Source: Marichromatium purpuratum 984 (lineage in GTDB: Bacteria; Pseudomonadota; Gammaproteobacteria; Chromatiales; Chromatiaceae). From it: a stretch of DNA of 64,000 nucleotides. Of this stretch, positions 1-64,000 are shown one piece after another. The notes under the pieces are model-generated. The model was not told the DNA's origin. It saw only the letters and a program-made list of their open reading frames with translations, and made no database searches. Where the stretch lies: contig NZ_CP007031.1 in the NCBI RefSeq assembly GCF_000224005.2, forward strand, positions 1,103,501 through 1,167,500, written 5' to 3'. Position 1 is the stretch's first letter. Every line of letters starts with the position of its first letter. Position numbers and translations under genes: made by a program.

Positions 1-1
1 G

Positions 2-931
2 CGTCTCGGGGTCGATGTCGGGGCGCTGCTCGATCCGGGTCCACTCGACGACCCCGCCGTGCCGGGACGGGCCAATCTGCTGCGTGGCGCCATCCACTGC
101 GCCGACTTCGTCAACACCGTCTCGCCGCGCTATGCCTGGGAGGTGCTGCACACCGAGCAGGGCATGGGGCTGCAGAGGGTGTTGCAGTCTCGTGGCGACA
201 GTTTCGGTGGCATCCTCAACGGTATCGATGACGCGGTCTGGGATCCGCAGACCGATCCACTGATCCCCGTCCGCTATGCTCCTGACACCCTGTCGCTCAA
301 GGCCGGCAACGCTGAGGCGTTACGCCGACGTCTGGGGTTGCGCGCGCGCGCCGCGCCGATCCTCGCCGTGGTCAGCCGGCTCGATGCGCAGAAGGGGGTC
401 GAGCTGATCCTCGGCGGGATCGACAGCGCGCTCGCGCTCGGCTGTCAGGTGGTGCTGCTCGGCTCGGCGCCGGATCCGGCGGTGGCCGCGCGCTTCGCCG
501 CTCGGCGTGAGGCCCTGGCCGACTGTCCCGATGCCCATCTCGAACTCGCCTTTGACGAGGAGTTGGCCCATCTCATCTATGCCGGTGCCGACATGATCCT
601 GGTGCCGAGTCGTTACGAACCCTGCGGACTGACCCAGTTGATCGCGATGCGCTACGGCACCCTTCCCCTGGTGCGTCGGGTCGGCGGTCTGGCCGATACC
701 GTGATCGACGCCAATCACAGCGACCGCCCTGCCGGCGAGCGCAACGGCTATCTGTTCGAGGCGCAGACGACCGAGGCGGTCCATAGGGTCCTGGCGCGTG
801 CGGTCTGGCTGTGGCGCCATCACCCGGAGCATGTCGATCGCCTCAGGGACAACGGGATGCGTGCCGATCACAGTTGGCGGCGTCCGGCGACGCGTTATCT
901 CGACCTCTATCGCGGGCTGCTCGGCGCGTGA
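2..931 (+). CDS. glgA: Glycogen synthase, C-terminal part (cut by window edge)
   Basis: ADP-glucose:glycogen glucosyltransferase, which extends alpha-1,4-glucan chains in the cytoplasm. The reading frame is already open at base 2 and gives 309 residues, the C-terminal two thirds of a typical bacterial GlgA; the N-terminal ADP-glucose/acceptor domain lies outside the window. The GT5 signature is clear: VSRLDAQKGVEL (GlgA form of the KTGGL-distal Rossmann half) and SRYEPCGLTQLIAMRYGTLP with the two conserved glutamate/cysteine-region residues, followed by RRVGGLADTV. It ends in TGA at 929-931 and is convergent with the hox operon. Glycogen storage suits a phototroph that ferments in the dark, where Hox hydrogenase would dispose of electrons; that link is inference. 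Confidence 0.95.
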   Translation, partial: RLGVDVGALLDPGPLDDPAVPGRANLLRGAIHCADFVNTVSPRYAWEVLHTEQGMGLQRVLQSRGDSFGGILNGIDDAVWDPQTDPLIPVRYAPDTLSLKAGNAEALRRRLGLRARAAPILAVVSRLDAQKGVELILGGIDSALALGCQVVLLGSAPDPAVAARFAARREALADCPDAHLELAFDEELAHLIYAGADMILVPSRYEPCGLTQLIAMRYGTLPLVRRVGGLADTVIDANHSDRPAGERNGYLFEAQTTEAVHRVLARAVWLWRHHPEHVDRLRDNGMRADHSWRRPATRYLDLYRGLLGA

Positions 932-1232
932 TCCCGACGCCGGGGGGCGGCCTGTTGTTCGCGCTTGGCTCGGGACGGATGAGACGGCAGCCAGCCCCTT
1001 CCGATTGGTCGTGGACTCAGCCACCCTCGGCGTGGCGATCGCCTCGAGGGTCGCTGTCGTCTCGAATTGCGATGCGTTTGTCGATGCAGACCGGTACGAG
1101 TTTCGCGTCAAGACCGGTCGCGGGCGTGTTGGCGCGTCGACAGGGCTTGGTACGGTTGACTGTCGCCGCTTTTCCGACCCCAAGGGGCATCGAGCGACCG
1201 CTCGATTGCCGCCCTGGCGCACACCCCGTGGT
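932..1232. other. Intergenic stretch between convergent glgA and hoxW
   Basis: About 300 bases between the two stop codons. Open frames cross it on both strands but only as extensions of shadow frames with no recognisable protein pattern. I see no strong hairpin followed by a T-run, so no terminator can be assigned by eye. Confidence 0.5.
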
Positions 1233-1700
1233 TCATGGGCGCGACTCGTCGCTCGGCGTTTGCTCGAGCAGGCGCTCGATGTGGGTGCGTACCGCCGGGA
1301 TCATCCGCGCGACCTCGGGCGAGAGCCGATAGCTGGCGTAGTCGAGCGAGGCGGCGCCGACCGAGAGCAGCCAGGCCGTCGGGCGGTGATCGTAGAGCGC
1401 CTCGCACCAGGCGAGCAGCTCGCGCGGGTCGAGGAAGTGGGCCATGCTCGATCCGCCGGCGCGGCTCGGGTCGAGACGCTGACAACGGATCTCGCCGGGC
1501 GCGGTGTCGAGTGCGGCGTCGAGGAAGATCACCCGGTCACAGTCGAGCAGCTCCGGGATCAGGTCGGCGGTGAGGATATGACGGGCATGGACCCGCAGGC
1601 GCGGATCGCTCGCCTCCGCTTCGAGTTGTTCGGCGAGCAGCGGGCCGAAGGCATCGTCGCCGCGGATCGGGCTGCCGTAGCCGAGGATCAGGACTGGCAT
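1233..1700 (-). CDS. hoxW: Hydrogenase maturation endopeptidase HoxW
   Basis: A 155-residue nickel-dependent endopeptidase of the HyaD/HoxW (M52) family, which cuts the C-terminal extension from the nickel-loaded large subunit HoxH. The N-terminus ILGYGSPIRGDDAFG carries the family glycine loop and the acidic metal ligand (Asp15/Asp16); the second ligand region IFLDAALDT lies near residue 60 and a conserved histidine near residue 93 (AHFLDP). The length is normal. The ATG at 1700 overlaps the end of hoxH by 13 bases, so it is the last gene of the operon and probably translationally coupled to its substrate. Confidence 0.9.
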   Translation of the reverse strand: MPVLILGYGSPIRGDDAFGPLLAEQLEAEASDPRLRVHARHILTADLIPELLDCDRVIFLDAALDTAPGEIRCQRLDPSRAGGSSMAHFLDPRELLAWCEALYDHRPTAWLLSVGAASLDYASYRLSPEVARMIPAVRTHIERLLEQTPSDESRP

Positions 1701-3124
1701 GTGCGCTCCAGGCGGTCGAGCGGCTGGCCGCGGTGATCGCGCAGCTCGATGACCAGCGGCATCTGGCCGACGGCGTGCGAGGCGCAGGACAGACAGGGGT
1801 CGTAGCAGCGGATCACCGCCTCGACGCGGTTGAGCATGCCCTCGCGCAGATCGTTGCCGTCGACATAGGCCGCGGCGACCTGGCGGATGCTCTGGTTCAT
1901 CGCCAGGTTGTTGTGTCCGGTGGCGATCACCAGGTCGACCCAGGTGATCAGCCCCGCCTCGTCGATGCGGTAGTGGTGCATCAGGGTGCCGCGCGGGGCC
2001 TCGGCGACGCCGATGCCCTCGTCGCGATTGCTGCGCGCGCGGGCACGGACCCGGGTGTCGAGGATCTCGGGGTGTCTGAGCAGTCGCTCCATCATCTCCA
2101 GGGCATAGATGATCTCGACCAGTCGCGCGTAGTGATAGTGGAAGCTGCTGCTCACCGGTCCGGACTCCTGCAGCATGCGGAACTCGGCGAGGGCGACGTC
2201 GGCATAGGGGGTGCCGCAGGCGTCGGCGTTGTTGAGCCGTGCCAGCGGGCCGACGCGATAGATCCCCTGGGGATAGCCGTGCGGCTTGTAGTAAGGGAAC
2301 TTCATGTAGCTGAAGTCCTCGACCGCCTCGCCGATCAGCCGGGGGTATTCGTGCGGCGGTACCTGGTCCTCGAGGATCCGGCCCGCGGCGTCCTTCACCC
2401 GCAACAGCCCGTCGTAGTGCTCGAGCCGTCCCTCGGGGCTGACCAGGCTGAGAAACAGGGTGGGGAAGTTGCCAAAGCGCGTCGCCTCATCGCGGAAACG
2501 CGGCAGCAGTCCCTTGTAGAGGTCGTAGGTGCGCTTGGCAATCTCCAGCCCCTCGGGGAGCAGGGCGAGGATGGTGTCGCGTTGTTCGGCGCCGAGCGGC
2601 GTGCTCACCCCGCCGGGCACCACCCAGGTCGGGTGGATCTTCTTGCCGCCCAGGGTCTCGATGATCTGCTGGCCGATCTGGCGCAGCCGGATGCCGTCGC
2701 GCGCGAGTTCGGGGTGCTGGCGCATCACCCCGAAGATGTTGCGGCTGGCCGGGTCGGCGTCCCAGCCGAGCAGCAGATCGGGCGAGGAGAGATGGAAGAA
2801 GGAGAGCGCGTGCGATTGCGCCAGCTGGGCGAGGTTCATCACCCGGCGCAGCCGCTCGGCCGCCGGCGGGATGCTCACCGAGAGCAGATGATCGCAGGCC
2901 TTGTTGGAGGCGAGCAGGTGACTGACCGGGCAGATCCCGCAGGTGCGTGCGGTGAGCGCCGGCATCTCGCGATAGGGCCGACCCTCGCAGAACTTCTCGA
3001 AGCCGCGGAACTGGGTGAGATGGAAGCGCGCGTCGGCGACCTCGCCCTGGTCGTCGAGCTGGAGGCTGATCCGGGCGTGTCCCTCGATGCGGGTGACCGG
3101 CTCGATGGTGATGGTGCGGCTCAT
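1688..3124 (-). CDS. hoxH: NAD-reducing [NiFe] hydrogenase large subunit HoxH
   Basis: The 478-residue catalytic large subunit of the bidirectional, NAD(P)-coupled group 3d hydrogenase; it holds the Ni-Fe(CN)2CO site. Both cysteine pairs are intact: RTCGICPVSH (Cys62, Cys65) and DPCLSCASH (Cys444, Cys447). Glu14 in the TRIEGHA motif is present. After His450 there is a 28-residue tail beginning AVGQMPL, the peptide expected to be removed by HoxW. The start has a strong ribosome binding site (GGGAGAGGAC) just upstream. It forms the hydrogenase dimer with HoxY and docks on the HoxEFU diaphorase. Confidence 0.97.
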   Translation of the reverse strand: MSRTITIEPVTRIEGHARISLQLDDQGEVADARFHLTQFRGFEKFCEGRPYREMPALTARTCGICPVSHLLASNKACDHLLSVSIPPAAERLRRVMNLAQLAQSHALSFFHLSSPDLLLGWDADPASRNIFGVMRQHPELARDGIRLRQIGQQIIETLGGKKIHPTWVVPGGVSTPLGAEQRDTILALLPEGLEIAKRTYDLYKGLLPRFRDEATRFGNFPTLFLSLVSPEGRLEHYDGLLRVKDAAGRILEDQVPPHEYPRLIGEAVEDFSYMKFPYYKPHGYPQGIYRVGPLARLNNADACGTPYADVALAEFRMLQESGPVSSSFHYHYARLVEIIYALEMMERLLRHPEILDTRVRARARSNRDEGIGVAEAPRGTLMHHYRIDEAGLITWVDLVIATGHNNLAMNQSIRQVAAAYVDGNDLREGMLNRVEAVIRCYDPCLSCASHAVGQMPLVIELRDHRGQPLDRLERTCQS

Positions 3125-3152
3125 GGTGTCCTCTCCCTCGTGGCGTGCCGGC

Positions 3153-3443
3153 TCAGGTGCCCGTCTCGTGCCCCTGCTCGTTGGCGAGCGCCCGGGTGGT
3201 GATCTCGTGGTAGAGATGGATCATCGAGGCGATGATCGTGCCCAGCTCGGGGTGATCGCGCCAGCGTGGCTGCAGCGACCGGGCGTCGGCGAAGACCTCC
3301 TCGAGAAAGCTCAGGTCGAAGGTGTCGAGCGCCTCGCCACGCTCGACCTTGGCCTTGATGTCGAGCGCGCGCGGCAGGCGCTGGGTGCGCAGTCGCTCGA
3401 GCAGGGCGACGATCACGCCTTGTTCGGTCTCGGGGTCGGGCAT
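3153..3443 (-). CDS. Small protein of unknown function between hoxY and hoxH
   Basis: A 96-residue soluble protein that I do not recognise. It is a real gene candidate: it has its own ribosome binding site (AGGAG about ten bases before the ATG), fills the space between hoxY and hoxH (23 and 28 base gaps) and has normal codon use. The sequence is acidic and probably all-helical, with no cysteines and no signal peptide, so it is unlikely to bind a cluster. Extra small ORFs inside hox operons are known from cyanobacteria. A role in assembly or maturation of the HoxYH module is inference from position only. Confidence 0.75.
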   Translation of the reverse strand: MPDPETEQGVIVALLERLRTQRLPRALDIKAKVERGEALDTFDLSFLEEVFADARSLQPRWRDHPELGTIIASMIHLYHEITTRALANEQGHETGT

Positions 3444-3466
3444 GGCCGATGGTCTCCTGGGGTTGG

Positions 3467-4009
3467 TCAGGCGCCGAAGCGGGTGAAGGCGCTGGGGTCG
3501 GGGTCGCGCCCCTCGAGCAGGGCGGCGAGCACCTGCCAGATCGCCTCGGCGCTCGGGGGACAGCCGGGGACGAAGACGTCGACGGCGACCTCACCGTGGA
3601 TCGGCACCACGCGCTGGCGCAGCGCCGGCACCCCGCGATCGGGCAGCTGTGGCTGCAGGGTGACGTTCTCGCGATAGGCGCGGGCGAGCACCTGCTCGAG
3701 CGGGAAGTGGTTGCGCATCGCCGGCACGTTGCCGTTGACCGCGCAGTCGCCGAGGCTCACCAGCACCCGGCAGTGCTCACGGAAGCGGCGGGCGAGCGCG
3801 AGGTCGTCGGCGTTGCTGATCGAGCCCTCGAGGATGCCGACGTCGACCCGTTCGGGCAGCACCTTGGTATCGACCAGCGGGCTGTAGACGATATCGATGC
3901 GTTCGCTCAGTTCGATCAGGCGTTGGTCCATGTCGAGCAGCGACATGTGACAGCCCGAGCAGCCGTCGAGCCAGGCGGTGGCGACCTTGAGTCTGGGGGT
4001 GGCGCTCAT
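3467..4009 (-). CDS. hoxY: NAD-reducing [NiFe] hydrogenase small subunit HoxY
   Basis: A 180-residue small subunit carrying the proximal [4Fe-4S] cluster that passes electrons from HoxH to the diaphorase. The ligands are visible as WLDGCSGCH (Cys17, Cys20), LGDCAVNG (Cys89) and VPGCPPS (Cys150). As in other group 3d enzymes it is short, lacks the Tat signal and lacks the distal cluster domain of membrane-bound hydrogenases, so it is cytoplasmic. Its ATG overlaps the stop of hoxU in an ATGA arrangement. The frame stays open upstream through hoxU as a shadow; this start is chosen because the conserved N-terminus begins here. Confidence 0.95.
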
Positions 4010-4737
4010 CGTGGATGCCTCCGACGCGCGAGGATCGGCAGGAAGTGCTGGTCCTTGACCATCTCGCCGACCGAGGTGCCCTGCTTGACCAGCGCTCCGG
4101 TGGGACAGACCTGGACACACTTGCCGCAGCTGGTGCAGGTCTCGCTCTCGACCCAGGGTTGGGCCATGTCGGTGATCACCCGACAGTCGCTGCCCCGACC
4201 CATCACGTCCCAGCTGTGAGCACCCTCGATCTCGTCGCACACCCGCACGCAGCGGGTGCAGAGGATGCAGCGGTCGTGATCGAGCCGGAACATCTCGTGC
4301 GAGCTGTCGACGGGGTAGGAGACGGCGCGTCTGGGCATGCGCATGTGGTCGACCCCGCAGCGCTGCGCTAGGGTCTGCAGCTCGCAGTGACCGTTGGAGA
4401 CACACACCGAGCAGACATGGGCGCGCTCGGCGAACAGCAGCTCGACCAGGGTGCGGCGGTAGCGGCGCAGCCGCTCGGTGTCGGTGCGCACCTCCATGCC
4501 CTCGATCACCCGTGTCGAGCAGGCGGCGGCCAGGCGTGGCTGGCCGACGATCTCGACCATGCACAGGCGGCACCCGCCCCAGGTCGAGAGCCCCTCGAGA
4601 TAGCAGAGGCTGGGGATCGGGATGCGGTGCTCGCGACAGACCTCGATCAGGGTCTCGTCCTCGCGGGCGGAGAGGTCCTGGTCGTCGATCCTGAAGGTGA
4701 CGACGCGGACCTTGGGCTGGCTGGCTGGACCTGGCAT
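4006..4737 (-). CDS. hoxU: NAD-reducing hydrogenase diaphorase subunit HoxU
   Basis: A 243-residue iron-sulfur subunit of the HoxEFU diaphorase, related to the N-terminal part of complex I NuoG. An N-terminal [2Fe-2S] ferredoxin domain has Cys45, Cys56, Cys59 and Cys73 (GGCRLCMVE and AACS). It is followed by the His/Cys cluster site ([15 protein letters not shown]) and two ferredoxin-type [4Fe-4S] motifs ([11 protein letters not shown] and [12 protein letters not shown]). It wires HoxY to HoxF in the cytoplasm. The ATG has a strong ribosome binding site (GGGAGAGGAG) and lies 17 bases after the hoxF stop. Confidence 0.96.
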
Positions 4738-4754
4738 GCTCCTCTCCCGTGCCT

Positions 4755-6365
4755 TCAGTCGACGAGTCGCGACTCATACTCGTCGCGGAAATAGCGTAGC
4801 GTGCTCAGCACCGGATTGGGCGCGGTCTGACCGAGCCCGCACAGGCTGGTGGCCTGAACCACCTCGCACAGCTCCTCGAGCAGCGCCAGCTCGGCGCGCC
4901 CGGCCTCGGCGGCGGCGATGCGCTCGAGCAGGGCGTGCATCTGCTGGGTGCCGGTGCGACAGGGCACGCACTTGCCGCACGACTCGGTCATGCAGAACTC
5001 CATGAAGTAGCGCGCGACATCGACCATGCTCGAGCGCTCGTCCATCACGATCATCCCCCCCGACCCCATGATGGTGCCCAGCCCCTTGAGGCTGTCGTAG
5101 TCGACCGGGGTGTCGAGATGGGCGCGGGGGATGCAGCCGCCCGAGGGGCCGCCGGTCTGTACCGCCTTGACCCGACCGCCGCCGGGGATGCCGCCGCCGA
5201 TGACCTCGATGATGTGTGCCAGGCGGGTGCCCATGGGCACCTCGATCAGCCCGGTGTTGACGATGGTGCCGGCGAGCGCGAAGACCTTGGTGCCCTTGGA
5301 GCCCTCGGTGCCGAGGGCGGCGAACCAGTCGCCGCCCTCGCGCACGATGGGGGCGATGTTGGCGAAGGTCTCGACGTTGTTGATCAGCGTCGGGCAGCCC
5401 CACAGTCCGGCCTCGGCGGGGTAGGGCGGGCGTGGCCGCGGCTGGCCGCGCAGCCCCTGGATCGAGGCCATCAGCGCGGTCTCCTCGCCGCAGACGAAGG
5501 CGCCGGCGCCGAGACGGATCTCGATCTCGAAGCCGAACTGGGTGTCGGCGATCTGGCTGCCGAGGAAGCCGGCGCGCTTGGCCTTGCGGATGGCGTTGGT
5601 GAGCCGCTCGACGGCCAGCGGATACTCAGCGCGGACATAGACATAGCCCTTGCTCGCGCCGACGGCATAGCCGGCGATGGCCATGCCCTCGATCACCCGG
5701 TGCGGGTCTGACTCGAGCACCGCGCGATCCATGAAGGCGCCGGGGTCGCCCTCGTCGGCGTTGCACACGATATATTTCTGCCCGCCCGGCATCTTCGCCA
5801 CCGTCGACCACTTCAGCCCGGTCGGGTAGCCGCCGCCACCGCGCCCGCGCAACCCGCTGCTGGTGACCTCGCGGAGCACCTCGGCCGGGGTCAGCTCGGT
5901 GAGCGCGCGCACCAGGGCGCTGTAGCCGCCGACGGCGATGGCGTCGTCGAGGCTGTCGGGATCGATCTGGCCCGAGTGTTCGAGCACGATGCGGTGCTGG
6001 GCGGTGAAGAAGGGCTGGTCGGTGGGGCAGTGCAGTCGCTCGATGGGATCCGGCTTGCCGAGGTTGTCGAGGATCGCCGGGGCGTTGGCAGGGGCGACGT
6101 CGCGATAGAGACGCGAGGCGTTCAGCGTGGTCCCCGGCGGGGCCACCGCCACCAGTGGGCCGGCCGAGCACAGGCCCATGCATCCAACCCCCTTGACGCG
6201 ACAGCTCTGGGTCTGTGGCTCGACCCCGGCGCGCAGTGCCTCGAGCACCTGTCCCGACCCGGAGGACTGGCAGCTCGCGGCCATGCACACCCGGATCTCG
6301 TGTTCGGTCTCCGCGTCGCGGGTGCGGATGGTGGCGGCCTGTTCGGCGAGATCGTCCAGATGCAT
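4755..6365 (-). CDS. hoxF: NAD-reducing hydrogenase diaphorase subunit HoxF
   Basis: The 535-residue flavoprotein that exchanges electrons with NAD(H), homologous to a fusion of NuoE-like and NuoF domains. The N-terminal thioredoxin-like domain has a [2Fe-2S] site (Cys27, Cys32, Cys62, Cys66). The FMN loop is [13 protein letters not shown] and the NAD site is [11 protein letters not shown]. The C-terminal [4Fe-4S] ligands are ESCGKCVPC (Cys462, 465, 468) plus a cysteine near 508. The open frame continues 19 codons upstream to a TTG at 6422; I chose the ATG at 6365, where conserved-looking sequence begins. Upstream sequence GACAGAG is only a modest ribosome binding site. Confidence 0.95.
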
Positions 6366-6523
6366 CGCTCTGTCGCGGGGAGCCCGGCTGTGGCCGGGTG
6401 GGATAGCACGGCTCGCTGGCAAGCCCCGGTCCCGCTCTCCTCTTGAGGTTGGCTATCTCGGTGGCTGACTGGTCGGTGGCACCCCGACGGTGCCCGGCCG
6501 TCCCCTGTGCTGAGGTCGTCGCC

Positions 6524-7066
6524 TCAGGCCGGCGCGCGGGCGCGTGGTGGTGGCGCGGGTGCGGTCGTCGCGTGTTCGAGTTGCTCGAGCCGCTCAAGCA
6601 GCGCCTCCGGGGCGAGCTTGCCGACGACCTCGCCATCGACCACCGCCGCCGGGGCCAGCCCGCAGGCGCCGACACAGCGTGCGGTGAGCACCGAGAGTGC
6701 GCCGTCGGCGGTGGTCTCGCCGGGTTCGACCTGGTGATGCGCGCGCAGCGCATCGACCAGCACGCCCGCTCCCTTGATATAGCAGGCGGTGCCGGTGCAT
6801 ACCACGCAGGTGTGGCGTCCCTTGGGCTTGAGTCGGAACAGATGATAGAAGGTGGCGACACCGAAGACCTTGCTCAGCGGGACGTCGAGTGAGGCGGCGA
6901 CGAACCTGAGTGCGGTCTCGTCGAGATAACCGAAGGCGTCCTGGACACTGTGCAGGGTCTCGATCAGGGCGTGATCGGCATAGCCGTTGCGGCGCATGGT
7001 GGCGTTGACCAGCTTCCAGCGGGTGTCGTCACTGGGCAGCGGCGGCTTGGGTCGGTGCAGGCTCAT
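6524..7066 (-). CDS. hoxE: Hydrogenase diaphorase subunit HoxE
   Basis: A 180-residue NuoE-like thioredoxin-fold [2Fe-2S] protein and first gene of the hox operon. Cluster ligands are Cys90 and Cys95 (VCTGTACYIKG) and Cys131 and Cys135 (CVGAC). HoxE is typical of the five-subunit HoxEFUYH enzymes of cyanobacteria and purple sulfur bacteria, and is missing from the Ralstonia-type enzyme. The ATG has an excellent ribosome binding site (GGAGGGGAC). About 158 bases separate it from hoxF. The tail after residue 165 is Ala/Pro/Arg-rich and probably disordered. The operon promoter should lie in the 168-base divergent gap towards pssA. Confidence 0.94.
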   Translation of the reverse strand: MSLHRPKPPLPSDDTRWKLVNATMRRNGYADHALIETLHSVQDAFGYLDETALRFVAASLDVPLSKVFGVATFYHLFRLKPKGRHTCVVCTGTACYIKGAGVLVDALRAHHQVEPGETTADGALSVLTARCVGACGLAPAAVVDGEVVGKLAPEALLERLEQLEHATTAPAPPPRARAPA

Positions 7067-7161
7067 GTCCCCTCCGTCCGTCTGACGACGGTGCGTGGAT
7101 TCGAGCGCGTTCGGTGTCTGTCCCCGGACGATCGCACCCGGATGCGCGTGCCGCTCCTCGC

Positions 7162-7191
7162 TTTCGGACGGGGTCGGCTCCCGGCTATACT
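7162..7191 (+). promoter_or_regulatory. Possible sigma-70 promoter of pssA
   Basis: A good -10 box TATACT at 7186-7191 is preceded at 18 bases by TTTCGG, a weak -35. It sits 44 bases before the pssA ATG in the divergent gap with hoxE. No experimental support. Confidence 0.4.
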
Positions 7192-7234
7192 CGCGCCAGT
7201 GCAAGTCCTGCTGCGCATCCAGACAAAGGAGACT

Positions 7235-7978
7235 ATGGACGAAACGCTCGCATCCCGCAAACGGGCCCGCGGCATCTATCTGCTGCCCAACCTGTTCACC
7301 ACTGCCGCGCTGTTCGCGGGCTTCTATGCCGTGCTCTCGGCCACCCATGGGCGTTTCGAGGCCGCCGCGCTGGCGGTGCTCGCGGCCATGGTGCTCGATG
7401 GTTTCGACGGGCGCATCGCGCGGCTGACCCATACCCAGACCGATTTCGGCGCCGAGTACGACAGCCTCTCGGACATGGTCGCCTTCGGCGTCGCCCCGGC
7501 GCTGGTCGCCTATCACTGGGCGCTCTCCGGGCTGGGTAAGGTCGGCTGGCTCGCCGCCTTCGTCTATACCGCCGCAGCCGCGCTGCGGTTGGCGCGTTTC
7601 AACACCCAGGTCGGGATCGCCGACAAGCGCTATTTCCAGGGACTGGCGAGTCCGGCGGCGGCCTCGATCATCGCCACTGGCGTGTGGCTGGGCACGGACC
7701 TGGGGATCGATGGGGCGAGCCTGTCATGGCTCGCCGCGCTGCTCACCGCCGGGGCCGGCCTGTTGATGGTGAGCAACTTCCGCTATCAGAGCTTCAAGCA
7801 GGTCAATCTGCAGGGGCGCGTGCCCTTCCTGCTCGCCGTGGTCATCATGCTCAGCTTCGCGGTGGTCTACATCAACCCGCCGCTGGTGCTGTTTGTGATG
7901 TCGGTCAGCTATGCGCTCTCGGGTCCGGCCTGGACCCAGATCCGTCTGCGTCAGCGTCGCGCGCGGCGGCGTCAGTGA
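7235..7978 (+). CDS. pssA: CDP-diacylglycerol--serine O-phosphatidyltransferase
   Basis: A 247-residue integral membrane enzyme that makes phosphatidylserine, the precursor of phosphatidylethanolamine, from CDP-diacylglycerol and serine. The CDP-alcohol phosphotransferase signature is complete: DG-x2-AR-x8-G-x3-D-x3-D, seen as DGRIAR, then G and the aspartates of EYDSLSD, around residues 52-73. About seven hydrophobic segments follow. The size fits the type II (Bacillus/proteobacterial) family. The start is the ATG after AAAGGAG; the frame is open further upstream but without similarity. PgsA is an alternative of the same superfamily, but the N-terminal YLLPNLFTT and the length favour PssA. 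Confidence 0.88.
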   Translation: MDETLASRKRARGIYLLPNLFTTAALFAGFYAVLSATHGRFEAAALAVLAAMVLDGFDGRIARLTHTQTDFGAEYDSLSDMVAFGVAPALVAYHWALSGLGKVGWLAAFVYTAAAALRLARFNTQVGIADKRYFQGLASPAAASIIATGVWLGTDLGIDGASLSWLAALLTAGAGLLMVSNFRYQSFKQVNLQGRVPFLLAVVIMLSFAVVYINPPLVLFVMSVSYALSGPAWTQIRLRQRRARRRQ

Positions 7979-7997
7979 GCGCCCAGGGGTAACCGCG

Positions 7998-8900
7998 GTG
8001 TCGGGACAGCTCGTCTCCCTGGTGCTCGGCAGCGGCGGCGCGCGCGGCCTGGTGCACATCGGCGTGATCGAGTGGTTGAATGCCCACGGTTATCGGATCG
8101 CCTCGATCAGCGGCGCCTCGATGGGTGCGCTGGTCGGTGGTATCCACGCCGCCGGCGAACTCGACGCCTACAAGCACTGGGTGTGTGCGCTGCGACGTCC
8201 CGACGTGCTGCGCTTCCTCGACTTCGCCTTCAGCGGCGACGGCCTGATCAAGGGCAACCGCATCATGGACACCCTGCGGGCGATGGTCGGTGACTTCGCC
8301 ATCGAGGACCTGCCGATCGTCTTCACCGCGGTGGCCACCGACCTCGACCGTCAGCGAGAGGTGTGGATCTCGCGCGGCGCGCTGTTCGACGCTATCCGCG
8401 CCTCGATCTCGATTCCCGGTGTGTTCCGCCCGCACTGCTATCTGGGCAAGACCCTGGTCGATGGCGGGTTGCTCAATCCGGTGCCGATCGCACCGACCTT
8501 TCGCGACCTCACCGACCTGACCATCGCGGTCAACCTCAATGCCCAGCCCACCCCCGAGGTGCCACGCCCCCAGGTCGAGCCCCGGGATGATGCCGAGGCC
8601 TCGGCCACGCCCCCCGCAGAGATCGGTTACGAGCAGCGGATTCGCCAGTTTCTCGACGCCATCGGGCTCGATCTCGCCCGCGAGGACGAGGACAAGCTGG
8701 GGATGTTCGAGCTGATGAACCGCTCCTTCGAGACCATGCAGAACAGCATCGCCGCGGTGCAACTGGCCGCCTATCGCCCCGACGTGGTGATCGATGTGCC
8801 GCGCGATACCTGTGCCGCGCACGAGTTCCACCGCGCCAGCGAGTTGATCGAACTCGGCCACGCCCTCGCCGAGCAGGCCGTCCGCGAGGCGCGTCACTGA
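7998..8900 (+). CDS. Patatin-like phospholipase (RssA/YlbK-like)
   Basis: A 300-residue serine hydrolase of the bacterial patatin family, probably acting on lipid acyl esters at the inner face of the membrane. The oxyanion loop GSGGARG (residues 11-17), the nucleophile elbow GASMG (Ser41) and the catalytic aspartate motif VDGGLLNP are all intact. A GTG start at 7998 is chosen because the conserved domain begins immediately after it and CAGGGGT lies just upstream. It starts 19 bases after pssA, so the two are probably co-transcribed, which fits a role in membrane lipid turnover. Residues near 190-215 form a Pro/Glu-rich linker. Confidence 0.85.
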   Translation: MSGQLVSLVLGSGGARGLVHIGVIEWLNAHGYRIASISGASMGALVGGIHAAGELDAYKHWVCALRRPDVLRFLDFAFSGDGLIKGNRIMDTLRAMVGDFAIEDLPIVFTAVATDLDRQREVWISRGALFDAIRASISIPGVFRPHCYLGKTLVDGGLLNPVPIAPTFRDLTDLTIAVNLNAQPTPEVPRPQVEPRDDAEASATPPAEIGYEQRIRQFLDAIGLDLAREDEDKLGMFELMNRSFETMQNSIAAVQLAAYRPDVVIDVPRDTCAAHEFHRASELIELGHALAEQAVREARH

Positions 8901-8916
8901 GTTCGGGGCGCTGCTC

Positions 8917-9294
8917 TCAGCACAGCGCCAACACGGCCTCCTCGCGGGTATAGAAGAGTCCGTCGCGAACGAACCCCGAGACGATCCCGGGACGGGTCTG
9001 TACCACGTTGCCTGCGGCATCGCGGCGCGCCACCCAGGTCGGCGGCAGGCCGTCGAGCACATGCACCGGTGCCGGGGAGCCGTCACGGAACCGCGACAGC
9101 ACCCACTCGCCGCTGACGCTGTCGAGATAGCCGGGGACGAAGTTGGCGCTGCGGTTGTGTTCGCTCACCCCGCGGGTTGTGGCGAAACGGACATTCTCGT
9201 CATGCAATGACAGGGCTGTCAGGCCGGCGCTGCGTCGCGAAAGCGGCTCGAGCGGCCAGGAATGGGTGCCTCTGCTCGATGTTTCGTTACACAT
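8917..9294 (-). CDS. Hypothetical protein
   Basis: A 125-residue protein that I do not recognise. The frame is open to 9429, but the upstream part is Arg/Pro-rich shadow-like sequence. The ATG at 9294 has GAGCAG upstream and is the more likely start. The C-terminal half (FVPGYLDSVSGEWVLSRF, LPPTWVARRD, GIVSGFVRDGLFYTREEAV) has ordinary globular composition, with a Tyr/Trp-rich beta character. There is no signal peptide and no cysteine pattern. It converges with the patatin gene (16 bases between stops) and is followed upstream by a 196-base gap to the Lrp-type regulator. Function unknown. Confidence 0.55.
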   Translation of the reverse strand: MCNETSSRGTHSWPLEPLSRRSAGLTALSLHDENVRFATTRGVSEHNRSANFVPGYLDSVSGEWVLSRFRDGSPAPVHVLDGLPPTWVARRDAAGNVVQTRPGIVSGFVRDGLFYTREEAVLALC

Positions 9295-9490
9295 GATATC
9301 TGCTCGTTGCGTGGATGCTGACTGGGTGGTCAGCCCACTCGGCGCGGCTGACCCCGGATCCGGCGCGGGGCCGCCGCTGTGGTCGCGACGGCGCGTGCGC
9401 TGCCTTGCCGTTGACGGAGCACGGACCATGCCTTGTTATCGGCCCTGGCGGCGATTTGAACAGTGGAAAATGTAAGGGTTTTGCGCGCGC

Positions 9491-9955
9491 TCAATCCACC
9501 GGCAGTTGGGTACGTTCGAGCACCCGTCGCAGCACGAAGCTCGAGTGCACCCCGGAGACCCCCTCGATACGGGTGATGCGCTCGATCAGCAGTGCTTGAT
9601 AGGCCTCCATGTCGGGGACGATCACCTTGAGCTGATAGTCGGCGTCGCGCCCGGTGATCAGCAGACACTCCAGGACCTCGGGCATCGCCGCCATCGCCTG
9701 CTCGAAGCGCTCGAAGCGCTCTGGGGTGTGGCGGTCCATCGAGATGCTGATGATCACCAGCAGGTTGAGTCCGAGCGCCTGGGGCGAGACCAGGGTGCGA
9801 TGGCCAGTGATGATGCCCGCGGCCTCGAGCGCGCGTACCCGGCGCAGACAGGGCGAGGGTGAGAGCCCGACCCGTTCGGCGAGGTCCTGGTTGCTGATGC
9901 GTCCGTTGTCCTGCAGCTCGGCGAGGATCCGGCGGTCATAGCGATCGAGTTTCAT
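9491..9955 (-). CDS. Lrp/AsnC family transcriptional regulator
   Basis: A 154-residue leucine-responsive/asparagine-responsive type regulator. The N-terminal winged helix-turn-helix is clear (LDRYDRRILAELQDNGRIS, then NQDLAERVGLSPSPCLRRVR, residues 3-42), followed by the RAM/ACT-like effector and oligomerisation domain with the motif LLITGRDADYQLKV. The length is standard. The ATG has GGAG upstream. It is divergent from leuA across a 421-base gap, which suggests that it controls leuA and itself in response to an amino acid, most plausibly leucine. That regulatory link is inference. Confidence 0.9.
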   Translation of the reverse strand: MKLDRYDRRILAELQDNGRISNQDLAERVGLSPSPCLRRVRALEAAGIITGHRTLVSPQALGLNLLVIISISMDRHTPERFERFEQAMAAMPEVLECLLITGRDADYQLKVIVPDMEAYQALLIERITRIEGVSGVHSSFVLRRVLERTQLPVD

Positions 9956-10011
9956 CGAAGCTCCAAGATTGCGTCTTCAGTTGCCTGTTAATTTTTTATG
10001 TTGGCATTTTA

Positions 10012-10045
10012 TTGCGCAAAAGCTGCTTTATCGGCGCGAATTCGC
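10012..10045. promoter_or_regulatory. Paired palindromes, candidate operators
   Basis: TTGCGCAA (10012-10019), flanked by TTTTA and AA, and GCGAATTCGC (10036-10045) are perfect palindromes whose centres are 25 bases apart. They lie in the AT-rich part of the divergent region, 57-90 bases upstream of the lrp-like start. Lrp-type octamers often bind such spaced AT-rich sites. Assignment to this regulator is inference. Confidence 0.35.
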
Positions 10046-10326
10046 AATCCTCTGCCGGGGCCGCCGGCGTAGACTTACAACCGTCGGCCAACCAGCCGCC
10101 AACCACCGGCAGACGCCCACCAGGCGCGCGCCGAAACAGGCTCGATGTCCCAACCAGGACGAGAGCGGCCGAGGGTCCTTACCGGGACCGGGCACAGGAG
10201 ACGACGCTCGCCCTGTCTCTGCGCGACGACAGCGCGAGGTCGTCACTTCACAGGCCCTCAGGGTTGACTGCCGGGAAAGACCGGCCCCGATTCATTCGCG
10301 GGCCGTCGTCGCACGGCCCGCGTCCC

Positions 10327-10361
10327 GCCCCGCCGCGTGTCAGCGGCGGGGCATCCCCGCC
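10327..10361 (+). promoter_or_regulatory. Two mutually exclusive hairpins before the leuA ribosome binding site
   Basis: Stem A pairs GCCCCGCCGC (10327-10336) with GCGGCGGGGC (10343-10352) over a six-base loop, a perfect 10 bp stem. Stem B pairs GGCGGGG (10345-10351) with CCCCGCC (10355-10361) over a three-base loop. They share 10345-10351, so only one can form. Stem B ends directly at the AAGGAG ribosome binding site (10362-10367). No T-run follows, so translational control is more likely than termination. Confidence 0.5.
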
Positions 10362-10376
10362 AAGGAGTAGAGCCGC

Positions 10377-12044
10377 ATGACCCGCTTCGATCATCGCCGC
10401 TACCGGCCGTCCCCGGCGATGGCCATGCCCGATCGCCAGTGGCCGAACCGTATCGTCGAACAGGCCCCGCGCTGGGCCAGCGTCGATTTGCGCGACGGCA
10501 ACCAGGCACTGCTCGAGCCGATGGATGTCGCGCACAAGCAGCGGTTGTGGCGATTGCTGGTCAAGCTCGGCTTCAAGGAGATCGAGGTCGGTTTCCCGGC
10601 CGCCAGCCAGCCCGACTACGACTTCGTGCGCTGGTTGATCGCGCACGACGAGATCCCCGAGGACGTCACCATCCAGGTGTTGGTGCAGGCACGCGAGGCA
10701 TTGGTCGAGCGCACCTTCGAGGCGCTCGCCGGGGCGCCGCGGGCGATCGTCCATGTCTACAACTCGACCTCGCCGGTACAGCGTGAGCGCGTCTTCGGGC
10801 GCGACCGCGCCGGGGTGATCGAGATCGCCCGCGACGGCGCGCGGCTGTTGCGCGAGGCCGCGGCACGTCATCCCGAGACGCGCTGGACCTTCGAGTATTC
10901 GCCGGAGAGCTTCACCGCCACCGAGCCCGACTACGCCCTCGAGGTGTGCGAGGCGGTGCTCGCCGAGTGGGCGCCGACGGTCGATCGCCCCTGCATCATC
11001 AACCTGCCGGCCACCGTCGAGGTCGCCAGCCCCAACGTCTTCGCCGATCAGGTCGAGTACATCTCCACCCGGTTGTCACGACGCGAGGCGGTGGTGCTCT
11101 CGGTGCACCCGCACAACGACCGCGGCGGTGGCGTGGCCGCCGCCGAGTTGGCGCTGCTCGCCGGCGCCGATCGTGTCGAGGGCACCTTGTTCGGCAACGG
11201 CGAGCGCACCGGCAACGCCGATCTGCTGACCCTGGCGATGAACCTCTACAGCCAGGGCATCGACCCGCAGCTCGATCTCTCCGATCCGGCCGAGATCGTC
11301 GCCGTCTGCACCGAGTGCACCGGGTTGCCGGTGCATCCGCGTCACCCCTGGTTCGGCGAGCTGGTCTATACCGCCTTCTCCGGCAGCCATCAGGACGCGA
11401 TCCGCAAGTGTCTCGCCCGGCAGCGCCCCGACGCGCCCTGGGACGTCGCCTATCTGCCGATCGACCCGCAGGACCTGGGCCGTGACTACCGCGCGGTGAT
11501 CCGCGTCAACAGCCAGTCGGGCAAGGGCGGGGTGGCCTTCGTGCTCGAACAGGACTACGGCTTGCGCCTGCCGCGCTGGTTGCAGGTCGAGTTCGCCCAG
11601 GTGGTGCAGCGCGAGAGCGAGCGCCACGGCGGGGCGCTCGCCGCCGCCACCCTCTACGCGCTGTTCCGCGAGCACTATCTGCGCGAGCAGGGACCGACAC
11701 GATTGATCGGTTATCAGCTCGACCACCCCGGCCAGGACCGCGTCGAGGCGCGCATCGACGCCGGCGAGGGCGAGCAGCGCTGGTGCGGCGAGGGCGAAGG
11801 CACCATCGCCGCCTTCGTCGACGCCTGCGCGCGCCGCTTCGACCGCAGCCTGCGGGTGCGGGATTACCAGGAGCACGCGCTCGACGGCGGCACCGAGGCC
11901 GAGGCGGTGGCCTATGTCCAGCTCGAGGTCGACGGCGTGCCGGTCAGCGGCGTGGCGACCGATCGCGACACCGTGACCGCCTCGCTGCGCGCCGTGCTCC
12001 AGGCGCTCAATCGCGCCGCGCTGGCCCGGGCCGAGGCCGCTTGA
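10377..12044 (+). CDS. leuA: 2-isopropylmalate synthase (type 2)
   Basis: A 555-residue enzyme for the first committed step of leucine synthesis: acetyl-CoA plus 2-oxoisovalerate to 2-isopropylmalate. The N-terminal TIM-barrel has the DLRDGNQAL motif (residues 37-45) and the metal-binding HPHNDRGG. The C-terminal regulatory (LeuA dimer/allosteric) domain is present from about residue 420 onward, so leucine feedback is expected. The layout, with the PRWASVDLRDGNQ opening, matches the yeast/actinobacterial type-2 LeuA rather than the shorter enterobacterial type. AAGGAG lies eight bases upstream of the ATG. The gene stands alone, divergent from an Lrp-type regulator. Confidence 0.93.
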   Translation: MTRFDHRRYRPSPAMAMPDRQWPNRIVEQAPRWASVDLRDGNQALLEPMDVAHKQRLWRLLVKLGFKEIEVGFPAASQPDYDFVRWLIAHDEIPEDVTIQVLVQAREALVERTFEALAGAPRAIVHVYNSTSPVQRERVFGRDRAGVIEIARDGARLLREAAARHPETRWTFEYSPESFTATEPDYALEVCEAVLAEWAPTVDRPCIINLPATVEVASPNVFADQVEYISTRLSRREAVVLSVHPHNDRGGGVAAAELALLAGADRVEGTLFGNGERTGNADLLTLAMNLYSQGIDPQLDLSDPAEIVAVCTECTGLPVHPRHPWFGELVYTAFSGSHQDAIRKCLARQRPDAPWDVAYLPIDPQDLGRDYRAVIRVNSQSGKGGVAFVLEQDYGLRLPRWLQVEFAQVVQRESERHGGALAAATLYALFREHYLREQGPTRLIGYQLDHPGQDRVEARIDAGEGEQRWCGEGEGTIAAFVDACARRFDRSLRVRDYQEHALDGGTEAEAVAYVQLEVDGVPVSGVATDRDTVTASLRAVLQALNRAALARAEAA

Positions 12045-12047
12045 CCG

Positions 12048-12087
12048 GCACGCCATGCCCGTCAAGGATATGACGGGCATGGCGTGC
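12048..12087 (+). terminator. Perfect 17 bp hairpin after leuA
   Basis: The arms 12048-12064 and 12071-12087 are exact reverse complements (GCACGCCATGCCCGTCA and its complement) around the loop AGGATA. It begins four bases after the leuA stop. No T-run follows, so it may act as a stabilising 3' end structure or a T-less terminator. Confidence 0.65.
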
Positions 12088-12224
12088 ACGGGTTATGATC
12101 CGCTCCCGGTGGCGGGATCGGAGACGCTCCGCCGAGGCGGTGCATGGGGCACCCCCCTGTATGGATCTCGCCGCGCAACCGACGTAGAGTAACCGGTTGG
12201 ACTACGGAGCGGCAGTCTGAGCCC

Positions 12225-15004
<2,780 letters not shown>

Positions 15005-15005
<1 letters not shown>

Positions 15006-16441
15006 TGGCGGTGAAGATCCCACGCCTGGCGATCATGGGACACCCCAACGCGGGCAAGTCCTCGGTGGTCGCTACCCTCACCGAGAACGACCGGATCGCG
15101 ATCGACAAGCGCGCCGGCACCACCACCGAGTCGACCAGCTACCCGGTGATCATCGATGGTCGCACGGTGGTCGAGTTCATCGACACCCCGGGCTTCCAGA
15201 ACCCCAATGCCATCCTCGAGTGGTTCCAGGCCAACGAGTCGGTGGGCGATCTGGCGCGCGCCTTCGTCGACACCCATCAGCGCGATCCGCTGTTCGCCCA
15301 CGACTGCGCTCTGCTGCAGCCGGTGGCCGAGGGCGCCGGAGTCATCCTGGTGGTCGATGGTTCCAAGCGCATCAAGGAGAAGGACCGGGTCGAGATCGAG
15401 CTGTTGCGTCTCACCGGGCGACCGCGCATGGCGATCCTCAACAACCTCACCAGCCAGAATCGTCACATGGCACAGTGGCAGGACGCGCTGAGCAAGGCGT
15501 TCAACTCGGTGCGCGAGTTCAACGCCCATCGCGCCACCTACAGCGAGCGCATCAAGCTGCTCGAGGCGCTCAAGAGCATCGATCAGCGCTGGGAGGAACG
15601 CGTCGAGGAGGCGATCGACGCCTTCGCCTGCGACTGGGCGCGGCGCACCGATCAGGCCGTCAACACCATCCTGCAGTTGCTCAGGGATGCGCTTTCCTAT
15701 CGTGTCACCCGCACCGTCAAGAACGGCAAACTGGTGTTCAAGAGCGGGCGCGAGCGCATCCGCGACGAGGTCGCCGCCGCGTTCGAGCAGGGGCTGCGTC
15801 AGCTCGAACTCGATGCCCAGGAGCAGCTCCGCGCCAACTTCCGCCATCATGTCTGGAACCTGCCGCCGGATTCCATCCTCAACCAGGATCTGTTCTCCGA
15901 CGAGGTCGGTCAGGCACTGGGGCTGTCGCGGCGTCAGCTGGCGATGGTCGGGGTCGCCGCCGGCGCCGCCTCCGGGGCCACCGTCGATCTCGCCGCCGCC
16001 GGTCACTCGCTCGGTGCCGGGGCGTTGATCGGCGCCTTCACCGGCGGCGTGCTCGGGCTGGTCGGGGGCAAGGCGCTGGCCAAGCTCGATATCGAGCGCG
16101 CCCCCGGCACCCAGCGCTTCACCATGGGGCCGGTCTCCGACCCGCGCTTCCCCTTCGTGCTGCTCGATCGCATCGTGCTCTACAGCGCGCGGGCGATGAA
16201 CTGGGCGCATGGCCGTCAGGCCGCCGACGAGGAGGCCGCGAACAAGGTCCCCGAGCGCGTCGCGGTGCGCCGTGGCTTCTCCGAGGAGCTGACCCAGTCG
16301 CAGCAGCGCGAGCTGGCGCGCTTCTTCCAGGCCGCGCGCCGTGGCCGCGACTGCGACCGCGAGGCGGCCTGTCGCGAGATCATCAAGGAGATCCTCTCCG
16401 GCGTCGCCACCAGTCGGATCGACAGCCGCGCCGACATGTAG
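15005..16441 (+). CDS. GTPase with DUF3482 domain
   Basis: A 478-residue protein with an N-terminal Era/TrmE-like G domain and a C-terminal DUF3482 region. The G1 loop is GHPNAGKSS (residues 11-19), the G3 motif is IDTPGFQ and a G4-like NNLTSQN lies near residue 144. Residues about 315-355 hold glycine-rich hydrophobic stretches (VGVAAGAASGATVDLAAAG, LIGAFTGGVLGLVGGKAL) like those in membrane-interacting Dynamin/YfjP-type GTPases. The ATG overlaps the upstream stop (TGATG) and follows GGAGAAG, so it is coupled to the DUF2868 gene. Cellular role unknown. Confidence 0.85.
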
Positions 16442-16537
16442 CCGACATGTCATGGCTTCATCCCGTCCGCGAGCAGGGCCGCGCGCGGGCGGTGTGTCCT
16501 TCACTCCATCCAAAGCGGCCCGTGCGATCGACCAACC

Positions 16538-17827
16538 ATGCAAGCCAACGACATCCTCGCCATCGATCAGGCCCATGCCTGGCACCCCTATACCTCCACC
16601 CGCGATCGCGACCCGGTCTATCCGGTGCGCGCCGCGCGCGGCTGCCGCATCGAGCTGAGCGACGGGCGCGAGCTGATCGACGGCATGTCCTCCTGGTGGT
16701 GCGCGATCCACGGCTACAACCACCCGGTGCTCAACCAGGCCGCGCGCGATCAGCTCGAGCGCATGGCGCACGTGATGTTCGGCGGGCTCACCCACGAGCC
16801 GGCGGCGCAGCTCGTCGAGCGACTGGTGGCGATCACCCCGGAGCCGCTGCAACACGTCTTCCTCTGCGATTCGGGCTCGGTCTCGGTGGAGGTGGCGATC
16901 AAGATGGCGCTGCAATTCTGGCAGGCCGCCGGGCGCCCCGAGCGCCATCGTCTGCTGACCATCCGTCGCGGTTATCACGGCGATACCTTCAACGCCATGT
17001 CGGTGTGCGATCCGGTCACCGGGATGCATCACCTGTTCAGCGCCACCCTGCCGCAGCAGGTCTTCGCCCCGGCGCCCGAGTGTCGCTACGGCGAGCCCTG
17101 CACGCCGGCGGCGATCGCCGAGTTCGCCGCGCTGATCGAGCGCCACCAGCACGAGCTGGCGGCGGTGATCCTCGAGCCCATCGTCCAGGGTGCCGGCGGC
17201 ATGCGCTTCTACAGCGCCGACTACCTGGCGCAGGTGCGGGCGCTGTGCGATCGCTTCGACGTGCTGCTGATCGCCGACGAGATCGCCACCGGCTTCGGGC
17301 GCACCGGGCGGCTGTTCGCCTGCGAGCACGCCGGCATCGCCCCGGACATCATGACCGTCGGCAAGGCGCTGACCGGCGGCTACATGACGCTCGCCGCCAC
17401 CCTCGCCAGCGCGCGCGTGGCCGATACCATCTCCGCGGCCGCGCCCGGCGCCTTCATGCATGGGCCGACCTTCATGGGCAATCCGCTTGCCTGCGCGGTG
17501 GCCAATGCCAGCCTCGGGCTGCTGCTCGAGGATGACTGGCAGGGCCGGGTGGCGGCCATCGCCGCCGGGCTCGAGCGTGGTCTGGCGCCGGCGCGCGCGC
17601 TTCCCGGGGTGGCCGAGGTGCGGGTGCTGGGCGCGATCGGCGTGGTCGAGATGATCGAGCCGGTGGCGATGCGCGAGATCCAGCGTCGCTTCGTCGAGCG
17701 TGGTGTCTGGGTGCGCCCGTTCGGTCGGCTGATCTATCTGATGCCCCCCTTCGTGATCACCCCCGAGGAGCTCGAGGCGCTTTGCGCGGCGGTGGTCGCC
17801 GTGGTCGCCGACTCGGCCGCGGACTGA
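16538..17827 (+). CDS. bioA: Adenosylmethionine--8-amino-7-oxononanoate aminotransferase
   Basis: A 429-residue PLP enzyme of class III aminotransferases that converts KAPA to DAPA in biotin synthesis, using S-adenosylmethionine as amino donor. It opens with the BioA-typical [13 protein letters not shown] and has [15 protein letters not shown] near residue 49, the cofactor region [14 protein letters not shown] and the PLP lysine in [12 protein letters not shown]. The SSWW motif and the start distinguish it from ornithine and GABA aminotransferases. No other biotin gene is adjacent. A hairpin region follows before the next operon. Confidence 0.93.
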
Positions 17828-17846
17828 TCTCGCTGCCGTCCTGGCG

Positions 17847-17903
17847 TTGTTTCCGTCCACCGCTGCCCTGATCTGGTGGCGGTGGCGGTAATCGTGGAAA
17901 CAA
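17847..17903 (+). terminator. Imperfect two-part hairpin after bioA
   Basis: TTGTTTCC (17847-17854) pairs with GGAAACAA (17896-17903), and inside it CCACCGC (17857-17863) pairs with GCGGTGG (17879-17885). The structure starts 20 bases after the bioA stop. Internal loops are large and no T-run follows, so terminator function is uncertain. Confidence 0.35.
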
Positions 17904-18054
17904 ATGGCATCCACCACATTTGCCGTAGCAGGGCGGCCTGCGCCTCGGCACAATGCCCCTCCCGGAGGGTGAGACCGCCCGCCGGCCTGGTCATCGTCGC
18001 CCCGGGCGCCGATGACGGCGCATCCAACCCCAGCTCAATCGACCAAGGGACACC

Positions 18055-19287
18055 GTGAATCGTCTGCTCAAGTTGTTGCTGCCCGTCCTGATCCTCGCCG
18101 TCGGCTTCGGTGTCTTCCAGTACCTCAAGCAAACCCGCCCCGATCGCCCGGTCACCGAGACCCGCGAGCGGGTCTGGCGGGTGGCGCTCGAGCCGGTCGA
18201 GCCGCGTGCGCTGGCGCCGATGCTCGAACTCTACGGCCAGGTCGAGAACCCCGACCTGCTGCGCGCGGCGGCCTCGGCCTCGGCGCAGGTGGCGCGGGTG
18301 CTGGTGCGCGAGGGTGAGCGGGTGGTGCCCGGTCAGCTGCTGCTCGAACTCGATCCGCGCGATCTGGTGTCGGGGCTCGCCCGCACCGGCGCCCAGGTCG
18401 CCGAGCTCGAGGCTCAGCTCGAGAGCGAGCGCAACGGTCAGGAGAGCGATCGGGCGGCGCTCGAACAGGAGCGCCGCCTGCTCGAACTCTCCGAGGACGC
18501 GGTGGCGCGCGCCAAGAGCCTCACCCGGCGTCAGGTCGGCTCGCAGAACGACCTCGACCTCGCCGAGCAGGACCTGGCCCGTCAGCGTCTGGCGGTGAGC
18601 GAACGCAGCATGCGCATCGCCGACTACCCGGCACGCCGGCGCGCCCTCGAGGCGCGGCTGCAACAGGCCCGTGCCGAGTACGAGGAGGCGCGACTGGCGT
18701 TTGCCCGCTCGCGCGTGGTCGCGCCTTACGCCGGGGTGGTCAGCGCGGTGGAGGTCGCTGTGGGCGATCAGGTCAAGACCGACGAGGTGCTGCTCTCGCT
18801 CTATCCGCTCGCCGGGCTCGAGGTGCGCGCCCGCATCCCCGCGCCCTATCAGGCCGAGCTTGCCGCCGCGCTGCGCAACGCCGGCTCCTTGCCGGCCTCG
18901 GCGCTGGTCGATGGCGGTCGTGTCGGGCTGGTGCTCGAACGGCTCGCCGGCGAGGCCGATCCGAGCGGCATCGACGGGCTCTTTACCCTCACCGAAGGGG
19001 CCGAGTGGCTACGTATTGGTCAGATGCTCACCCTGCGCCTGGAGCGTCCGTTGCGCGAGTCGGTGGTGGCGGTGCCCTTCGCCGCGGTCTACGGCGGCAA
19101 CCGGGTCTATACCTTCGTCGATGGGCGGATGCGCGCGGTCGCGGTGCGCACCCTGGGGAGCTGGTTCGCGCCCGATGGCGAGGAACGGCTGCTGGTCGCG
19201 GCGCCCGAACTCGTCTCCGGTGACCCGCTGGTGGTCACCCACATGCCCAACGCCGTCGACGGGCTGCGGGTGGAGGCGCATCAGTGA
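18055..19287 (+). CDS. RND efflux periplasmic adaptor (membrane fusion protein)
   Basis: A 410-residue membrane fusion protein of the HlyD/AcrA type. An N-terminal hydrophobic segment (residues 3-20, LLKLLLPVLILAVGFGVF) is a membrane anchor or uncleaved signal. The split lipoyl domain is visible (ASASAQVARVLVREGERVVPGQ and, after the hairpin, YAGVVSAVEVAVGDQVKTDE), with a coiled-coil alpha-hairpin rich in Glu/Arg/Leu between them. The GTG start has AAGGGACACC upstream. The stop overlaps the GTG of the RND pump gene, so the pair is translationally coupled. Substrate unknown; no outer-membrane TolC gene is adjacent. Confidence 0.9.
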   Translation: MNRLLKLLLPVLILAVGFGVFQYLKQTRPDRPVTETRERVWRVALEPVEPRALAPMLELYGQVENPDLLRAAASASAQVARVLVREGERVVPGQLLLELDPRDLVSGLARTGAQVAELEAQLESERNGQESDRAALEQERRLLELSEDAVARAKSLTRRQVGSQNDLDLAEQDLARQRLAVSERSMRIADYPARRRALEARLQQARAEYEEARLAFARSRVVAPYAGVVSAVEVAVGDQVKTDEVLLSLYPLAGLEVRARIPAPYQAELAAALRNAGSLPASALVDGGRVGLVLERLAGEADPSGIDGLFTLTEGAEWLRIGQMLTLRLERPLRESVVAVPFAAVYGGNRVYTFVDGRMRAVAVRTLGSWFAPDGEERLLVAAPELVSGDPLVVTHMPNAVDGLRVEAHQ

Positions 19288-22200
19288 GTCGGGCGCGTCG
19301 GGCAACGGGACATCGCAGCGATCTGATCGGGCTGTTTGCACACCACAAGGTCGCGGCCAACCTGCTGATGGTGATGATGATCCTCAGCGGCATCTTCGCC
19401 CTCGATCGGCTCAACATCCAGTTCTTCCCCAACTTCGATCTCGACATCGTCAGCGTCCGGGTGGTGTGGACCGGGGCCAGTGCCGAGGACGTCGAGGATG
19501 GCATCACCAACCCGCTCGAGCAGCGTCTGCGTAGCGTCGATGGACTCAGTGACCTGACCTCGACCTCCTCGCAGGGGATCTCGGCGATCACCCTGGAGTT
19601 CGACGAGGACACCGACCCGCTGCTCGCGCTCGATCAGGTCAGGCGGCTGGTCGACAACTTCCGCAACCTGCCGCAGGACGCCGAGAAACCCGAGGTGGCG
19701 CTCGCCACCCGCTACGAGACCGTGGCGCGGCTGCTGGTGAGTGGCCCGGATCGCCCCGAGGAGCTGCGTCATCTGGTGCGCCGCTTCGAGTCCGAGCTGC
19801 TCGATCGCGGGATCGACAAGGTCGACATCCGCGGGTTGCCGGAGGAGGAGATCAGCATCGCGGTCGACCACCAGCGTCTCGAGCAGCTCGGCCTGAGCCT
19901 GGGGCAGATCGGCGATCGGGTGGCCGCCTTCAGCCGCGACCTGCCGGCCGGTCAGGTCGGTCGCGCCGAGGCCGCGCGCGAGCTGCGCAGCCTCGACAAG
20001 CGGCGCGATCCGCTGGAGTTCGCCGACCTGCCGGTGGTGACCGAGGAGGTGCTGCAGATCGATCTCGGCGATGTCTCCGAGATCGAGCGGGTGCCGCGCG
20101 ACGGTCAGCTGCTGCTCACCGTCGATGGCCGTCCGGCGGTGGAGATGGTGCTGCAGCGCGCCGAGCTCGGCAATTCGCTGGAGGCGGCGCAGGTGCTCGA
20201 CCAGTGGCTCGCCGACACCCGCCCGACGCTCTCGCCCGGGGTCGAGCTGGTGGTCTACGACGCCGCCTGGCAGTTGATCCGCGACCGCATCATGCTGTTG
20301 GTGAGCAATGGCGCCGGGGGCTTGATCCTGGTGGTGGCCATCCTCTTCCTGTTTCTCAGCGGGCGGGTGGCCTTCTGGGTCGCCTGGGGCATCCCGGTCT
20401 CCTTCATGGCGACCCTGTTCATCCTCTATCTCGCCGGCGGCAGCATCAACATGATGAGCCTGTTCGCGCTGATCATGGCGCTCGGTATCATCGTCGACGA
20501 TGCCATCGTCGTCGGCGAGGACGCCCAGGCTCATCACCAGATGGGCGAGGATCCGCTGCTCGCCGCCGAGGGCGGGGTGCGGCGGATGCTCGCCCCGGTG
20601 CTCGCCTCGTCGTTGACCACCATCGCCGCCTTTCTGCCGCTGATGCTCGTTGGCGGGATCATCGGCAACATCCTCGGCGCCATCCCGCTGGTGGTGGTGG
20701 CGGTGATCCTCTCCTCGCTGCTCGAGAGCATGCTGGTGCTGCCCGGGCACCTGCGCGGGGCCTTCGTCCACGCCCATCGCACCCAGCCGGGGTCGTTGCG
20801 CGCGCGTCTCGATCGCGGCTTCGAGCGGCTGCGCGACGAGTTCTTCCGCCCGCTGGTGACGCACGCCGTGGAGCACCGCTTCGCCACCATCAGCGCGGCG
20901 GTGGCGCTGTTGATGATCGCCGTCGGCCTGCTCGCCGGGGGGCGCATGACCTTCGTCTTCTTCCCCACGCCCGAGAGTCAGATCATCAATGCCAATGTGA
21001 CCTTCGTCGCCGGCACGCCGCGCGCGCGCGTCGATGACTTCCTCGAACATCTCGACCACACCCTGCGCGAGACCGAGGCGAGCTTCGATCAGGGGCGGTT
21101 GGTCAACCTGGCCATCGCGCTGCACGGCAGCAAGCCCGAGAGCGCCGGCTCGACCGCCGATCAGCTCGGCGGGCTGCGCGTCGAGCTCACCCCGACCGAT
21201 GCGCGCACGGTGCGCAACGCCGAGTTCATCCGCGCCTGGCGCGCGCGCATCGAGCAGCCGCCGGGGCTGGAGTCCTTCACCATCACCTCGCGCCGGGCCG
21301 GACCGCCGGGGCGTGATCTCACGGTGCGGCTCAACGGTGCCGAGGCCGAGACCCTCAAGGAAGCCGCGCTGGCGCTCTCCGAGGCGCTCAAGGGCATGCC
21401 CGGGGTCGGTGAGGTGGAGGACGACATGGCCTATGGGCGCGAGCAGATCATCTATCGGCTCTCGCCGGCGGGCGAGGCGCTGGGGCTGACCGTCGAGGAC
21501 CTGGGGCGCCAGCTGCGCAACGCCTTCGACGGTCAGCTGGTGCAGATCTTCCAGGACGGCGCCGACGAGGTCGAGGTGCGGGTGCGCCTGCCGCGCGCTG
21601 AGCGCGACCAGCTCGGCGCGCTCTATCGCTTCAATGTGCGCCTGCCCGACGGTTCGGCGGTGCCGCTGAGCGCGGTGGCCGAGTGGGATTCGCGCCGTGG
21701 CTTCGAGATCCTGCGTCATGCCGGCGGCAAGCTCGCCGTCGAGGTCTCGGCCGATGTCGACTCCGAGGTCAGCGAGGTCGGCGCGGTGCTCGAGTCGCTC
21801 GCTGCCGGGCCCTTGCCCGAGCTGCAGCGTCTACACGGTATCAGCTACTCGTTCGAGGGACGCTCGGCCGATCAGCGCGAGACCCTGGGGGATATGCGCA
21901 AGGGGCTGCTGCTCGGGCTGATCCTGATCTATATCATCCTCGCCTGGGTGTTCGCCTCCTACGGCTGGCCGCTGGTGGTGATGGCCGCCATCCCCTTCGG
22001 TCTGACCGGGGCGCTGTTCGGGCACTGGTTGATCGACATCGACGTCACCATCCTGTCGCTGTTCGGCATGTTCGGCCTCTCCGGGATCGTGATCAACGAT
22101 TCGATCATCCTGGTGAAGTTCTACCAGCAGTTGATCGGTCAGGGGCTGGGGCGCCAGGACGCGCTGGTCGAGGCCGCCTGTCAGCGTCTGCGCGCGGTGT

Positions 22201-22409
22201 TGCTGACCAGCATGACCACGGTCGCCGGGCTGATGCCATTGCTCTTCGAGACCTCGGTCCAGGCCCAGTTCCTGATCCCGATGGCGACCTCGATCGCCTT
22301 CGGTCTGGCCTTCGCGACCCTGTTGGTGTTGCTGGTGATCCCGGCGCTGCTGTCGGTGCACGAGAGCATCCATGCCCGGTTGCAGGCGCTGCGCGTGCGG
22401 CCCGCCTGA
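19284..22409 (+). CDS. RND family efflux transporter permease (AcrB-like)
   Basis: A 1041-residue proton-driven inner-membrane pump of the HAE/RND superfamily. Size, the first membrane segment after a short cytoplasmic N-terminus, two large periplasmic loops and two sets of membrane helices match AcrB. The proton-relay aspartate pair is in GIIVDDAIVVGED (TM4), and the second half repeats the pattern in FGLSGIVINDSIILV. It partners the adaptor encoded immediately upstream (GTGA overlap). The relaxed loop sequences resemble the uncharacterised environmental RND group rather than the drug-specific pumps, so I give no substrate. Confidence 0.92.
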   Translation: MSRARRATGHRSDLIGLFAHHKVAANLLMVMMILSGIFALDRLNIQFFPNFDLDIVSVRVVWTGASAEDVEDGITNPLEQRLRSVDGLSDLTSTSSQGISAITLEFDEDTDPLLALDQVRRLVDNFRNLPQDAEKPEVALATRYETVARLLVSGPDRPEELRHLVRRFESELLDRGIDKVDIRGLPEEEISIAVDHQRLEQLGLSLGQIGDRVAAFSRDLPAGQVGRAEAARELRSLDKRRDPLEFADLPVVTEEVLQIDLGDVSEIERVPRDGQLLLTVDGRPAVEMVLQRAELGNSLEAAQVLDQWLADTRPTLSPGVELVVYDAAWQLIRDRIMLLVSNGAGGLILVVAILFLFLSGRVAFWVAWGIPVSFMATLFILYLAGGSINMMSLFALIMALGIIVDDAIVVGEDAQAHHQMGEDPLLAAEGGVRRMLAPVLASSLTTIAAFLPLMLVGGIIGNILGAIPLVVVAVILSSLLESMLVLPGHLRGAFVHAHRTQPGSLRARLDRGFERLRDEFFRPLVTHAVEHRFATISAAVALLMIAVGLLAGGRMTFVFFPTPESQIINANVTFVAGTPRARVDDFLEHLDHTLRETEASFDQGRLVNLAIALHGSKPESAGSTADQLGGLRVELTPTDARTVRNAEFIRAWRARIEQPPGLESFTITSRRAGPPGRDLTVRLNGAEAETLKEAALALSEALKGMPGVGEVEDDMAYGREQIIYRLSPAGEALGLTVEDLGRQLRNAFDGQLVQIFQDGADEVEVRVRLPRAERDQLGALYRFNVRLPDGSAVPLSAVAEWDSRRGFEILRHAGGKLAVEVSADVDSEVSEVGAVLESLAAGPLPELQRLHGISYSFEGRSADQRETLGDMRKGLLLGLILIYIILAWVFASYGWPLVVMAAIPFGLTGALFGHWLIDIDVTILSLFGMFGLSGIVINDSIILVKFYQQLIGQGLGRQDALVEAACQRLRAVLLTSMTTVAGLMPLLFETSVQAQFLIPMATSIAFGLAFATLLVLLVIPALLSVHESIHARLQALRVRPA

Positions 22410-22533
22410 GCACGCTGTGTTTGCCAAGGACGAGGCCAGGGCAGTAGGCTTCGGCCATCAGCCCCGTGCCGCCGGTTGCGGCGTGACTGGGGATTCGGGG
22501 TGAAGCGCTCAGGTGATGCGAAGGGATCGAACC

Positions 22534-24363
22534 ATGCAGCAGTGTTGCGGTTGGATGCCGGCCGAGCAACGGCCGGTGGCGGAGATTCAGGGATGTCTTG
22601 CAGCCATGCTCGAGGGCAGTGCCGCCGAGGTGGCGCAGCGCTGTGTTGCCGAGGGTGGGTTTGCGGGTCGATCCGGGGCCGATCTGGCCGAGTCGGACGG
22701 CCTGCTTGTGCTGATCGTCGGTCGTCCACGCAGTGCGCATGATTCCGCTCCGGTCACCGCGCGCGCGCTGCTCGCGCGCTGGCAGGAGCGGGGCAGGGCG
22801 CTGCTCGGTGAGCTGCACGGCCCCTTCGCGCTGGCCGTGCTCGATCGCCGCCGCCGCACCCTGACCCTGGCGATCGATCGGCTCGGTATCCATTCCCTGG
22901 CCTTCGCCGTCGGGCCTCGGGGCGCCGTCTTCGCCACCCGCGCCGACCGGGTCGCCGCCCACCCCGAGGTGGCCGCCGCGCTCTCGCCCCAGGGGCTGTT
23001 TCACTATCTCTACTTCTACCAGGTGCCGGCGCCGGGGACGGTGTTCCACGGTGTCGAGAAGCTGCTGCCGGCCGAGTGGGTCGAGATCGACGCCTGTGGC
23101 GGGGTGGCGCGCGGCTTCTACTGGCGTCTGGCCTATCGCGACGCGCCCCGCCACGACTTCGCCGCGCAGCGCGCGCGTTTCCACGGGCTGCTGCGCGAGT
23201 CGATGACGCGTGCCCGGGGCGAGGACGCGGTCGCCGCCTTCCTCTCCGGCGGCACCGACAGCTCCACCGTCGCCGGGGTGCTCACCGAGCTGCAGGGCAC
23301 GCCGGCGCGCACCTATTCGATCGGTTTCGCCGCCGAGGGTTTCGACGAGATGGAGTACGCGCGGCTCGCCGCCCGCCACTTCGGGCTCGACGCGCGCGAG
23401 TACTACCTGACCCCCGACGACGTCCTCGCCACCATCCCGCTGATCGCCACCACCTACGACGAGCCTTTTGCCAACGAATCGGCGGTCTCGGCCTATCACT
23501 GCGCGCGTCTGGCCGCGGCGGACGGCTACCGGGTGATGCTCGGCGGCGATGGCGGCGACGAGATCTTCGGCGGCAACGAGCGCTACGCCAAGCAGGGCGT
23601 CTTCGAGCTCTACGCCGCGCTGCCGGCGCCGCTGCGTCGCGGGCTGATCGACCCGCTCGCCGCGCTGCCGGGGATGGGAGCCTGGTGGGGCGGGCGCAAG
23701 CTGCAGAGCTATGTGCGCCAGGCGCGCATCCCGCTGCCCGAGCGCATGGAGTCCTACAACTTCGTCCACCGCCAGCCGCTCGCCGAGATGTTCACCGCCG
23801 ACTTCCTCGCCGCGATCGACCCCGAGGCGCCGGCGGCGCTGCTGCGCGATCCCTACAATCGCGCGGCCAGTGACAGCTATATCAATCGCATGCTCCATCT
23901 CGACCTCAAGTTCACCCTCGCCGACAACGACCTGCGCAAGGTCTCGGCGATGGCCGCCGCGGCCGGGGTCGAGGTGCGCTATCCGCTGATCGACGACGCC
24001 ATGGTCGAGTTCTCCGGCGAGGTGCCGCCCGACTGGAAGGTGCGCCGGGGCTATCTGCGCTGGTTCTTCAAGCGCGCGCTCAAGGGCTATCTGCCCGATG
24101 CCATCATCGACAAGAGCAAGCACGGCTTCGGCCTGCCGTTCGGGGTCTGGGTGCGCGAGCACGGACCGCTGCGCGAGCGCGTCTCCGATCGTCTCGCCGA
24201 CAGCCAGCGTCGCGGCTGGCTGCAGCCGGGCTATGTCGAGCGGCTGCGCCGCGCCCACGAGGCCGAGCACGCGACCTATTTCGGCAAGATGCTGTGGGTG
24301 CTGGTGACGCTCGAGGAGTGGCTCGATGCCCAGCCCGACCGGGTCGTGCGGCTCCATGACTGA
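22534..24363 (+). CDS. Asparagine-synthetase-like amidotransferase with degenerate glutaminase domain
   Basis: A 609-residue protein with the C-terminal ATP-pyrophosphatase/synthetase domain intact: FLSGGTDSST (PP-loop, near residue 240), LGGDGGDEIFGGN and the C-terminal DKSKHGFGLPFGVW. The N-terminal half keeps the end of the Ntn-type glutaminase fold (GPFALAVLD, DRLGIHSLAF). It starts MQQCCGWM instead of Met-Cys-Gly-Ile, however, and lacks the RGPDD, RLSIID and NGEIYN motifs, so glutamine hydrolysis is doubtful. It opens the exopolysaccharide series; exosortase loci commonly hold such amidotransferases. The ATG at 22534 follows AAGGGA; in-frame starts at 22513 and 22516 are less likely. The next gene overlaps it by eight bases. 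Confidence 0.85.
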   Translation: MQQCCGWMPAEQRPVAEIQGCLAAMLEGSAAEVAQRCVAEGGFAGRSGADLAESDGLLVLIVGRPRSAHDSAPVTARALLARWQERGRALLGELHGPFALAVLDRRRRTLTLAIDRLGIHSLAFAVGPRGAVFATRADRVAAHPEVAAALSPQGLFHYLYFYQVPAPGTVFHGVEKLLPAEWVEIDACGGVARGFYWRLAYRDAPRHDFAAQRARFHGLLRESMTRARGEDAVAAFLSGGTDSSTVAGVLTELQGTPARTYSIGFAAEGFDEMEYARLAARHFGLDAREYYLTPDDVLATIPLIATTYDEPFANESAVSAYHCARLAAADGYRVMLGGDGGDEIFGGNERYAKQGVFELYAALPAPLRRGLIDPLAALPGMGAWWGGRKLQSYVRQARIPLPERMESYNFVHRQPLAEMFTADFLAAIDPEAPAALLRDPYNRAASDSYINRMLHLDLKFTLADNDLRKVSAMAAAAGVEVRYPLIDDAMVEFSGEVPPDWKVRRGYLRWFFKRALKGYLPDAIIDKSKHGFGLPFGVWVREHGPLRERVSDRLADSQRRGWLQPGYVERLRRAHEAEHATYFGKMLWVLVTLEEWLDAQPDRVVRLHD

Positions 24364-25471
24364 GCCGTCCGGGGCCGACAGTCCCGCGCGCATCGTCCTG
24401 GTCGGGCCGCTGCCGCCGCCGGCCGGCGGCATGGCCAACCAGACCCGCCAGCTCGCCGAGCTGCTGCGCGCCGAGGGGCTGGCGGTCGAGCTGGTGCAGG
24501 TCAACGCCCCCTACCGTCCGGTCTGGGCCGGACGGCTGCCGGTGGTGCGCGCGCTGTTCCGCCTGGTGCCCTATCTGTGGCGGCTGTGGCGCGCCATGGG
24601 CGCTGGCGGGGTGGTGCACCTGATGGCCAACTCCGGCTGGTCCTGGCACCTCTTCGCCGCCCCGGCGCTGCTGATCGCCCGTGTCCGCGGGCTGCCGGCG
24701 GTGATCAACTATCGCGGCGGCGAGGCACAGACCTTCCTGCGCGCCCAGGCGCGCTGGGTGGTGCCGCTGATGCGTCGCGCCGCGGCCATCGCCGTGCCCT
24801 CGGGCTATCTGCGCGCGGTGTTTGCGCCCTACGGCCTGGAGACCGAGGTGGTGCCCAACATCGTCGATCTCGAACGCTTCGCCGTGCGCGCCGCCGCTGT
24901 GCGCCACCCCGAGGCGCCGCACCTGGTGGTCACCCGCAACCTCGAGGCGATCTACGACAACACCACCGCGCTGCGCGCCTTCGCCCGCATCCGCGCGCGC
25001 TGGCCGGCGGCGCGCCTGACCATCGCCGGTACCGGGCCCGAGGCCGCGGCGCTGGCCGCCGAGGCGCGCGCGCTGGGGATCGCCGCGGCGGTGACCTTCA
25101 GCGGTCGGCTCGAGCGCGCGGAGATGGCCGCGCTCTATGCCGAGGCCGACCTGATGCTCAACCCCAGTCGGGTCGACAACACCCCCAACTCGGTGCTCGA
25201 GGCCTGGGCGAGCGGGGTGGCGGTGGTCAGCACCCGGGTCGGCGGGCTGCCCTATCTGGTCGAGGACGGGGTCGATGCCGTGCTGGTCGCCCCGGGTGAT
25301 CCCGAGGCGCTGGCCGAGGCGGCCTGCGCCCTGCTCGCCGACCCCGCGCGCCGCGCCGCGCTGGTCGCCGCCGGGCAGCGTGCGGCCGAGCGCTTCTCCT
25401 GGCCGGCGGTGCGGCCGCTGTGGCTCGCGCTCTATCGCCGGGTCGCCGGTGGGGAGGGGTGCGGCGAGTGA
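24356..25471 (+). CDS. Glycosyltransferase, GT4 family
   Basis: A 371-residue GT-B fold glycosyltransferase. The N-terminal acceptor loop is GPLPPPAGGMANQTRQL (residues 14-30). The nucleotide-sugar domain has AGTGPE and a C-terminal NPSRVDNTPNSVLEAWASG, the GT4 E-x7-E region in a variant form in which the first glutamate is replaced by Asp. It overlaps the asparagine-synthetase-like gene (ATGACTGA) and the next gene (GTGA). It probably adds one sugar of the exopolysaccharide repeat at the cytoplasmic membrane face; donor and acceptor cannot be read from sequence. Confidence 0.85.
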   Translation: MTEPSGADSPARIVLVGPLPPPAGGMANQTRQLAELLRAEGLAVELVQVNAPYRPVWAGRLPVVRALFRLVPYLWRLWRAMGAGGVVHLMANSGWSWHLFAAPALLIARVRGLPAVINYRGGEAQTFLRAQARWVVPLMRRAAAIAVPSGYLRAVFAPYGLETEVVPNIVDLERFAVRAAAVRHPEAPHLVVTRNLEAIYDNTTALRAFARIRARWPAARLTIAGTGPEAAALAAEARALGIAAAVTFSGRLERAEMAALYAEADLMLNPSRVDNTPNSVLEAWASGVAVVSTRVGGLPYLVEDGVDAVLVAPGDPEALAEAACALLADPARRAALVAAGQRAAERFSWPAVRPLWLALYRRVAGGEGCGE

Positions 25472-26742
25472 GAGACATCGCCATCACCCTGATCATCTTC
25501 GGCCTGTTGCCGGTGATCCTCTCGCGCCCCTATGTCGGCATCCTGGTGTGGTCCTGGCTCGGCTACATGAACCCGCACCGGCTCGCCTGGGGGTTCTCGA
25601 CCACCATGCCCTTCGCGATGATGGTGGCGCTGGCGACCTTCGCCGCGATGATCGCCTCCAAGGAGCGCCACCCGCTGCCCTGGTCGCGCGAGACCGTGGT
25701 GTTGCTGATCCTGGTGCTGTGGATGTTCATGACCACGGCGCTCTCGCTCTATCCCTGGCTGGCCTGGCCGCAGTGGGACAAGGTCTGGCGGATCATGCTG
25801 ATGACCTATGTCACCCTGATGCTGATCAACGATCCGCAGCGGGTGCGGTTGCTGATCTACGTGATCGCACTCTCGATCGGTTTCTACGGCTTCAAGGGCG
25901 GGGTCTTCGTGCTCACCGGCGGCAGCTCGAACTCGGTGCTCGGCCCGACGGGTAGCTTCATCGAGGATCGCAACTCGCTCGGTCTGGCGATGATCATGAC
26001 GGTGCCGCTGCTCTATTACATGCGTGCGCAGATGACGCATGTGTGGGCGCGGATAGGGCTGCTGGTCGGTATCGTGCTCACCCTGATCGCCATCGTCGGC
26101 ACCCATTCGCGCGGCGCGTTGCTCGGGTTGGCGGCGATGATGCTGTTCTTCCTGCTCAAGTCGCGACAGAAGTTCGCCGCCATCCTGGCGATGATCCCGC
26201 TGGCGCTGGTGTTGCTCTACGTGATGCCCGAGGAGTGGTTCCAGCGCATGGAGACCATCGAGCACTGGGAGGAGGACGAGTCGGCCTCGGAGCGGGTGCG
26301 CGCCTGGCACAACGCCATCGATCTCGCCCAGCACCGCTTCATCGGTGGCGGCATGCGCGCGCTGGTGGTCTGGGGCGGGCGCGACTCGCACAGCATCTAT
26401 TTCGGTATGCTCGGCGAGCACGGCTGGGTGGGGCTTGGGCTGTTCCTGCTGCTGCTGTTGCTCACCTGGCGCTCGGCGAGCTGGATCATCCGCAACGCCA
26501 AGCGCCAGCCCGAACTTCGGTGGGCGCGTGATCTCGCGGCGATGATCCAGGTCAGCCTGATCGGCTACATGGTCGCCGGCGCCTTCCTCGGGCTGCAGTA
26601 CTTCGACATGTACTATCACCTGGTGGTGATCGTGGTGATGACCAAGATCCTGGTGCGCCGTGCGCTCGAGCCCGATGGGCCGGCGCGTGCGCCACCGCTC
26701 GGCCGGCGCGCGCCGACACTGGCACGGGGGCTGGACCGATGA
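25468..26742 (+). CDS. Exosortase A-associated O-antigen ligase-like protein
   Basis: A 424-residue polytopic membrane protein (about ten to eleven hydrophobic segments) of the Wzy/WaaL superfamily. It resembles the putative O-glycosylation ligase group found in XrtA/PEP-CTERM loci: the N-terminal LLPVILSRPYVGILVWSWLG followed by MNPHRLAWGF is distinctive. The long loop carries the typical FIEDRNSLGL, THSRGALLGL and RFIGGGMRAL segments plus a DSHSIYFGMLGEHGW stretch with the conserved histidine. It may polymerise the repeat unit or transfer the glycan to a protein or lipid. GTG start after GGGGAGGGG, coupled to the upstream gene. Confidence 0.85.
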   Translation: MRDIAITLIIFGLLPVILSRPYVGILVWSWLGYMNPHRLAWGFSTTMPFAMMVALATFAAMIASKERHPLPWSRETVVLLILVLWMFMTTALSLYPWLAWPQWDKVWRIMLMTYVTLMLINDPQRVRLLIYVIALSIGFYGFKGGVFVLTGGSSNSVLGPTGSFIEDRNSLGLAMIMTVPLLYYMRAQMTHVWARIGLLVGIVLTLIAIVGTHSRGALLGLAAMMLFFLLKSRQKFAAILAMIPLALVLLYVMPEEWFQRMETIEHWEEDESASERVRAWHNAIDLAQHRFIGGGMRALVVWGGRDSHSIYFGMLGEHGWVGLGLFLLLLLLTWRSASWIIRNAKRQPELRWARDLAAMIQVSLIGYMVAGAFLGLQYFDMYYHLVVIVVMTKILVRRALEPDGPARAPPLGRRAPTLARGLDR

Positions 26743-27962
26743 GCCTGGTGTCGACGCTGGTTGTGCTGCTGCTCTGCGCCTGGTGCGCCATCCTCCTCGT
26801 CTATCGTCGGCGTCTGCTGCGGCTGTGGCGCGAGCCGATGCTCGCCGCCCCGGTGCTGATCATCGAGAGCGACGACTGGGGGCCGGGGCCGGCGTCCCAT
26901 GTCGCCGCGCTCGAACGTCTCATCGAGTTGCTCGCGCGCCATCGCGACGCCTGGGGGCGTGCGGCGGTGATGACCATCGGCGCAGTGCTCGCGATCGCCG
27001 ACACCGCCGCGATCCGCGCCGGCGAGATCAGCTGCTACCGACGTCAGCGGCTGTGCGACAGCGACGGTGTGGCGATGCGCGAGGTGCTGCTCGCCGGGCG
27101 CGCGCGCGGGGTGCTCGCGCTCCAGCTCCACGGCATGGAGCACTACTGGCCGCAGAGCCTGCTGACGGCCGCGCGCCGCGACGCCGAGGTCCGCGACTGG
27201 CTGGAGACGGCCGCCGGCAGCGACACCGAGCGCCTGCCCTCGGCGCTGCAGAGCCGCTGGACGGATGTCACCACGCTGCCCTCGCGCCCGCTGCCCGAGG
27301 CCGAGATCCGCGCGGCGGTGGCCGAGGAGGTCGCCTGTTTCGAGACCAGCTTCGGCACGCGTCCGTTGGTCGCGGTGCCGCCGACCTTCGTCTGGACCGA
27401 GCAGGTCGAGCGCGCCTGGGCCGAGGCCGGGGTGCGGGTGATCATCACCCCGGGACGGCGTCTCACCGGGCGCGACCGCGCCGGACAGCCGGGTGGCTGC
27501 GATCGCGACATCCTCAACGGCGAGCGCGGCGCCGGCGGGGTGCGCTATCTGGTGCGCGATCTCTATTTCGAGCCCGCTCTCGGTCACCGCCCCGAGCGGC
27601 TGTGCGACGAACTTGCGCGCCACTTCGCGCTGGGACGCCCGGCGCTGATCGAGACCCACAGGTTCAACTTCACCGGCGAGCAGGCCGAGAGCGCCTACGC
27701 CGCGCTCGAAACGCTGCTCGAGCAGGCGCGCGCGCGCTGGCCCGGGCTGCGCTTCATGTCCGCCGAGGCGCTCGCCGCTGGACAGGCGACGGGCGCGGAG
27801 TGGCTGGTGCGCGATCGCGCGCGCCGGCTCGAGGTGTGGCTGCGCCGCGCCGCGCGCGTCGACCGGCTGCGCAAGCTCGCCTGGTTGAGCGGGCTGGCGC
27901 TGCCGGCCTGGGCGTTGCTGGCGGTCTTGGGCGCGTGGCGCCGAGGAGAGGAGCACGGATGA
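26739..27962 (+). CDS. Membrane-anchored polysaccharide deacetylase-like protein
   Basis: A 407-residue protein with an N-terminal membrane segment (VSTLVVLLLCAWCAILLVY) and a C-terminal one (LSGLALPAWALLAVLGAW), so the domain between them is tethered at both ends. The central region has NodB-like features: IIESDDWG near residue 42 (acidic pair at strand 1), LQLHGMEHYW near residue 130 (H-x3-H metal motif) and ETHRFNF near residue 305. These suggest a metal-dependent carbohydrate deacetylase, though overall similarity to NodB is weak. It overlaps both neighbours by four bases. Confidence 0.65.
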   Translation: MSLVSTLVVLLLCAWCAILLVYRRRLLRLWREPMLAAPVLIIESDDWGPGPASHVAALERLIELLARHRDAWGRAAVMTIGAVLAIADTAAIRAGEISCYRRQRLCDSDGVAMREVLLAGRARGVLALQLHGMEHYWPQSLLTAARRDAEVRDWLETAAGSDTERLPSALQSRWTDVTTLPSRPLPEAEIRAAVAEEVACFETSFGTRPLVAVPPTFVWTEQVERAWAEAGVRVIITPGRRLTGRDRAGQPGGCDRDILNGERGAGGVRYLVRDLYFEPALGHRPERLCDELARHFALGRPALIETHRFNFTGEQAESAYAALETLLEQARARWPGLRFMSAEALAAGQATGAEWLVRDRARRLEVWLRRAARVDRLRKLAWLSGLALPAWALLAVLGAWRRGEEHG

Positions 27963-29101
27963 CGGATGCACGCTATCTGGTACTGAGCGAGCTGTACATG
28001 CCCACCAAGGGGGGCACGGCGGTGTGGTTCGCCGAGGTCTATCGCCGCCTCGGTGGCGCCGGGACCCATATCGTCACCGCGCGGGTGCCGGGCGACGCGG
28101 ACTACGACCGCACCCAGCCCAACAGCGTCCATCGGGTGACGATGCGCGAGTCGCGCTGGCTGCGCCCGGCCTCGCTGCCGCGCTATCTGGGGCTGTTGCG
28201 CGGCGGTCTGGCGGCGATCGCGCGCGCGCGTTTCAGCGCCGTGCATGCCGGTCGGGTGCTGCCCGAGGGGCTGGTTGCCTGGCTGCTGGCGCGACTGATC
28301 CGCCGCCCGCTGGTGGTCTACGCCCACGGCGAGGAGATCACCACCTGGTCGCGCTATCCGCGCCGGCTGTGGGCGATGCGCTGGGTCTATCGCCGCGCCG
28401 AGCGGGTGGTGGCCAACAGTGACTTCACCCGTGAGCGCCTGCTCGAGCTGGGGGTGCGCCCGACGCGCATCCGGCTGATCCATCCCGGTGTCGACCTGGC
28501 GCGCTTCCACACCGCGATCGACGCCCGCCCGGAGCGCGCCGAGCTGGGGCTCGGCGAGGGCGCGCGGCTGATCCTCTCGGTCGGGCGGCTGAGCCGGCGC
28601 AAGGGCTTCGATCGGGTGATCGAGGCGCTGCCCGCGCTGTGCGCGCAGGGGCTCGACGTCCATTACGCGGTGATCGGCATCGGCGAGGACCAGCACTATC
28701 TGGAGACGCTCGCCGCGCGTCACGGCTGCGCCGAGCGCGTCCATCTGCTCGGTCACGTCGCCCCCGAGGCGCTGCCGTGCTGGTACGCCGCGGCCGATCT
28801 GTTCGCCATGCCCAACCGCGAGATCGACGGCGACACCGAGGGCTTCGGCATGGTCTTTCTCGAGGCTGCCGCCTGCGGCACGCCAGCGCTCGCCGGGCGC
28901 GCCGGTGGCACCGGTGCGGCGGTGCTCGACGGCGAGACCGGCCTCAGGGTCGAGGGCGCCGACGCCGAGGCGGTGAGCGCCGCGTTGGCGCGGTTGCTCG
29001 GCGACCCGCTGTTGCTCGCGCGCATGGGCGAGGCGGCGGCCGCCCGCGCCCATGCCGCGTTCTCCTGGGAGCGGGTCGCCGAGCTGACCCGGACACTGTG
29101 A
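27959..29101 (+). CDS. Glycosyltransferase, GT4 family
   Basis: A 380-residue GT-B glycosyltransferase. The N-terminal ELYMPTKGGTAVWFAEVYR is the acceptor-side loop; the donor domain has SVGRLSRRKGFDRVIEALP and the classical E-x7-E motif in TEGFGMVFLEAAACG. It resembles the mannosyl/glucosyltransferase branch of GT4 common in exopolysaccharide loci. The ATG overlaps the upstream stop in ATGA form and the stop overlaps the start of the CapK-like gene. It probably adds one residue of the repeat unit on the undecaprenyl carrier. Confidence 0.88.
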   Translation: MTDARYLVLSELYMPTKGGTAVWFAEVYRRLGGAGTHIVTARVPGDADYDRTQPNSVHRVTMRESRWLRPASLPRYLGLLRGGLAAIARARFSAVHAGRVLPEGLVAWLLARLIRRPLVVYAHGEEITTWSRYPRRLWAMRWVYRRAERVVANSDFTRERLLELGVRPTRIRLIHPGVDLARFHTAIDARPERAELGLGEGARLILSVGRLSRRKGFDRVIEALPALCAQGLDVHYAVIGIGEDQHYLETLAARHGCAERVHLLGHVAPEALPCWYAAADLFAMPNREIDGDTEGFGMVFLEAAACGTPALAGRAGGTGAAVLDGETGLRVEGADAEAVSAALARLLGDPLLLARMGEAAAARAHAAFSWERVAELTRTL

Positions 29102-30504
29102 TGATCAAGACACCCGCTGCACTCTCGCGCCGCCTGGTCTATCCGCTCCAGGAGCGGCTGTTGGGGCGCCCGACCTTTGCCATGCTCGATGAGCTGGAGC
29201 AGAGCCAGTGGTTGTCGCGCGAGGCCATCGAGACTGTGCAGCGGCGCCGGCTCGCACGGCTGCTCGGCATCGCCAACGCCCACTGTCCGTGGCACGCCGA
29301 GCGGCTGGCGGCGGTCGGTCTCGGCGCGGTCGATGCCGCCACCGAACTCGCCCCCGAGGACCTCGCGCGCATCCCGACGATGGACAAGCGCGATGCCCAG
29401 CTCGCCGGCGAGCGGATGCGCTGGGCCGAGGTGCCGGGCGGGGCTCAACCCTACAACACCGGTGGGTCGAGCGGTACGCCGCTGCGTTTCGTGTTCGGTC
29501 GCGCGCGTCAGGCCGCCGACGCGGCGGGGCGGATGCGGGCGCGACGCTGGTGGGGGGTGGAGGTCGGCGACCCCGAGGTCTATCTCTGGGGCGCGCCGGT
29601 CGAACTCTCGCGCACCGATCACGTCAAGCAGCTGCGCGATCGTCTGCTCAACCAGCTGGTGCTCGACGCCTTCGCCATGTCGACGGCCAACATGGACCGT
29701 TATCTCGGCGCGCTCGAACGCTTCGACCCGGCCTGTATCTACGGCTATGCCAGCAGCCTGGCGCTGCTCGCCGAGCATGCCCGGGCGCGGCGTCGCATCC
29801 CCCGGTTGCGCGCCCTGCGGGTGGTCTGTGCCACCGGTGAGCCGCTCTATCCGCATCAGCGTGATATCATACGCGATGTGTTCGGCGTGCCCGTGGCCAA
29901 CGAGTTCGGAAGTCGCGATATCGGCTTCACCGCGCACCAGACGCCCGCCGGTCAGCTGTTGCTGTTGAGCGAGGGGCTGATCCTCGAGGTGCTCGACGAC
30001 GCCGGGCGCGCGGTGGCCCCGGGCGAGGCGGGTGAGGCGGTGATCACCGGGCTCTGCTCCGAGGCCCAGCCCTTCATCCGCTACCGCACCGGCGACCGGG
30101 TGCGGCTGAGCACCGAGCCCTGTCGCGCCGGGCGCGGACTGCACGTCATCGACGCGGTGCTGGGACGCTCGACCGACTTCGTGGTCAAGCCCGACGGCAC
30201 GGTGATGCACGCCCTGGCGGTGATCTACATCCTGCGCGCGGTCGAGGGGGTGGCCGAGTTCAAGGTCATCCAGCACGCGCTCGATGTCGTCGAGGTCCAG
30301 CTGGTGACCAACGCGCGCTGGCGCGAGGCCTCGCGCCAGACCATCCTCGCCGCCTTCGCCGAGCGGCTCGGCGCGACGGTGCGGGTCGATATCGAGCAGG
30401 TCGCAGCGATCGCCCCCGAGGCCTCGGGCAAGCATCGCTATGTCGTCAGTCGGGTCTCGCCGCCGCTCGGTGGGGCCGAGGAGAAGGAGGAGTCCAGTCG
30501 ATGA
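29101..30504 (+). CDS. Phenylacetate-CoA ligase/CapK-like adenylate-forming enzyme
   Basis: A 467-residue member of the ANL (adenylate-forming) superfamily in its PaaK/CapK branch. The nucleotide loop YNTGGSSGTPLRF (near residue 118), the NEFGSRDIGF region (near 268) and YRTGDRVRL (near 328) are in order. CapK-like proteins sit in many capsule and exosortase loci with no proven substrate; activation of an acyl or amino acid group for transfer to the polysaccharide is a reasonable guess. The ATG overlaps the previous stop (GTGATGATC) and its last bases overlap the next gene. Confidence 0.82.
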   Translation: MIKTPAALSRRLVYPLQERLLGRPTFAMLDELEQSQWLSREAIETVQRRRLARLLGIANAHCPWHAERLAAVGLGAVDAATELAPEDLARIPTMDKRDAQLAGERMRWAEVPGGAQPYNTGGSSGTPLRFVFGRARQAADAAGRMRARRWWGVEVGDPEVYLWGAPVELSRTDHVKQLRDRLLNQLVLDAFAMSTANMDRYLGALERFDPACIYGYASSLALLAEHARARRRIPRLRALRVVCATGEPLYPHQRDIIRDVFGVPVANEFGSRDIGFTAHQTPAGQLLLLSEGLILEVLDDAGRAVAPGEAGEAVITGLCSEAQPFIRYRTGDRVRLSTEPCRAGRGLHVIDAVLGRSTDFVVKPDGTVMHALAVIYILRAVEGVAEFKVIQHALDVVEVQLVTNARWREASRQTILAAFAERLGATVRVDIEQVAAIAPEASGKHRYVVSRVSPPLGGAEEKEESSR

Positions 30505-31739
30505 CGTCCCGTCCGCAGGGTCCGTCCCTGCTCACCCTGCTGGGGCTGCCCAGGCGTTACCGGTTGTGGCGCCCGACCCATCTGCGCCTGATCGCCGCCG
30601 ATCTGCTGCGCCCCGCCGCCCAGTCCCCGGGCGATCGGCGCGCGCACCTGAGCGCGGCGATCGACTGGCTGTGCCGCGCCCAGGACCGACGCGACGGGTG
30701 CGCCGATGCCGGCGGGGTCTCGGCCGGGTGGAGCTTCGAGGACGGCTGGCTGCCGAGCTATCCCGAGACCAGCGGCTATATCGTCGAGACCCTGCTCGCC
30801 GCCGCGCGGGTGCTCGATCGCCCCGAGCTGACCGCGCGCGCCGGGCGCATCCTTGACTGGGAGCTGGGGCTGCAGCTGCCCGACGGCGCCTTCCCCGGAC
30901 ACTTCGGCGAGCCCGGCAGCACCCCGGTGATCTTCAACACCGGACAGATCATGCACGGCCTGCTCGCCGGTCATCAGCAGCTCGGTCGTGACGACTGTCT
31001 CGCCGCGGCGGTGCGCGCGGCGCACTGGATGGTCGCGCGTCAGGACCCCGATGGCTGCTGGCGGCGCAGCGTGCACAACGCCATCCCCCACGTCTACAAC
31101 ACCCGCGCCGCCTGGGCGCTGCTGCGCACCGGGCTGGCCAGCGGCGAGCCGGGGCTGGTCGATGCGGCGCTGGCCAACCTGCACTGGGCGCGCTCGCAGG
31201 CGACCCCTAGTGGCTGGTGGCGCGAGAACGCCTTCCGGCGCGGCGAGGCGCCCTTCATCCACAACATCGCCTATGCCATGCGCGGCCTGCTCGAGGGCGG
31301 GGTGCTCGCCGACGCCCCCGAGCTGGTCGAGTCGGCGGCCTGTGCGGCACGGGCGCTGGTGCGGGCGCAGCGCGCCGATGGCTGGATCGCCGGCGCCTTC
31401 GCCGAGGACTGGCGACCGGCGGCGCGCTACAGCTGTCTGACCGGGGTTGCGCAGATCGTGCTCAACTGGCAGCGGCTCGAGCAGCTCGGGGTCGTCGGCG
31501 CGTGGCGCGACCCGATCGAGCGCTCGCTGGGGTTCCTCGCGCGCAACCAGCGTCTGCGCGGCGACGGCGCACCGGATGACGGCGCGCTGGCCGGCTCGCT
31601 GCCGATCTGGGGGCGCTATTCGCGCTTCGAGTACCCCAACTGGGCGACCAAGTTCCTCGCCGACGCGCTGATCATGGCCTGCTCCGACGAGGTCGTGCCG
31701 CCGCTGCCCGAGCGCGCGTCGCTGGAGGCCGGGGCATGA
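30501..31739 (+). CDS. Alpha/alpha-toroid protein of unknown function
   Basis: A 412-residue soluble protein that I cannot assign to an enzyme. Repeating helical pairs with Gly/Trp-rich turns (DGAFPGHFGEPGSTPVIFNT, QDPDGCWRRS, IPHVYNTRAAWALLRTG, IHNIAYAMRGLLEGG) are typical of an (alpha/alpha)6 toroid as in terpene-cyclase/prenyltransferase-like folds, polysaccharide lyases and unsaturated glucuronyl hydrolases. No signal peptide is seen, so it works in the cytoplasm unless exported otherwise. Similar genes occur beside CapK-like genes in exosortase loci, as I recall. It overlaps both neighbours by four bases. Confidence 0.7.
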   Translation: MTSRPQGPSLLTLLGLPRRYRLWRPTHLRLIAADLLRPAAQSPGDRRAHLSAAIDWLCRAQDRRDGCADAGGVSAGWSFEDGWLPSYPETSGYIVETLLAAARVLDRPELTARAGRILDWELGLQLPDGAFPGHFGEPGSTPVIFNTGQIMHGLLAGHQQLGRDDCLAAAVRAAHWMVARQDPDGCWRRSVHNAIPHVYNTRAAWALLRTGLASGEPGLVDAALANLHWARSQATPSGWWRENAFRRGEAPFIHNIAYAMRGLLEGGVLADAPELVESAACAARALVRAQRADGWIAGAFAEDWRPAARYSCLTGVAQIVLNWQRLEQLGVVGAWRDPIERSLGFLARNQRLRGDGAPDDGALAGSLPIWGRYSRFEYPNWATKFLADALIMACSDEVVPPLPERASLEAGA

Positions 31740-32548
31740 GCGGGCCGCGCGTCATGGTGCTCTGCGGGCGCTCGCCGCGCCACCTCCATCTGGCCAACCG
31801 GCTGTGCGCCTGCGCCGAGGTCTGCGCCGTGGTCCACGAGGCGCCGACCCAGTGGACGCGCGAGAAGCTGCTGCGCAACCTGCGCCCGGCGGTGGCCGGA
31901 CGCAAGGCGTGGCGCTGGCTGCGCGATCGTCGTCGTTACAGCGGCAACCCCGAGGCACGCTTCTTCTTCGGCGAGGCCACCCCGGCGCTCGCGCGGCCCG
32001 AGCTGGCGCACGAGGTGCCGAGCGTCAGCGACCCGGCGCTGCTCGCGCTCGCCGAGCGGCTGGCGCCCGAGCTGATCTGTGTCTTCGGCACCAGCCTGAT
32101 CCGTGGCCCGCTGCTCGAGCGCTACCCGCTGATCAACCTCCACGGCGGGCTCTCGCCGGAGTATCGCGGCGCCGACTGTACCTTCTGGGCGCTGCACAAC
32201 GGCGAGCCCGAGCAGGTCGGCTGTACCCTGCACTTCATCGACCAGGGGATCGACACCGGACGGCTGATCGCCCATGTCAGCCCCGAGGTCCGTCCCGACG
32301 ACGACGAGCTGACGCTGTTCTGGCGCGGGGTGCGCGACAGCGCCGAGGTCTATTGCGAGGCGCTCTCGCGCTGGCGCGCCGGCACCCTGCCGGGGGCGGT
32401 GCAGCCGGGGCGGGGGCGGCTCTATCAGGTGCGCGATCGCAGCTGGAGGGCCGAGCGCGCGCTGGCGCGCCGCCTGGCGCGCGCGCCGCTGCCGGCGTTG
32501 CCGGCGCGGGTTCGTTGGTTCGAGGCCGCCGCGTCCAGTGAACAGTGA
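31736..32548 (+). CDS. Formyltransferase family protein
   Basis: A 270-residue protein of the methionyl-tRNA/sugar N-formyltransferase fold. The catalytic Asn and His are in INLHGGLSPEYRGADCTFWA (near residues 134-136) and the catalytic Asp in DQGIDTG (near 170). Standalone enzymes of this type inside polysaccharide loci often formylate amino sugars with 10-formyl-tetrahydrofolate. The Ser of the usual N-x-H-x-S motif is replaced by Gly. If the substrate is a sugar, an amino sugar should be present in the polymer. It overlaps the toroid gene by four bases and ends seven bases before the next start. Confidence 0.8.
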   Translation: MSGPRVMVLCGRSPRHLHLANRLCACAEVCAVVHEAPTQWTREKLLRNLRPAVAGRKAWRWLRDRRRYSGNPEARFFFGEATPALARPELAHEVPSVSDPALLALAERLAPELICVFGTSLIRGPLLERYPLINLHGGLSPEYRGADCTFWALHNGEPEQVGCTLHFIDQGIDTGRLIAHVSPEVRPDDDELTLFWRGVRDSAEVYCEALSRWRAGTLPGAVQPGRGRLYQVRDRSWRAERALARRLARAPLPALPARVRWFEAAASSEQ

Positions 32549-32555
32549 GGATGTC

Positions 32556-32984
32556 ATGAAGAGGATCGATCAGGTGAGCGAGACGAGTCGGGGGCGGGCC
32601 GCGGCGCTGCTCGGCGCGGGGTTGCTGTTGCTCGGCGCCGTGCTGCTGGCGCCGTCCCCGGCGCGCGCTGCTGAGCCGACGGCGCTGGAGATCGCGATGC
32701 TGCCGCCTTACTGTCAGGCGCGGCTCAGCCGCGATCGCGCGGCGATGGAGCAGTGGAGCGCGGCGCTCGGCAAGGAGACCTATCTGCACATCCATCATTA
32801 CTGCACCGGGCTGGTCTACATCAACCGGGTCAACCAGACCTTCGAGCAGCGCAAGCGGCGCTATCTGATCAATCAGGCGATCAACGAATTCGACTATGTG
32901 CTCAAGCGCTGGCCACCGACCTCGGCGCTCTATGCCGAGGCCCAGGGGCAGAAGGCGCTGGCGCAGATGCTGGAGCTGCCATGA
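32556..32984 (+). CDS. Small exported protein of unknown function
   Basis: A 142-residue protein with a cleavable signal peptide (hydrophobic core AALLGAGLLLLGAVLLA, likely cut after ARA near residue 38). The mature part is about 100 residues, helical, with two cysteines (PPYC and HHYC) that could form a disulfide, and a C-terminal part like a single TPR-type helical pair (NQTFEQRKRRYLINQAINEF, YAEAQGQKALAQML). It sits directly before the ABC permease gene (ATGA overlap). Periplasmic, perhaps supporting polysaccharide export or assembly; that is inference. The ATG follows GTGAGGATGTC. Confidence 0.75.
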   Translation: MKRIDQVSETSRGRAAALLGAGLLLLGAVLLAPSPARAAEPTALEIAMLPPYCQARLSRDRAAMEQWSAALGKETYLHIHHYCTGLVYINRVNQTFEQRKRRYLINQAINEFDYVLKRWPPTSALYAEAQGQKALAQMLELP

Positions 32985-33835
32985 GCGAGACGGCGGGGCA
33001 TCCTGGAGGGCCGGCACGGGTGTCGGTATGGCGCGAACTCTACGCCTATCGCGAGCTGATGCTGACCCTCGCCTGGAAGAACGTCATCGTGCGCTACAAG
33101 CAGGCCTATCTCGGCCTGGTGTGGGCGGTGCTCAAGCCGTTGCTGCTGATGCTGATCTTCAGCGTGGTCAAGGGGTTCGTCGGCATCGAGACCGGCGGTA
33201 TCCCCTATCCGGTGCTCGCCTTCGCCGCGCTGATGCCCTGGATCCTGTTCCAGGAGTCGGCCTCCGAGGGGGTCAACAGCGTGGTCGGCAACGCCGCGCT
33301 GATCCGCAAGATCTACTTCCCGCGCGAGATCTTCCCGATCACCGCGACCCTGACCAAGCTCATCGAGCTGCTGATCAGCTTCGCCATCCTCGCCGCGCTG
33401 ATGGCCTACTACCAGATGGCCCCGACCTGGCAGGTGCTGTGGGTGCCGCTGATCATCGCCTATACCCTGCTCGCGGCGCTGATCATCAGCCTGGTCGGCT
33501 CGGCGATCAACGTCTACTACCGCGACATCGGGGTGGCGCTGCCGGTGTTGCTGCAGATCGCGATGTATCTCTCGCCGGTGATCTATCCGCTGTCGCTGGT
33601 CAAGCAGCGTCTGCTCGAGGACCAGGCCGCCGGGGCCTGGTCGGACTGGCTCTATCTGATCTACACCCTCAATCCGCTGGCCGGGATCATCGACGCCTTC
33701 CAGCGCACCATGCTCCACGGCCAGGCCCCCGACCTCGCCAGCCTGTGGCCGGGCATGCTGCTGACGGCGCTGCTGTTGCCGCTCTCCTACCGGCTGTTCA
33801 AGCGCGCCGAGTCGCGCTTCGCCGACGTGATCTGA
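32981..33835 (+). CDS. ABC-2 type polysaccharide export permease (Wzm-like)
   Basis: A 284-residue inner-membrane permease of the ABC-2 family with six hydrophobic segments. It has the family signatures WKNVIVRYKQAYLGLVWAVL near the N-terminus (residues 27-46) and, near residues 176-207, a membrane segment followed by YRDIGVALPVLLQIAMYLSP. The arrangement matches Wzm/KpsM-type permeases that export O-antigen or capsule chains. Such permeases need a Wzt/KpsT ATPase, normally encoded next door, but none follows here: a 133-base gap and a glycosyltransferase come instead. ATGA overlap with the upstream exported protein. Confidence 0.9.
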   Translation: MSETAGHPGGPARVSVWRELYAYRELMLTLAWKNVIVRYKQAYLGLVWAVLKPLLLMLIFSVVKGFVGIETGGIPYPVLAFAALMPWILFQESASEGVNSVVGNAALIRKIYFPREIFPITATLTKLIELLISFAILAALMAYYQMAPTWQVLWVPLIIAYTLLAALIISLVGSAINVYYRDIGVALPVLLQIAMYLSPVIYPLSLVKQRLLEDQAAGAWSDWLYLIYTLNPLAGIIDAFQRTMLHGQAPDLASLWPGMLLTALLLPLSYRLFKRAESRFADVI

Positions 33836-33968
33836 GCCATGCAGGCCCCTCAGATCATCATCACCCGGCACCCATCCTACGCGCGCCCCGAGCGGCGCTG
33901 CGCGGGGCACTCCCTTGCCATCCAGGCGCCGCGGCACGGCCGCGGCGCGGACGACCTCGTGGACCCAC

Positions 33969-35027
33969 ATGGCCATCTACTATCTCTGTCCTGAGCACCG
34001 CCACCCGGTCGGTGGCGTGCGGGTGATCTATCGCCATGTCGACATCCTCAACGCCCACGGCATCCCGGCCTACGTGGTGCATCGCACCCCGGGCTTTCGC
34101 ACCGACTGGTTCGACAACGACACCGCCATCGTCTATTGGCGCGAGACCCGCGTCGAGCGCCTGCTGGCGCGGCTGCGCCGTCGGCTGCTCCCGGAGGCGG
34201 TGATCGAGCTGCCGATCCGTGGCGGGCGCGCCGCCAGGATCGGCGCCGGGGACATCCTGGTGGTGCCGGAGATCTACGGCCCGGACCTGGCCGCCGCCCA
34301 GGGGCGCGGCATCCCCAAGGTGGTGCTCAACCAGAACTGCTATCTCACCTTCAACGGTTATTCGCTCGATCCGGGGCGGCGCATCACCCCCTACCAGCAC
34401 CCCGACGTGCTGGCGACCCTGGTCAACTCGGAGGACGGCGAGGACTATCTCCGCCACGCCTTCCCCGCGCTTGCGCTGCACCGCTTCCGCCTCTCGATCG
34501 ATCCTGAGCGCTTCGCTTATCGCGGCGAGAAGCGACGCCAGCTCTGCTTCTCCTGCATCAAGAACCGCGCCGACGCGATGCAGGTGATCAACATCCTCAA
34601 GTTCCGCGACGCGCTGCGCGGTTTCGAGGTGGTGCCCTTCATCAACCGGCCGCAGCAGGAGGTGGCGCGGATCTACCAGGACTCGGCGCTGTTCCTGAGT
34701 TTCGGCTACCCCGAGGGCTTCGGTCTGCCGGCGGCCGAGGCGATGGCCTGTGGCTGCGTGGTGGTCGGGTTCCACGGCGGCGGCGGGCGCGAGTTCTTCC
34801 GCCCCGAGTTCTCCTATCCGATCGAGCAGGGCGACATCCTCGGCTTCGCCCGCACCGTCGAGCGGGTGATCGAGGGGCTCGACCGCGACCCCGAGACCTT
34901 CGCCGCCAAGGGGCGCGCGGCCTCCGAGTTCATCCATGCGCACTACGCCCCGGAGCGTGAGGGCGCCGAGGTGCTCGGCGCCTGGCGCGCGATCCTCGAG
35001 CGCGCCGGACAGGTGGGCGGGGCATGA
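33969..35027 (+). CDS. Glycosyltransferase (GT4-like)
   Basis: A 352-residue protein with a GT-B type C-terminal half: FGYPEGFGLPAAEAMACGCV holds the E-x7-E motif, and FHGGGGREFF follows. The N-terminal half (YYLCPEHRHPVGGVRVIYRH) has the usual glycine loop for the acceptor. It resembles the glycosyltransferases with the HxxGGxRVIYxHVDxL opening seen beside WbsX-like proteins. It starts after a 133-base gap that follows the permease, and the upstream region has no strong ribosome binding site. Specificity unknown. Confidence 0.82.
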   Translation: MAIYYLCPEHRHPVGGVRVIYRHVDILNAHGIPAYVVHRTPGFRTDWFDNDTAIVYWRETRVERLLARLRRRLLPEAVIELPIRGGRAARIGAGDILVVPEIYGPDLAAAQGRGIPKVVLNQNCYLTFNGYSLDPGRRITPYQHPDVLATLVNSEDGEDYLRHAFPALALHRFRLSIDPERFAYRGEKRRQLCFSCIKNRADAMQVINILKFRDALRGFEVVPFINRPQQEVARIYQDSALFLSFGYPEGFGLPAAEAMACGCVVVGFHGGGGREFFRPEFSYPIEQGDILGFARTVERVIEGLDRDPETFAAKGRAASEFIHAHYAPEREGAEVLGAWRAILERAGQVGGA

Positions 35028-35144
35028 GTCGTCGTGTCGGCGTGTGCCGCGCGACCCGCAATCCGCGCCCGTGGTGACGGGCGCCAAGGAGTCGATGTCG
35101 ATGAGGCCAGCAAGCAGCACCGAGCGATGCCGGGGGCGGGCGCG

Positions 35145-36221
35145 ATGAAGGCGCGGATGATCGCCTTCCATCTGCCGCAGTTCCACCCGACCCCGGAGAA
35201 CGACGTCTGGTGGGGCAAGGGGTTCACCGAGTGGACCAATGTCGCCCGCGCCGAGCGGCTCTACCCCGGCCACTACCAGCCGCACGTGCCCGCCGACCTC
35301 GGCTTCTACGACCTGCGTCTGCCCGAGGCGCGCCAGGCCCAGGCCGATCTCGCTCGCGCCCACGGTATCGAGGGCTTCTGCTACTACCACTACTGGTTCG
35401 GTGGACGGCGTATCCTCGAGCGCCCGGTCGAGGCCATCCTCGCCTCCGGCGAGCCCGACTTCCCCTTCTGTCTGTGCTGGGCGAACCACAGCTGGAACAC
35501 CGCCTGGCAGGGCACCGACTCGACCCTGATCGAGCAGGTCTATCCCGGCTGGGACGACCATGCCGCGCACTTCGACTGGCTGTTGCGCGCCTTCACCGAT
35601 CCGCGCTATCTCAAGGTCGACGGCAAGCCGATCTTCGTCATCTACAAGCCCGACCTGATCCCCGACGTCGCCGCGGTGATCGCCTTCTGGCGCCAGCGTG
35701 CCGAGCGCGCCGGGCTGCCCGGGCTGCACCTGATCGGGGTGTCGCACCGCAGCGAGCGCTGGGACCCGCGCGAGCGCGGGCTCGACGCCTCGACCATGCA
35801 GGTGCTGCCGCAGCGCGACGGGCGCATCCCGCGGCGCTATCTCGGACTCAAGCTGCGTCTGGCGCTGCGCGGCAACCGTCACCAGCTGACCATCTGGGAC
35901 TACGAGGAGATGCGCCCGAGCCTGCTGCGCAGCCGTCCTGCGCCCTGGCGCGACTATCCGCTAGTGCTGCCAAACTGGGACAACACGCCGCGCTCCGGCA
36001 TGCGCGGTCTGGTGCTCCACGGGGCGACCCCGGAGCGTTTCCGCCCGCACCTGCGCGAGGCCATCGCGCGGGTCGCCGAGCATCCGCCAGAGGAACGCAT
36101 CGTCTTCCTCAAGGCCTGGAACGAATGGGCCGAGGGCAACCACGTGGAACCCGACCAGCGCTTCGGTACCGGCTGGCTTGAGGTGATCCGCGAGGAGCTC
36201 GCGGCGCCGTCCGCGACCTGA
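35145..36221 (+). CDS. WbsX-like protein (GH99-like domain)
   Basis: A 358-residue protein of the WbsX family (GH99-like TIM barrel), widespread in O-antigen and exopolysaccharide loci. Typical patterns are AFHLPQFHPTPENDVWWGKG at the start, FTEWTNV, GIEGFCYYHYWFGG, FPFCLCWANHSWNT and, at the C-terminus, FLKAWNEWAEGNHVEPD. The family is related to endo-mannosidases, but its role in polymer synthesis is not settled. There is no signal peptide, so it is cytoplasmic. The frame is open from 35034; I chose the ATG at 35145 because family similarity starts there. Confidence 0.88.
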   Translation: MKARMIAFHLPQFHPTPENDVWWGKGFTEWTNVARAERLYPGHYQPHVPADLGFYDLRLPEARQAQADLARAHGIEGFCYYHYWFGGRRILERPVEAILASGEPDFPFCLCWANHSWNTAWQGTDSTLIEQVYPGWDDHAAHFDWLLRAFTDPRYLKVDGKPIFVIYKPDLIPDVAAVIAFWRQRAERAGLPGLHLIGVSHRSERWDPRERGLDASTMQVLPQRDGRIPRRYLGLKLRLALRGNRHQLTIWDYEEMRPSLLRSRPAPWRDYPLVLPNWDNTPRSGMRGLVLHGATPERFRPHLREAIARVAEHPPEERIVFLKAWNEWAEGNHVEPDQRFGTGWLEVIREELAAPSAT

Positions 36222-36245
36222 ACCCCGACCCTGGAGCCCCGAGCG

Positions 36246-37202
36246 ATGCAGCCGAACGCGCCTGACGGCATCTCCGTGATCATGCCCTGCTACAATTGCG
36301 CGCGCTTCGTCGCCGAGGCGGTCGACAGCGTGCTCGCCCAGACCCACCCGGCGGTGGAGCTGATCGTGGTCGACGACGGCTCGAGCGATGACTCGCTGCG
36401 CATCCTCGAGGGCTATGGGGCGCGCATCCGGTTGCTGCGCCAACCCAATCGCGGGCCCTATGTGGCGCGCAATCTCGCCCTGCGTCATGCCGAGGGGCGT
36501 TATCTGGCCTTTCTCGACGCCGATGACTGGTGGCTGCCGGAGACCCTGGAGCGGCTCCATCGCGCGCTGCGCGAGGCCGAGGCGGATATTGCCTACTGCG
36601 GCTGGCAGAACGTCGGTGAGGGGATACGCGCCGCGCCCCATGTGCCGCCCGAGCGCGATCGTCGCGCGCTGCTCGAGCACGCGGTGCGCAGCTGTCCCTG
36701 GCCGATCCATGGCGTGCTGGTGCGGAGCGCGCTGGTGCAGGGGGTCGGCGGTTTCTCCGAGCGCCGTCGTACCGCGATGGACTACGACCTGTGGCTGCGT
36801 CTGCTGGGACTCACCGACCGAGTGGTGCGGGTACCCGAGGTGCTCGCCTTCTATCGCTGGCACGACAGCGGCCAGATCTCCGCGGTGAAGTGGCGTCAGG
36901 TGCTCGATGCCTGGGAGGTTCAGCGACGCTTCGTCGCCGAGCACCCGGGGCTGCTCGACTGGATCCCGGCGCGCCGGTTGCGCGCGCTGATCGACGGTCA
37001 GTTGCGCGACCAGGCCTATCGCGCACTGTGGCGGCGCGATCTGGTCTCGGCACAGCGGCTGTTCCGCCATGCCTTGCGGGTCGGCGCGCTGGGGCGCGGT
37101 GATATTGTCCATGCCCTCGGCGCGCTACTGCCCGGTTCGCTTTATCGCGCCCTGATCGGGGCGCGTGACCGGGGGCAGCCGGCGCCCGGGGGTGAGTCGT
37201 GA
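36246..37202 (+). CDS. Glycosyltransferase, GT2 family
   Basis: A 318-residue GT-A fold enzyme. The start ISVIMPCYNCARFVAEAVDS, the VVDDGSSDDS nucleotide loop, the metal-binding FLDADDWW (DxD) and the base region MDYDLWLRLL are all standard for GT2. The last 100 residues are helical without clear membrane segments. The stop overlaps the GTG of the deacetylase gene. Probably transfers one sugar of the repeat unit. Confidence 0.9.
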   Translation: MQPNAPDGISVIMPCYNCARFVAEAVDSVLAQTHPAVELIVVDDGSSDDSLRILEGYGARIRLLRQPNRGPYVARNLALRHAEGRYLAFLDADDWWLPETLERLHRALREAEADIAYCGWQNVGEGIRAAPHVPPERDRRALLEHAVRSCPWPIHGVLVRSALVQGVGGFSERRRTAMDYDLWLRLLGLTDRVVRVPEVLAFYRWHDSGQISAVKWRQVLDAWEVQRRFVAEHPGLLDWIPARRLRALIDGQLRDQAYRALWRRDLVSAQRLFRHALRVGALGRGDIVHALGALLPGSLYRALIGARDRGQPAPGGES

Positions 37203-37969
37203 GCGCAGGGGCCGGGCGTTGCCCGGTATTGATGTATCACCGGGTCGATCTGCCCGGGTCGCGATTCTGCGTCCCCCCGGCGCGCTTTGCCGCGCAGCTG
37301 CGCGCGCTGGCCCGCGCCGGTTTCCATGCCGTCACCCTGGAGCACTTCACCGCCTGGCTGGCGGGCGAGGCGCGGCTCGAGCCGGGGGATTTCCTGCTGA
37401 CCTTCGATGACGGCTATCGCGACCTCCATCACCATGTCCTGCCGGTGCTGCGCGAACTCGACTGGCCCGGCGTGGTGTTCCTGGTCAGCGACTGGATCGG
37501 CGGCGAGAGCCGCTGGGCGACGGATGATGAGGCGCGGCCAGTCTATCCACTGCTCGATGCCGCGATGATCGCCACGCTGCGTGCCCACGGGGTGAGCTTC
37601 CAGTCGCACTCGCGCACCCATCCGCGGCTCACCGCGCTCGACGCGACGGCGCTCGCCGAGGAGCTGACGGGCTCGCGCGCGCGGCTCGAGACCCTGCTCG
37701 ACGAGCCGGTCGAGGCGCTCGCCTATCCCTTCGGCGCAGTCGACGAGCGGGTCGCCGAGGCCGCGCGCGCCGCCGGCTATTGTCTCGCCTTCTCCACCCG
37801 CAGCGGTTTCAACCGTCGCGGCGAGGATCGCTGGAGGCTGCGGCGCATCGATGTCCACGGCGACGACAGCCCGCGGATGCTACTGCGCAAGATCCGCCTC
37901 GGCACCAACGACGGCGGGCTGATGCCCCTGGTTCGCTACTATCTGCGCCGTCTACTCGGCAAGGTCTGA
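37199..37969 (+). CDS. Polysaccharide deacetylase (NodB family)
   Basis: A 256-residue NodB-type carbohydrate esterase (CE4). It has LLTFDDGYRD (Asp pair: catalytic base and metal ligand, near residue 67), SHSRTHP (His-x3-His metal ligands, near 140) and AYPFGAVDE near 178. It starts with PVLMYHRVD as in many exopolysaccharide deacetylases. No signal peptide or membrane anchor is visible, so it may act on lipid-linked intermediates on the cytoplasmic side. GTG start in a GTGA overlap with the GT2 gene; two bases separate its stop from the next ATG. Confidence 0.9.
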   Translation: MSAGAGRCPVLMYHRVDLPGSRFCVPPARFAAQLRALARAGFHAVTLEHFTAWLAGEARLEPGDFLLTFDDGYRDLHHHVLPVLRELDWPGVVFLVSDWIGGESRWATDDEARPVYPLLDAAMIATLRAHGVSFQSHSRTHPRLTALDATALAEELTGSRARLETLLDEPVEALAYPFGAVDERVAEAARAAGYCLAFSTRSGFNRRGEDRWRLRRIDVHGDDSPRMLLRKIRLGTNDGGLMPLVRYYLRRLLGKV

Positions 37970-37971
37970 TC

Positions 37972-38898
37972 ATGGACGCCTCGATCATCGTCTGTACCTA
38001 CAACCGCGCCGACTCCCTGGCCGAGACCCTCGACGCCCTGGCGGCACTGCGTACGCCGCCGGGGTGCGACTGGGAGGTGGTGGTGGTCGACAACAACTCC
38101 GCCGACCACACCGCCGCGTTGCTGCGCGCGCGCGCAGCGGGCTGGTCGCGGCTGCGTGCGGTCAGCGAGCTGCGTCAGGGGCTCTCCCATGCGCGCAACC
38201 AGGGCATCGCCAGCGCCCGGGGCGAGGTGCTGCTGTTCACCGACGATGATGTGCTGCCCGAGCCCGACTGGCTCGAGCAGGTGCTCGACGGGCTCGAGCG
38301 CGAGCGGGCGGACGCCTGCGGCGGCTATATCGCGCCGATCTGGGAGCGCCCGCCGCCGCCCTGGCTGAGCGCGCGTTTCCACGGCTTCCTCGCGGTGCGC
38401 ATGGACGAGCGAGGCCCCTTCGTCTTCACCCCCGGCGACTCGCCCCCCTATGGCGCCAACATGGCCTTCCGCCGCGCGGTGTTCGAGCGCGTCGGCGGGT
38501 TCGACGTGAACCGCGGTCGCAAGGGTGCGGTGCTCGCCAGCGGTGAGGACGGCGAGCTGTTCGAGCGGGTGCTGGCCGCCGGGATGCGGGTAGTGTGGCT
38601 GCCGCGTGCGCGGGTCCATCACAAGGTCGAGGCCTTCCGTCTCGAGCGGCGCTATTTCCGCCGCTGGCGCTACCAGAACAGTCGCAACCTCGCCCAGGCG
38701 CGGGGCCTGCCCGGGCGTCGTCGATTGCTCGGCGTGCCGCTCTATGTGCTGCCGCAGCTCGCGCGCGCGGTCGGTCGCTGGCTGCTGGCGCTGGCCACCG
38801 CGCCGGCCGACGAGACTTTCAGGCGCGAGATCCTGATCCACCACTTCCTCGGTACCATCCACGGGCTCTACGACACCCGCGCGCGCGGCCACGAGTGA
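37972..38898 (+). CDS. Glycosyltransferase, GT2 family
   Basis: A 308-residue GT2 enzyme: ASIIVCTYNRADSLAETLDA, VVDNNSADHT, then FTDDDVLPEPDW with the metal-binding acidic triplet and GEDGELFERVLAAG as the catalytic ED motif. It is the last gene of the plus-strand series; its stop lies nine bases from the stop of the convergent sulfatase-like gene. Similar to exosortase-associated rhamnosyl/galactosyl-type GT2 proteins, but donor unknown. Confidence 0.9.
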   Translation: MDASIIVCTYNRADSLAETLDALAALRTPPGCDWEVVVVDNNSADHTAALLRARAAGWSRLRAVSELRQGLSHARNQGIASARGEVLLFTDDDVLPEPDWLEQVLDGLERERADACGGYIAPIWERPPPPWLSARFHGFLAVRMDERGPFVFTPGDSPPYGANMAFRRAVFERVGGFDVNRGRKGAVLASGEDGELFERVLAAGMRVVWLPRARVHHKVEAFRLERRYFRRWRYQNSRNLAQARGLPGRRRLLGVPLYVLPQLARAVGRWLLALATAPADETFRREILIHHFLGTIHGLYDTRARGHE

Positions 38899-38907
38899 GC
38901 GCGACGC

Positions 38908-40980
38908 TCAGTGCAGCCAGGGCTGGAGCCTCGCCCTGAGGCGCGCAACCACCTCGGGGTACGCGGCGGCCTGGTCGTGGCGACAGTCTGGGTCGTGTTC
39001 GAGGTCGAACAGCTGCCAGATTGCGCCCTCGACGAGTGGCTGATAGGTCAGCTTCCAGCGCCCCTCGCGCACCATCCGGTCCTTGGCACGGACTACCAGC
39101 TCGGCGTACTCGGGGCGGATGGCGAGGGTGCCGCTGCGGTGATTGGGCACGTCGAGCAGACCCAGCAGATCGGGGTAGCGCAGATGGCCTTCGGGCATCC
39201 CCGGCAGGTCGGTCAGCCAGATCCCGCTCTCGGTATAGGCGGTGAGCGCGGGTGCGGGCGCGCCGCCGAGACAGGCGGCGAGCGAGACCCCGTCCATCGC
39301 CGGCGGCGGGCGCAGCCCGCAGCGCTCGAGCAGGGTGGGGGCGAGGTCGACGCTGCGCACGATCCCCTCGACGCGGTGTCCGCCGCGCTCGCCCGGGTCG
39401 CGCACGATCAGCGGGATGCGTGCGCTGTGGTCGCTCAGCACGCTGTTACCCTGGCCCCAGGTGTCGTGCTCGAAGAACTCCATGCCGTGGTCGCTGTAGA
39501 TCACCACCAGGGTGCGATCGGCCAGTCCGCAGCGCCCGAGATGATCGAGGATGGCGCCGACCTCGTCGTCGAAGCGCTTCACGCAGCCGTCGTAGAGTCT
39601 GAGGATCTGGTCGAGGTCGAACTCGCGTCTCGGCTCGCCCTGGCGGCGGATGATCTCGAAGGGGTCGGTGAGGCGCGCCATCGCGAACTTCGACGGCCCG
39701 CTGTAGCCGGGCTCGGCATAGCGCGTGTAGTAGGGATGCTCGCAAGCGAAGGGCGGGTGGGTGGTGGAGAAGAAGGCGTTGAGCAGGAAGGGGTGTTCGT
39801 CCTCGGCCAGCCGGCTGAGCCGGGCGCGTACCTCGGCGCCGAGCGCGTCGGTCGAGGGCACCCCGCCGAGCGCATGGACCTCGGGCAGCAGCCGCTTACC
39901 GAGCCGGTTGTGGAGAAACAGCGAGAGGAAGAGTCGCAGGTCCTTGGGGCCCTGGCGCAGCAGATAGCGCAGGTTCCAGGAGTCGTCGGGCAGATCGAGC
40001 CGGTCGAAGCCGAAGTCGAACTTGCCGAGATCAGCGCCGCACCAGTCGCTGATCGCCTCGCTGCGATAACCCGCCGCGCCGAGCAGCCGGGGCAGGCTCG
40101 GCACCCGCAGTTGGGTTGCGGCGTCGGCGACGAAGTTGTCGCGGATCCCGTGGGTCTGCGGCCAGGTGCCGGTGAGCAACGAGATCAGGCTCGGTGCGGT
40201 CCGCCCGCAGGGCACGTAGCAGTGCGCGAACTGGGTGCCGGCGGCGGCGAGCGCGTCGATGTTGGGGGTCAGACCCCGCGGGTGTCCGGCGCAGCCGAGC
40301 CAGTCGGCGCGCAGGGTGTCGCAGCCGATCAGCAGCAGGTTGGGGCGCTCGCGGCTGCCGGCGCGCCCCCGGCGCGCCGGGGCGCGTGGCCGCTGGCTGG
40401 CGAGCGCGGCGAGACCGAGCAGCAGCGCCAGGGTGGCGAGCAGCAGCAGGGTCCCGGCCCGGTCGCCGGCGCGCGCCGGGGCCAGCGTCCCGAGCAGCAT
40501 CGGCACCAGCCCGGCGACGAGCAGTCCCCACTCGATGCGCCGCAGCCGCGCCGGGCTGAGTCGTGACCACAACGGATAGAAGCGGCTGATGCGATAGTGC
40601 GAGGAGGCGACGATCAGCCCGGGGTTGTGCAGCAGGGCGTGGACGAAGCGCCACAGGGTGGCGCCGGCGATCGCCAGGGCGGCGGCGATCGCCCCGCCGA
40701 GCAGCCCCGTCTGGTGACCGAGCAGGGTGGCGACCCCCTGCCACCACAGCGCCCCGGCCAGCGCCCAGTAGCCGGCGACCAGCAGCGCCCAGACGGCCAG
40801 CCGTGCCAGTGCCCAGACGGCGTAGCCGCGGAAGCGGCGCACCACCTCGGCGGGCAGCATGGGACCGGCGGTGGTGTAGTCGCGGACCGATTTGAGGGTG
40901 AGCGCCAGGGTGAAGGCCAGCGCTGCGAGCAGGGCGCCGCCGTGGACGGTCGCGGCGAGCTGCGCGAGCGTCGGGGTCAA
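38908..40980 (-). CDS. Membrane alkaline-phosphatase-fold transferase/sulfatase-like protein
   Basis: A 690-residue protein with about five membrane segments in the first 195 residues and an alkaline-phosphatase-superfamily domain outside the membrane. Metal ligands and the active site are visible: GCDTLRAD (Asp221), GRTAPSLISLLTG (residues 259-271) and YSDHGMEFFEHD. At the nucleophile position of the sulfatase C/S-x-P-S-R motif stands Thr261. This is the state of phosphoglycerol and phosphoethanolamine transferases such as LtaS and OpgB, not of formylglycine sulfatases. I place the start at a TTG (40980) that overlaps the stop of the upstream GT2 gene, because no ATG precedes the first membrane segment. 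It may decorate the polymer or lipid. Confidence 0.78.
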   Translation of the reverse strand: MTPTLAQLAATVHGGALLAALAFTLALTLKSVRDYTTAGPMLPAEVVRRFRGYAVWALARLAVWALLVAGYWALAGALWWQGVATLLGHQTGLLGGAIAAALAIAGATLWRFVHALLHNPGLIVASSHYRISRFYPLWSRLSPARLRRIEWGLLVAGLVPMLLGTLAPARAGDRAGTLLLLATLALLLGLAALASQRPRAPARRGRAGSRERPNLLLIGCDTLRADWLGCAGHPRGLTPNIDALAAAGTQFAHCYVPCGRTAPSLISLLTGTWPQTHGIRDNFVADAATQLRVPSLPRLLGAAGYRSEAISDWCGADLGKFDFGFDRLDLPDDSWNLRYLLRQGPKDLRLFLSLFLHNRLGKRLLPEVHALGGVPSTDALGAEVRARLSRLAEDEHPFLLNAFFSTTHPPFACEHPYYTRYAEPGYSGPSKFAMARLTDPFEIIRRQGEPRREFDLDQILRLYDGCVKRFDDEVGAILDHLGRCGLADRTLVVIYSDHGMEFFEHDTWGQGNSVLSDHSARIPLIVRDPGERGGHRVEGIVRSVDLAPTLLERCGLRPPPAMDGVSLAACLGGAPAPALTAYTESGIWLTDLPGMPEGHLRYPDLLGLLDVPNHRSGTLAIRPEYAELVVRAKDRMVREGRWKLTYQPLVEGAIWQLFDLEHDPDCRHDQAAAYPEVVARLRARLQPWLH

Positions 40981-41879
40981 AGCGTCCGTCCCGCACCCAT
41001 CGCGGCGAGCAGCCCGAGCAGCATCCGTCCCCGGCTCAGCGGCGCCAGCGCCAGCCCCTGGGCGAGGTGCAGCATGGCGCGGCCGCGCTGACCGGCACGG
41101 TACTCCCACTTGGCGAAGTCGGCGAGCACGCTGGCATAGCCCGCGCGCCACAGCCGCCCGCGCGTCGCCTGCGGGAGCAGGTGGCGGTTCTTGCGCATCA
41201 CCCTCAGCGCGGCCGCGCGCATCACCGCGAGGTTGCGGCTCATGCTCCCGGGGTGCTTGACCACCAGGGTCAGGGGCTCGTCGATGCAGGCATAGCCGCT
41301 GACCGCGGCCAGGCGCATCCACATGTCGATGTCCTCGAGACTGCGCAGGCTCTCGTCGAAGCCGCCGACCCGGGCGAACAGGTCGCGCCTGACCATCACC
41401 CCCGAGCCGCTGCCGGGGACGGCGCCGTTGCGCAGGAACAGGGTCTCGAGCAGTGCCTCGTCGCCGGGGCAGTCCCAGTGATTGAGCAGCCTGCCCGCCG
41501 GGTCCTCGACCCGGGTACGGGTGGAGCAGAAGCCGAGCGCGGGGTCGGACTCGAGCCGCGCGAGCTGGCGGGCGAGCTTGTCGGGGTGCCAGCGGTCGTC
41601 GGCGTCGAGGAAGGCGACGAAGGTACCACGGGCCTCGGCGATGCCGCGGTTGCGGGCGTTCGACAGACCGCCGTTGGGTTGGCGGATCACCCGGATGCGC
41701 TCGCCGAACCCGGCGAGCAGCTCGGCGGTGGCGTCGCGACTGCCGTCGTCGACCACTACCACCTCGACCCCCGCGAGGGTCTGGGCGAGCACGCTCTCGA
41801 CCGCGCCGACGATGTGCGCGGCGGCGTCGTAGGCCGGGATCACCGCGCTCACCCGCGGGGTCTCAGGCGTCGCAGTCAT
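40977..41879 (-). CDS. Glycosyltransferase, GT2 family
   Basis: A 300-residue GT2 enzyme: VSAVIPAYDAAAHIVGAVES, VVDDGSRDAT, FLDADDRWHPDK (DxD) and SLEDIDMWMRLA (catalytic ED). The C-terminal 80 residues are Arg/Leu-rich and may associate with the membrane. It overlaps the sulfotransferase gene by 17 bases and the sulfatase-like gene by four, so the minus-strand block is one operon. Donor and acceptor are not evident. Confidence 0.9.
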   Translation of the reverse strand: MTATPETPRVSAVIPAYDAAAHIVGAVESVLAQTLAGVEVVVVDDGSRDATAELLAGFGERIRVIRQPNGGLSNARNRGIAEARGTFVAFLDADDRWHPDKLARQLARLESDPALGFCSTRTRVEDPAGRLLNHWDCPGDEALLETLFLRNGAVPGSGSGVMVRRDLFARVGGFDESLRSLEDIDMWMRLAAVSGYACIDEPLTLVVKHPGSMSRNLAVMRAAALRVMRKNRHLLPQATRGRLWRAGYASVLADFAKWEYRAGQRGRAMLHLAQGLALAPLSRGRMLLGLLAAMGAGRTL

Positions 41880-42819
41880 AGCCGAGTTCCTCCATCAGCG
41901 GGCGGATGCGCGGCAGGATGCGCGCGATCGCCTCGGGGTTGCGGGTGCGCCACTTGGCCCGCTGGGGCGGGCCGGAGACGATACTGGTGGGGCGCTGGTC
42001 GAGGGCGCGGCAGTGCGCGCGCAGCGGTTCGTCGAAGGGGATGCCGAGTCGCGCGAAGACCTCGGCGAAGACCGCTTCCGGTCGTGCCACCAGGTCCTCG
42101 TAACGGATCTGGATCCATTGCTCGGCAGGGATCTCGGCGGCGGCGTCGAGCGCCATGCGGTTGGCACTGAGCCACTGATAGGCGCAGACCTCCTCGAGGC
42201 TGGCGTGGTTGTAGTCGCGCCAGCCCGGGGGCAGGAAGAAGTGCCACTGGGTGAACTCGCCGTCGTTGATCGCCACCGGCTCGGGGGATGGGCCGAAGAA
42301 CTGGTCGAGCCCGAAGCCCCCATCGGTGCGGCCCTGGCGCCAGCCATCGATCATCGAGCTGATGTTGTCGCGCCCGTCGCGATGGATGAAGACGAAGCGC
42401 GCCTCGGGAAAGAGGGCGTGGAGATAGGGCAGGCGCAGGGTGTTGATGCAGGTCTTGTCGAGCACCCAGCCGCCTCCCAGGTGCTGGTAGAAGAAGCGCA
42501 GCGCGGCGTCGCGGTGTTCGGGGCGGGCGTCGGCACGGCCCGCCGCCTCCGAGGCCCAGCCGTTGTTGAGCGGCCCATGGCATCCGTTCCACAGTCGCGG
42601 CACCTCGTAGCCGAGGCTCAGCAGCTGCGACGCGGCGGCCAGGGTCTCGTAGGTCACGGTGGTGCCGGAGCGCGAGCAGCCGACCAGGAACACCGGGTCG
42701 GGCACCCGCGGGCGGGTCAGGTCCCACCAGCGTCCGCGCGCGCCGAGGCGCAGTGCGCGCCAGTTCTTGGCGCGGATCTCGGGGTCGCGCAGTTTGGCGA
42801 GCTTAGCGAGTGGGCGCAT
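41863..42819 (-). CDS. Sulfotransferase family protein
   Basis: A 318-residue cytoplasmic sulfotransferase. The PAPS 5'-phosphosulfate loop is FLVGCSRSGTTVTYETL (residues 42-58) and the 3'-phosphate region is FVFIHRDGRDNISSMIDGW near residue 140. The C-terminal half has YEDLVARPEAVFAEVFARLG, typical of the Sulfotransfer_1/3 families. Transfer of sulfate to a sugar hydroxyl of the exopolysaccharide, or to its precursor, is the likely role. The open frame extends upstream to 43071 as a shadow of the next gene; the ATG at 42819 is chosen because similarity begins there. Confidence 0.85.
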   Translation of the reverse strand: MRPLAKLAKLRDPEIRAKNWRALRLGARGRWWDLTRPRVPDPVFLVGCSRSGTTVTYETLAAASQLLSLGYEVPRLWNGCHGPLNNGWASEAAGRADARPEHRDAALRFFYQHLGGGWVLDKTCINTLRLPYLHALFPEARFVFIHRDGRDNISSMIDGWRQGRTDGGFGLDQFFGPSPEPVAINDGEFTQWHFFLPPGWRDYNHASLEEVCAYQWLSANRMALDAAAEIPAEQWIQIRYEDLVARPEAVFAEVFARLGIPFDEPLRAHCRALDQRPTSIVSGPPQRAKWRTRNPEAIARILPRIRPLMEELGYDCDA

Positions 42820-43855
42820 CCGGATCGCTCCCTGACGGTGATTCCGGGCGGGGGTCACGCACCTGCTGGCTGAACCCCTTGATCTCGCCGAGCGCGGCGG
42901 CGAGCCGGGTGAGATAGAAGCGTCGCGCCGGCCAGCCGAGGGCGAACAGGGCGCGCAGCCCGTAGCCGACGACCTTGCGCAGCATGTAGCGCGGCGGCCA
43001 GCGGCGCGGGTGCGCGCTCGGCGCGATGCGCAGGGTCGAGGCGGAGCGCTCGTAGGCCTTGCGCAGCACATAGCCGAGGGTCATGCGGTCGGCCTCGACA
43101 TAGTGGTACTGACACATCCCGGGGACATAGTGCAGTGGCGCACCGCTGGCCACGGCGCGCTTGACCCACTCGATGTCCTCGGCGCCACCGAGGTTGTGAC
43201 CGTGCGGTCCGAGTTCGAGGCGGAAGGGACCGATGCGCGCGAACAGCCCCTGACGGATGGCGAGGTTGCCGCCGCCCGGGGTGGCGCTGCCGGGGACCAC
43301 CGGATGGGGCTCGGCGCCGAGGTCGAAGCGCGGCACCGGCAGTGGGTAGATGCGGTAGGGCCCCTGGTCGTGGACCCAGGCCGGTTCGCTGCCGTCCCAG
43401 TCGGGGAGGATGCGACCGCAGAAGAGCTCGGCCTCGGGCTGGGTGCGGGCGGCCTCGACCAGGGCGAGCAGATAACCGGGATCGAGTCGGTGATCGTCAT
43501 CGACGAAGGCGATCAGCGGGGCGCGCGCCTGTGGCAGGGCGAGGTTGAGCGCGTGGCTCTTGCCCGGGACCGGATCGACGATCCAGCGCAGCGGCAGCCG
43601 CGCGGTGTCGGTCGTGGCGGCGCGCTCGGCGAGCAGTCTGGGGGTGTCGTCGCTGCAGGCGTTGGCGACCACGAAGACGCCGAGCGGGCAGTCCGTCGGG
43701 CGCGTCGCCGCCTCCAGCGAGTCGAGCGCGCGCGCCAGCAGCCGGGCGCGCTGATGGGTGCAGATCAGCACCTCGAGCGCCGGCCGTGACGGGTAGTGTC
43801 GGCTCTGCTGGGCGTTCACCTGGAGCGTCGCGCCTGGGGGTTGCGATGACGGCAT
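42803..43855 (-). CDS. Glycosyltransferase, GT2 family
   Basis: A 350-residue GT2 protein: LEVLICTHQRARLLARALDS, VFVVANACSDDTPR, then FVDDDHRLDPGY as the metal motif and GAEDIEWVKRAV as the catalytic acidic pair. The Cys-Ser replacement of the usual Asn-Ser after VVAN is of the type seen in exosortase-associated GT2 enzymes. It overlaps the sulfotransferase gene by 17 bases. The extra 27 residues at the N-terminus are poorly structured, so a later start is possible. Confidence 0.88.
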   Translation of the reverse strand: MPSSQPPGATLQVNAQQSRHYPSRPALEVLICTHQRARLLARALDSLEAATRPTDCPLGVFVVANACSDDTPRLLAERAATTDTARLPLRWIVDPVPGKSHALNLALPQARAPLIAFVDDDHRLDPGYLLALVEAARTQPEAELFCGRILPDWDGSEPAWVHDQGPYRIYPLPVPRFDLGAEPHPVVPGSATPGGGNLAIRQGLFARIGPFRLELGPHGHNLGGAEDIEWVKRAVASGAPLHYVPGMCQYHYVEADRMTLGYVLRKAYERSASTLRIAPSAHPRRWPPRYMLRKVVGYGLRALFALGWPARRFYLTRLAAALGEIKGFSQQVRDPRPESPSGSDPDAPTR

Positions 43856-43900
43856 TGTGCCCGTCCCGGGTGACGGCGGGGTTGCCGTGTGCGGTTGCGC

Positions 43901-44782
43901 TCAGTCATCGCCGCCCCACTTGTGTCTGAGTCGGGCGATCTCGGCCTCGCCGTAGAAGTGGCGGGCGAAGGCGGTGTCGTAGAGTCGGTCGAGATAGTCC
44001 GCCGGCAGCCGGACATTGGCGATGAAGTCCTTGTACATCGAGTAGGCCGGATCCTCCTCGGTGACATGGGTCTGCTCGAGCCCGGGGATGTCGACCCCGA
44101 GGAACTCGGCGAAGGCCGGGGCGTAGCAGTCGTTGAGACGCTCGACCTTGATCAGCAACAGCTCGATGCCCGGTGCGCGGATGATCTGATAGCCCTGCCC
44201 GGCGGGGAAGGGGTGGGCGTAGACATCGATGCCGAAGGTGTCGCGGATCTCCTCGTCGAACCAGCGCACCGGCTCCTCGTGCGGGAAGCGCTCGAGGAAG
44301 GTGGTGAGGATCTCGGCGTCGTCGAGTTCGCCGCGGGCGTGGCGGGCGAAGAAGTCGGGGATGAACTCCTCGATGCTGAGGAAGTAGACCGAGAGGTTGC
44401 GCGCCACCGGCTCGCGAAAGACGGTGACCAGGTGCCAGGGGCGGTGGCAAGGACCGTGACGCTGCAGCTCTTCGCCGACGCGGCGGGCGACGCGCACGTT
44501 CAGCGGCATGCGCCGGTCCGCCACCCCGGCGAAACGGTCGAGGCGCTTGCGGATGTTGGCCGGGTTGAGCCAGTGGGTGTGGAACACCGGCATCGTCAGT
44601 CCGGCGGCGCGCAGGGTGTTGACCGTGGTCATCGAGCCGGCGCGGCCCATCTGATGGACCAGCAGCGCCGGCTCCTGTGTGGCCAGGTGTGCCTCGAGCG
44701 CGGCGATGCTGCGCTGGTTCTTGTGGCGGGTGTGCCAGGTGTAGAGGCGTTGGCGCGCCTGCTCCAGGTTCAGTTTCATCAT
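43901..44782 (-). CDS. Putative capsular polysaccharide synthesis protein (NKWYS/sulfotransferase-like)
   Basis: A 293-residue protein resembling the putative capsular polysaccharide synthesis family with a sulfotransferase-like P-loop fold. LLVHQMGRAGSMTTVNTLRA (residues 40-59) fits the 5'-phosphosulfate loop and TVFREPVARNLSVYF (near 125) the 3'-phosphate region. The C-terminus is rich in Phe/Tyr/Asp. If it binds PAPS it is a second sulfotransferase of the locus. CCTTTCGGGAGAG stands before the double ATG. It lies 36 bases after the stop of the upstream glycosyltransferase gene. Confidence 0.75.
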   Translation of the reverse strand: MMKLNLEQARQRLYTWHTRHKNQRSIAALEAHLATQEPALLVHQMGRAGSMTTVNTLRAAGLTMPVFHTHWLNPANIRKRLDRFAGVADRRMPLNVRVARRVGEELQRHGPCHRPWHLVTVFREPVARNLSVYFLSIEEFIPDFFARHARGELDDAEILTTFLERFPHEEPVRWFDEEIRDTFGIDVYAHPFPAGQGYQIIRAPGIELLLIKVERLNDCYAPAFAEFLGVDIPGLEQTHVTEEDPAYSMYKDFIANVRLPADYLDRLYDTAFARHFYGEAEIARLRHKWGGDD

Positions 44783-44818
44783 CTCTCCCGAAAGGTCGCC
44801 GTCGGCCGCGCGTCGTGA

Positions 44819-46033
44819 TCAGGCCTGGCGGCCGAGTGCCTGGGCATAGGCTGGTCCGTAGTGGGCGATGCTGGCGCGCCAGTTGCGCGTCTGCTCGACG
44901 AAGCGTCGTCCCGCCGCGCGCATCGCCGGCCATCGTTCGCGCGTCTCGAGCATCTCCACGACCACGGTGGCGAGCGCTGCGACGTCACCGGCGCGGAACA
45001 GTCGGCCGGTCTCGCCGTCGCGGATCAGCTCGCGGTGTCCGCCGACGTCCGAGGCGACGAACAGCCGTCCCTGGGCCATCGCCTCGAGCGGCTTGAGCGG
45101 GGTGACCAGCTCGGTGAGACGGATCGAGTGACGGGGGTAGACCAGCAGGTCGATCAGGTCGTAGTAGCGCTGTACCTCCTGGTGCGGCACCCGTCCGGTG
45201 AAACGGACCGCCGCGGTGAGACCGAGGCGCTCGGCGCGCGCGCGCAGCGCCGCCTCCTGGGGGCCGCCGCCGACCAGCAGCAGACGCAGCCCGGGGCGCT
45301 GTCGCAACAGTTGTGGCAGCGCCTCGAGCAGCAGGTCGAGCCCCTCGTAGGCATAGAAGGAGCCGACGAAACCGAGCACCTCGGTGGCGTCCGCGAGCCC
45401 GAGCCTTTGCGCCAGCGCTGGATCCGGCGCGGCGCTCGGGCGGAAGTGCTCGATGTCGACGGCGTTGGGGATCACGGTGACCCGTTGCGCCGGGATGCCG
45501 CGGGCGATGATGTCGTCACGCAGCCCCTCGCAGATGGTGAAGACGTGCGCGGCGCGGCGCAGCGCGCGGGTCTCGAGGGCACGGGTGGCGCGATAGCGCA
45601 GGCTGCCGGCGCTGGTGGTGCCGTGATCGACCGCGGCATCCTCCCAGAAGGCACGCACCTCGTAGACCACCGGGATGTCGAGTCGGCGCCCGACGCGGAG
45701 CGCGGGCAGGGCGTCGAGCACCGGTGAGTGGGCGTGCAGCAGGTCGGGTTCGAGGCGTTGCGCGAGATCGAGCAGCCGCTGCTCGGTGGCGCGCATCTCC
45801 AGCCAGGGGCCGAGGGCGGGGTGACGGGCGAGCGCCCCTCGGGGTGGGGCGGTGCGGTGGAACTCGAGCCCGTCGCTGTGCTCGCTGCCGGCCTGTTGAT
45901 TGCCGTGCCGCGGGCCGGTGAGGTGGATGGTCTCCCAGCCGAGCCGACGCTGCTCGCGCAGGATGTTGGCGGTCCTGAAGGTGTAGCCGGAGTGGAGCGG
46001 CAGCGAGTGGTCGAGGACGTGGAGGATACGCAT
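44819..46033 (-). CDS. Glycosyltransferase, exosortase A system-associated (GT4)
   Basis: A 404-residue GT-B enzyme matching the exosortase A-associated Daro_2409-type family: the opening RILHVLDHSLPLHSGYTFRT is diagnostic, as is GWETIHLTGPRHG. The donor domain has GFVGSFYAYEGLDLLLEALP, LLVGGGPQEAALR and RLTELVTPLKPLEAMAQG. It is the first gene of the minus-strand block. The ATG at 46033 is taken because the conserved N-terminus starts there, although the frame is open to 46066. This protein is one of the best markers that the locus belongs to an XrtA/PEP-CTERM system. Confidence 0.9.
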   Translation of the reverse strand: MRILHVLDHSLPLHSGYTFRTANILREQRRLGWETIHLTGPRHGNQQAGSEHSDGLEFHRTAPPRGALARHPALGPWLEMRATEQRLLDLAQRLEPDLLHAHSPVLDALPALRVGRRLDIPVVYEVRAFWEDAAVDHGTTSAGSLRYRATRALETRALRRAAHVFTICEGLRDDIIARGIPAQRVTVIPNAVDIEHFRPSAAPDPALAQRLGLADATEVLGFVGSFYAYEGLDLLLEALPQLLRQRPGLRLLLVGGGPQEAALRARAERLGLTAAVRFTGRVPHQEVQRYYDLIDLLVYPRHSIRLTELVTPLKPLEAMAQGRLFVASDVGGHRELIRDGETGRLFRAGDVAALATVVVEMLETRERWPAMRAAGRRFVEQTRNWRASIAHYGPAYAQALGRQA

Positions 46034-46561
46034 CGTTGGCGGTTCAATCCGGCAGGTGGCGCGCATGCGAGGCGTCGGTCCCGTGAGCTGGGCTGGACAA
46101 CGGCATGCTCCTGTGGCGGGCTGGATGGGCGGAAAACTACGGAATGTGTGGGGCTCGCGTCAAGTCGGGCGGCACCGCTCGATTGGATGTTGTCCGGTGC
46201 TGGGTATTTACCCGGATTCGAGTGTCGGTTTTCTTTACGGTTTGTGTGGCGATGCGTGTGCGGAAAGACGGCGATACGGTATGATGATTTGAGCCATCCG
46301 AATTCAGATGCGGTGTTGCGTCGGATGCGTCAGTAGATGGCGAGAAAATTGCCTCTTGTACCTGGCGCCGCCCGTCGCCAAGAAAGGATGCTGTAACCGT
46401 TCGCCGTTTAAATGTACGAGAGACGTATGTCGTTGAGTCCATGGCAGTGGGTCCTGCCGCACGGTCCCGCGGTGGGCTTGGTGCGCTGGGGCCGGTGCTT
46501 CAACAACGTCGAAGGGGCTTGCGCCCGTCTCGAAATCTGGCCAACACGCTGAGACATCATC
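46034..46561. other. AT-richer divergent region before the Tat-peptide module
   Basis: No gene is supported in this 528-base gap between two divergent units. Base composition drops well below that of the neighbours (roughly 46140-46430), as expected for promoters of both units. A possible -10 box TATGAT lies at 46280-46285 on the plus strand without a good -35. Open frames here lack coding character. Confidence 0.55.
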
Positions 46562-46876
46562 ATGACTACCCCGAATTCGTCCGCCGCCGAACATGGCCCG
46601 AATCCTCAGGCATCGCGACGGCGATTGCTCAAGCAGGCCGCTATCGCCGCGCCTGCGATCCTGACCCTGCGCAGTGGCGCGGCGCTCGCCCAGACCAGTG
46701 GTTGTCTCGATGTCATCGAGCGCAATGTCAAGCGCGAACTCAATCCCGGCGAGGCCTGCGACGGCTTTCTGACCAACGAGACCGACAACGGCGTGACCAC
46801 CACCCAGTGCAATGGCAACATCGTCACCGCCTCTTCGGCGACCTCGTTGGGGCCGGACGCGCCGCTTTGCGAGTAG
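46562..46876 (+). CDS. Small Tat-signal cysteine protein, candidate substrate of the PqqD/HprK module
   Basis: A 104-residue protein with an N-terminal twin-arginine signal: ASRRRLLKQAAIAAPAILTL (residues 17-36), then SGAALAQ as likely cleavage site near residue 44. The mature part is only about 60 residues with four cysteines (GCLD, EACDG, TQCNG, PLCE), acidic and rich in Thr/Asn/Ser, without a known domain. Export by Tat implies folding or modification before transport. It is directly followed by the PqqD-like, HprK-like and nucleotidyltransferase genes (44-base gap to the first), so it is the natural candidate for a precursor modified by them. That role is inference. Confidence 0.8.
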   Translation: MTTPNSSAAEHGPNPQASRRRLLKQAAIAAPAILTLRSGAALAQTSGCLDVIERNVKRELNPGEACDGFLTNETDNGVTTTQCNGNIVTASSATSLGPDAPLCE

Positions 46877-46920
46877 CGCCGCTCCCGTGCTCGCCGAGCC
46901 TTGCCCGGCGGCGGTGAGCG

Positions 46921-47229
46921 ATGACCGTGCTGTCGTCGACATCCGTGCAACGGCGCTGGCGCTTGAGCAGCGCACCCTTACTCGAAGTCGAGTGGGACGG
47001 TGAGCGGCTGCTCTATCATGGTGCCTCGGGCGAGACCCACTTTCTCAATGCTACCGGCGCGCTGGTGGTCGAGCGGTTACGCGAGGGCGATGCCGATCTC
47101 GACGAACTGCTCGCGGCGCTCGACCCCGAGTCATTGGGGGTCGCGCCCGACGTGTTGCGTGACCAGCTCGATGCGCTGCTCACGCGTCTCGACGAACTGG
47201 GGATCGTAATCGGGACGACGGCGGCGTGA
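46921..47229 (+). CDS. PqqD-like protein of the HprK-related kinase A system
   Basis: A 102-residue protein of the PqqD (RRE) fold, the peptide-binding chaperone of many RiPP pathways. Typical strands WRLSSAPLLEVEWDGERLLY and ETHFLNATGALVVERL lead into the helical part LDELLAALDPESLG and DQLDALLTRLDELGIV. The version matches the HPr-rel-A PqqD family, which occurs together with an HprK-related kinase, often in exosortase genomes. It should bind the leader region of a substrate, most simply the adjacent Tat protein. The stop overlaps the GTG of the kinase gene. Confidence 0.85.
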   Translation: MTVLSSTSVQRRWRLSSAPLLEVEWDGERLLYHGASGETHFLNATGALVVERLREGDADLDELLAALDPESLGVAPDVLRDQLDALLTRLDELGIVIGTTAA

Positions 47230-48143
47230 GGGTCGGTGATCTCAGCGGCGGCGAGCTTGCTCGCCAAGTGCGTTCTCGCCCCGGACTCGACGTGCGCATC
47301 GGCCCCTTCCTGGTGAACCTGCGGCTCGGTCTGCGCGAGCCGTTGCCGCTGCTGCAACGAATGTGGCACGACTACCCCCTGGAGCCGTCGGCCGGGATAC
47401 GCGACTTCCACGTCAGCCTCGATCACAACGGCTGGTTGCGGCGCTGGTGGCGCCCGCAGGCGCGTTTTGCCGTCGATGGCCGCTCTCCCTTCCAGCCGCT
47501 CGCGGCCGCCCACCATTTCCCGATGCTCGAGTGGGGCCTGAACTGGTGCGTGGCCCGCCGCGCTCACCATCTGCTGATGCTCCATGCCGCAGTGCTCGAG
47601 CGCGCTGGGCATGCGCTGATCCTGCCCGGAGCGCCGGGTGCGGGGAAGTCGACGCTGTGCACCGCGCTCGCCCATCGTGGCTGGCGGCTGCTCTCTGACG
47701 AGTTCGCGCTGGTGTGTCCGCAATACGGGCGCCTGTTGCCGCTGCCGCGTCCGATCCCGCTGAAGAACGCTTCGATCGGGGTGATCCGCGATTTCGCGCC
47801 GGAGGCCGAGATCGGGCCTGCGTTCATCGGCACGCGCAAGGGTACCGTGGCGCATGTGCGCCCCCCCAGCGTGGCGGTTGCGCGCATGGACGAGCCGGCG
47901 GTTCCCGGTTGGCTGGTGTTCCCGCGCTGGCGGGCCGGGGCCGAGACCCGGCTCGAGCCGTTGAGCAGGAGCGATGCCTTTCTGTTGGTGGCGAGCAATG
48001 CCTTCAACTACGAACTCCTTGGCGAGACCGGTTTCATCACCGCGGCGCGTCTGGTCGAGCACTGCGGTTGCCACACCCTGAGTTACTCCAATCTCGACGA
48101 GGCGATCGCCCGGCTCGGTGCGCTGGCGGAGGGTGCGGCATGA
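47226..48143 (+). CDS. HprK-related kinase A
   Basis: A 305-residue protein with the P-loop kinase core of HPr kinase/phosphorylase: LMLHAAVLERAGHALILPG then GAPGAGKSTL (Walker A, near residues 139-148), WRLLSDEFAL (Asp/Glu metal site near 160) and IPLKNASIG. It lacks the N-terminal HPr-kinase domain and there is no HPr gene, so the substrate is not the sugar phosphotransferase protein. Homologous kinases in lasso-peptide clusters phosphorylate a peptide serine. GTGA and ATGA overlaps with both neighbours show tight coupling. Its target here is probably the Tat protein or a carbohydrate; both are inference. Confidence 0.88.
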   Translation: MRVGDLSGGELARQVRSRPGLDVRIGPFLVNLRLGLREPLPLLQRMWHDYPLEPSAGIRDFHVSLDHNGWLRRWWRPQARFAVDGRSPFQPLAAAHHFPMLEWGLNWCVARRAHHLLMLHAAVLERAGHALILPGAPGAGKSTLCTALAHRGWRLLSDEFALVCPQYGRLLPLPRPIPLKNASIGVIRDFAPEAEIGPAFIGTRKGTVAHVRPPSVAVARMDEPAVPGWLVFPRWRAGAETRLEPLSRSDAFLLVASNAFNYELLGETGFITAARLVEHCGCHTLSYSNLDEAIARLGALAEGAA

Positions 48144-49279
48144 GTCGGCGCATGGCCGAATCACGCCGTGCCGCGACATTGCTGGTGGCGGCGCTGAGGG
48201 CACCGGAGCGGTTGCCGACGCTGGCCGACGAGGACTGGGACCTGTTGCTGCGCATCGCCCGACACGCACGCCTGCTCGGTCGGCTCGATGCCGATCTCGG
48301 CACGCTTGGTCTCCATGCGCGCGTGCCCGAGCGGATCTGTCATCATCTGGAGTCGGCGCGTCAGCAGGTTGCCTATCGGCAGCGACTGTTGACCTGGGAG
48401 GTCGACCGTGTGCTGCGCGCGCTCGAGGGCCTCGATGTCCAGGTCGTGGCGCTCAAGGGCGTGGCCTATGTCCTCGCCGGGGTGCCGGCGGCGCGAGGTC
48501 GACCGTTTGCCGATGTCGATCTGTTGATCCCGATGGCGGCGCTCGAGCCGGTCGAGCAGCGCTTGCGCGCACGCGGCTGGCTGTCGCTCGGTCACTCGGC
48601 GTATGACGAGCACTACTATCGCGACTGGATGCACGAGATCCCGCCGTTGCGCCATGCCGAGCGTGACAACGAGATCGATATCCACCATCGGCTGCTGCCC
48701 CGGACCAGCCGCTTCCATTTCGATCCGGCGCCACTGTTCATCGCCAGTCGGGCTCTCGAGGGGCACGGGGCGCTGCGGGTGCTGGACGCGCCCGACATGG
48801 TGTTGCACGCGGTGGTACACCTGTTTCTGGAGGGGGATGCGCACGAGGGCCTGAGGCTGCGCGATCTGGTCGATGTCTGGGACCTGATCCGTCACTTCGA
48901 GGCTCACGCGGGGTTCTGGGACGCGTTGCTCGATCGCGCTGAGCTGCACGGGCTGCGGCGTCCGCTGTTCCATGCGCTACGTCAGGCACAAGTGCTGTTC
49001 GCGCTCGAGCCGCCGGCGCGGTGTCGCGCCAGGCTCGCCGGATGGGGGCCGGTGGCGCCGGTGCGATGGCTCATGGATCGTCTGGTGTCGCTGGCGCTCT
49101 TTCCCGATCATGCCGGGCGAGCACCGCTCCGGGTGAGGTTGGCGCGACTGGCGCTCTATGCCCGCGCGCACTGGCTGCGGATGCCTTCCGGGTTGCTGCT
49201 GCGCCATCTCGGCTACAAGGGCTGGCTGCGTCTGCGCGGGTGGTTGCTGGCAGGTCGCGGGGAGGCGGCGCGCCGCTGA
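48140..49279 (+). CDS. Nucleotidyltransferase family protein (NTP_transf_5 type)
   Basis: A 379-residue protein of the polymerase-beta-like nucleotidyltransferase superfamily as found beside HprK-related kinases. The core is VVALKGVAYVLAG (near residue 106) followed by GRPFADVDLLIPMAALEPVE with the catalytic aspartates of the D-x-D motif. The remainder is helical (DEHYYRDWMHEIPPL, DIHHRLLPRTSRF, VLHAVVHLFLEG). In lasso-peptide loci the homologue acts after the kinase on the phosphorylated peptide. It ends the four-gene unit; a 405-base AT-rich gap follows. Confidence 0.85.
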   Translation: MSRRMAESRRAATLLVAALRAPERLPTLADEDWDLLLRIARHARLLGRLDADLGTLGLHARVPERICHHLESARQQVAYRQRLLTWEVDRVLRALEGLDVQVVALKGVAYVLAGVPAARGRPFADVDLLIPMAALEPVEQRLRARGWLSLGHSAYDEHYYRDWMHEIPPLRHAERDNEIDIHHRLLPRTSRFHFDPAPLFIASRALEGHGALRVLDAPDMVLHAVVHLFLEGDAHEGLRLRDLVDVWDLIRHFEAHAGFWDALLDRAELHGLRRPLFHALRQAQVLFALEPPARCRARLAGWGPVAPVRWLMDRLVSLALFPDHAGRAPLRVRLARLALYARAHWLRMPSGLLLRHLGYKGWLRLRGWLLAGRGEAARR

Positions 49280-49684
49280 TTGGGGCGTCTGTGGGATTGG
49301 TGTAGCATACACGGATCGATTGTTCTGACCTTGCAGAATCATGCTGGATCGCTCCCTTTGTCAATCGAGAGGGATCGATTCTTCTGGCATGGTTGATCTA
49401 TTGAAATGCTTTTTATGTAAGATTTTTTTGAGCTTTTTCGTGGGGTGTCTGACGCTTTGTTAGTCACCTGGTTCAGCGCTGGCCCGTTGTGGTTGGTGTC
49501 CACGTTTAGATCTTGATGACACGCGCCCGCGCATCGCCGGTCGCGAGTGCCGGTTGCCGGTACGAGTCGCGATGGACGTGCCGGTATGGCCGCTTGCGAT
49601 CGTAGAGTGTCCGGACATGTCTTTTCGCCCGCTGCGGGACCCTTTGTTTGTCGCGCCGCGCGATGCCAGCCAGGAATCCAGCCC
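49280..49684. other. AT-rich regulatory region before the initiating sugar transferase
   Basis: No gene seen. The stretch 49385-49440 is exceptionally AT-rich for this genome, with T-runs, and could hold the promoter or end the upstream unit. A 15-base direct repeat lies at its left side (separate entry). Confidence 0.55.
49313..49386. repeat. Direct repeat GGATCGATTsTTCTG
   Basis: Copy 1 at 49313-49327 and copy 2 at 49372-49386 agree at 14 of 15 bases (s = G in the first, C in the second), 59 bases apart. Copy 2 also forms an inverted pair AATCGA/TCGATT with the bases just before it. Possible operator pair for the sugar transferase gene. Confidence 0.6.
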
Positions 49685-51073
49685 ATGCGTTCGGTTCGTA
49701 TCTTTCGTCACTACATGCGTCTCCCCCTGCTGATCCTGGCCGGGGTTGAGGGGCTGATGTTCGTCGCCTGTTTCCATGCCAGCTTCCATCTGCGTTGGTG
49801 GTCGATCGGCGCCGAGGTACCGGCCTCGAGTTCCGAGGTGGTGGTCTACTCGGTGGTGTTGGCGGTCATCTTCGTGCTTTCGATGGGCGCCATGGGTCTC
49901 TACGAGGCCAGCCTCCGCGAGGGCTGGTGGGGCTCGTTGCTGCGCATCGTGCTGGCGTTGCTGCTCGGTGCCGTGGCGCTGGCGGCGATTTCCTTCAGCT
50001 TTCCGCACATCGAGCTGTGGCGCAGCATCCTGGCGCTGACCGTGGTGCTCTCGATCATCGCCGTGACCGCTCTGCGATTGCTCTCTTATGTCATCAAGCC
50101 GGGTATCTTCAAGCGACGGGTGCTGGTGCTCGGTGGCGGACCGCTGGCCGAGGCGGTGATGGTTGCCAATCCGCGCGGGCTCGATATCGTCGGGCTGGTG
50201 CCCCTGCAGACCGACGAACACGAACGCGACCTGCCGGAACGGATTCCCTATGACCGTCCGTTGTTGCGCATCGTCACCGAGACTCAGGCCGATGAGCTGG
50301 TGGTGGCGGTCAAGGACCGGCGTGGCAAGCTGCCGATCGAGGAGCTGCTCGACTGTCGCATGGCGGGGATCCAGGTGCTCGAACCGCAGGGCTTCTTCGA
50401 GCGCGAGATGGGGGTGGTCAAGCTCGATCTGCTGACGCCGAGCTGGCTGATGCTCTCGGATGGCTTCCAGCACGGGGCGATGACGATGCTGCTCAAGCGG
50501 TTGTTCGACGTGCTGGTCTCGGTGGTCTTCCTGGTGCTGCTGTGGCCGGTGATGCTGATCACCGCGCTGGCGATTGCCGTCGAGAGCCGTTTCCGCCACC
50601 CGGTGTTCTATCGTCAGACCCGGATCGGCGAGAACGGCATGCCCTTCGACGTGGTCAAGTTCCGCAGCATGCGAGTCGACGCCGAGGCCGACGGCCGAGC
50701 GCGCTGGGCAACCAAGAACGATTCGCGCATCACCCGTGTCGGGCGCTTCATCCGCAAGACCCGGATCGACGAGTTGCCGCAGATCTTCAATGTCCTCAAG
50801 GGCGAGATGAGCTTCGTCGGGCCGCGTCCCGAGCGCCCCGAGTTCGTCGCCACCCTGGCGAGCAAGTACGACTATTACGCCGCGCGTCATCGCGTCAAGC
50901 CGGGGCTGACCGGCTGGGCTCAGCTCTGCTACCCCTACGGCAGCTCCGAGGAGGATGCGCTGCGCAAGCTCGAGTACGACCTCTATTACGTCAAGAACTA
51001 CAGTATCTTTCTCGACCTGTTGATCCTGATCGAGACGGTCGAAGTGGTGGTGTTCGGCAAGGGGGCCGTCTAG
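49685..51073 (+). CDS. XrtA/PEP-CTERM system initiating sugar transferase (polyprenyl glycosylphosphotransferase)
   Basis: A 462-residue membrane enzyme that starts the repeat unit by moving a sugar-1-phosphate to undecaprenyl phosphate. Four N-terminal membrane segments (to about residue 130) are followed by a CoA-binding-like domain (VLVLGGGPLAEAVM). A fifth segment (LLKRLFDVLVSVVFLVLLWP) leads into the WbaP/PglC-type catalytic domain with VFYRQTRIGENGMPFDVVKF and RIDELPQIFNVLKGEMSFVG. The N-terminal arrangement and the SWLMLSDGFQ stretch fit the exosortase-associated family TIGR03013. AGGAA stands upstream of the ATG. Stand-alone transcription unit. Confidence 0.92.
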   Translation: MRSVRIFRHYMRLPLLILAGVEGLMFVACFHASFHLRWWSIGAEVPASSSEVVVYSVVLAVIFVLSMGAMGLYEASLREGWWGSLLRIVLALLLGAVALAAISFSFPHIELWRSILALTVVLSIIAVTALRLLSYVIKPGIFKRRVLVLGGGPLAEAVMVANPRGLDIVGLVPLQTDEHERDLPERIPYDRPLLRIVTETQADELVVAVKDRRGKLPIEELLDCRMAGIQVLEPQGFFEREMGVVKLDLLTPSWLMLSDGFQHGAMTMLLKRLFDVLVSVVFLVLLWPVMLITALAIAVESRFRHPVFYRQTRIGENGMPFDVVKFRSMRVDAEADGRARWATKNDSRITRVGRFIRKTRIDELPQIFNVLKGEMSFVGPRPERPEFVATLASKYDYYAARHRVKPGLTGWAQLCYPYGSSEEDALRKLEYDLYYVKNYSIFLDLLILIETVEVVVFGKGAV

Positions 51074-51109
51074 CAGCGAGCCGCCGCGGGCACCGCCCCA
51101 GGGCCGCCG

Positions 51110-52040
51110 TCAGTCGTCGTTGTCCTCTTCCTCGCAGTCGGCGAGCGCGGCCAGGGCATGTTCGCAGGCGTGCTCGCCGAGCCCGAGGCGTTCGAGCAGG
51201 CCGGTCCGGGTATCGGGCTCGCTGGGACGGGCGCCGAGTCCGTCGCCGCGTCCTTCCAGCAATTGATCGGCCAGGCAGGTGAGCAGCACCAGCGATTGGT
51301 GCTCGCCGCTGTAGGCAGGGTTGTGGTGCTGGCGCTGCACCGTCTGTAGTGCCTCGGGCATCTCCCAGGCCTCGAACAGCCAGCCGCCGAGCTGGGTGTG
51401 TTCGACACCGATGGCGAAGCGCTCGAGGGTCGGCAGCGCCAGCCCGGGGTTGGATTGGATGAAGCGTCCGAGCAGCTGGAAGTGCTCGGGGAGCAGGTGT
51501 CCGAGCAGCAGATAACCGATGTTCTGGGTGACCCCGGCGAGTTCGATCAGGCCGCTGGCCGGGCGCATCTCGGCGGGTTGCTCGCGCGCGAGCGCCTGCA
51601 TCAGGGTGGCGCACTGCATGCCGTGGCGCCAGATGCGGTCGCGACCGAGGGGCCCGGTGTTGGGGGTTTTGAGCGGGCTGAGTGCGGCCAACCCGAGCGC
51701 GAGGCTGAACGAGAGGTTGAAGCCGAGCGCGCGCACGATGGCGTCACGCACGGTGCTGACCGGGTTGCGCGGGGCATAGTAGGGGGAGTTGGCCCAGCGC
51801 AGCAGTTGCGCCGAGAGCATCGGGTCGAGCCCCACCGCCTCGGCCAACATCAATGCATTGGCGTCGGGGTCGGCGCGCAACTCGAGCAGCCGGCGGGTGA
51901 TCTCGGGCAGGGGCGGGAGCGCCTCGCTCGAACGAATGCGGTCGCGGATGTCGCCCGGCGCAGCCAGGGTCTGCCCGGCGCCGCTGGCCGACTCCAGGTT
52001 CCAGCGCAGGGTCTGGACCTCGTCGGCGGGCCTGGAACGC

Positions 52041-52066
<26 letters not shown>
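51110..52066 (-). CDS. HDOD domain protein
   Basis: A 318-residue signalling protein with an HDOD domain (about residues 40-240), a relative of HD phosphohydrolases without the catalytic HD. Characteristic stretches are [53 protein letters not shown] and [20 protein letters not shown]. The last 30 residues are acidic. No receiver or EAL domain is attached. Its first 26 bases overlap the end of the sigma-54 activator gene, so both are one unit; HDOD proteins often modulate kinases and second-messenger pathways in polysaccharide and motility control. Exact role unknown. Confidence 0.87.
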
Positions 52067-53393
<1,327 letters not shown>

Positions 53394-53795
53394 GGGGAGC
53401 TTAGGCTGTGTCCTGACGTCCTCCACTCCTGGCGTCGTCGGGGGTCCGTCGTACGCGTGATCGTGGGAGTGGCCATTGTGGTATTGAGCCGCCCCGGGAC
53501 GCACGGGCGTCCGGGCCGACCGGTGTCCTTCGAGCATGGGGTGGGCGTCTTGAATGACGCGGCCCCGGCGCGCGGCTGCTCGGGTGTCGTGGTTCGCCAG
53601 CGTGGGCGCAGACCGAGGCCGTGTCGCGGTGCTCGCGCGGGTCTCTTGAAGATGGCCCATGCCATCGCATCGACCCGCTGTTGCGGATGCTGTGGCCTGG
53701 GCCGCTCGAGGTCAAGCGCATGGTCATGGCGGTTATGGGCAGAGGGTGTCGCTCGCTGTCTGCCAGATCTGGCAGTTGCCGGATCCGTATCGGGA
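53394..53795. other. Gap between protease and activator genes
   Basis: About 400 GC-rich bases between the protease stop and the activator start, both on the minus strand. No credible gene. It holds a 16-base perfect palindrome (separate entry) and must contain the promoter of the activator/HDOD unit, but I see no convincing -35/-10 pair. Confidence 0.5.
53760..53775. promoter_or_regulatory. Perfect 16-base palindrome
   Basis: CTGCCAGATCTGGCAG is self-complementary and lies 20 bases beyond the protease stop codon. It could be a dimeric regulator site for the activator promoter or part of the protease transcript end. No T-run on the minus strand follows it. Confidence 0.45.
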
Positions 53796-54689
53796 TCATC
53801 GCCAGCATTCGACTCGGGCGATGAAGGCGTGGGTGTACTCGAGCATGTCGTCGGGCGGTGTCGGTGGCGCCGTCTCCTCGATGCCGATGCCGTGTCGCTC
53901 GAGAAACGGCAGGGTGACGGTGTTGGGGATGGAGACCCCGATGTTGCGCACCACGCGTCCGGTGTGTTCATAGACCGCCGGGGTATCGACTGCGGCGAAG
54001 ACCACGCCGACCACGCGCCCGTCGTCGTCGAGGACCGGGCCGCCGCTGTTGCCGGGACGGATGTCGGCGTTGAGGGTGAGGGTGCGCGGTGGAGTGGTGA
54101 TCAGCCGCGTGGGGGCGATGGTGCCGGTGGTCAGCAGCGGGCGCAGTGGCGGCAGTCCCTGGTTGGGATAGCCGACGATTGCCACTGTCTCTGGCAGTGG
54201 GGCGTCGATCGGCATGAAGGGGGCGGCGCGTTCCGGGCGGTAGTCGGTGGCGAGCAGCGCCAGGTCGGCGCGGCTGTCGACTGCGATGGGGCGGGCCGGC
54301 GCCATTTCGCCGCGATCGCGTGAGACGGTGACGGTGGTGCAGTTGTTGACCACGTGGGCGTTGGTCAGCAGGTGCCCGGCGGCATCGACGAAAAAGCCGG
54401 CGCCGATACGCTCGAGACGCCTGCCGAGTACCCGTGGGCTGCTGTTGACCTCGAGCGAGTCGCGTACATAGCTGCGCCGCCGCTCACGGATGGCCGCGGC
54501 CTCGGCATCGCTCACCGCACGGCCTTGACAGTCTTCCGGGCGGGTACGGACCACCATCTCGCGCTGTGTGTCGTAGCAATTGACCAGGGTGGCGCCCACG
54601 ACGGTGCGGGTGGGCAGGATGCCAGCCAGCAGCAGGAGCGCGACGGGCAGGAGGATGAGCGCCGGTCGCGCGCAGGGGAGGGCGTGCAT
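53796..54689 (-). CDS. Secreted trypsin-like serine protease (S1C/DegP-like catalytic domain)
   Basis: A 297-residue exported protease. A signal peptide occupies residues 1-33 (ALILLPVALLLLAGILP, likely cut after VVGA). The catalytic triad is visible: LTNAHVV (His), SRADLALL (Asp) and RPGNSGGPVLDD (Ser). There is no PDZ domain, so it is a short one-domain enzyme rather than full DegP. A 60-residue N-terminal extension with two cysteines (VNCYDT, PEDCQG) precedes the catalytic core. It is divergent from the acyltransferase gene. Processing of cell-envelope or extracellular proteins of the exosortase system is possible but unproven. Confidence 0.88.
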   Translation of the reverse strand: MHALPCARPALILLPVALLLLAGILPTRTVVGATLVNCYDTQREMVVRTRPEDCQGRAVSDAEAAAIRERRRSYVRDSLEVNSSPRVLGRRLERIGAGFFVDAAGHLLTNAHVVNNCTTVTVSRDRGEMAPARPIAVDSRADLALLATDYRPERAAPFMPIDAPLPETVAIVGYPNQGLPPLRPLLTTGTIAPTRLITTPPRTLTLNADIRPGNSGGPVLDDDGRVVGVVFAAVDTPAVYEHTGRVVRNIGVSIPNTVTLPFLERHGIGIEETAPPTPPDDMLEYTHAFIARVECWR

Positions 54690-54797
54690 GCTTGGAGTTC
54701 CTGTTCGGTCCCATATGGTGGGGAGGAGAGGTTGGTGTCAGCGCCGCCGCCAGGCGTCGCGGTCTTCGTTGCGTGTTCCTCGGAGTGATCTGGGTCC

Positions 54798-54823
54798 TAC
54801 AATCGGTCATGATAAGCATGACC
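54798..54823 (+). promoter_or_regulatory. Possible -10 box and overlapping operator of the acyltransferase gene
   Basis: TACAAT (54798-54803) resembles a -10 box. Just downstream, GGTCATG (54805-54811) and CATGACC (54817-54823) form a perfect inverted repeat around ATAAG, placed where transcription would start. The -35 is poor. It lies about 108 bases before the acyltransferase ATG, in the divergent gap with the protease gene. Confidence 0.4.
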
Positions 54824-54930
54824 CCGTCATCGTCGAGACGTGGCTCGCTGGCACCATGTGGCAGCCTGGGCGATTGCGGGGGTCGACGACTAAGGACGCA
54901 AACCCGTTTCTGCCAGGGAGACCCCTTTCC

Positions 54931-55668
54931 ATGCCGAAGGTCGATCTCGTTACCCCGTACAAGGAATACTTCAAGATCATCGCGGCGACAACGGACGAGT
55001 TGCGCGACCGGGTGTTCGCGCTGCGCTACGAGGTGTACTGCAAGGAACTCGGCTGGGAAGAGGCCGCAGCCTTTCCGGACCAGCGTGAAACCGACACCTT
55101 CGATGATGATGCCGTGCACTGTCTGCTGTTCCATCGTCGCTCGGGCCGTGATGCCGGCACCGTTCGCCTGGTTCGCTCCCGCCCCGAGGATCCCGAGCCC
55201 AGACTGCCGCTGATCGAGCACTATGATCGCAGCCTGTTCCGCGCCGAGCACAATCCGCTGACCATGCCCAAGGGCTGCTTCGGTGAGATCTCCAGGCTGG
55301 CCCTGCATGAGCAGTTCAGACGTCGCCCGGGGGAGCAGTCGACGCCCGAGGGGCACGGTACCGAGCTGTTCCAGTGGACCCAGGACGACCGTCGTCGATT
55401 TCCCCACATGGCGCTGGGGCTGTATCTGGCTGCGGCGACCATCGGTCTGTCCGAGGGCATGGAGGGTGTCTACGCGATGATGGAGCCACGGCTGGCGCGT
55501 CATCTGCACTTCGGCGGCATCTATTTCGAGCAGGTCGGCGAGGCGATCGAGTTTCGCGGCGCGCGCGCTCCCTTCTACATCTCGCGCGAGATGCTGTTCG
55601 AGCATCTCACGCCGCCGCTGCGGGCGCTGCTCGATGCCATCGCCGAGGATCTCGATGTGGCGCTGTGA
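54931..55668 (+). CDS. PEP-CTERM/exosortase system-associated acyltransferase
   Basis: A 245-residue GNAT-fold protein of the exosortase-associated acyltransferase family, distantly like LuxI-type autoinducer synthases and FeeM N-acyl amino acid synthases. The LuxI-like stretch FALRYEVYCKELGWEEA (residues 30-46), AGTVRLVRSRP (near 71) and CFGEISRLAL (near 111) are the acyl-carrier/acyl-CoA binding core. The product in exosortase organisms is not known. The ATG at 54931 follows AGGGAG. A second GNAT gene lies on the opposite strand 14 bases after the stop. Confidence 0.88.
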   Translation: MPKVDLVTPYKEYFKIIAATTDELRDRVFALRYEVYCKELGWEEAAAFPDQRETDTFDDDAVHCLLFHRRSGRDAGTVRLVRSRPEDPEPRLPLIEHYDRSLFRAEHNPLTMPKGCFGEISRLALHEQFRRRPGEQSTPEGHGTELFQWTQDDRRRFPHMALGLYLAAATIGLSEGMEGVYAMMEPRLARHLHFGGIYFEQVGEAIEFRGARAPFYISREMLFEHLTPPLRALLDAIAEDLDVAL

Positions 55669-55682
55669 GGTGCGCTGCATGT

Positions 55683-56321
55683 TCACAGCGCCTTGCGGCC
55701 AGCGCGGCCGAACGCAGGGGTGTAGTCGAGCTGCGGGATATAGCGACCCTGTGCGAAGGCGTGTCGGCCGCAGTCCTCCACCCGCCCGATCATCGGTACT
55801 ACATGATCGCCGATCTCGGGGATCCACAGCGGTTCGTGGATCGGCCTGAAACCGATGCGTCGATACAGTGGCGTGAGCCTCGGGGTCGAGTTGAGGATGA
55901 CATGGGTCGCGCCCCAATGCTGGAAGCAGTGGGTCGCGGCCCGGAACAGGGCGCGCAGGATGTTGTAACGCCGGCGCCAGGGGCCGCGGATCACCAGCAT
56001 GCTGCCCGATGCGGCAAGATAGCGGCCGCCCGGTTGCTGGTCACGCAGCGCGGCGATGGCGCCGCGGAAGTCGAAGTGGGTCTCGGGGGGCAGGCCGTGG
56101 CCGGTCTCGAGGTTGACGCGGATGGCCGCCACCGGTTGCTCGCGGTCATAGGCGAGGATGTGCCGTACCCCACCGAGCCGATCGAAGCGATCGGTGAGTT
56201 TCGCCGTGGGCAATGGGACTCCGCCGTAGCGCCCTTCCTCGACGATGTACACTTGGTGTCTGAGCCAGAAGGCGTCCTCGATTTGATCTGGCGTCCTAGC
56301 GGTCAGTATCTTAATCGTCAT
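55683..56321 (-). CDS. GNAT-fold acyltransferase (N-acyl amino acid synthase-like)
   Basis: A 212-residue protein with the same general fold as its convergent neighbour: FWLRHQVYIVEEGRYGG (residues 18-34) is the LuxI/FeeM-type entrance motif, followed by PVAAIRVNLETG near 65 and YLAASGSMLVIRGPWRR near 100. The C-terminal LYRRIGFRPIHEPLWIPEIG resembles the acetyltransferase A-motif end. It is probably an acyl-CoA- or acyl-ACP-dependent N- or O-acyltransferase. No ribosome binding site is evident at the ATG. It is divergent from the flavin oxidase gene. Confidence 0.75.
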   Translation of the reverse strand: MTIKILTARTPDQIEDAFWLRHQVYIVEEGRYGGVPLPTAKLTDRFDRLGGVRHILAYDREQPVAAIRVNLETGHGLPPETHFDFRGAIAALRDQQPGGRYLAASGSMLVIRGPWRRRYNILRALFRAATHCFQHWGATHVILNSTPRLTPLYRRIGFRPIHEPLWIPEIGDHVVPMIGRVEDCGRHAFAQGRYIPQLDYTPAFGRAGRKAL

Positions 56322-56476
56322 CGTCGATGATCAGGCTGTGCTTTTTGAGCTGGTCGCGTCCGCTGCGGTCCATGGTTGAGCCATGCTAACGGATTCGTGG
56401 ACTGGGTCACATTCTTTTCACACGAGCGGTTGCATCGGTGGGAGGGTTACGCGCAATGGAGGCACGGAGGATGTGC

Positions 56477-58093
56477 ATGAGCGATGCTACCGATCTGAAC
56501 ACGGCGCTGGGGCTCTGGAGAGAGCAGCTCGGAATGCAGCGTGTTCTGGTCGGCGAAGCGGCTGAACGCAGGTACGGAGGCGACACCACCGGAACACGGC
56601 GTCGGATCGCCGCCGCGCTGTTGGTCGAGGACTCGAACCAGATCGCTCCCCTGGTGAGTGTGGCCGCCCGCCACGGGGTCTCCCTGTACCCCATCAGTAC
56701 GGGCAGGAACTGGGGCTATGGCAGTGCCCTGCCGGTTCGCGACGACTGTGTGATCGTCGATCTCGGCGAACTGCGGCGGATTCTCGACTTCGACCCCGAA
56801 CTCGGCGTGGTCACCCTGGAGCCCGGGGTGACTCAGGCGATGCTCGCCGAGTTCCTCGACCAAGGCGCTCACCCCTTCCTGGTGCCGGTGACCGGCGCCG
56901 GTCCACACTGCAGCCTGATCGGCAATGCGCTGGAGCGCGGCTACGGCATCACCCCGCATATCGATCATTTCGGCGCATTGACCGATCTCGAGGCGGTGCT
57001 CGCCGATGGTTCGGTCTATCGCTCGATGCTCAGCGAGGCCGGGGGCGAGGAGCTAGCCCGGCTGTTTCGCTGGGGTATCGGTCCCTATACCAACGGACTC
57101 TTCACCCAGAGCGGATTCGGCATCGTCACCCGCGCGAGCATCGCGCTGGCACGCCGCCCCGAGCGGGTCGGCGTCTTTCTCTTCAGCCTCAGGAACGAGG
57201 CGGCGCTCGAGTCGGCCATCATCCGCGTGCGTGACATCCTGCAGCGTCTGCCCGGGGTGGTCGGCGGGGTCAATCTGATGAATCGGCGGCGCGTGCTTGC
57301 CATGGCCGCGCCCTATCCGCAGTCGCGTCTCGATCGGCACGGACTGATTCCCCAGGCGGTGATCGAGGAACTCGGCGCCCAGTATCAGGTGCTGCCCTGG
57401 ACCGGTTTCGGTACCCTCTACGGCTCGGCTGCGATGATGGCCGCGGCGCGCCGCGAGGTCCGTCGCGCGCTCTCGGGGGTCGGCGTGCGGCTGATCTTCC
57501 TCAGCCCGGATCGTGCCGGGCAGCTCGCCCGGATCGCGCGTTGGCTGCCCGGTCGTACCGGTCGTAGCCTGGCCAGTACCGCCATGACCCTCGCCAGTTC
57601 GCTCGAGCTGGTGGCCGGGCGTCCCAATCAGACGGCGCTGCCGCTGTGCTACTGGCGCAACCCGACGGCGATGGGCGAGGGGGTGCTCGATCCGGCGCGT
57701 GACGGTTGTGGTCTGCGCTGGTACTCGCCGCTGGTCCCGATGCGTCCGCGTCAGGTGCGCGAATACGTCGATATGGTCGAGCGCATCGGGTTGGAGCACG
57801 GCATCGAGCCCCTGATCACCCTCACCAGTCTCAACGATCGGGTCTTCGACAGCACGGTACCGCTGATCTTCGCCCGTGACGAGAGCGACGCCGGTCAGCG
57901 CGCTGCGCGCGCGTGTCATCGCGCGCTGGTGGAGGCCGGGCGCGAGATCGGTTGTTTCCCCTATCGCGTGGGGATCGATGGCATGGGCGAACTCGATAGC
58001 CTGCTCGATCACTCCCGGGACTTCAGGCAGCGATTGCGCCAAGCACTCGATCCCGACGGGGTGATCGCGCCCGGTCGTTATGAGGGGGGATGA
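56477..58093 (+). CDS. FAD-linked oxidase (VAO/4-cresol dehydrogenase type)
   Basis: A 538-residue flavoprotein of the vanillyl-alcohol oxidase family. The PCMH-type FAD domain has ISTGRNWGYGSALPV (near residue 77), VVTLEPGVTQAMLAEFL (near 108), TGAGPHCSLIGNALERGYG (near 135) and FTQSGFGIVTRASIAL (near 197). The C-terminal cap domain ends with GVIAPGRY. Relatives oxidise phenolic or other alcohols using covalently or tightly bound FAD. The start at 56477 is favoured by GGAGG six bases upstream; the frame is open from 56438. It probably forms one unit with the methyltransferase gene downstream. Confidence 0.85.
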   Translation: MSDATDLNTALGLWREQLGMQRVLVGEAAERRYGGDTTGTRRRIAAALLVEDSNQIAPLVSVAARHGVSLYPISTGRNWGYGSALPVRDDCVIVDLGELRRILDFDPELGVVTLEPGVTQAMLAEFLDQGAHPFLVPVTGAGPHCSLIGNALERGYGITPHIDHFGALTDLEAVLADGSVYRSMLSEAGGEELARLFRWGIGPYTNGLFTQSGFGIVTRASIALARRPERVGVFLFSLRNEAALESAIIRVRDILQRLPGVVGGVNLMNRRRVLAMAAPYPQSRLDRHGLIPQAVIEELGAQYQVLPWTGFGTLYGSAAMMAAARREVRRALSGVGVRLIFLSPDRAGQLARIARWLPGRTGRSLASTAMTLASSLELVAGRPNQTALPLCYWRNPTAMGEGVLDPARDGCGLRWYSPLVPMRPRQVREYVDMVERIGLEHGIEPLITLTSLNDRVFDSTVPLIFARDESDAGQRAARACHRALVEAGREIGCFPYRVGIDGMGELDSLLDHSRDFRQRLRQALDPDGVIAPGRYEGG

Positions 58094-58146
58094 TGTCGCG
58101 CCTCTGGACGGACCTCTTCACCGATCAGGAGCTTGCCCGACGATGA
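58090..58146 (+). CDS. Possible coupling minicistron (18 codons)
   Basis: ATG at 58090 overlaps the stop of the oxidase gene. The frame runs 18 codons (MMSRLWTDLFTDQELARR) to a TGA at 58144-58146 that overlaps both possible methyltransferase starts. A strong purine tract (GAGGGGGG) precedes it. It may only relay ribosomes from the oxidase to the methyltransferase gene; a function for the peptide is not implied. Confidence 0.35.
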   Translation: MMSRLWTDLFTDQELARR

Positions 58147-58928
58147 TGCAGCGTATCCATCTCTTCGAACTCGAGGATCTGCGCCAGCTACCCGCAGCGA
58201 TCCGCGACGGTATCACCGACTTCCTCGAGTTCGCGGTGCGGGTTCCCGATCTCTATCGCCCGGTGGCGCCGCGTCTCGAGCGTGCGCTGAAGGAGGCCGG
58301 TGCGCCGACCATCCTCGATCTCTGCGCCGGCGGTGGTGGTCCCTGGGCGCGGATGCTCGACCAGCTCGGCCCGGTTCGTGCCGGCGAAGTCCGCGTGCTG
58401 GTGAGTGACCTCTATCCCAATCGCACGGCCCTGGCGCGGTTGCGTGAACGGGCCGGGTCACGGGTGGAGGTGGTCGAACGTTCGGTGAGCGCGATGGCGG
58501 TGCCGGTCGAGTTCGATGGATTCCGCACCCTGTTCTCCGCCTTTCATCATTTCCGCCCCTCCGAGGCTCGGGCGATCCTTGCCGATGCCGTCGAGCAGGG
58601 GCGCGGGATCGCGGTGTTCGAGTCGACTCAGCGTCATCCGCTGTTGCTGCTCTATATGCTCTTCACCCCGCTGTTGGTGCTGCTCGTCACGCCCTTTATC
58701 CGTCCCTTTCGCTGGAGCCGACTGTTCTGGACCTATCTGATCCCGGCGATTCCGCTGGCGGTAATGTTCGACGGTATCGTCTCCTGTCTGCGCACCTACA
58801 GCGTCGCCGAACTCGATGTGCTCACCCGTGGGCTTGATCGCGAGGGTTATCGCTGGGAGCGTGGCGTGGCACGGCTGGGACCCTTGCCGGTGGGGGTGAC
58901 CTATCTCATCGGATTGCCGGGGCGCTGA
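58143..58928 (+). CDS. Class I SAM-dependent methyltransferase-like protein
   Basis: A 261-residue protein whose opening MMQRIHLFELEDLRQLP is a familiar methyltransferase N-terminus. Motif I is ILDLCAGGGGPWARMLDQLG (near residues 60-79), the acidic end of strand 2 is VLVSDLYPNR, and FSAFHHFRPSEARAIL matches motif IV/post-motif. Between about 180 and 225 two hydrophobic stretches (LLLLYMLFTPLLVLLVTPFI and WTYLIPAIPLAVMF) suggest membrane attachment, which is unusual for the family. Start at 58143 or 58146. The substrate is probably the product of the neighbouring oxidase/acyltransferase steps (inference). Confidence 0.82.
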   Translation: MMQRIHLFELEDLRQLPAAIRDGITDFLEFAVRVPDLYRPVAPRLERALKEAGAPTILDLCAGGGGPWARMLDQLGPVRAGEVRVLVSDLYPNRTALARLRERAGSRVEVVERSVSAMAVPVEFDGFRTLFSAFHHFRPSEARAILADAVEQGRGIAVFESTQRHPLLLLYMLFTPLLVLLVTPFIRPFRWSRLFWTYLIPAIPLAVMFDGIVSCLRTYSVAELDVLTRGLDREGYRWERGVARLGPLPVGVTYLIGLPGR

Positions 58929-59059
58929 GCGGGCAACTGCCCCGGGTCCTGGTGTGTGTCAGTGATCGCGCCGACGCCACACTCGTGCAGCGAACGTGAC
59001 GGCGTGTCGTGCTGGCCTCGGACGCCCTGCCTCGAGGCCATTTCGCAAGAGGATGATTG

Positions 59060-62000
59060 ATGTCGCGTGCAACGAAAATGATCGAACTGGCCGCTGTCTC
59101 CACGGCACTGACGCTGTTGAGCGGGGCTGCCCTGGCCACCTCCGCCGACCCCCTGCAGCGCGGCGCCGCCGCTCTCGCCGATGGTGAGCCGCGGGTGGCG
59201 GTCATCGAGCTGAAAAATGCCCTGCAGGTCGATCCCCGCAATGCCCAGGCGAGGGCTCTGCTCGGCCGTGCTCTGCTCGCGCAGGGGGATGTCAATGCCG
59301 CGGCCCAGGAGTTCGAGCGTGCGCAGCGACTCGGCGCCGATGCCGTGCTGCTCCAGCCCTGGCTCGCCCGCACCTGGCTGCGCCGTGGCGAGTTCGAGCA
59401 GTTGCGCGTGCTCGAGCTGACGCCGGAGTTGTCGCCCGCACATCGCGTCGAGCTGCTCGCGCTGCGTGCCGAGGCCGAGCTGGCCGACGGCGAGTCGAGT
59501 ACGGCGCGGGCGACACTCGAGCATGCCGCCGCGCTGCTGCCCGGTGCGCCCGCGGTACAGCTCGCCCTGGCCCGCGTCGAGGTTGCCGAGGGCGCGCTCG
59601 GCGAGGCACGCGCACGGCTCGCGACCCTGCTCGAAAACGCCCCGGAGACAACCCGGGCCTGGTCGTTGAGCGGGGAGCTGGCGCGCCAGGCTGGTGACAT
59701 GGACGCGGCCGAGGCGGCCTTTTCGCAGGCCTTGGACGACCCGCTGGAGCAGGCCCAGGCACGACTCAACCGGGCTTATGTGCGGATCCAAGACGGTCGC
59801 TTCGATGCGGCTCAGGCCGATCTCGATCAATTGCGCCGCGCCGCGCCCGACAATCCGCTGATCAAGTATGCGCAGGGCTTGCTGTTCTACAGCCGTGAGG
59901 ACTATGCCGCCGCGATCGAGCAGCTGGATGCCGCGCTCGGTGCGCTGCCCGATTTCGCGCCGGCGCAGTCGCTGGCGGGGGCGACGCGACTGGCGCTGGG
60001 TGAGCCCGAACTCGCGCGCATCCATCTCGAGCGCGCCCGCTCGCTGCGTCCGGATGATGTATCGACCCAGCGGTTGTTGGCCATGACCCTGTTGCAGCAG
60101 GGCGAGGCGGTCAAGGCCGAGCGGCTGGCGCGCGTGGTGCTCGAGCGTCAACCCGAGGATCTCGCCACCATGGATCTGCTGGCAAGCGCCCTGCTGCGGC
60201 AGGGCCGGCGCGAGGAGAGCCTACCCTATCTGCGTCGGGTCAAGGCGGGACTGCCAGACTCCCCGGTGGCCAGCGCGCGGCTCGGTGCGGCGCTGCTCGC
60301 CGACCCCGGATCCGACGAGGGCATGCTGGAGTTGCAGGCTGCGCTGGCGCAGGATCCCGGTTTTCAGGGCGCGGCCGAACAGCTGGTGATCGGCCGACTG
60401 GCGCGTGGCGAACTCGACCAGGCACTGGCTGCGGCGCGTGACTACCGTGATCGTCACCCCGACTCGGCGCGCGCCCACACCCTGCTCGGGGTGGTCGAGT
60501 TGCGTCGCGCGGCGCCGCAGGCTGCGCGCGCGGCATTCGAGCGGGCGCTGGTACTGGATGCCTCGGATCTCACCGCGACCACCGGACTGGCGACCCTGGC
60601 GCTCGCGCGTCAGGAGCTTGCCGAGGCGCGGCGGCTGTTCGACCGGAGCCTGGAGGCGCGCCCCGACGATCCACGGGTGCTGGTCGCCCTGGCCCGGATT
60701 GCACTGACCGAGGGTGAGACCGGACAGGCGCTGGCGCTGCTCGAGCGGGCGGTGACGCGCAACCCCGATACACTGGCCCCCAGACTCTATCTGGCCGCCT
60801 ATCAGTTGCGTCAGGATGAGACTGCGCTGGCGCTCGAGACGCTCGACGCGGCGCGCTTACGCTTTGGCGAGACCCCGGTGCTTCTCGGTCTGATCGCGGA
60901 TGCGCAGCTCGCGCTCGCGCGTCACGGTGCTGCTCGCGATACCTTGATGCGTCTGGTCGAGCTGGCGCCTGCCGATCCTCGGGTGCGGGTCGCCCTGGCG
61001 ACCAGCCTGGTGGGGTTGGAGGAGTTCGCCGCCGCGCGCGATCAGCTCGATCGTGCCCTGGAACTCGATCCCGAGTTCGCGCCGGCGCTTTCCTGGTCGT
61101 CGCGTCTGGCGCTCGCCGGGGGCGAGTTCGACCAGGCCGAGGCGCAGTTGGAAAAGCTGCGTCAGGTCCGGGGCGCGCTCGATGCCGATGTGTTGCTGAT
61201 CCAGGGGCAGCTGGCGCAGCAGCGCGGTGACCTGTCGAGCGTCGCCGATGCCTTTACCGAGCTGCTCGAGGGCGCGAGTGACGATCCCGCGCTCGGCCTC
61301 GACCCGCAGCGTCTCGACGCCGCCGAGCAGTTGGTGCTCGGTCAGGTGCGACGCGGTGACCTGGCCGCCGCGATCGATGCCGCGCGCGCACTCTGTGCGC
61401 GTGAACCCGATGCCGCGCGACCGCGTGCGCTGCTCGGGATGATCTATCTGCGCGCCGATCAGCGCGAGGCGGCGGCAACGGCCTTCGCCGAGGCGCTCGA
61501 TCGCGACCCCGGCATGGCGATGGCAGTCGACGGACTGGTCTCGCTCGACCTCGAGAGCGATGATCTCGACACCGCCGCGGGGCGTTATCGCCGCGCGCTG
61601 GAGGCGGCGCCCGGAGATGCAGAGCTGTTGATCGGTCAGGCGCGGCTGGCGCTGCTGCGCGAGGATCCGCAAGGCGCGCAGCAGGCCCTCGAGGCGGCAC
61701 TGCTGGCCAACCCCGAGCAGCTGCGTCCGCGGCTCTATCTGGCGGCCTACCAGCTGCAGCGTGGCCAGCCACAAGAGGCCCTCGACGTACTTGACGCCGT
61801 GGCCGCCGCCCATGCCGACGCCCCCGATCTGCTCGGCCTGCGCGCCGAGGCCCAGCTTGCGCTGGGGGACAACGAGGCTGCCCGTCAGAGTCTGGTGGCG
61901 TTGGCTCGTTTGCAGCCAAGCGCGCCCGGGGTATTGACCGCCCTGGCGACCGCCGAGGCGCGACTGGGACGCATGGCGTTGGCCGAGGAGGCGCTGCAAC

Positions 62001-62785
62001 GGGCCCTGGAGCAGGCGCCCGATTCGGCTGCCGCGCATGCTGGGCTGGTCCGGCTGGCGTTGACCGCAGAGGACGTGGTGCTGGCCGGTGAGCGGCTCGA
62101 GGCGCTGCGTGCGGTGGTCGGTGAGGAGCACCCTGAGGTGTTGTTACTCGAGGGGCTGGTCGCTGATCAGACGGGGGATGACGTGGCTGCGCTGGCGAGC
62201 TATCGACGCCTGTTCGAGATGATGCCGAACTCGGTCAATCTGCTGCGGCTGGCGCGTGCGCAGCGCCAGACCGATGACCCCGCGGCGGCTGTTGCAACCT
62301 TGGAGGATTGGCTCGTGGAGCATCCCGAGGATGTTCCGATTCAGTTCAACCTGGCGCAGATGCACATGGAGGTCGGGCAGTTGTCGGAGGCCATTGCCGC
62401 CTTCGAGCAGACCATCGAGATCGCACCGGAGCATGCCATTGCGCTCAACAACCTGGCTTGGTTGATTCGTGATCGGGACCGTGCGCGCGCGCTGGACTAT
62501 GCGCGTCGCGCCTATGCCGTGGCACCAGAGTCGGCGGACGTGGCCGACACCTTGGCGGTGGTGTTGTTCGAGGAGAAGGCCCTCGACGAGGCGAGGCGGG
62601 TCATCGACGAGGCCCAGGCGCTCGCGCCGAGGAGTGCGACGGTACGCTTCCACAAAGCGCAGATCCTGGTCGCTCAGGGGCTCGACGACGAAGCCAGACG
62701 GTTGCTCGAGTCGACCCTTGTCGACGTCGAGGATTTTCCTGAGCGCGCCGCGGCCGAGTCGTTGCTCGCTCGTCTCGGTCGCTGA
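59060..62785 (+). CDS. Giant TPR protein, PrsT-like (XrtA/PEP-CTERM system)
   Basis: A 1241-residue exported protein built almost wholly of tetratricopeptide repeats (roughly thirty), e.g. AQARALLGRALLAQGDVNAA and ALNNLAWLIRDRDRARALDY near the end. Length and layout match the PrsT TPR proteins of XrtA/PEP-CTERM loci. The signal sequence IELAAVSTALTLLSGAALA ends in AxA with no lipobox cysteine, so this version is predicted to be a soluble periplasmic protein, whereas PrsT is usually described as a lipoprotein. It probably acts as a periplasmic scaffold for polysaccharide or protein export. The ATG at 59060 follows AAGAGG. A strong hairpin lies after the stop. Confidence 0.88.
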   Translation: MSRATKMIELAAVSTALTLLSGAALATSADPLQRGAAALADGEPRVAVIELKNALQVDPRNAQARALLGRALLAQGDVNAAAQEFERAQRLGADAVLLQPWLARTWLRRGEFEQLRVLELTPELSPAHRVELLALRAEAELADGESSTARATLEHAAALLPGAPAVQLALARVEVAEGALGEARARLATLLENAPETTRAWSLSGELARQAGDMDAAEAAFSQALDDPLEQAQARLNRAYVRIQDGRFDAAQADLDQLRRAAPDNPLIKYAQGLLFYSREDYAAAIEQLDAALGALPDFAPAQSLAGATRLALGEPELARIHLERARSLRPDDVSTQRLLAMTLLQQGEAVKAERLARVVLERQPEDLATMDLLASALLRQGRREESLPYLRRVKAGLPDSPVASARLGAALLADPGSDEGMLELQAALAQDPGFQGAAEQLVIGRLARGELDQALAAARDYRDRHPDSARAHTLLGVVELRRAAPQAARAAFERALVLDASDLTATTGLATLALARQELAEARRLFDRSLEARPDDPRVLVALARIALTEGETGQALALLERAVTRNPDTLAPRLYLAAYQLRQDETALALETLDAARLRFGETPVLLGLIADAQLALARHGAARDTLMRLVELAPADPRVRVALATSLVGLEEFAAARDQLDRALELDPEFAPALSWSSRLALAGGEFDQAEAQLEKLRQVRGALDADVLLIQGQLAQQRGDLSSVADAFTELLEGASDDPALGLDPQRLDAAEQLVLGQVRRGDLAAAIDAARALCAREPDAARPRALLGMIYLRADQREAAATAFAEALDRDPGMAMAVDGLVSLDLESDDLDTAAGRYRRALEAAPGDAELLIGQARLALLREDPQGAQQALEAALLANPEQLRPRLYLAAYQLQRGQPQEALDVLDAVAAAHADAPDLLGLRAEAQLALGDNEAARQSLVALARLQPSAPGVLTALATAEARLGRMALAEEALQRALEQAPDSAAAHAGLVRLALTAEDVVLAGERLEALRAVVGEEHPEVLLLEGLVADQTGDDVAALASYRRLFEMMPNSVNLLRLARAQRQTDDPAAAVATLEDWLVEHPEDVPIQFNLAQMHMEVGQLSEAIAAFEQTIEIAPEHAIALNNLAWLIRDRDRARALDYARRAYAVAPESADVADTLAVVLFEEKALDEARRVIDEAQALAPRSATVRFHKAQILVAQGLDDEARRLLESTLVDVEDFPERAAAESLLARLGR

Positions 62786-62832
62786 ATTCCTCGCTCTCGC
62801 CCCGTCCGGGGAGAGGTCGCACATCCGCCATC

Positions 62833-62870
62833 GGACACGACCTGTCGGTCACGGCCGACAGGTCGTGTCC
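62833..62870. terminator. Perfect 16 bp hairpin between convergent genes
   Basis: GGACACGACCTGTCGG (62833-62848) and its exact complement (62855-62870) enclose TCACGG. It sits between the stop of the PrsT-like gene and the stop of the small minus-strand gene, so it can serve both strands. No T-runs flank it. Confidence 0.65.
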
Positions 62871-62877
62871 GTGCGTG

Positions 62878-63075
62878 TCAGGTCAGCGCCTGGTGGCTGG
62901 CGTGGTGCTCCTTGTCATAGCGTTGCAGCAGACAGCGATAGACATTGACCAGGACCTCCTCTCTGAAGGTGGCCGGCGGGGTCAGGTCGGCGATCTCGCG
63001 CCGGTAGTGGTCGATACGTGCGTCGAGATTCATTTCATCGATTGCAACGTCGTTATCGTTCTGGTGCTTTTGCAT
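62878..63075 (-). CDS. Small hypothetical protein
   Basis: A 65-residue acidic, mostly helical protein (MNLDARIDHYRREIADLTPP, ATFREEVLVNVYRCLLQRYD) with a histidine-rich tail (EHHASH). I do not recognise it. The frame is open to 63201, but the upstream part is Arg/Pro-rich; the ATG at 63075 with AGCAGG upstream is the better start. Its position between the PrsT-like gene and the XrtA-associated ATPase gene, on the opposite strand, suggests a small accessory or unrelated gene. Confidence 0.5.
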   Translation of the reverse strand: MQKHQNDNDVAIDEMNLDARIDHYRREIADLTPPATFREEVLVNVYRCLLQRYDKEHHASHQALT

Positions 63076-63674
63076 GATTCGGCCTGCTTGTCGTGCGTGA
63101 AGTGGGTTTGAGCGCTGGGACGGGCATTGCCGTTCCGTGCCGGGTGAGCGGCCCGCTCTAGGCAGCAAAGTACGTGCCTTTCTGGTCTTCATGAGCGACA
63201 TCCGTATCTGCCTGGCTGCGAGGGCCTTGTCGGAGCCTCAGTGGTGTTGTCATACGCGGCGTGAGAACGGTTGTGTGCGAACTGGTCGTGGTGCAATGGA
63301 TCGTCCACCGTATTCACATTGCTGCCGTCCGACCCGAGTGTCAGAATCTGACGGCCTGTTGCCAGTGCTGTCCCTCGTCTTGCTGTGTTCGTCCTTGAGG
63401 GGGGCTGACACGCGGTCGCGGTCAGCTTCGGTGTTGCAGTGGGCGTGGCTGCTCACACGCCACTGCGGGATGCGTGTGCCAGGTGCGTCTTATTTTCCGA
63501 TATGCGTAATTGCGATCTGGTCCTTGTATTGCAATGCCGACTGCATGCGTGCAGGGGTGATGCCGGCATTTCGGACAGCGCGCCGCAGCGCGTCGGTGCC
63601 GCAGCGACTACTCCTCGCGATCTTTACCACGAAAAGCGTCGCGCCGCCAGGTCGATCAGAGGTCTTGAGTCATC
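63076..63674. other. Long upstream region of the XrtA-associated ATPase gene
   Basis: About 600 bases with lower GC content than the flanks and no supported gene; the plus-strand frame 63137-63706 has Cys/Arg/Ser-rich translation and overlaps the ATPase start out of frame. It contains a sigma-54-like promoter candidate (separate entry). Confidence 0.5.
63116..63131 (+). promoter_or_regulatory. Sigma-54-type promoter candidate
   Basis: TGGGACGGGCATTGCC matches the -24/-12 pattern TGGCACG-N4-TTGCW at correct spacing, with two deviations (C to G at position 4, W to C at the end). It points towards the ATPase gene, 544 bases away. A sigma-54 activator is encoded 10 kb to the left. Confidence 0.35.
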
Positions 63675-64000
63675 ATGTACGAGCATTTCTATGCCCTCGG
63701 GGCTGATCCGTTTCGCCTGAGCCCGGATCATCGTTTCTGTTTCACCCACAGGAACTACGCCCGTGCGCGCTCCTATATCGATTATGCGCTGCACCGTGGC
63801 GAGGGGTTCGTCATGATCACCGGTCGGCCGGGAACAGGCAAGACCACGCTGATCAATGACCTGCTCGATCGTCTGCCGACACAGGAGGTGTCCGTCTCCA
63901 TGCTGGTCAGCACCCAGCTGGCCGCCGAGGATCTGCTGCGGATGACCGCTCACGGCTTCGGGCTGAGTGCGGGCGCTCCGCGCAAGGCCGATGTGTTACA
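63675..64000 (+). CDS. XrtA/PEP-CTERM system-associated ATPase, N-terminal part (cut by window edge)
   Basis: The first 108 residues of an ExeA/GspA-like AAA ATPase of the exosortase A-associated family. MYEHFYALGADPFRLSPDHR is the typical start, and the Walker A motif is ITGRPGTGKTTLINDLLD (near residues 49-66). The protein continues beyond base 64000. In complete loci this gene stands in the exopolysaccharide/exosortase operon near the chain-length tyrosine-kinase and XrtA genes, so the core of the system is expected just to the right. Confidence 0.92.
   Translation, partial: MYEHFYALGADPFRLSPDHRFCFTHRNYARARSYIDYALHRGEGFVMITGRPGTGKTTLINDLLDRLPTQEVSVSMLVSTQLAAEDLLRMTAHGFGLSAGAPRKADVL

Follow-up and report, generated by a model that had tools for sequence, protein, structure and literature searches.

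Which molecule do the enzymes of this locus act upon? The window, i.e. the whole stretch of 64,000 nucleotides of Marichromatium purpuratum 984 analysed here, contains a cassette of four plus-strand ORFs that the first-pass annotation had described as a module of a twin-arginine (Tat) protein, a PqqD-like protein, an HprK-like kinase and a nucleotidyltransferase. ORF calls and NCBIfam/Pfam profile searches confirm the four genes as real. In order, they encode a protein of 104 aa with a putative Tat signal (46562..46876), which belongs to a class that we call class II, has relatives near the kinase in other genomes and is the proposed substrate; a PqqD/RRE-fold protein of 102 aa (46921..47229); an HprK-related kinase A of 305 aa (47226..48143); and an NTP_transf_5 nucleotidyltransferase of 379 aa (48140..49279). 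The last three genes are joined by successive overlaps of 4 bases. The next gene (49547..51073, plus strand), outside the cassette, encodes an XrtA/PEP-CTERM system glycosyltransferase of the EpsB_2 type (TIGR03013, 536 bits, cut-off 393).

The PqqD-like protein corresponds to TIGR04353, the HPr-rel-A system PqqD family peptide chaperone (70.8 bits, cut-off 35), and to PF05402 (34.7 bits, cut-off 23.4). Its best PDB sequence match is TfuB1 (6jx3, E 0.0021), which we take to be a lasso-peptide B1 protein. By sequence, it is of the RRE type and a relative of known precursor-binding proteins, and thus a putative binder. The kinase reaches 380 bits with TIGR04352 (cut-off 200), and H120, K141, D158 and E159 are invariant among 171 sequences. 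Its AlphaFold2 model (pLDDT 94.1) superposes on the ATP-PEPCK fold with Z 15.9 and rmsd 5.1 over 281 residues; PEPCK accounts for all of the 50 VIA-align matches listed for the model, which does not speak against HprK, and the Foldseek comparison with HprK gives E 2.4e-4. The kinase belongs to the HprK/PEPCK superfamily by its fold and by the invariant H120, K141 and D158, whose correspondence to superfamily residues is presumed. The nucleotidyltransferase matches PF14907 (192.8 bits, cut-off 31.2) with K106, G107, R121, D125, D127 and D180 invariant among 177 sequences, and its PDB sequence search returned only chance-level matches. We consider the invariant residues of both enzymes as putative active sites.

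The first-pass annotation had suggested that related genomes be searched for the joint occurrence of the Tat protein and the kinase, and this pairing was indeed found. The TIGR04352 kinase is present in 61/398 genomes of a phylum draw, and the class and phylum draws together brought in 60 of 85 further kinase genomes. After removal of eleven duplicates, the 192 loci were reduced to 181 distinct ones, the window locus standing outside these 181. Among neighbour ORFs, 114 of the 199 listed were picked by eye and carried forward, and three chance ORF matches were dropped before counting; the co-occurrence counts are restricted to loci with full context (6/52 family and 16/129 held-out loci, having too little flanking sequence, were omitted). 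A first profile, covering the signal region and trained on the window's family, detected a Tat protein in the vicinity of the kinase in 46/46 family loci, which are its training set. Of the held-out loci, 91/113 had one at a threshold of 10 bits and 86/113 at 12 bits. Held-out loci are those outside the training loci, and at least two of them (L109 and L155, titled Chromatiaceae) may belong to the window's family. Second-round profiles raised the count to 108/113 at 15 bits or more; they were built on the same held-out loci, partly from nine proteins that had entered through a pattern added for 18 hand-picked loci, and this figure is therefore not blind. The Tat protein was not found in the other five full-context held-out loci (L098, L113, L219, L229 and L243). 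Control DNA (400 kb from six genomes of the family) gave no match at 10 bits and a second-round maximum of 8.6, and among 30 generic Tat loci the best score of the first-round profile was 10.2 bits, reached by a single locus.

The Tat gene lies directly upstream of the kinase and on the same strand in 152/181 distinct loci. In 13/181 it lies downstream, five times on the opposite strand, so the linkage to the kinase survives rearrangement. Conversely, a profile of 23 class II proteins run against 146 genomes matched 31 of them at E <=1e-7. A full kinase is present in 30 of these; in the last one, G005, the contig of the match bears a fragment of the kinase. A PF14907-type nucleotidyltransferase accompanies 178/181 distinct kinases; PqqD was not found near 11/181, at least one of which stands at a contig end. 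One locus (L061) has two tandem Tat genes. Since the pairing recurs in many bacteria, the Tat protein is probably the target, and thus the substrate, of the HPr-rel-A enzymes.

The putative Tat signal of the window protein occupies residues 18-43 (SRRRLLKQAAIAAPAILTLRSGAALA, 46613..46690, plus strand) and contains RRRLLK, with RR-x-L, a hydrophobic stretch and AxA recognised by eye; with the generic Tat model TIGR01409 it scores weakly and under the cut-off (12.1 bits, cut-off 16.7). In an alignment of 23 class II sequences including this one (alignment A2), R19, R20, L22, P31, T35, L36 and A43 are invariant. A conserved leader preceding the arginines was considered and rejected, as this alignment has little conservation there. 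No NCBIfam or Pfam family was found over cut-off, no PEP-CTERM sorting signal was detected (the NCBIfam matches listed at E <=1 are confined to two weak Tat-related models), and the PDB sequence search gave no match. The mature part of about 60 aa carries C48, C66, C83 and C103, and the AlphaFold2 model, weak as a whole (mean pLDDT 65.9; about 70-84 for residues 51-104), shows a short helix at residues 90-96 besides three strands.

The kinase-linked Tat proteins fall into two classes with their own motifs, class I (171-288 aa) and class II (103-276 aa), the window protein being of class II. These classes and the HPr-rel-A names of NCBIfam were absent from the first-pass annotation. A motif search in 64 class II proteins (L100, L200 and L231 and then near-duplicates having been removed, 73 to 64) placed a C-terminal motif with serine at one position in 63/64, with a log-likelihood of 350 vs 97-102 in 12 shuffled runs, for which fewer starts and iterations had been set than for the actual search. 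In the window, this motif is SSATSL (residues 91-96, 46832..46849, plus strand), in which S95 is the proposed phospho-acceptor; the window's relative L036 is without a clear motif in this search. A looser C-terminal serine pattern, composed after the motif search, is found in 65/72 tails of class II, against a mean of 3.2 and a maximum of 9 in shuffles, and in 2/89 tails of class I, so that a single universal acceptor is not established. Class I has the motifs SPGYWKN and HAVAALLN. Four cysteines, as in the initial description, are what class II proteins have most often (46/72, the others having two in 13 cases, three in 3 and six to eight in 10), but numbers range from 2 to 8 in class II and from 2 to 12 in class I, and 'Cys4' was thus rejected as a fixed mark. 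On a tree of 171 kinases, from which loci without class label or with short kinases were left out, the substrate class changes 3 times vs 52-66 times in 50 shuffles, although few changes would equally be expected if the cassette were inherited as a whole. The earlier view of a single unit, in which the Tat protein is the likely substrate, gains support from the 108 held-out pairings, from this tracking of classes and from the conserved putative active sites.

We consider it fairly probable that the four genes constitute a dedicated maturation-and-export cassette, in which a Tat substrate is bound, phosphorylated on serine, provided with a sugar or nucleotide and exported. Briefly, the Tat protein, whose role as substrate is well supported by comparison, would be bound by the PqqD-like RRE protein and handed to the enzymes, its twin-arginine signal, which is unusually conserved, being the most likely binding site. 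According to the review PMC9266682, PadeK phosphorylates the C-terminal serine of its precursor and PsmN puts a hexose on phosphoserine. S95 is a likely target of the kinase here because of its conserved site and of these lasso-peptide kinases; the nucleotidyltransferase might then put a sugar or nucleotide on the phosphoserine, the order of the two steps before export being suggested by analogy only. The modified protein would leave the cytoplasm via Tat, as its signal indicates, and perhaps, at the weakest step of the scheme, have its function on the cell surface or within the exopolysaccharide layer. A doubtful extension, offered tentatively, is a RiPP-like pathway whose Tat signal doubles as a leader: the PqqD-like protein would bind it, hold back export until the two enzymes have put a phospho-sugar or phospho-nucleotide on the serine of the C-terminal motif, and then let the protein go to Tat. 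The modified serine, once outside, might anchor the protein to exopolysaccharide or prime the latter. No protease was identified in the cassette.

The genomic context could point to another target, namely a small molecule or a lipid-linked sugar for the adjoining exopolysaccharide pathway, with the Tat protein as a co-regulated periplasmic partner. Indeed, TIGR03013, TIGR03694, TIGR02917 and TIGR03097 all occur within the window, an exosortase lies about 28 kb downstream, exopolysaccharide/XrtA-type genes adjoin several of the loci surveyed, and the whole-length fold of the kinase is closest, among the matches listed, to PEPCK, a small-molecule enzyme. The first-pass annotation had likewise assigned the unit to an exosortase locus, which holds for the window's family (exosortase in 50/53 kinase genomes) but is too general, the phylum draw having an exosortase in 32/61, and as a general claim it was rejected. 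The exosortase link is thus strong yet not obligate: the Tat-kinase pairing is kept without a detected exosortase, for example in L213, L216, L221, L222 and L226. As the cassette also includes a putative peptide-binding protein of the RRE type, the substrate class follows the kinase clade and the C-terminal serine is conserved, we hold the small-molecule explanation to be unlikely. Even less probable is that phosphorylation serves for activation only, the phosphoserine being eliminated and caught by a conserved cysteine in a lanthionine-like crosslink, or the site being otherwise cyclised: the class II motif is often S-C-W-x-S, with cysteine next to the conserved serine, and many Tat proteins have a serine shortly before the first post-signal cysteine, but none of the four genes encodes a lyase or cyclase, cysteine numbers vary and the window motif has alanine where many others have cysteine. 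That the kinase acts on HPr of the PTS hardly deserves credence, its similarity to HprK being distant (TIGR00679, 17.1 bits, far under the cut-off of 240; 3tqf, E 0.016), the sole HPr gene found in the genome lying about 0.79 Mb off and the PqqD, nucleotidyltransferase and Tat proteins being left unexplained.

The maturation-and-export reading, which we prefer, can be compared with known systems. The kinase and the PqqD-like protein both exceed the curated cut-offs of the HPr-rel-A system (TIGR04352, TIGR04353), and the adjacent NTP_transf_5 nucleotidyltransferase, a criterion of our survey and not of NCBI, is present too. Our literature search by name found no paper on this kinase or system. 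Unlike the kinase and PqqD, the Tat proteins are without a model of their own in NCBIfam (none over cut-off for the six tested). The near-constant neighbours of the kinase are two Tat-protein classes without a family model among the members tested, one with a nearly invariant serine, and an enzyme set of unknown target becomes a directly testable protein-modification system. The XrtA/PEP-CTERM exosortase system shares the neighbourhood of the cassette, but no PEP-CTERM model is among the matches listed for the Tat protein, and some genomes with the cassette yielded no exosortase. No lasso cyclase in the whole genome exceeds the NF033535 cut-off of 525 (best 211.5 bits; 117 bits for an asparagine-synthase-like protein of the window); the cyclase matches in the window and among the neighbour ORFs were rejected as asparagine-synthase-like proteins that TIGR03108 fits better. 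The paeninodin (PadeK) and pseudomycoidin (PsmK/PsmN) systems combine, as here, an HPr-kinase-like kinase, a nucleotidyltransferase homologue and an RRE-type B1 protein, with an acceptor serine at the C terminus in the lasso peptides and, as proposed, near the C terminus here. The proposed substrate in the window is, in contrast, a protein with a putative Tat signal; we read the cassette as RiPP-style tailoring, of presumed chemistry, in a variant that exports through Tat, which, if true, would join such tailoring to Tat export.

The cassette (46562-49279, + strand, delimited from ORFs) begins with a gene for a protein of 104 aa, in which SRRRLLKQAAIAAPAILTLRSGAALA is followed by about 60 residues containing C48, C66, C83 and C103, and for which no NCBIfam or Pfam family scored over cut-off. 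The next three genes, with successive overlaps of four bases each, match TIGR04353 (PqqD-like protein, 70.8 bits, cut-off 35), TIGR04352 (HprK-related kinase, 380 bits, cut-off 200) and PF14907 (nucleotidyltransferase, 192.8 bits, cut-off 31.2), which confirms the overlapping PqqD-fold, HprK-related and NTP_transf_5-type genes described in the first-pass annotation. From these model matches, we assign the cassette enzymes to the system named HPr-rel-A in NCBIfam. The best solved relative of the PqqD protein by sequence is TfuB1 (E 0.0021). The predicted kinase structure (pLDDT 94.1) gave a full-length alignment to ATP-PEPCK (Z 15.9, rmsd 5.1) and matched HprK 3tqf (Foldseek E 2.4e-4), a double likeness expected of the HprK/PEPCK superfamily. 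H120, K141, D158 and E159 are invariant in 171 kinases, as are K106, G107, R121, D125, D127 and D180 in 177 nucleotidyltransferases (sequences over 250 bits, plus that of the window); from what is known of the two families, we take these to be putative active-site residues.

TIGR04352 was found over cut-off in 53 of the 146 genomes of the window's family, 27/274 genomes of a class draw and 61/398 of a phylum draw (the window's genome counted in each). The surveyed set of 192 loci (181 distinct kinases) combined 52 family loci, 80 named loci and 60 class or phylum loci taken from 85 further genomes with a kinase. The named loci are the 80 top-ranked among 542 confirmed relatives and include Thiocystis, Chromatium, Lamprobacter, Methylococcaceae, Massilia, Thiobacillus, Gallionella, Magnetococcales and Malonomonas. 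Some kinases occur both in family loci and on named contigs, which hints at a Chromatiaceae-like identity of the window's family. A nucleotidyltransferase lies close to 178 of the 181 kinases and a PqqD protein close to 170, against none and one, respectively, in 400 kb of control DNA (twenty 20-kb stretches placed arbitrarily in six family genomes).

The Tat-signal protein was sought with a first-round signal-region profile, derived from 40 family sequences, at loci whose flanks extend 1.3 kb or more upstream and 3 kb or more downstream; matches were counted from 2.5 kb before to 4.6 kb after the start of the kinase. The first-pass annotation had suggested testing whether such a protein is always the kinase's neighbour, and at 10 bits or more it was found in 46/46 family loci (the training set) and 91/113 held-out loci; the family count was unchanged at 12 and 20 bits, with 86 and 71 held-out loci, respectively. 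The control DNA gave no match at 10 bits and a single one at 8.3. Thirty loci picked for generic Tat signals scored at most 10.2 bits, so the sequence of the cassette signal is conserved more than Tat export in general would demand. With second-round profiles, which were made from all loci and hence are not blind, the held-out count at a threshold of 15 bits rose to 108/113, scores going no higher than 8.6 in the control DNA and 10.4 in the generic Tat loci, the Tat protein still being missed at L098, L113, L219, L229 and L243. The gene lies directly upstream of the kinase on the same strand in 152 of 181 loci, elsewhere upstream in 2, and downstream in 8 (same strand) or 5 (opposite strand); in 14 loci, some at contig ends, none reached 15 bits. 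One locus (L061, G087:C84) carries two tandem class II Tat genes ahead of a single PqqD/kinase/nucleotidyltransferase set.

These Tat proteins fall into two classes, and a class I profile splits 164 of them cleanly: 89 score at least 12 bits and the other 75 no more than 3.7. Class I proteins (171-288 aa) carry SPGYWKN and HAVAALLN motifs, and no Pfam or NCBIfam model exceeded its cut-off in the two members tested; the proteins (from L032, L099, L112 and other loci) form a separate group in which SGxxSGNxS often follows the signal, ahead of these motifs. Class II (103-276 aa) includes the window protein. A motif search in the last 45 residues of 64 class II proteins returned [ST][CA][WLYF][TA]S[FLI] (log-likelihood 350 vs 97-102 in 12 shuffles), with its serine in 63/64 placements (0.96 in the model); the window's copy is SSATSL, with serine S95. 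A looser pattern, written after this search, occurs in 65/72 class II tails (3.2 on average and at most 9 in shuffles) and 2/89 class I tails (2.5 on average in shuffles). In family f204, presumably sphingomonad-like, loci with a Tat protein end it in FTC[FY]ASLQMPRG or a close variant. A group with short Tat proteins and FTC[FY]ASLQ at or near the end (L234, L236-L240, L242) has more divergent kinases (231-251 bits with our own kinase profile). Class tracks the kinase: it switches three times on the 171-kinase tree (52-66 in shuffles), and a single branch (support 61) sets apart all 76 class II kinases along with 7 of class I. So few changes could also arise if cassettes were inherited whole; both classes are present within the window's family.

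A class II profile built from 23 proteins, partly drawn from the same genomes, was run over the 146 whole genomes, with no more than 27 first-look candidates scored in each. It matched 46 genomes, 42 of which have a full kinase, vs 53/146 overall (Fisher 1e-21). Of the 31 genomes matched at E 1e-7 or better, 30 have a full kinase, the other (G005) bearing a kinase fragment on the contig of its match, and by listed positions all 31 matches share a contig with a kinase. The three other matched genomes with no full kinase (G035, G071, G102) gave weak matches only (6e-7 to 1.7e-5). Extra class II copies elsewhere in the 146 genomes thus seem unlikely.

The cassette had also been placed in an exosortase/exopolysaccharide locus, which holds well within the family and less so beyond it. 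Exosortase (PF09721) was detected in 50/53 family genomes with the kinase vs 37/93 others (Fisher 1.2e-11), and in 32/61 vs 47/337 in the phylum draw (3e-10), some of the genomes being incomplete; Tat proteins also adjoin kinases where no exosortase was detected (e.g. L213, L216, L221, L222, L226). The link is strong but not obligate. The exosortase of the window's genome is found some 28 kb downstream from the cassette, and the window itself encodes TIGR03013, TIGR03694, TIGR02917 and TIGR03097 proteins, each over cut-off. The last is a putative O-glycosylation ligase of the exosortase A system (25420-26742, + strand, 480 bits, cut-off 188), which might act together with a modified serine exposed at the surface. 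An asparagine-synthase-like protein (22513-24363, + strand), with the XrtA amidotransferase as best model, scores far below cut-off (280 vs 817) and is a divergent member. The XrtA/PEP-CTERM TPR protein PrsT (59057-62785, + strand, TIGR02917, 743 bits), listed with a TTG start, exceeds the 899-position model in length, with 1242 aa. In a set of 115 neighbour proteins (the product of the window's next gene plus 114 proteins from 27 class II loci), matches at E 1e-20, counted by E-value rather than model cut-off and with several models per protein possible, comprised EpsB_2 (8), the XrtA amidotransferase (5) and two XrtA glycosyltransferase models (5 each).

The comparisons show that the genes are adjacent, that Tat-protein class follows the kinase, that class II has its motif and that residues of catalytic type are conserved. 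From this point on we infer: we propose that the Tat protein would be bound, phosphorylated at S95 and subjected to a second transfer, then possibly exported via Tat to a surface role. In one limited literature collection, no paper was found on HPr-rel-A, TIGR04352 or HprK-related kinase, nor on PqqD or HprK together with Tat or exosortase. Lasso-peptide tailoring offers a comparison: according to the review PMC9266682, PadeK adds phosphate to the C-terminal Ser of its precursor ahead of maturation, and PsmN, a nucleotidyltransferase homologue, decorates the phosphoserine with one or two hexoses, although a host glycosyltransferase may be responsible. The same review describes a His-Lys-Asp-Asp motif for lasso kinases, to which the cassette kinase residues would correspond, with Glu at the last position. 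The window cassette has the same kinds of enzymes as these tailoring systems, and its protein has a conserved Ser near the C terminus; the lasso acceptor Ser is C-terminal.
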